8,053 nt of DNA, from positions 1-8,053 of the forward strand of contig JAJRWM010000180.1 of assembly GCA_024276815.1 (NCBI GenBank). The letters are read 5' to 3'. Made by a program: the position numbers and the translations under genes. This DNA comes from a bacterium (GTDB lineage Bacteria > JACRDZ01 > JAJRWM01). Of the stretch, positions 1-8,053 are shown one piece after another; positions within the stretch are counted from its first letter, which is position 1; every line of letters starts with the position of its first letter. The notes under the pieces are model-generated. The model was not told the origin of the DNA. It worked only from the letters and a program-made list of their open reading frames with translations, and ran no database searches.

Positions 1-126
1 AAGGAAAAGGTCGAGGATCTCCAGCTTCAGCACGCGGTAAAAGTCATCAAGAAGCAATGGGCTTACCAGGATTACCTCAACTCCATCGCTCAGGCTCAGC
101 CCGCCCCGGTTACTTCAGACAACTAA
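1..126 (+). CDS. C-terminal end of a probable S41 (CtpA-type) processing protease, 5' truncated
   Basis: An open frame runs from the first base to a TAA at 124-126 and gives 41 residues, so only the tail of the protein is present. It has a charged helical stretch (KEKVEDLQLQHAVKVIKKQW) followed by a Pro/Ala/Ser-rich end. S41 C-terminal processing proteases often finish with a similar 'D-x-Q-L-x-x-A-hydrophobic' helix after the PDZ and catalytic domains. The next gene, three bases on, encodes a YibQ-type deacetylase, and S41 protease followed by this family is a recurring bacterial gene order (established knowledge, from memory). No catalytic residue is inside the window, so the assignment rests on the tail and the neighbour. 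Any other protein with a helical C-terminus remains possible. Confidence 0.45.
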   Translation, partial: KEKVEDLQLQHAVKVIKKQWAYQDYLNSIAQAQPAPVTSDN

Positions 127-129
127 AGA

Positions 130-1287
130 ATGGCGAAAAAGAAGCAGGCGGATGGCCGGCGGCTTACTTACGGACTGATCGCTCTGTTGGTAATTCTTTT
201 TATCGGCTCGCTTTTCCTCCTCAAAGAACTTCAAGGCGGGAAGACCGCCTGGCGGTTGCCTGGCTGGCTGGGCGGCGCCCGCAGTTTGACCTCCGGAAGT
301 TTGAGCTTGGAAGAGCGGATTAATAACGCCCTGGCTGATAACGGGGTAACTGACGCCGCGATTGTTTCCTTTAACAATTCAGAGAAAACTGATGGTGAAG
401 ACCGTTGGTATTACTTTGAAAAACAGCTCAAAATTCCTCCCCGGTTAGATCTCGTCCGGATTCGGCTCGCGCTGGTTAAAGCAGTGGAGAAAGCCGGCGG
501 CCGGGTGCGGGAAAACCGGTTGACCAACAAGAGTGATGAAAGAATTCTCTTCTTCAAAGCCGGCTTGGGGCAACGGGTTACTCATTATCTGGCGCGGGGG
601 CAACTCCTTGGCGGAGCGGAAGCGGATACCCGGCCGGAAGTCGCGTTAATTATTGATGATATCGGCAATAATGAAGATATCAGGTTTTTATCGGAGTTGG
701 ATATCCCCCTCGCCGCGGCTGTTCTGCCTCAGCTTAACTTTTCAACTTTCAGCGTAAATTACGCGATTAAGAATAACATTATCCCCTTCCTCCATCTGCC
801 TCTGGAACCGGTTAAAACCAGCAAACACCCTGGTCCGGGCGTAATCACCACCATGATGAGCGAGCGGGAGATAATTGAAACGCTGGACCAGGACCTGCGG
901 TCGGTCCCCGGCGTGATCGGCGTTAACAGTCACATGGGTTCTCTGGCGACCCGGGACCGCAGGGTCATGGAAATAGTATTAAGAGAACTGAAAAAACGAG
1001 ACCTTCTTTTTGTTGACAGCCTGGTTATCAAAGATTCCGTCTGCCGGGAAGTCTCCGAAAAGATTGGCATAACCTGCTTAACCAGGGATATTTTTATTGA
1101 TAACCTGGACGAGGTCAGTTATGTTAAGGGACAGTTGCGGCAATTGATGGCTAAAGCTGTCAAGCAGGGCCGGGCAATCGGAATCGGGCATATCTATCAT
1201 GAATCGACCAGGACGGCGATCCGGGAAATGTTGCCCGTATTCGCTGAAAAAGGGGTCACCTTCGTACCCATTACCGAGTTTTTTTAA
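130..1287 (+). CDS. Divergent polysaccharide deacetylase family protein (YibQ type), membrane anchored
   Basis: The protein has 385 residues. After a basic N-terminus (MAKKK, RR at 10-11), one hydrophobic helix spans about 14-32 and looks like an uncleaved signal anchor, which would place the rest outside the inner membrane. Residues 55-160 form a less conserved region. The deacetylase-like NodB-fold domain covers about 168-385, with the family signatures IIDDIG (174-179, Asp176/Asp177), HLPLEP (222-227), NSHMGS (266-271), FVDS (294-297) and GIGHIYHEST (351-360). YibQ-type proteins belong to the carbohydrate esterase/deacetylase superfamily; their substrate is not established, though neighbours usually point to the cell wall or envelope. 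The start three bases after the protease stop lacks a good Shine-Dalgarno sequence, so translation is probably coupled. The family assignment is firm. The enzymatic role is inferred. Confidence 0.88.
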   Translation: MAKKKQADGRRLTYGLIALLVILFIGSLFLLKELQGGKTAWRLPGWLGGARSLTSGSLSLEERINNALADNGVTDAAIVSFNNSEKTDGEDRWYYFEKQLKIPPRLDLVRIRLALVKAVEKAGGRVRENRLTNKSDERILFFKAGLGQRVTHYLARGQLLGGAEADTRPEVALIIDDIGNNEDIRFLSELDIPLAAAVLPQLNFSTFSVNYAIKNNIIPFLHLPLEPVKTSKHPGPGVITTMMSEREIIETLDQDLRSVPGVIGVNSHMGSLATRDRRVMEIVLRELKKRDLLFVDSLVIKDSVCREVSEKIGITCLTRDIFIDNLDEVSYVKGQLRQLMAKAVKQGRAIGIGHIYHESTRTAIREMLPVFAEKGVTFVPITEFF

Positions 1288-1293
1288 GTTTAT

Positions 1294-1298
1294 GAGGT
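1294..1298 (+). promoter_or_regulatory. Ribosome binding site that fixes the TTG start of tsaD
   Basis: GAGGT lies 7 bases before the TTG at 1306-1308 and is the only Shine-Dalgarno-like sequence in the 18-base gap after the preceding stop. The ATG at 1292 is out of frame and stops after six codons. No in-frame ATG precedes the conserved GIETSCDET motif, so the TTG start is well supported. Confidence 0.75.
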
Positions 1299-1305
1299 AT
1301 AAAAT

Positions 1306-2310
1306 TTGCTGATACTCGGCATCGAGACTTCATGTGATGAAACCGCTATCGCCCTTGTCAGGGATGGTCATGAAGTACGCGTCAACAAAATATTTTCGCA
1401 AATCCCGATCCACGCCCAGTATGGCGGAGTGGTGCCGGAGTTAGCTTCGCGCAATCATTTACTAAAGATCAATATTTTACTGAAAAACACCCTGGAAGAG
1501 ATTAACGTGACCCTGGAAGAGGTGGACGGAATCGCTGTGACTAGCGGGCCGGGACTGGTGGGTTCACTGTTAATCGGGGTCTCGACCGCCAAGGCGCTTT
1601 CCTATGTTTTCCGCAAACCATTAATCGGCGTGAACCATTTGGAAGGCCATCTTTACGCTAATTATCTGGAGCATCAGGAAATAGCCTTTCCTTTTCTGGG
1701 AGCTGTTTTCAGCGGCGGACACACCTCGTTAATCAGGGTTGACGATCATCACAGCTATCAAATCATCGGGCAAACCCGCGATGACGCGGTTGGCGAGGCT
1801 TTTGACAAGGTCGCCAAACTGCTAGGGCTTGGTTATCCCGGCGGCCCGGCCGTGGAAAAGCTGGCGCAAGAGGGTGACGAGACCCGTTATCAACTGCCCC
1901 GGCCGCGCTTCAAGACCGGCTGTCCGCTTGATTTCTCTTTTTCAGGACTTAAAACGGCGGTCATGAATGTCACCCGCAAAGAGCCGGATTACAATCCGGC
2001 TGATTTGGCCGCCAGCTTCCAGAAAACCGCCGTGGACGTTCTTCTGGAAAGAATCCGGGGGGCTTTACGTCAGGAAAAACTGAGCGTGGTTGTACTGGGC
2101 GGCGGCGTCATCGCCAACCGGTATCTAAGGGAGCGGCTACAGCGTCAGGTTGCTGAAGCAGGCGGACGGCTCTACTTTCCGTCAAGACACTACTGCACTG
2201 ACAACGCCGCCATGATCGCTTCGCTGGGCTATTTCCGTCTGCGGGGGGGCTTTAAGTCCGACCTTTCCCTGAACGCTTTTGCCAACATGCCGATAGGAGA
2301 GTCCTTCTAA
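1306..2310 (+). CDS. tsaD: tRNA N6-adenosine threonylcarbamoyltransferase TsaD
   Basis: TsaD (Kae1/Qri7/YgjD family) acts with TsaB and TsaE in the cytoplasm. It transfers threonylcarbamoyl from threonylcarbamoyl-AMP to A37 of tRNAs that read ANN codons, giving t6A. The 334-residue length is typical. The ASKHA-fold motifs are all present: GIETSCDET (5-13), the metal-binding HLEGH (His111 and His115), SGGHT (136-140), GEAFDK (163-168), GYPGGP (176-181), FSGLKTA (212-218), GGGVIANRYLR (265-275) and CTDNAAMIA (297-305, with Asp299 the expected metal ligand). The gene starts with TTG, supported by GAGGT 7 bases upstream. It sits 18 bases after the deacetylase gene and 1 base before the glycosyltransferase gene, so it appears to be co-transcribed with envelope genes. 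Nothing is truncated and no key residue is missing. Confidence 0.97.
   Translation: MLILGIETSCDETAIALVRDGHEVRVNKIFSQIPIHAQYGGVVPELASRNHLLKINILLKNTLEEINVTLEEVDGIAVTSGPGLVGSLLIGVSTAKALSYVFRKPLIGVNHLEGHLYANYLEHQEIAFPFLGAVFSGGHTSLIRVDDHHSYQIIGQTRDDAVGEAFDKVAKLLGLGYPGGPAVEKLAQEGDETRYQLPRPRFKTGCPLDFSFSGLKTAVMNVTRKEPDYNPADLAASFQKTAVDVLLERIRGALRQEKLSVVVLGGGVIANRYLRERLQRQVAEAGGRLYFPSRHYCTDNAAMIASLGYFRLRGGFKSDLSLNAFANMPIGESF
2295..2299 (+). promoter_or_regulatory. Ribosome binding site for the GT2 gene, inside the end of tsaD
   Basis: AGGAG, within TAGGAGAGT, lies 12 bases before the ATG at 2312 and inside the last codons of tsaD. The spacing is longer than ideal. With only one base between the tsaD stop and this ATG, re-initiation by the same ribosomes is likely. 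Confidence 0.5.
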
Positions 2311-2311
2311 A

Positions 2312-3193
2312 ATGAATCTCAGCCTGGGGATCATGGCTTATAATGAAGTCGCCAACATCGGGGCGCTTTTAGAAGCTGTTCTGGAGCAGGAGCTGACACA
2401 ATTTCGTTTGACTGAAATCTATGTCGTAAGCAGCGCCTCAAGCGACGGTACGGACGAGATCGTCAAAGAATACGAAAAAAAAGATCAGCGGATTAAGCTG
2501 ATTGTCCAGAAAGAGAAAAAGGGCAAGGCTTCGGCGATCAACGAATTTTTAAAAGTAGCCAAGGGTGAAATCCTGATCGTGGAAAGCGGCGACACCCGGC
2601 CGGCGAAATCGACCTTTGAAGAACTGTGCCGGTTATTCAATGATCCCCGGGTTGGCATAACCGGCGCCCATCCGGTACCGTTAAACGAGGATCAAGGGCT
2701 GTTGGGATTCACGGTTCATTTCCTCTGGAGGCTGCACCACCGGTTGAACCTGGAAAACCCCAAGCTGGGAGAACTGATCGCCTTTCGGCCGCTGATTAAA
2801 GCCCTGCCCACGGACACCGCTGTCGATGAAGCCTGGATCGAGGGTAAGGTGCGGGAGCTGGGCTACGTTCCGGCTTATGCCGGCAAGGCGATTGTCTATA
2901 ACAAGGGCGCTTCGACGATTCGGGACTTCTGGCTACAGCGGCGGCGGATCTACTGCGGTCATATCCATCTTAAAAAGACGCTGGGCTATGAAGTCAGTTC
3001 CATGAGCGGGGTGCGGAGCTTGCAGTTGGCGATTCAGGAAGTCAGGGAAAACGGCGGCGTCTGGTATTATGTCATGGGGGCGGCGGCTCTGGAAATAGTG
3101 GGACGCTTCCTTGGCTGGTATGATTTTTATATACGTAAAAAGAACCCCTATTCCTGGGATGTCGCGGCAACGACCAAAGATCTGAAATCATGA
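2312..3193 (+). CDS. Family 2 glycosyltransferase (GT-A fold)
   Basis: The 293-residue protein is predicted to move a sugar from a nucleotide-activated donor onto an envelope or lipid acceptor on the cytoplasmic side of the membrane. The GT2 start is clear: LSLGIMAYNEVANIGALLEA (3-22), then YVVSSASSDGTDEIV (37-51), normally 'vvdDgStDgT', and KGKASAINEFLKVAKGEILI (70-89). The metal-binding DxD site would be at about 92-94, but it reads Ser-Gly-Asp (VESGDTRP, 90-97). A DEAWIE segment (172-177) and QRRRIY (209-214) occupy the positions of the acceptor/base region and the Q-x-x-R-W motif of processive-type GT2 enzymes. Only a weakly hydrophobic stretch (about 250-268) could touch the membrane. 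Its stop overlaps the radical SAM start by four bases (ATGA), so the two are probably translationally coupled. Donor and acceptor cannot be told. Confidence 0.88.
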   Translation: MNLSLGIMAYNEVANIGALLEAVLEQELTQFRLTEIYVVSSASSDGTDEIVKEYEKKDQRIKLIVQKEKKGKASAINEFLKVAKGEILIVESGDTRPAKSTFEELCRLFNDPRVGITGAHPVPLNEDQGLLGFTVHFLWRLHHRLNLENPKLGELIAFRPLIKALPTDTAVDEAWIEGKVRELGYVPAYAGKAIVYNKGASTIRDFWLQRRRIYCGHIHLKKTLGYEVSSMSGVRSLQLAIQEVRENGGVWYYVMGAAALEIVGRFLGWYDFYIRKKNPYSWDVAATTKDLKS

Positions 3194-4269
3194 TTAAATT
3201 ATTAAGCAAAATTCCCGGCTACCGCTCCTTTTATTATCGGGGGCGGCCGCCTCTCTTACCCTTGAACCTGACCATCAGCCTGACCGGTCGCTGCAATTCG
3301 AGATGCCGGACCTGCAACATCTGGCGGACCGAAAAGCGGGCGGAGTTGTCGTTAGCGGAATATCGTAAGATTTTCCACTCGCTGGGACAGGCTCCGGAAT
3401 GGTTGACCATGAGCGGCGGCGAGCCGTTTTTAAGGGAGGATATCGCTGGGATTGTCTTGGCCGCCGTTGAAATCACGCGACCGGAGATCATTAACATTCC
3501 CACCAACGGCCTGCTGACGGACAGGATAATCGAGGGCGTTGACCGGATTTGTCGGTCGGCGCCTGGCACCGAACTGGTGATAAATGTTTCGGTTGATGAC
3601 ATAGCGGAAAAAGACGATGAAATACGCGGAGTCAAGAGTGCGTATGAAAAAGCCCGAAAAACTTTTTTGGGCTTAAAAGGATTGGGTCATCATAATTTAA
3701 CCGTCGGCCTGCATACCGTGGTCTCACGTTTTAATATCGACCATATCGAACAGGTGATGGATCATCTTCTAAGCTGGCGGCCTGATTCCTACGTCACTGA
3801 AATCGCCGAAAAAAGAGTCGAGTTGCATACTTTAGACAGCGATATCTCGCCGGGCAATGAAGAGTATCTCAGAGTATTGCGGTTATTGCCGGCCAAGCTG
3901 GCGAAACATAAATTCAAGGGTATTTCCCGGCTTACGCAAGCGATCAGGAAAGAGTATTACGCTCTGCTGGCCAAGGAATTCAGCCGGGAGAACCCGGTAA
4001 TACCCTGCTTCTCGGCCTTTAGTTCGGCTCAGATTGACCCGGTCGGCGATGTCTGGAACTGCTGTATCCTGGCCCTGGAAATGGGTAATCTCCGGGAAAA
4101 CAATTATGATTTTTCTCAAATATGGTTTTCGCCCAGAGCCGAGGCAATCAGGAATAATCTCAAGAGAAGTAAATGCTTTTGCCCTTTGGCGAACGCTCAC
4201 TATACCAGCATGATGTTTCATTACCCGACCCTGCTCAAAATCGGTTTCCGCTACCTGACCGGCTTCTAA
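3190..4269 (+). CDS. Radical SAM protein with a reduced SPASM/Twitch-like C-terminus
   Basis: The 359-residue protein has a radical SAM domain at about 25-230. CNSRCRTC (Cys35, Cys39, Cys42) is the C-x3-C-x2-C site for the [4Fe-4S] cluster, and SGGEP (75-79) is the SAM amino-group contact. The C-terminal part has Cys273, then Gly286 and Cys291 in the C-x(n)-G-x4-C spacing of SPASM/Twitch domains, an adjacent Cys292, and finally Cys329 and Cys331 (CFC). That is fewer cysteines than a full SPASM domain, which holds two auxiliary clusters, so one auxiliary cluster is the likelier reading. SPASM/Twitch enzymes modify peptides, sugars or small molecules. No precursor peptide is visible nearby. The four-base overlap with the glycosyltransferase gene suggests a shared pathway, perhaps sugar or lipid modification (inference). 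The gene ends the plus-strand operon. The substrate is unknown. Confidence 0.85.
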   Translation: MIKLLSKIPGYRSFYYRGRPPLLPLNLTISLTGRCNSRCRTCNIWRTEKRAELSLAEYRKIFHSLGQAPEWLTMSGGEPFLREDIAGIVLAAVEITRPEIINIPTNGLLTDRIIEGVDRICRSAPGTELVINVSVDDIAEKDDEIRGVKSAYEKARKTFLGLKGLGHHNLTVGLHTVVSRFNIDHIEQVMDHLLSWRPDSYVTEIAEKRVELHTLDSDISPGNEEYLRVLRLLPAKLAKHKFKGISRLTQAIRKEYYALLAKEFSRENPVIPCFSAFSSAQIDPVGDVWNCCILALEMGNLRENNYDFSQIWFSPRAEAIRNNLKRSKCFCPLANAHYTSMMFHYPTLLKIGFRYLTGF

Positions 4270-4271
4270 AG

Positions 4272-4360
4272 CAAACCAGGTATAAATTCTTGCTGGGGGA
4301 AACCTTTTTGGTAAAAAGGTTGTTCCCCAGACCCCTTTCCAAAAACTTTTAGATGGTTTG
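4272..4360. repeat. 89-base inverted-repeat element enclosing the hairpin
   Basis: CAAACCA (4272-4278) and TGGTTTG (4354-4360) are a perfect 7-bp inverted repeat around the 4293-4330 hairpin. The right arm also carries CCAAAAA (4339-4345), complementary to TTTTTGG (4305-4311) inside the hairpin. No direct duplication flanks the ends. The pattern of a GGGG/CCCC-capped hairpin next to ACCCCTTTCCAAAAACTTTT resembles intergenic repeats I recall from other bacterial genomes, but that is memory and unchecked. The rest of the gap (4361-4395) shows nothing recognisable. Confidence 0.45.
4293..4330. terminator. Strong hairpin between convergent genes, probable bidirectional terminator
   Basis: CTGGGG (4293-4298) pairs with CCCCAG (4325-4330). 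G4299-T4324 (wobble) and A4300-T4323 continue the stem, G4322 is bulged, and AACCTTTTT (4301-4309) pairs with AAAAAGGTT (4313-4321) around a three-base loop. It begins 24 bases after the radical SAM stop and 66 bases from the stop of the minus-strand glycosyltransferase gene. Neither strand has a canonical run of T right after the stem, so this is not a textbook intrinsic terminator. The position between converging genes still makes termination or mRNA 3'-end protection the best guess. Confidence 0.55.
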
Positions 4361-4395
4361 ACGATTTCATAAATTACATCTGATCGCAAAAAGCT

Positions 4396-5901
4396 CTAAT
4401 TTGTTTTGGCTCTCCTTTTATAGAGGAAGAGAACATACCTTTGATTAAAGATATGCCGGTTAATTAAATAATAGTTGACGGCGAACTCTGGATTGACAAA
4501 AATCTCGTTTTCCACTTTGGTTTTCGGTTTCATTTGATAATAATCCCCGCTGATTAAAACGATATAGGTTGGCCGAACCCGGAAAAGATACCGGTCGACG
4601 GAACGCTGGTAGTAATTGCCGGGCAGCCTGGCGATTTCCCGGTCATTCAGGCCTAGAATATCGATAGTTGGTAATTCGGAATAATAGGGCAGCGCGCCGG
4701 CGTCCTGAACGGCGACCGTCTCCCCGGGGAGCGCGTTGCTTTTCAGCCACTTGCCCAGGCTGATATGAGCGCTTTTTAAACCCTTCGTATAGAACTCCAT
4801 CAGCTTGAATGATTCCCGGTAGGAATTGCCGATATTATAATTAGCCAGGACAATGAACAAAAGCAGGAAAAAGCTTCGCCACCATTTACGATTATTATGG
4901 GAAAAATGGCTGAGCGCACGACTGAGCCGGTCAGCGCCCACCAGGAAGAGGATGACGAAAAAGGGGAAAGCCGGGACAAAGAACCGCCCTTTAATGCCTA
5001 CCCAGGAACCGCCCGAAAACAGGATAAACAAAAGCCGGCTGATGATAATTAAAAAGAACAAGACGTGTGAAATCCGATTTTTCTTCTCCGTTAACGCCAG
5101 CATAATAAAAGGCGAACACCAGACCAGGCCAATATAGACATTGAGCTGTTTCAAAGTATCCCAGCCCTTGGGGAGCAGGTGAAACCCCATTTTCTTGGCG
5201 TAATAACTGTTGGGCCACCACTCGCCATAGTAACTGACGCGCCAGCCAAGATGTATCAGGACGACTGAAGCTGTAACCGCCAACCAGACCAGATCGGTTT
5301 TTCGGAGCCGCTTTTCTTTGATAGCCCGAAAAAACTTCAGCAGGGCGAAGATCGCGACCAAGGTCAGCCCGTCCGGCCTGGTTAAACAGGTTAGGGCCAG
5401 GGGAACCGCTGAATACGGGAAATCATTGCCCGACGCTTCTTCCCTGATGAAAAGCAGCGCTGCCGCCAGAACAAGCAGGGAGAAAAGCCCCGTTTCAAGA
5501 CCTTCGGCGAGATGGTACACGTAATACATGTTGGCCGAGGTTAAAGCTACCGCCAGGAGAGCTAAGGATTTATTGTGGCATAGCTTGTTAGTCAGAAGAT
5601 AAATCAATAGTAACGAGAACAAGCCGCAAAGGAAGCTGAATATCTTTAACGTGACGAAGACCTGGCCGCCTTGATAAAACAGGGCCAGTAAAAGCACCCA
5701 TAAAAAATTGGTATAACCCTCGACCCTTTCGCCGGGATTGAACACCAGCCCCTTGCCGTTGACGAGGTTTCTCGCGTAGCGCAGGCTGATATAGGTATCA
5801 TCGATAAGAAAGTCCCGGCATTGCAGGTAATTAACGACAAAAACAGCGAACAGAGCGGAAATTATCAGCAGAAAGAGGATGTTCTTTTTGGTGGAAGACA
5901 T
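4396..5901 (-). CDS. Polytopic GT-C-type glycosyltransferase (GT39/AftB-like)
   Basis: The 501-residue membrane protein has about ten or more hydrophobic segments (for example 8-25, 83-105, 137-152, 178-192, 205-222, 253-270, 278-297, 307-325, 343-356) and a soluble C-terminal part from about 365. The first extracytoplasmic loop carries IDDTYISLRYARNLVNGKG (33-51), with the Asp34-Asp35 pair typical of GT-C enzymes, then ERVEGYTNFLW (58-68). AEGLETGLF (132-140) and TRPDG (174-178) complete a pattern shared by many lipid-phosphate-sugar-dependent transferases, including the actinobacterial AftB and ZomB group. It probably transfers a sugar from a polyprenyl-phosphate donor outside the cytoplasmic membrane. 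Donor and acceptor are unknown. It starts 11 bases after the HTH gene with no good ribosome binding site (the gap reads TTTTTTCCCAC), so it is probably coupled to that gene. The fold is well supported and the substrate is not. Confidence 0.82.
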   Translation of the reverse strand: MSSTKKNILFLLIISALFAVFVVNYLQCRDFLIDDTYISLRYARNLVNGKGLVFNPGERVEGYTNFLWVLLLALFYQGGQVFVTLKIFSFLCGLFSLLLIYLLTNKLCHNKSLALLAVALTSANMYYVYHLAEGLETGLFSLLVLAAALLFIREEASGNDFPYSAVPLALTCLTRPDGLTLVAIFALLKFFRAIKEKRLRKTDLVWLAVTASVVLIHLGWRVSYYGEWWPNSYYAKKMGFHLLPKGWDTLKQLNVYIGLVWCSPFIMLALTEKKNRISHVLFFLIIISRLLFILFSGGSWVGIKGRFFVPAFPFFVILFLVGADRLSRALSHFSHNNRKWWRSFFLLLFIVLANYNIGNSYRESFKLMEFYTKGLKSAHISLGKWLKSNALPGETVAVQDAGALPYYSELPTIDILGLNDREIARLPGNYYQRSVDRYLFRVRPTYIVLISGDYYQMKPKTKVENEIFVNPEFAVNYYLINRHIFNQRYVLFLYKRRAKTN

Positions 5902-5912
5902 GTGGGAAAAAA

Positions 5913-6545
5913 CTATTCGGGATCGGAAAACAGACCACGGAGGTATTCGGAAAAATGCCTGAGCAAGCTTTTTTGTTTGCGTATGAGCTTGATATTCTCC
6001 GCCTGGTCTTTAATCTCTAGGGTCAGGTTGTTTATTCTGCTATCTTTGAGCGCCAGCAGCCGCTCCTTTTCCTGAAGGATGTACTGCAGTTCGTTGACCT
6101 GCATTTGCCCCTCGGTAATTTTAGTCTCAATTAAACGCCCCAGTTCCCGCCAGTTTTGCCGGAATTTTTCCCGATCAAAACTTTTTTGAGCTACGAGCTG
6201 TATCTCCTGGTTTTGCAAGGTCGCTATTTTACCAAAATCATCGTTCTCAGACTGTGGAACGGTGACTTCTCTCTTGATACTTTGACTTTTTGTTTTGCGA
6301 CCCGTTTTTATGGCCGGTTTTTTTTTCGCCAATTTACTTTTAGCAACAATCGGTTTGCCCCTTTTGAGATTTTTCACATCCTCTTTTCCCAGAAGGTATT
6401 CCTCGCCATAGCGGCCCTTCACCTTTTTAGCGGGCAACCGGCCGTTTTTTATTCTGCGGCGAATAGTCGAGATCGAGACCCCGGAAAGGGATGAAGCTTC
6501 GTGAATGCTGACAAAATCCGATTTGGAGTTATCCGAGCTAACCAT
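5913..6545 (-). CDS. HTH DNA-binding protein with basic linker and C-terminal coiled coil
   Basis: The 210-residue protein has an N-terminal MerR/excisionase-like winged HTH: VSIHEASSLSGVSISTIRRR (12-31) gives the two helices, and the following GRLPAKKVKGRYGEEYLLGKEDV (35-57) gives the wing and closing helix. A Lys/Arg-rich linker (about 61-93) follows, then a charged, Gln/Glu/Lys-rich helix (about 125-195) with heptad-like hydrophobics, read as a coiled coil for oligomerisation. No membrane segment or ligand-binding domain is visible. It likely binds DNA as a dimer or higher oligomer, as a local regulator or a structural DNA-binding protein. The start is supported by AGGAGA 7 bases upstream and by its own promoter. 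The gene is visibly more AT-rich and Lys-rich than its neighbours, which fits either its composition or acquisition from elsewhere. It shares an 11-base gap with the GT-C gene. I do not recognise a named family. Confidence 0.75.
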   Translation of the reverse strand: MVSSDNSKSDFVSIHEASSLSGVSISTIRRRIKNGRLPAKKVKGRYGEEYLLGKEDVKNLKRGKPIVAKSKLAKKKPAIKTGRKTKSQSIKREVTVPQSENDDFGKIATLQNQEIQLVAQKSFDREKFRQNWRELGRLIETKITEGQMQVNELQYILQEKERLLALKDSRINNLTLEIKDQAENIKLIRKQKSLLRHFSEYLRGLFSDPE

Positions 6546-6552
6546 TTTCTAC

Positions 6553-6558
6553 TCTCCT
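6553..6558 (-). promoter_or_regulatory. Ribosome binding site of the HTH gene
   Basis: On the minus strand this reads AGGAGA, 7 bases before the ATG (6545-6543). It is the best Shine-Dalgarno match in the window and confirms the start. Confidence 0.8.
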
Positions 6559-6577
6559 GTGCTTGATTTAAAACTTT

Positions 6578-6606
6578 ATCATATTCAAGAGTAATCCTTC
6601 AAACAA
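6578..6606 (-). promoter_or_regulatory. Sigma-70-type promoter for the HTH / GT-C unit
   Basis: On the minus strand there is TTGTTT (6606-6601) as -35, a 17-base spacer, and TATGAT (6583-6578) as -10. The -10 matches 5 of 6 consensus positions and the -35 matches 3 of 6, with ideal spacing. It fills most of the 73-base gap (6546-6618) between the tyrosine lyase and HTH genes and predicts a 5' leader of about 25 bases. No clear terminator for the upstream gene is seen in this gap, so some read-through is possible. Confidence 0.6.
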
Positions 6607-6618
6607 TTTGCCACCGGT

Positions 6619-7923
6619 TTAACCTAACTTTCTGATAATTTCCCCGCTCAGCAGTTCATCGTTCATTTTGGGCAGGATCTGGCGAATCAAGGCGGTTCCC
6701 TTTTTACAGGTCAGCGCCGAGGCGTGCCCGGTCAGGTATTCGGAAAACGAAAGGAGCGCGTTCTTCTGGTAATTCAGGGCGGAGACCGGCCTGGCTAAAG
6801 ACGGAGTAACCGCTTCCTGGAAGGAAGGCAGTTCGCCTGAATCGACCAGCTTACCAACGATTTCGTCCAGGCTGCGCACATCATCCAAAGAAAACTGTTC
6901 TTTATTCGGCGCATGGTCAGCTTCCTCACTGTAGCCTCCGGGATGAGTCCTTGAGCCGGCCGAAAACATGGAAACCCCGGAACGCATCATGGTATCCCTT
7001 AGTGGCGGGGCTTCCCTGGTTGTCAGGATTATCTCAGCTTCCGGAAAGACCAGCCTTAAAAGAGCGGCAAGGCGCTGGAATTCAAGGTCGCTGATGGGAG
7101 CCGGAGGTGTTTTCAGGGGCGCGTCTAACGCCGGTTTTAAGCGGGGCAAAGAGAAACTGGAAGGATAGAAGCCAAAACGTTCTTTTATTTCCCGGGCGTG
7201 GGCGACCAGCCCCAAAAAATCATAATGATAATTTCTCAGGCCCAGTAAAATGCCCAGGCCCACCTCGGTAAAACCGGCCTCAACCGCTTTAAGCGGAGCG
7301 TTAATACGATTCTCAAAATTGGCTTTTGCCCCGCTGGGATGCATGGTCTTGTAAGTCTGCGGATGGTAGGTTTCCTGGAAAAGAATATAAGTGCCGGCCC
7401 CCGCTTCTTTGAGGTGGGCGTATTCGTCCGCGCTTAAAGGAGCTACTTCGAGGTTCACCCGGGCGATACCCGGAGTTGACCGGACAGTTTTGATAACCTC
7501 GCTTAAATAATCTTTGCGGGAATCATGCGGGTTTTCCCCGCAAATCAGCAATACGATGCGGTGGCCGGTCCGGGCCAGGGCTTTCGCCTCTTTTCTTATT
7601 TCGGGCAAGGTCAGTTGGCGGCGAACCAGTTTTTTGTTATCGAACCTGAAGCCGCAATACAAACAGTTGTTTTTGCAGATATTCGTAAAATACAGCGGAG
7701 CGAAAAGGGCTACCCGCTGGCCAAAGTTTTTTTCTTTTATCTTGATCGCCTGTTCGATTAAAGAGTTTGTCTTGCCTTTCAGGAGAAGTTTCGCCGCTTG
7801 CCGAAGGTCCAGCCCCCCGCCGGCGCCGGCTTGAGCGGTTAATTCATCTATTTCAGGTGAAGTGGTAGCCTGAGCCTCTTCGAGAGCCAACTCGATTTGT
7901 GAATGAAAGAGAGTTAAATCCAT
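6619..7923 (-). CDS. Radical SAM tyrosine lyase of the ThiH/HydG family without the HydG auxiliary-cluster cysteines
   Basis: The 434-residue protein starts at the ATG 7923-7921. AGGA lies 7 bases upstream, and a promoter overlaps any longer reading. After a helical N-terminus comes APLYFTNICKNNCLYCGF (75-92), with Cys83, Cys87 and Cys90 binding the SAM cluster. Then come CGENP (128-132), VNLEVAPLSADEYAHLKEAG (156-175), FQETYH (182-187), MHPSGAKANF (194-203), SFSLPRLKPAL (256-266), TTREAPPLRD (301-310) and SAGSRTHPGGY (321-331). These motifs are shared with ThiH and HydG, which cleave tyrosine to p-cresol and dehydroglycine. The length lies between ThiH (about 375) and HydG (about 470). The C-terminal extension resembles HydG (PSF at 366-368, NALLSFSEYL at 388-397), but Gln369, Val372 and Gln386 stand where HydG has cluster cysteines. 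Canonical HydG function is therefore unlikely. A ThiH-like supply of dehydroglycine, or a third role, is possible. No hyd or thi gene is adjacent. Confidence 0.82.
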   Translation of the reverse strand: MDLTLFHSQIELALEEAQATTSPEIDELTAQAGAGGGLDLRQAAKLLLKGKTNSLIEQAIKIKEKNFGQRVALFAPLYFTNICKNNCLYCGFRFDNKKLVRRQLTLPEIRKEAKALARTGHRIVLLICGENPHDSRKDYLSEVIKTVRSTPGIARVNLEVAPLSADEYAHLKEAGAGTYILFQETYHPQTYKTMHPSGAKANFENRINAPLKAVEAGFTEVGLGILLGLRNYHYDFLGLVAHAREIKERFGFYPSSFSLPRLKPALDAPLKTPPAPISDLEFQRLAALLRLVFPEAEIILTTREAPPLRDTMMRSGVSMFSAGSRTHPGGYSEEADHAPNKEQFSLDDVRSLDEIVGKLVDSGELPSFQEAVTPSLARPVSALNYQKNALLSFSEYLTGHASALTCKKGTALIRQILPKMNDELLSGEIIRKLG

Positions 7924-7929
7924 GAATGT

Positions 7930-7935
7930 TTCCTG
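7930..7935 (-). promoter_or_regulatory. Ribosome binding site of the tyrosine lyase gene
   Basis: On the minus strand this reads CAGGAA, with AGGA 7 bases before the ATG at 7923. It favours this start over the in-frame TTG at 7974, which lies inside the promoter. Confidence 0.7.
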
Positions 7936-7945
7936 TTTTTCAAAG

Positions 7946-7974
7946 ATTATAACACCCGCCCGGCTATTGGTCAA
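7946..7974 (-). promoter_or_regulatory. Near-consensus sigma-70 promoter for the tyrosine lyase gene
   Basis: On the minus strand there is TTGACC (7974-7969) as -35, a 17-base spacer, and a perfect TATAAT (7951-7946) as -10. Five of six -35 and six of six -10 positions match consensus. Transcription would start near 7939, giving a leader of about 16 bases, too short for a riboswitch. Strong basal expression is expected unless a repressor acts. Confidence 0.82.
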
Positions 7975-7980
7975 TGACCC

Positions 7981-8040
7981 TGAAGCAAAGTTCCTTCACT
8001 CTAGCCGACCGTTTCAGGGCGGCAACCCGCTTTCAGGGTT
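7981..8040. other. Three consecutive small stem-loops, function unknown
   Basis: TGAAG (7981-7985) pairs with CTTCA (7994-7998). GCCG-CC (8004-8010, A8008 bulged) pairs with GGCGGC (8018-8023). AACCC (8024-8028) pairs with GGGTT (8036-8040). The last two hairpins abut directly and both have TTTCA in the loop side, followed by GGG. On the minus strand the same TTCAGGG core appears at 7984-7978. The region is upstream of the 7946-7974 promoter, so it is not the leader of that gene. It could be the 3' end of something beyond the window, an operator region or part of an RNA. The remaining bases to 8053 show no gene. Confidence 0.35.
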
Positions 8041-8053
8041 AGCTTTCTCACCA

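Follow-up and report, generated by a model that had tools for sequence, protein, structure and literature searches.

The presence of HydG is commonly read as a sign of [FeFe]-hydrogenase maturation. The window analysed here, a stretch of 8,053 nucleotides which is one entire contig (C111) of the draft genome G000 (GenBank GCA_024276815.1, JAJRWM010000180.1), carries a gene for a HydG-like radical SAM tyrosine lyase that lacks the second Fe-S site of HydG, and it raises the question of what such an enzyme (referred to as the query) could do in a genome where no hydrogenase was detected. We consider it probable that the query, which is of HydG ancestry or close kin to HydG, acts as the ThiH (2-iminoacetate synthase) of G000.

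The gene and its genome

The query gene and the features of its surroundings are listed in Table 1. The forward-strand reading of the same segment contains many stops. The promoter-like sequence found 22 bases ahead of the ATG is to be taken as a consensus match only (one observed, 1.7 expected in shuffles). In the 130 bases 5′ of the gene, beyond which the contig ends, the Rfam search gave no match, including no TPP riboswitch, and the folding of this segment was no better than that of shuffles. The 120 bases upstream of the gene are single-copy, so that the contig does not evidently break off in a repeat. The two downstream neighbours showed no apparent tie to tyrosine or thiamin chemistry.

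Table 1. Features of the 8,053-nucleotide window
Feature	Position	Strand	Remarks
HydG-like radical SAM tyrosine lyase gene (query)	6619..7923	-	434 aa + stop; ATG at 7923, stop at 6619; ORF and profile searches
Sigma-70-like promoter TTGACC-17-TATAAT	7946..7974	-	11/12 consensus, extended -10
SAM-cluster motif C-x3-C-x2-C, codons Cys83-Cys90	7654..7677	-	
Codon Ser255	7159..7161	-	invariant-His position of HydG (T. italicus His265)
Auxiliary-cluster loop remnant, codons 369-386	6766..6819	-	C-x2-C replaced by Q-E-A-V, third Cys absent, shortened
HydG-type C-terminal helical domain, codons 364-434	6622..6834	-	retained
Helix-turn-helix protein gene	5913-6545	-	downstream of query, same strand
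Mannosyltransferase-like membrane protein gene	4396-5901	-	downstream of query, same strand

The draft of G000 comprises 2.39 Mb in 246 contigs and is 91% complete, that is, about 9% may be missing; three of the compared genomes belong to the same phylum. Contamination was rejected as the origin of the contig, since its GC content (0.50) and tetranucleotide profile (match of 0.86–0.92 to other G000 contigs vs 0.59–0.79 to other genomes) agree with the remaining G000 contigs.

Profile searches of this 91% complete draft, where a preliminary description of the locus had advised looking for a complete hydG with hydE/hydF and for thiG/thiS/thiF, detected no [FeFe]-hydrogenase domain, no match to HydE or HydF above the cut-off, neither a second ThiH/HydG nor a canonical ThiH, and no ThiO. 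G000 has ThiC and a thiF-thiS-thiG-thiE cluster from which thiH is absent, and the query gene lies outside this operon. As no other source of dehydroglycine was found in the genome, the query is the one candidate detected that could supply ThiG. The preliminary description had suggested that the product might be released for another purpose. No positive evidence for this was found, and given thiC and thiF-thiS-thiG-thiE in a genome where the query alone was detected as a source of dehydroglycine, the obvious use is in thiamin synthesis. Elsewhere in G000 (L178, contig C165, 249–3350, minus strand) two radical SAM proteins resembling, by eye, those of the futalosine menaquinone pathway (MqnC/MqnE type) are encoded with an MqnA-like gene between them.

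Kept and lost residues

The query was aligned with 129 HydG-type proteins (97 without near-copies) and 16 canonical ThiH sequences. The intact SAM cluster and core reported earlier were borne out: Cys83, Cys87 and Cys90 are present, the query retains every position that is conserved across HydG and ThiH alike (46/46), and the residues of the tyrosine pocket of TcThiH (E158, T299, R300, R306, S318 and S321; PMC9046217) all have counterparts in the alignment (Glu159, Thr302, Arg303, Arg309, Ser321 and Ser324). Glu159 was considered as a ThiH signature and rejected, because Glu is also found there in many hydrogenase-linked HydGs. Similarly, the stretch LEVAPLS, which had been taken as ThiH-like, proved not to be ThiH-specific, as many hydrogenase-linked HydGs read INVEIAPL.

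At positions conserved only in HydG, 12 of 33 residues are kept and 21 are changed, including the Cys and His of the auxiliary site (the middle Cys is outside this count, since its position is shifted in a few HydGs, which have FCTAGYRC). Loss of all three auxiliary cysteines, as originally claimed, was confirmed: Gln369 and Val372 align exactly with the C-x2-C of HydG, and the column of the third Cys falls at or beside Gln386, which MAFFT separates from Tyr385 by a gap of one residue. The segment between these positions is indeed shortened, by about 9–10 residues compared with HydG, and Cys406, the sole cysteine past Cys128, equals no conserved HydG cysteine. The earlier observation slightly understated the change, as the His of the GPHTIS motif of HydG is also replaced, by Ser255. 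The replaced His, which in HydG ligates the extra ("dangler") iron, corresponds to His265 of T. italicus HydG, a numbering derived from the offset between the alignment and the structure comparison.

The Cys of column 369, the third Cys and the GPHT His are 100% conserved among the 97 non-redundant HydGs, and every aligned HydG-type relative keeps the three auxiliary cysteines except the Cys-less ones discussed below; among the approximately 130 HydG-type relatives aligned, the combined loss of Cys and His was seen elsewhere only in two congeneric genomes (G076 and G346). Considering this conservation together with the complete retention of the shared positions, the loss of the auxiliary site is, as judged from the alignment, more than chance. 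Since the cysteines and the iron-binding His are both gone, the loss spans the whole second metal site, and assembly of the CO/CN synthon is not expected. It is extremely unlikely that an auxiliary cluster is held by other ligands and that the query assists a hydrogenase absent from the draft assembly. HydG C-terminal motifs are variable (PMC9431212) and the draft may lack about 9% of the genome, but there is just the one Cys past Cys128, the His has disappeared as well, and hydrogenase, HydE and HydF would all need to be missing.

The absence of a hydrogenase and of other maturases from the detected gene set, together with the lost auxiliary site, would also fit a decayed former hydrogenase maturase having no current role. 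We regard this as very unlikely, because the full ORF, its own promoter-like site and the 46 retained catalytic and structural positions are unlike a relic.

Family models and predicted fold

Pfam radical SAM and BATS domains were found in the query. It scored 318.4 bits with the NCBIfam HydG model TIGR03955 (cut-off 312.15), which is uninformative since HydG-type copies in thi operons pass too (365–457 bits), and remained below the cut-off of the ThiH model TIGR02351 (297.8 vs 380 bits). The AlphaFold model has a pLDDT of 92.9, and the sole stretch below 50, residues 373–378, lies in the degraded cysteine loop. The model superimposes end to end on HydG 4WCX (426 residues, Z 53.7, 1.4 Å) and through the barrel on ThiH 7PD1 (361 residues, Z 49.8). 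Thus, the C-terminal domain is predicted to fold like that of HydG without its cluster, an outcome that the HydG-rich input alignment favours, and the proposal of a HydG-like scaffold lacking the CO/CN site agrees with the match to 4WCX and the absent cysteines.

Compared with HydG (4WCX and 4RTB; TIGR03955), the query has the same three domains and tyrosine pocket, with 38–40% identity in structural alignments of 418–426 residues, but it lacks C-x2-C-x22-C and the extra-iron His, and its genome has no detected hydrogenase, HydE or HydF. With ThiH (7PD1; TIGR02351) it shares the tyrosine pocket, including the equivalent of E158, a single cluster and a genome containing thiC/F/S/G/E, whereas it is only about 31% identical, falls outside the ThiH clade, bears a HydG-like C-terminal domain and is not encoded in the thi operon.

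HydG-type genes in thiamin operons

Many HydG-type genes whose neighbourhood was read adjoin hydE, hydF or hydrogenase genes. Others were found beside thiS/thiG, namely in G001 (where only thiS precedes the contig end), G003, G094, G361, G018, G165, G141, L107 (a bacterial bin, apparently the same contig as that of G361), L110 (a deltaproteobacterial MAG) and Moorella mulderi (L142). TPP riboswitches precede the operons of G094 and G018; no [FeFe]-hydrogenase was found in G001, G003 and G094, and no canonical ThiH in these three genomes and G018. In the thiamin-linked HydGs none of the three Cys is lost and the His is present too; these proteins also contain a His-x-Asn motif (IVHLNAAP and similar). 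The auxiliary motif is complete in the thiamin-adjacent loci L062, L063, L067, L071, L107, L110, L142, L198, L204 and L210. Since the members tested (365–457 bits) pass the HydG model, they would be named hydrogenase maturases. Each of the three same-phylum relatives of G000 has, by sequence, a protein of the thiamin-linked set, and no relative exceeded about 49% core identity to the query in 386 genomes or in the best 80 loci of the contig search.

These genes provide a precedent for a thiamin role. They also show that proteins built like HydG need not go with a hydrogenase. This weakens the original suggestion that the query represents a third type, since thiamin operons are already known here to encode HydG-type proteins in which the site is complete. 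The proteins of Moorella mulderi (L142), G094 (L067) and G003 (L062) share with the query the architecture, the thiamin context and the lack of a canonical ThiH in the genomes checked, but they keep the three Cys, the His and the His-x-Asn motif, which the query lacks.

The same combined loss of auxiliary Cys and His is found in L020 (G076) and L203 (G346, same genus). Unlike the query, these proteins nest among the thiamin-linked HydGs, have an aconitase-like neighbour and come from ThiO genomes. The Cys-less genes of L069 (8604–9887) and L203 (6612–7883), from two genomes of one genus that has ThiO, each adjoin an aconitase-like gene, and no thi genes are nearby. L020 was rejected as the only ThiH of its genome, as ThiO is present in that genus. 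Consequently, loss of the site is not always tied to being the sole ThiH.

These Cys-less proteins, lying away from thi genes in genomes with ThiO, are consistent with another end product of the query, for instance p-cresol or free cyanide, or else dehydroglycine that would serve an unknown cofactor. HydG variants without the C-terminal cluster still cleave tyrosine, and this cleavage would yield p-cresol anyway. Such a product nevertheless seems quite unlikely, as no adjoining gene hints at such a pathway and the query most simply fills the thiamin gap of G000.

Phylogenetic position

Canonical ThiH formed one clade (100/100) with the query outside it, in accordance with the expectation of the preliminary description. 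In the first tree the query branched as the sister group of the whole HydG clade (99/95); it did so more weakly in the second, built without histidine columns and with fewer ThiH sequences (87/95). When the ThiH outgroup was omitted, it dropped into an unresolved bush. Its terminal branch is long (0.9–1.3), and its grouping with the thiamin-linked HydGs was not rejected (p-AU 0.16). Because L020 and L203 nest within the thiamin-linked HydGs, their Cys loss is, on these trees, separate from that of the query.

The earlier suggestion that the query may branch between ThiH and HydG is thus backed by the placement in both trees and undercut by the long branch, the instability without the outgroup and the p-AU value. 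In such a lineage the auxiliary cluster would never have been present, the C-terminal domain having come first and the cluster having been added later in true HydG; the predicted C-terminal fold shared with HydG and the commonest ThiH residue at several HydG-invariant positions (F67, R122, R148, A154 and S256) are compatible with it. We think this unlikely, as the short, low-confidence loop resembles decay, and as loss does occur, which the position of the G076/G346 proteins within a group of Cys-bearing HydGs shows. There is a similarly small chance that the query is a living ThiH–HydG intermediate, a thiamin lyase that predates or roots the gain of the CO/CN cluster; if this were true, hydrogenase maturation would have been co-opted from the vitamin B1 pathway. 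Since the loop is both short and modelled with low confidence, and independent loss is seen in G076/G346, we favour loss of the auxiliary site over its never having been gained.

With its defining sites absent, the query is not a HydG, and being outside the clade and below the cut-off, it is not a canonical ThiH. While belonging to neither family, it most likely works like ThiH.

Proposed function

A thiamin role, with the HydG tail as a cluster-free relic, is the simplest reading of the residue pattern and the gene content. In the proposed mechanism, the cluster at Cys83/87/90 would cleave SAM, and tyrosine, held by Glu159, Thr302, Arg303, Arg309, Ser321 and Ser324, would be split to p-cresol and dehydroglycine. 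The latter would exit via the bottom of the barrel and pass to ThiG for the thiamin thiazole, and the C-terminal domain of HydG would persist as a fold from which the second Fe-S site is gone. What the analysis shows is the residue pattern, the predicted fold and the gene content of G000; this activity, the ThiG partner and a change by loss rather than by never having gained the site are what we infer. Against the ThiH role stand the position of the gene outside the thi operon, with no TPP riboswitch detected over the 130 bases that precede it on the contig, and the draft state of G000 (91% complete), in which a genuine ThiH, or Hyd genes, may have been missed.

In a genome without a detected hydrogenase, the thiamin slot would thus be filled by a HydG-like enzyme lacking the CO/CN site. 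As current models give the name HydG to thiamin-operon genes, hydrogenase potential deduced from hydG alone can mislead. No literature on a HydG-type ThiH was found among open-licence papers, which makes this weak evidence of novelty. The HydG-type set offers natural comparisons for the contribution of the auxiliary cluster and for the divergence of HydG and ThiH.

Other HydG-type loci

In G002 (L066, contig C116, 6313–8989) a HydG-type gene adjoins a gene for a HydE-like radical SAM protein whose N terminus is formed by a HypC domain (PF01455, 53 bits), and a HypC–HydE-like protein, seen by motif only, is also encoded beside a HydG-type gene in G075 (L027, contig C44, 100–1401). HydF and [FeFe]-hydrogenase were not detected in G002, which is 78% complete; its HydG and HypC–HydE may build a CO/CN-bearing iron unit for a different target, perhaps [NiFe]-hydrogenase. 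Finally, the HydG-type domain of L172 (G043, contig C28; HydG frame at 7748) lies within a 1113-aa ORF, a possible fusion, with HydE, HydF and hydrogenase genes nearby.
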